From Nitrospinota bacterium (GTDB lineage: Bacteria > Tectomicrobia > Entotheonellia > J063), in NCBI GenBank assembly GCA_003696125.1, contig RFHZ01000728.1:1-6026 (forward strand): a DNA stretch of 6,026 bases. Reading direction: 5' to 3'. Shown in pieces: positions 1-6,026 of the stretch. Both the position numbers and the translations under genes were made by a program. The first letter of the stretch is position 1, and each line of letters opens with the position of its first letter. A model generated the notes under the pieces. The model did no database searches and was not told the origin of the DNA. It saw only the letters and a program-made list of their open reading frames with translations.

Positions 1-189
1 GTGACCTGGCTCGACCTCACCAACCCGGATATCGAAACTCGGCGGGTCATCCTGGGAGAGTTGATCGCGGAGATCAACGGCGCTCCCAGATCGACCGGTA
101 TGTCTCCCTTCTGGCAGGAGGAGGAGTTGATGTTCCTGCAAACCTGGGCCATCGTGGCCGGAGTCAAAAGTCAAGGGCTGACCCTGTAA
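1..189 (+). CDS. C-terminal end of an unrecognised protein (partial at window edge)
   Basis: The frame is open from the first base to a TAA at 187-189 and gives 62 residues. The GTG at position 1 may be an internal valine codon, so the true start probably lies left of the window. The residue mix looks like real protein (three Trp, balanced acidic and basic residues, no low complexity), and the middle reads as a helix-rich segment around PFWQEEELMFLQTWAIV. I recognise no family and assign no function. The last 19 bases overlap the 3' end of the convergent amidohydrolase gene, leaving no room for a separate terminator. A chance open frame cannot be excluded at this length. Confidence 0.45.
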   Translation: MTWLDLTNPDIETRRVILGELIAEINGAPRSTGMSPFWQEEELMFLQTWAIVAGVKSQGLTL

Positions 190-1304
190 ACCTCCTGCGC
201 ATTGCGCCAGAGGATCTGCTCCCCGATCTGATAGGCTTCCCTCTCCTCCAGCACCCCGGCTTCCCGGTACTCGGAAAGGACCTGGGAGAGAAGGGCGCGA
301 ACAAACCTGGCGCCTAACCAGTGAAATTCCGGGAAGGAATGCCCATCAGAGGCGTACAGGATCTTGGTGGAAGGGGCCAGTTCAAGGAGTTCGTGAAACA
401 GGACGACTCCCCTACCATGGATCAGGGGGATGCTCAGCGAGACATCGACGTAGAGGTTGGGGTAGGTGTTCACCAGGTACCCGGCCTCGCGGACATAGGG
501 ATAACCGGCATGCAGGAGGATGATGGGGAATTCCCTGAATTGGCGTTCCTGAAAAAGGGTTTTCAAAAGAAGAGGATTGGCCTGCAAAAGATCGATATCC
601 CGATCACCGAATCCGGTATGGAACTGCACCGGCAGACCGACCTCCCGGTTGAGTTCCAAGACGCTGAGCAGCAGGGCATCCAGCAGCGGTTTCGCCGTGA
701 TGCGCACCTCCTCCCCCCTCGCAGTCCTCCGCAGTTGCTCAAACGCCCGCTCCACTGCCTCCGGCTCAGGAGCGACCACCCCCAGTCCTGAGCGATAGGC
801 GATGATGCTCTTTAAGGCCATCCCTCCTGCCTTGGCAAACTGCCTGACCTCCTGGAGCATCCGCTGCTCCAGCTCGGCAAAGGAGGCCGTAACCGGCAAC
901 AACTCCCCGGCCAGCTTTTCCAGGCGGAGGATCTGGCCTACCTGACAGGGGAGCAGAGAGGCTAATTCACCAGGAGTATAGGCAGCAGGAGGAAAACCGG
1001 TGTCGAGGAGCAGGACTTCGATACCGGCGTCGGTGATGAGGCGTGAGAGCAGCTCTGCTTCTTCGTATTGTTTCCTGGCCTCGAGCACATCTTCCAGCGT
1101 CGGTTCACACCGGAAAAACTCGGCCAGGTACCGCATGGCACGCCGATAGTACAGGGTATGGGGAACATGATGATGCAGGATCTCTGGGGAATCACTCTCC
1201 GTAAAGATCTTCAGGAAATGGTCCACCTCAAGCGCCGGATCTGGACGGAAAAAGGGATGACAGTGATGATCGATGATCGGAATCCCCTGCAGATCGATCG
1301 ACAC
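171..1304 (-). CDS. Amidohydrolase, Amidohydro_2 family, like the N-terminal half of FluG/NodGS
   Basis: The 377-residue protein is a predicted cytosolic TIM-barrel metal-dependent hydrolase or decarboxylase, with no signal peptide or membrane segment. Visible motifs are the N-terminal HxH (IDHHCHP, His14 and His16), Lys165 in GGMALKS, His229 in QFHTGFGDRDIDL, His265 in ILLHAGYP and Asp320 in LYASDGHSFPE. These fit the metal-site order of the superfamily. The stretch from 226 to 332 (HTGFGD, the YP-x-EAGYL segment, LELAPSTKILYASDG, LGAR) closely resembles my recollection of FluG and plant NodGS N-terminal domains, more than generic gamma-resorcylate decarboxylases. The start is GTG at 1304, supported by a strong AAAGGAGG nine bases upstream and by the HxH falling close to the N-terminus. 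It lies 29 bases downstream of the ligase gene on the same strand, so the two are very likely co-transcribed. The substrate is unknown; hydrolysis or decarboxylation of a product or precursor of the ligase is an inference. Confidence 0.85.
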   Translation of the reverse strand: MSIDLQGIPIIDHHCHPFFRPDPALEVDHFLKIFTESDSPEILHHHVPHTLYYRRAMRYLAEFFRCEPTLEDVLEARKQYEEAELLSRLITDAGIEVLLLDTGFPPAAYTPGELASLLPCQVGQILRLEKLAGELLPVTASFAELEQRMLQEVRQFAKAGGMALKSIIAYRSGLGVVAPEPEAVERAFEQLRRTARGEEVRITAKPLLDALLLSVLELNREVGLPVQFHTGFGDRDIDLLQANPLLLKTLFQERQFREFPIILLHAGYPYVREAGYLVNTYPNLYVDVSLSIPLIHGRGVVLFHELLELAPSTKILYASDGHSFPEFHWLGARFVRALLSQVLSEYREAGVLEEREAYQIGEQILWRNAQEVYRVSP

Positions 1305-1313
1305 CTCTTTTCC

Positions 1314-1321
1314 CCTCCTTT
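1314..1321 (-). promoter_or_regulatory. Shine-Dalgarno site of the amidohydrolase gene
   Basis: On the minus strand the bases read AAAGGAGG, nine bases before the GTG at 1304. It is the strongest ribosome binding site in the window and decides in favour of this non-ATG start. It lies in the short gap after the ligase stop codon, so the amidohydrolase appears to be translated independently within the operon. Confidence 0.75.
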
Positions 1322-1333
1322 GCCCGGTGCCTC

Positions 1334-2686
1334 TCAGTAGCGATAGAAGTGATGCTCGATTTCGAAGGCTTCTCCCTGTTCCTCAAAATCGGCCCAATCC
1401 GCCCGTTTTACCGCGATATACTCCCGGGCCAGAACCTCCCCCATGGCTTCACACAGCACCTCATCCCTCTCCAGATTGTCTACCGCCTCTTCAAGGGTTG
1501 TAGGAAATCTCTTTACCCCTCTCTGGACTCGTTCCGCTTCACTGAGCGTTGCCGGATCTACAAGCATCGGCTCCCCAGGGTGAATCCGTTTGGCCAGACC
1601 GTCAAGGCCTGCCGCAATCAGTCCTCCCAAACCGATATAAGGATTCTGGCTCGCATCAGACGATTTCAACTCGAGGTGGATCGAGGTGGGTTCCTGACCC
1701 CAGACACCCGAGACGATCCGCACCGCTGCTTCCCGGTTATCCGGTCCATAGCAGGTAAAGGCCGAACTCCAGAAACGGGGTTGCAGACGGCGATACGAGT
1801 TGACACTCGGTGTGGTCAGGGCGAGCAGGGCGGGGAGATGAGTCAGGATGCCCCCGATAAAATGGTAGGCGGTCTCGCTGAGCAGGTAGGGATCGTGTGG
1901 ATCGTAGAAGAGATTTTTCTCTCCAGCGGTATCCCAGGCACTGAAATGGATATGACAGCCATTACCGGCCTGCATCGGGAAGGGTTTGGGGGCAAAGGAG
2001 GCGATGAGTCCATGTCTCTTGGCCACCCCCCGGGCAGTGTCCCGGAAGATCAACTGGTTATCCGCGGCTCGCAGCGGGTCGGCATGGGAGATCGACATCT
2101 CCTGCTGTCCGGGACCGAGTTCCGCATAGTACTGCTCGACCTGGATATTCTGCTGGGCCAGTGCATCGATCAGATCAGAGATGTAATCTGCCGCCTCATC
2201 CATGCCGATAGAGCTGAAGCAGAGGCTCTTATCAAGCGGCTGGAAGCTCTCCTCATTCTGGATCGCCAGGGTGAATTCGTTTTCAAAAGCCGCCTGCAGG
2301 GTGAGCCCGGCTTCGGTACGGGCTCTTTCCACCATCCGTTTGAGAAAGGAGCGGGGACAGGCCTCCCAGGGTTGGCGGTCGAGTTTGACCATATCGGTGA
2401 GCATGGCAGCGCAGCGGGGAACATAGGGCAGGAGCACAAAGGTATCAGGATCCGGCACCAGCCGAATCTCACCTACCGGTCCAAAAGAGCCTTGAGGGGC
2501 AATGTGTTCGAGCGTAGCGAACGACTGCATGGCCACGGTCAACCCGATTCCACTATCCATACGGGAGGCAAGTGCATGCACATGCGTGGCCTTGCCGCGA
2601 ATCACTCCCACATTATCGCAGTACAAGAAACGCACAAGCTGGACATCGTTTTCCCTTACCGCGCGGAGAACATCATCTTTGTTCAT
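1334..2686 (-). CDS. Glutamine synthetase-like ligase (GS type I fold, FluG/NodGS subgroup)
   Basis: The 450-residue protein is an ATP-dependent glutamate/amine ligase-like enzyme, presumably cytosolic and oligomeric like other type I glutamine synthetases. The ATP-binding signature is complete at 234-249 (KPFPMQAGNGCHIHFS). Metal-site residues are all present: Glu135 and Glu137 (FENEF), Glu189, Glu196 (GQQEM), His245 and Glu339. Arg300 and Arg318 (DNREAAVRI) and the NPY at 348-350 are also typical. Differences from true glutamine synthetase are no DGSS motif near 44-50, Ala240 where Asn is usual, Trp306 where the flap Glu327 (Salmonella numbering) is expected, and Lys341 in place of Arg359. 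As I recall them, FluG and NodGS proteins share the Trp and Lys changes. No NLYDLP-type adenylylation motif is seen. The start at 2686 rests on an AAGGGG nine bases upstream and on the promoter; an in-frame ATG at 2749 abuts the -10 box and would lie before the predicted transcript start. A gamma-glutamyl-amine or polyamine ligase is the likeliest alternative to ammonia assimilation. Confidence 0.9.
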   Translation of the reverse strand: MNKDDVLRAVRENDVQLVRFLYCDNVGVIRGKATHVHALASRMDSGIGLTVAMQSFATLEHIAPQGSFGPVGEIRLVPDPDTFVLLPYVPRCAAMLTDMVKLDRQPWEACPRSFLKRMVERARTEAGLTLQAAFENEFTLAIQNEESFQPLDKSLCFSSIGMDEAADYISDLIDALAQQNIQVEQYYAELGPGQQEMSISHADPLRAADNQLIFRDTARGVAKRHGLIASFAPKPFPMQAGNGCHIHFSAWDTAGEKNLFYDPHDPYLLSETAYHFIGGILTHLPALLALTTPSVNSYRRLQPRFWSSAFTCYGPDNREAAVRIVSGVWGQEPTSIHLELKSSDASQNPYIGLGGLIAAGLDGLAKRIHPGEPMLVDPATLSEAERVQRGVKRFPTTLEEAVDNLERDEVLCEAMGEVLAREYIAVKRADWADFEEQGEAFEIEHHFYRY

Positions 2687-2688
2687 AG

Positions 2689-2736
2689 CTGTACACCCCT
2701 TGCCATAATTCTTACACCTCAGAGACACTTCACACC
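2689..2736 (-). repeat. Three short GGTGT-type direct repeats in the operon leader
   Basis: On the minus strand the leader reads GGTGTGAAG (2736-2728), GGTGTAAG (2718-2711) and GGTGTACAG (2697-2689). The starts are 18 and 21 bases apart, roughly two helical turns. The core GGTGTRNAG or a close variant recurs each time, and the last copy overlaps the region just after the ribosome binding site. This could be an operator for a regulator acting just downstream of the transcription start, or chance. No regulator gene is seen in the window. Confidence 0.3.
2696..2701 (-). promoter_or_regulatory. Shine-Dalgarno site deciding the ligase start
   Basis: AAGGGG on the minus strand, nine bases before the ATG at 2686. 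It favours this start over the in-frame ATG 63 bases upstream, which has no comparable site inside the predicted transcript. Confidence 0.6.
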
Positions 2737-2749
2737 CTGTTACCCGCAT

Positions 2750-2778
2750 TCTATACCGACTCAGGCCCGTGCTGTCAA
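2750..2778 (-). promoter_or_regulatory. Sigma70-type promoter of the ligase-amidohydrolase operon
   Basis: Read on the minus strand, TTGACA (2778-2773) is a perfect -35 hexamer. It is followed by 17 bases and then TATAGA (2755-2750), a 4-of-6 match to the -10 consensus. Transcription would begin near 2743, giving a leader of about 57 bases before the ATG at 2686. The promoter lies in the 122-base gap after the lipoprotein gene stop, so the operon can be expressed independently of that upstream gene. The leader contains three spaced GGTGT-type repeats that could be an operator. Confidence 0.7.
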
Positions 2779-2808
2779 CTCCTTCCTGCCCAACACCGGG
2801 GAGGACTG

Positions 2809-3705
2809 CTAAGGAGAGAGCCTGGACCGCAACTCCTCGGGTGAGAGCACGATCTTCTCTGCTGCTTCTGACTCCTGTCCTCGACTATCTGTCGCCGTTA
2901 CCCAGAGTGTTACCGGTGTGTCAGGCACAAAAGGGAGAAGGATGGTCTGCACCACCGTTCCTCCCCCTTTTCCTGTTGTCGCCGGCACCTCTGCCGCCTT
3001 GACCGGTCCGTTGCCGTTATCATAGTAGATGGTAGTCTTACTCAGATCGGTCAACGGTGAACCATCCCGGCGCACCGTCGGTTCCTGGTAGGACACGATA
3101 ATCTCCACCTGTTTCGACCTCCTGGAGGCGGGAGGTCCAGGACCCGTCTCTTGCGACTCAGACAACTCGCCTGCAACGGATGCGGTCTCTTTTCCCTTCT
3201 GCTGTGCCTGGGCCACCAGCCTCAGATTCCTCTGCGTCGTTACCAGTTCGGGATGGTCCATCTTGTCTAACGCCTGCCCGATGGCAAGGGCACGGGTAAG
3301 GAGGTTTTCGGCTTCCCCATATCTCCCCTGCGTGTAGTAGAGTCCGGCCAGGTTATTCAGGGTCATCACGACATGCAGGCTCTTGGGCTCCAGTTCCTCG
3401 CTCAGGCGCAACGCCCGCTGCAAGAGGGTCTCTGCCTGGCCATATCTCCCCTGTACATGGTAGAGCCGGGCCAGGTCGTTGAGGGTCAGGATGATCCGGG
3501 TATTGGGGAGCTCAAGGTTTTCCGCCTCCTGCAAGGCGACCAGAAACAATCGCTCTGCCTCTACATAGCGTCCCTGCCGGAAGGCCTCTCTCCCGGCCAG
3601 GGTGTAGCGCTGCCACTGGAGCGGGGTACAGCCCTGTAGTCCCAGCCAGAGCACACCCCAAAACACCCCCCATAGATAGATACTGCGCTTCATCGCTTCA
3701 TACAT
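2809..3705 (-). CDS. TPR-repeat lipoprotein with C-terminal fibronectin III-like domain
   Basis: The 298-residue product begins with a lipoprotein signal: a basic n-region (Lys6-Arg7), a Trp- and Leu-rich hydrophobic stretch at 8-22 and a lipobox LQGC with Cys26 as the lipidation site. Thr rather than Asp follows Cys, compatible with outer-membrane sorting. Tetratricopeptide repeats of the kinesin-light-chain style follow at about 34-66, 74-107 and 115-148, each with a GRY-x-(E/Q)AE core. The second and third are 41 residues apart and clearly duplicates. A degenerate repeat at 156-170 and a low-complexity linker (171-197) lead to a beta-rich domain at 198-287 containing RRDGSPLTDLS, TIYYDN and WVTATDSRGQES, typical of a fibronectin III-like fold. 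The ATG at 3705 has GAGGGG eight bases upstream; an ATG at 3693 is a possible alternative. The role is probably a periplasm-facing protein-protein scaffold. The partner is unknown, and a functional link to the ligase operon is not shown. Confidence 0.8.
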   Translation of the reverse strand: MYEAMKRSIYLWGVFWGVLWLGLQGCTPLQWQRYTLAGREAFRQGRYVEAERLFLVALQEAENLELPNTRIILTLNDLARLYHVQGRYGQAETLLQRALRLSEELEPKSLHVVMTLNNLAGLYYTQGRYGEAENLLTRALAIGQALDKMDHPELVTTQRNLRLVAQAQQKGKETASVAGELSESQETGPGPPASRRSKQVEIIVSYQEPTVRRDGSPLTDLSKTTIYYDNGNGPVKAAEVPATTGKGGGTVVQTILLPFVPDTPVTLWVTATDSRGQESEAAEKIVLSPEELRSRLSP

Positions 3706-3822
3706 CCCTTCTTCCCCTCAGCGTTACCCTCTGGGCACACTCCTGCAAAATCTCTAAGCAAGTATGACTAACAGTTTGAACACTTTTTTGTCTCACGAAC
3801 TTAGCGCTGTCCACAGGCCTAC

Positions 3823-3893
3823 ACCGCCGAGGACGCCGAGGGCGCAGAGTATTTTTGCTTATGTATCCCGGCGTTCTCTGCGTGCTCGGCGGT
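3823..3893. repeat. Interrupted palindromic intergenic repeat (REP- or MITE-like)
   Basis: The left arm, ACCGCCGAG (3823-3831) then CGCAGAG (3843-3849), pairs with the right arm CTCTGCG (3876-3882) then CTCGGCGGT (3885-3893). That gives 9 and 7 perfect base pairs around an asymmetric internal loop (11 bases left, 2 right). The left-side insert itself repeats the GCCGAGG unit. The central 26 bases are AT-richer. This type of element, with GCCGAGG/GCAGAGG units, is to my knowledge common as a dispersed non-coding repeat in many environmental bacterial genomes. No transposase is nearby. It lies about 300 bases upstream of fdrA and about 120 upstream of the lipoprotein gene. Confidence 0.75.
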
Positions 3894-4114
3894 AAAAAGC
3901 TCTTCCGGTCACGCATGGCCTTAAGATGGCTCAAAGTGCAAAAGGGTTAGTAATAGTTACTTAGCCGGTTTCTGGGTAAACCATAGCACAACCGTCTCTC
4001 CTGTCAACGAGAAATATCTACGGGGATCTCCTGCTCATGATACGTTTTCTTCAAGATGAAAGTCGCTGGGGGCGTCTCGGGGCATCTGTTGAGAATACCT
4101 GTTGGCAGATCGAC

Positions 4115-4143
4115 TTGACTTTCCCCTCCCACCGGCTTAGGCT
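4115..4143 (+). promoter_or_regulatory. Possible sigma70-type promoter of the fdrA-like gene
   Basis: TTGACT (4115-4120) is a 5-of-6 match to the -35 box, followed by exactly 17 bases and TAGGCT (4138-4143), a weak 3-of-6 -10 match. Transcription from here would start near 4150 and give a leader of about 44 bases. The weak -10 could mean activator dependence, or that the true promoter is elsewhere in the gap. Confidence 0.4.
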
Positions 4144-4193
4144 AAGGGAGATCGTGCACAGAAGACAAAGGGCAAACAAGCGAGGACGAGGTC

Positions 4194-5957
4194 ATGTATC
4201 GACAGTGTACCATCCTGCCGGGCACCTATTACGATTCCGTGGTGCTCATGCAGGTCGCCCAGGCCCTGGAAAGCTTCCCTGGTGTCCAGCGGGCAGCGGT
4301 GATGATGGGCACCCCTCAGAACAAGACCCTGCTCCAGGAGGCTCATCTCCTCACCCCAGAGGGGGAGAAGGCCACGGCAAACGACCTGCTCCTCTGTGTC
4401 CGGGCCACTACCCCCTCGGCGGCTACCGAGGCCTTACAGGAAGCCTTGAGACGCCTGCGTACCCGGGAAGAGAGGGGGAGAATCCAGGAAGCGCCTCCCC
4501 GCACCCTGGAAGCAGCTTTACGGCGTATGCCGGAGGCCAATCTCGTCTCCATCTCCATCCCGGGCCAGTACGCACGCTACGAGGCGAGCAAGGCGATACG
4601 ACACGGGCTCCATGTCTTCCTCTTCAGCGATCATGTGGATCTGGACACAGAGGAGGAGTTGAAACGCCTGGCGGCACAACAGGGGGTGCTGGTGATGGGT
4701 CCCGACTGTGGGACAGCCATAATACGCGGGGTACCGCTGGGATTTGCCCATCAGGTAGCGCGAGGACCGGTGGGACTCGTCTCCGCTTCCGGAACCGGAC
4801 TGCAGCAGGTGATCTGCCTTTTGTCACACCAGGGGATCGGAATATCGCAGGCCATCGGTGTGGGAGGACGTGATCTGCATCAACGGATCGGGGGTCAGAG
4901 CATGCGGGCAGCTCTACAAACCCTGGGTCAGGACAGAGAGACAGAGGTGCTGGTGTTGATCTCCAAGCCACCGGCTCCGGCTGTGGCCGCCTCTCTCCTG
5001 CAAGATGCGGCTCAGATCGGGAAACCCTGCGTCATCGCCTTCTTAGGGAATCAGACACGTCATCACCTGTCCCCACCCCTCTATCCGGTATCGACCCTGG
5101 AAGAGGCAGCCCAGGTTGCCGGCGCCCTGGCCCGGGGAGAACCGCTGCCTAATACTCCTCCCCTCTCATCACCCTTGAGAGTGGTGATCGAGGAATCCCG
5201 GGCAAGGCTGCAACCTGCCCAGCGATCGATCCGGGCGCTGTACTGCGGCGGGACTCTCGCCTACGAAGCGCTCTGGCTGTTACGACGAGCCCTGGGAACG
5301 GTGCAATCGAATCTGGATCATTCCCTGGCCTCTCCCCCCGAGGGACACATCGTCCTCGATTTGGGAGCGGAAGAGTTTACCACAGGCCGGCCCCACCCGA
5401 TGATCGACCCGGCGATACGACGACAACACCTGCTGGCCGTAGCCCAACAGCCAGATGTGGCCGTGGTGCTCTGTGATGTGCTGCTCGGTTGGGGAGCGCA
5501 TCCGGCTCCGGGTACGGCGCTGGCAGAGGCCTGGCAGGAGGCCCAGGCCATAGCCCACAGGGCCGGACATCACCTGATCGGCATTGCCACGGTCTGCCGT
5601 ACCCGTGAGGATCCCCAGGGATACGAGGAACAGTACCAGGTCTTGCAAGACTCCGGCCTGATTCTGGCCGAGAGCAACGCGCAGGCGGTTCGTCTCGCCC
5701 TCCTGGCCCTGGGAGCCGCGACAGGAGAAGAAGCATCCCCCGGCCCCACCATGCCGGTAAGCGATGCAGGTCCCCCTCCTCCTGTCCCTGCTCATCTCCC
5801 TGCCCTGCTTGCCGAAGGGCCTCGCGTGATCAACCTGGGATTGGAACTGTTTGCCACCCCCTTGCAAACCCTCGGGGTTCCGGTCATCCATGTAGACTGG
5901 CGTCCTCCGGCCGGGGGAGATCCACGGTTACTCGCACTATTGGAGCGCCTCCGCTGA
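4194..5957 (+). CDS. fdrA: FdrA/AllF-family protein (succinyl-CoA synthetase-like, oxamate carbamoyltransferase subunit)
   Basis: The 587-residue protein is related to succinyl-CoA synthetase. A CoA_binding-like Rossmann region at about 116-185 (LVSISIPGQYARYE, LFSDHVDL, VMGPDCGTAIIRGVPLGFAH) is followed by an alpha-subunit ligase-like domain at 192-315 (GLVSASGTGLQQV, GISQAIGVGGRDL). A second ligase-like domain follows at about 345-508 (YCGGTLAYEAL, LDLGAEEFTTGRPHPMID, DVLLGWGAHP). A Pro-rich linker (515-536) then joins a C-terminal module (VINLGLELFATP, VDWRPPAGGDPRL). The GPDCGTA, GGRDL and GRPHPMID motifs are hallmarks of FdrA. E. coli FdrA (AllF) is, from published work as I recall it, a component of oxamate carbamoyltransferase in anaerobic allantoin use, with AllG, AllH and the carbamate kinase AllK. 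The GHAGA phosphohistidine motif of succinyl-CoA synthetase is absent. The ATG at 4194 has GAGG eight bases upstream. Family membership is firm; the exact substrate is inferred. Confidence 0.88.
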   Translation: MYRQCTILPGTYYDSVVLMQVAQALESFPGVQRAAVMMGTPQNKTLLQEAHLLTPEGEKATANDLLLCVRATTPSAATEALQEALRRLRTREERGRIQEAPPRTLEAALRRMPEANLVSISIPGQYARYEASKAIRHGLHVFLFSDHVDLDTEEELKRLAAQQGVLVMGPDCGTAIIRGVPLGFAHQVARGPVGLVSASGTGLQQVICLLSHQGIGISQAIGVGGRDLHQRIGGQSMRAALQTLGQDRETEVLVLISKPPAPAVAASLLQDAAQIGKPCVIAFLGNQTRHHLSPPLYPVSTLEEAAQVAGALARGEPLPNTPPLSSPLRVVIEESRARLQPAQRSIRALYCGGTLAYEALWLLRRALGTVQSNLDHSLASPPEGHIVLDLGAEEFTTGRPHPMIDPAIRRQHLLAVAQQPDVAVVLCDVLLGWGAHPAPGTALAEAWQEAQAIAHRAGHHLIGIATVCRTREDPQGYEEQYQVLQDSGLILAESNAQAVRLALLALGAATGEEASPGPTMPVSDAGPPPPVPAHLPALLAEGPRVINLGLELFATPLQTLGVPVIHVDWRPPAGGDPRLLALLERLR

Positions 5958-5979
5958 TTCCTCCCCCTCCATATAGCCA

Positions 5980-5993
5980 GGCCAGATCTGGTC
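5980..5993. repeat. Short palindrome after fdrA
   Basis: CCAGATCTGG (5982-5991) is a perfect 10-base palindrome, extendable to 14 bases with one G-T pair. It lies in the 51-base gap between fdrA and the possible next start. No T-run follows, so it is not an obvious terminator; it may be a protein site or chance. Confidence 0.3.
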
Positions 5994-6008
5994 TACAGGA
6001 GCATCCCT

Positions 6009-6026
6009 GTGCCGGGTCAATGCGGA
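6009..6026 (+). CDS. Possible start of the next gene downstream of fdrA (truncated)
   Basis: An AGGAG (5997-6001) lies seven bases before a GTG at 6009, and the frame stays open for the six codons left in the window (VPGQCG as coded). It is 51 bases after the fdrA stop on the same strand, a normal operon distance. In known fdrA clusters the next gene is often the DUF1116 protein (YlbE/AllG), but six codons are not enough to tell. An ATG at 6020 is an alternative start. Confidence 0.3.

Follow-up and report, generated by a model that had tools for sequence, protein, structure and literature searches.

Do two adjacent genes, one for a glutamine synthetase (GS)-like ligase and one for an amidohydrolase, form a bacterial counterpart of FluG and NodGS, and what reaction might such a pair carry out? 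The window, meaning the whole stretch of DNA analysed here, is the entire contig C110 (6026 bases) of a 990-contig assembly with contamination estimated at 8%. The features on which the question turns are as follows, the start signals having been read directly from the sequence.

1334..2686, minus strand: predicted GS-like gamma-glutamylamine ligase, 450 aa, ATG start
171..1304, minus strand: amidohydrolase-superfamily partner, 377 aa, GTG start
1305..1333, minus strand: 29-nt intergenic spacer containing a Shine-Dalgarno-like AAAGGAGGGG
1312-1321, minus strand: Shine-Dalgarno-like AAAGGAGGGG before the amidohydrolase GTG
2694..2700, minus strand: Shine-Dalgarno-like AGGGGTG upstream of the ligase start codon (ATG at 2686)

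The ligase gene comes first on the minus strand and the amidohydrolase gene follows 29 nt downstream. The initial annotation had described two modules in separate genes at this spacing with the ligase leading, and both ORFs and the gap at 1305-1333 are indeed present. Each ORF has its own stop, start and Shine-Dalgarno sequence, and the two are not one polypeptide of the FluG/NodGS type. A longer ORF, with its first ATG at 2749, encloses the ligase ATG. The upstream product matches Gln-synt_C (PF00120, 1e-99) and Gln-synt_N_2 (PF16952, 9e-28), and the downstream product matches Amidohydro_2 (PF04909, 5e-19).

Several other features surround the pair. A TPR-repeat protein with a lipoprotein-like N-terminus is encoded at 2809-3705 on the same strand, 122 nt upstream of the ligase, and an FdrA homologue, scoring 516 bits with NF004760 (cut-off 433), lies at 4194-5957 on the plus strand, opposite to the pair, with the contig stopping just after it. 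The FdrA family is tied to allantoin and purine catabolism. Between the TPR gene and fdrA, at 3823-3893, is an imperfect inverted repeat with 23-nt arms that are 83% complementary and 25 nt apart. An ORF end at 1-189 on the plus strand enters from the contig start, converges with the amidohydrolase gene and overlaps its 3' end by about 19 nt. We considered FdrA, the TPR protein and the pair as a single conserved cluster and rejected this, as the related loci examined show no FdrA or TPR homologue except the window's own TPR gene. Beyond the ligase and the amidohydrolase, the conserved unit seems to include no other gene of the window. The window contains no oxidase, dehydrogenase or transporter genes, and no homologues of PuuB, PuuC or PuuD beside the ligase such as would indicate a Puu-type pathway.

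We evaluated the ligase against the residue equivalences published for FluG, 4HPP and 4LNN (PMC6478659 Table 3). The residues for metal, ATP and glutamate are kept (E135, E137, E189, E196, H245, H247, R300, R318, R323 and E339), whereas the acids of the ammonium site, D50 and E327 in GlnA, with which GlnA binds and deprotonates ammonium, are replaced by T50 and W306. The GS half of FluG has Ser at the D53 position and Trp at the E304 position (PMC6478659 Table 3). The ligase resembles this half in its intact metal/ATP/Glu set and in W306, with T50 where FluG has Ser. In a 60-protein tree, a quick tree with several long branches, it falls within a 47-protein clade with support of 100 that includes haloarchaeal proteins annotated as gamma-glutamylputrescine synthetases, PA5508 and a ligase from a Streptomyces plasmid that is paired with an amidohydrolase. 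PuuA and the GlnA of the same genome fall apart from this clade. Judged from its sequence, the predicted ligase is no ordinary GlnA or glutamine synthetase, because both ammonium-handling acids are replaced and its tree position is outside GlnA. Its GS fold, its metal/ATP/Glu residues, the missing ammonium-site acids and its grouping with characterised members place it among the gamma-glutamylamine ligases in the broad sense. The best NCBIfam model is the gamma-glutamylputrescine synthetase NF045547, which it matches at 520.4 bits, below the curated cut-off of 650.

The partner carries the active-site set H14, H16, K165, Y170, H229, H265 and D320. The corresponding residues of the N-terminal half of FluG are H20, H22, K192, Y197, H264, H298 and D354 (PMC6478659 Table 2), so that, with equivalence drawn through 2QPX, it matches all seven published positions of the FluG N-terminus and 2QPX. 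None of the seven varies among the family members aligned, in sets of 18 and of 24. HTGFGD corresponds to residues 229-234 and LELAPSTKILYASDG to residues 307-321; in the ligase, Trp306 and Lys341 lie where the initial annotation had put them. By sequence, the best solved relative is 2QPX (LSEI_0440), with E values of 6e-44 for the single sequence and 1e-93 for the profile. The same structure comes first by fold when a predicted model (mean pLDDT 91.8) is compared (Z 45.0, rmsd 2.2 Å, 363 residues aligned), and the HxH, Lys, Tyr, His, His, Asp set is held in a TIM barrel as in 2QPX. The protein groups with 2QPX/LSEI_0440 and not with unrelated decarboxylases. The folds that follow are 4i6v (an uncharacterised amidohydrolase 2), uronate isomerases (Z 24-28, 327-362 residues) and then phosphotriesterase-like enzymes. 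Given that 4i6v and uronate isomerases come next, the name amidohydrolase is no proof of amide hydrolysis. LSEI_0440 can substitute for the N-terminal half of FluG in vivo in Aspergillus (PMC6478659).

To place the pair in a wider context we surveyed 80 loci fetched using the amidohydrolase alone as query, so that the set carries no bias towards the ligase. In 55 of the 80 a same-strand ligase gene directly precedes the amidohydrolase gene, within 700 nt; the median gap is 46 nt, and 49 of these 55 have a gap of at most 200 nt. Several of the remaining loci are cut by contig ends or have a ligase within a few kb. Genes placed at random would be neighbours far less often than this; as a measure of scale, three PF00120 genes are present in the 4.2-Mb genome to which the window belongs. 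The bearers span many phyla and include Chloroflexota, Cyanobacteriota, Rokubacteria, Tectomicrobia, Bacillota, Thermotogota and Deinococcota, the last with pairs on plasmids, and further pairs occur in the phylum of genome G112, judged actinobacterial from Streptomyces-like proteins. In haloarchaea the two genes are a few kb apart. The pair thus recurs in a wide range of bacteria and in some archaea. Only four relatives in the genome sample share the class of the host. For 55 pairs the distance matrices of the two proteins show a correlation of r = 0.90 (permutation maximum 0.19 in 2000), a value to which the organismal history common to both proteins contributes. The counts and the correlation together bear out the earlier view that the pairing is not chance proximity.

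The description of the locus as split and order-reversed relative to FluG fared less evenly: the genes are separate, but their order is no peculiarity of this locus, ligase-first being common in bacteria, as in SCO6962-SCO6961 (PMC5403932), and the usual bacterial order in our survey. In the phylum of G112, one locus (L151) has the amidohydrolase first, in the FluG order (about 9428-10525, then 10574-11920), and another (L154) has the pair in divergent arrangement. Among the loci examined, a non-exhaustive set, no fused amidohydrolase-ligase protein was found in prokaryotes. Three Chloroflexota loci (L034, L041 and L099) carry a second GS homologue directly before the pair, with F306 and R341 and grouping near PuuA. 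The observation behind the initial annotation is confirmed, and its interpretation is partly supported.

Position 341 lies two residues past a metal-binding glutamate and aligns with Arg359 of enterobacterial GlnA. Within a 78-protein set, Lys341 is present in all 56 paired ligases, and the 22 unpaired ones have Arg341 in 17 cases and Lys341 in 5. The unpaired proteins with Arg341 include GlnA, PuuA, PA5508, haloarchaeal GlnA2 and the second GS-like copies. The tree requires just three independent K/R changes, most of which run the expected way (sign test median p 0.25), and because there are only three, the association of Lys341 with pairing is suggestive and statistically not established. 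As a strict marker of pairing K341 is ruled out by five K-type ligases that have no adjacent amidohydrolase (L118, L141, L142, L143 and L172). It is possible, although we consider it doubtful, that ligases with W306 and K341 form a distinct subfamily in which Lys has replaced Arg in connection with the amidohydrolase partner, with FluG and NodGS as its fused form. The cause might be, for instance, that the product is handed on, or that the acid substrate is other than plain glutamate.

These data allow us to propose, with moderate confidence, that the pair is a two-gene operon handling an amine nitrogen source, in which the ligase would gamma-glutamylate the amine and the amidohydrolase would act in the same route. 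In the first step the ligase, with ATP, would activate the side-chain carboxylate of glutamate, and the activated glutamate would be joined to a mono-, di- or polyamine and not to ammonium. Such gamma-glutamylation of an amine is well supported by the chemistry of the predicted family. For the second step we infer that the amidohydrolase, as a binuclear-metal enzyme, acts on the gamma-glutamylated compound or its oxidised product, which would release glutamate and the amine-derived product. Adjacency and parallel divergence argue for one common route of both enzymes.

The neighbours of the pair elsewhere also suit a route that draws nitrogen from an amine or an amino compound. In Chloroflexota and Deinococcota an ABC transporter of the branched-chain amino acid type lies beside the pair, and other conserved neighbours are Lrp/AsnC regulators, EutB (ethanolamine ammonia-lyase), acetamidase/formamidase, N-formylglutamate amidohydrolase, class III aminotransferase, M20 peptidase and amino acid permeases. 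In one locus (L082, 3549-10442) an acetamidase/formamidase precedes the pair, and EutB, an alpha/beta hydrolase and another Amidohydro_2 protein come after it; by ORF clusters L086 is arranged in the same way. Against the proposed route stand the score of the ligase, which at 520 bits falls short of the 650 set for gamma-glutamylputrescine synthetase, the lack of oxidase, dehydrogenase and transporter genes in the window, and the five K341-type ligases in the sample without an adjacent amidohydrolase.

The order of the two steps could be the reverse, with the amidohydrolase freeing an amine from an amide, a cyclic amide or a similar compound, the ligase glutamylating it and another enzyme removing the glutamate. 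Some pairs do have a separate candidate deglutamylase or amidase nearby (N-formylglutamate amidohydrolase in L116, acetamidase/formamidase in L082 and L115), and in the host genome contig C476 (L179) carries a strong PF07722 (PuuD family) match adjoining an FAD-oxidoreductase-like ORF. The L116 enzyme and the PF07722 match mean that deglutamylation may fall to an enzyme other than the amidohydrolase, and 2QPX and the FluG N-terminus are similar to cyclic amidohydrolases (PMC6478659). The ligase-first gene order and the proposal of a late hydrolase in Streptomyces (PMC5403932) nevertheless suggest the opposite sequence of steps, and we regard a hydrolase-first route as unlikely.

The amidohydrolase might instead be an isomerase-, lactonase- or decarboxylase-like enzyme that works on the carbon skeleton of the substrate without cleaving an amide. 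That the nearest folds after the uncharacterised 2QPX and 4i6v are the uronate isomerases (Z 24-28), then phosphotriesterase-like enzymes, is consistent with this; similarity of fold, however, shows no function, and the protein retains the bridging lysine K165 together with the HxH/H/H/D ligands that form a binuclear hydrolase centre (2QPX ligands, PMC6478659), which leaves such an activity distinctly improbable. Less probable still, and in our view very unlikely, is that the pair makes a signalling gamma-glutamyl metabolite and is not catabolic, as has been proposed for FluG and NodGS. An extracellular developmental signal does require FluG (PMC6478659), and the tea GSI-like CsTSI produces theanine, gamma-glutamylethylamide (PMC9909507), but those loci that have any conserved neighbours have catabolic and transport ones.

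An amine-handling operon of this kind would matter beyond the locus itself, since it bears on what FluG makes in fungal and plant development. The halves of FluG occur as a separate conserved gene pair in cultivable cyanobacteria, Deinococcus and actinobacteria, and in haloarchaea with a few kb between them, which makes gene knockouts on defined amines feasible. If the W306 and K341 ligases are a subfamily that includes FluG, the FluG metabolite that has long been sought might turn up in a bacterium, and if the Lys341 pattern holds, it offers a cheap means to select the relevant ligases among many GS-like genes.

Among solved proteins, the best relative of the ligase is PA5508 (PauA7, PDB 4HPP), which shares Trp at the E327/E304 position but has Arg at position 341, where the window ligase has Lys, and Val in place of T50. 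LSEI_0440 (PDB 2QPX) has all its ligands in common with the window amidohydrolase at about 30% identity and is uncharacterised. In the PuuA-PuuD pathway of E. coli, gamma-glutamylation of an amine comes first, as we propose for the window ligase, but PuuA has Tyr306 and Arg341 and PuuD belongs to another family than the window amidohydrolase. Gamma-glutamylputrescine synthetases of the haloarchaeal GlnA-2 kind share the clade of the window ligase, and one haloarchaeal GlnA-2 is a glutamate-putrescine ligase without GS activity (PMC8394153). The haloarchaeal proteins of L122 and L123 differ in having Arg341, no Trp306 and no such amidohydrolase adjoining, whereas haloarchaeal ligases with an amidohydrolase within a few kb have both W and K.

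In gene arrangement the locus is like that of S. coelicolor, where a ligase gene, glnA3 (SCO6962), is likewise followed by an Amidohydro_2 gene, SCO6961; the two are likely co-transcribed and polyamine-induced, and GlnA3 glutamylates putrescine in vitro (PMC5403932). The Streptomyces plasmid pair L117, which served as a proxy for glnA3-SCO6961, has W306, K341 and a 105-nt gap, with identities to the window pair of only 38% for the ligase and 31% for the amidohydrolase. At3g53180 has been described as homologous to SCO6962 (PMC6899585). FluG of Aspergillus nidulans, NodGS of Arabidopsis and CsTSI of tea, a plant FluG-type protein that makes theanine (PMC9909507), have the same two domain types, and the published catalytic positions of both halves of FluG are also found in the window proteins (PMC6478659 Tables 2-3). 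They differ in being single polypeptides with the amidohydrolase-like half first, where the window has two genes with the ligase first. An earlier study treats FluG as the product of fusing two bacterial enzymes and mentions that such genes lie close together in bacteria (PMC6478659). Together, the literature on FluG, glnA3, GlnA-2 and CsTSI makes this locus a further example of a known, poorly characterised arrangement. As part of the amine-nitrogen model, we think it reasonably likely that the pair is a two-gene bacterial counterpart of FluG/NodGS, and FluG may plausibly descend directly from an operon of this kind.
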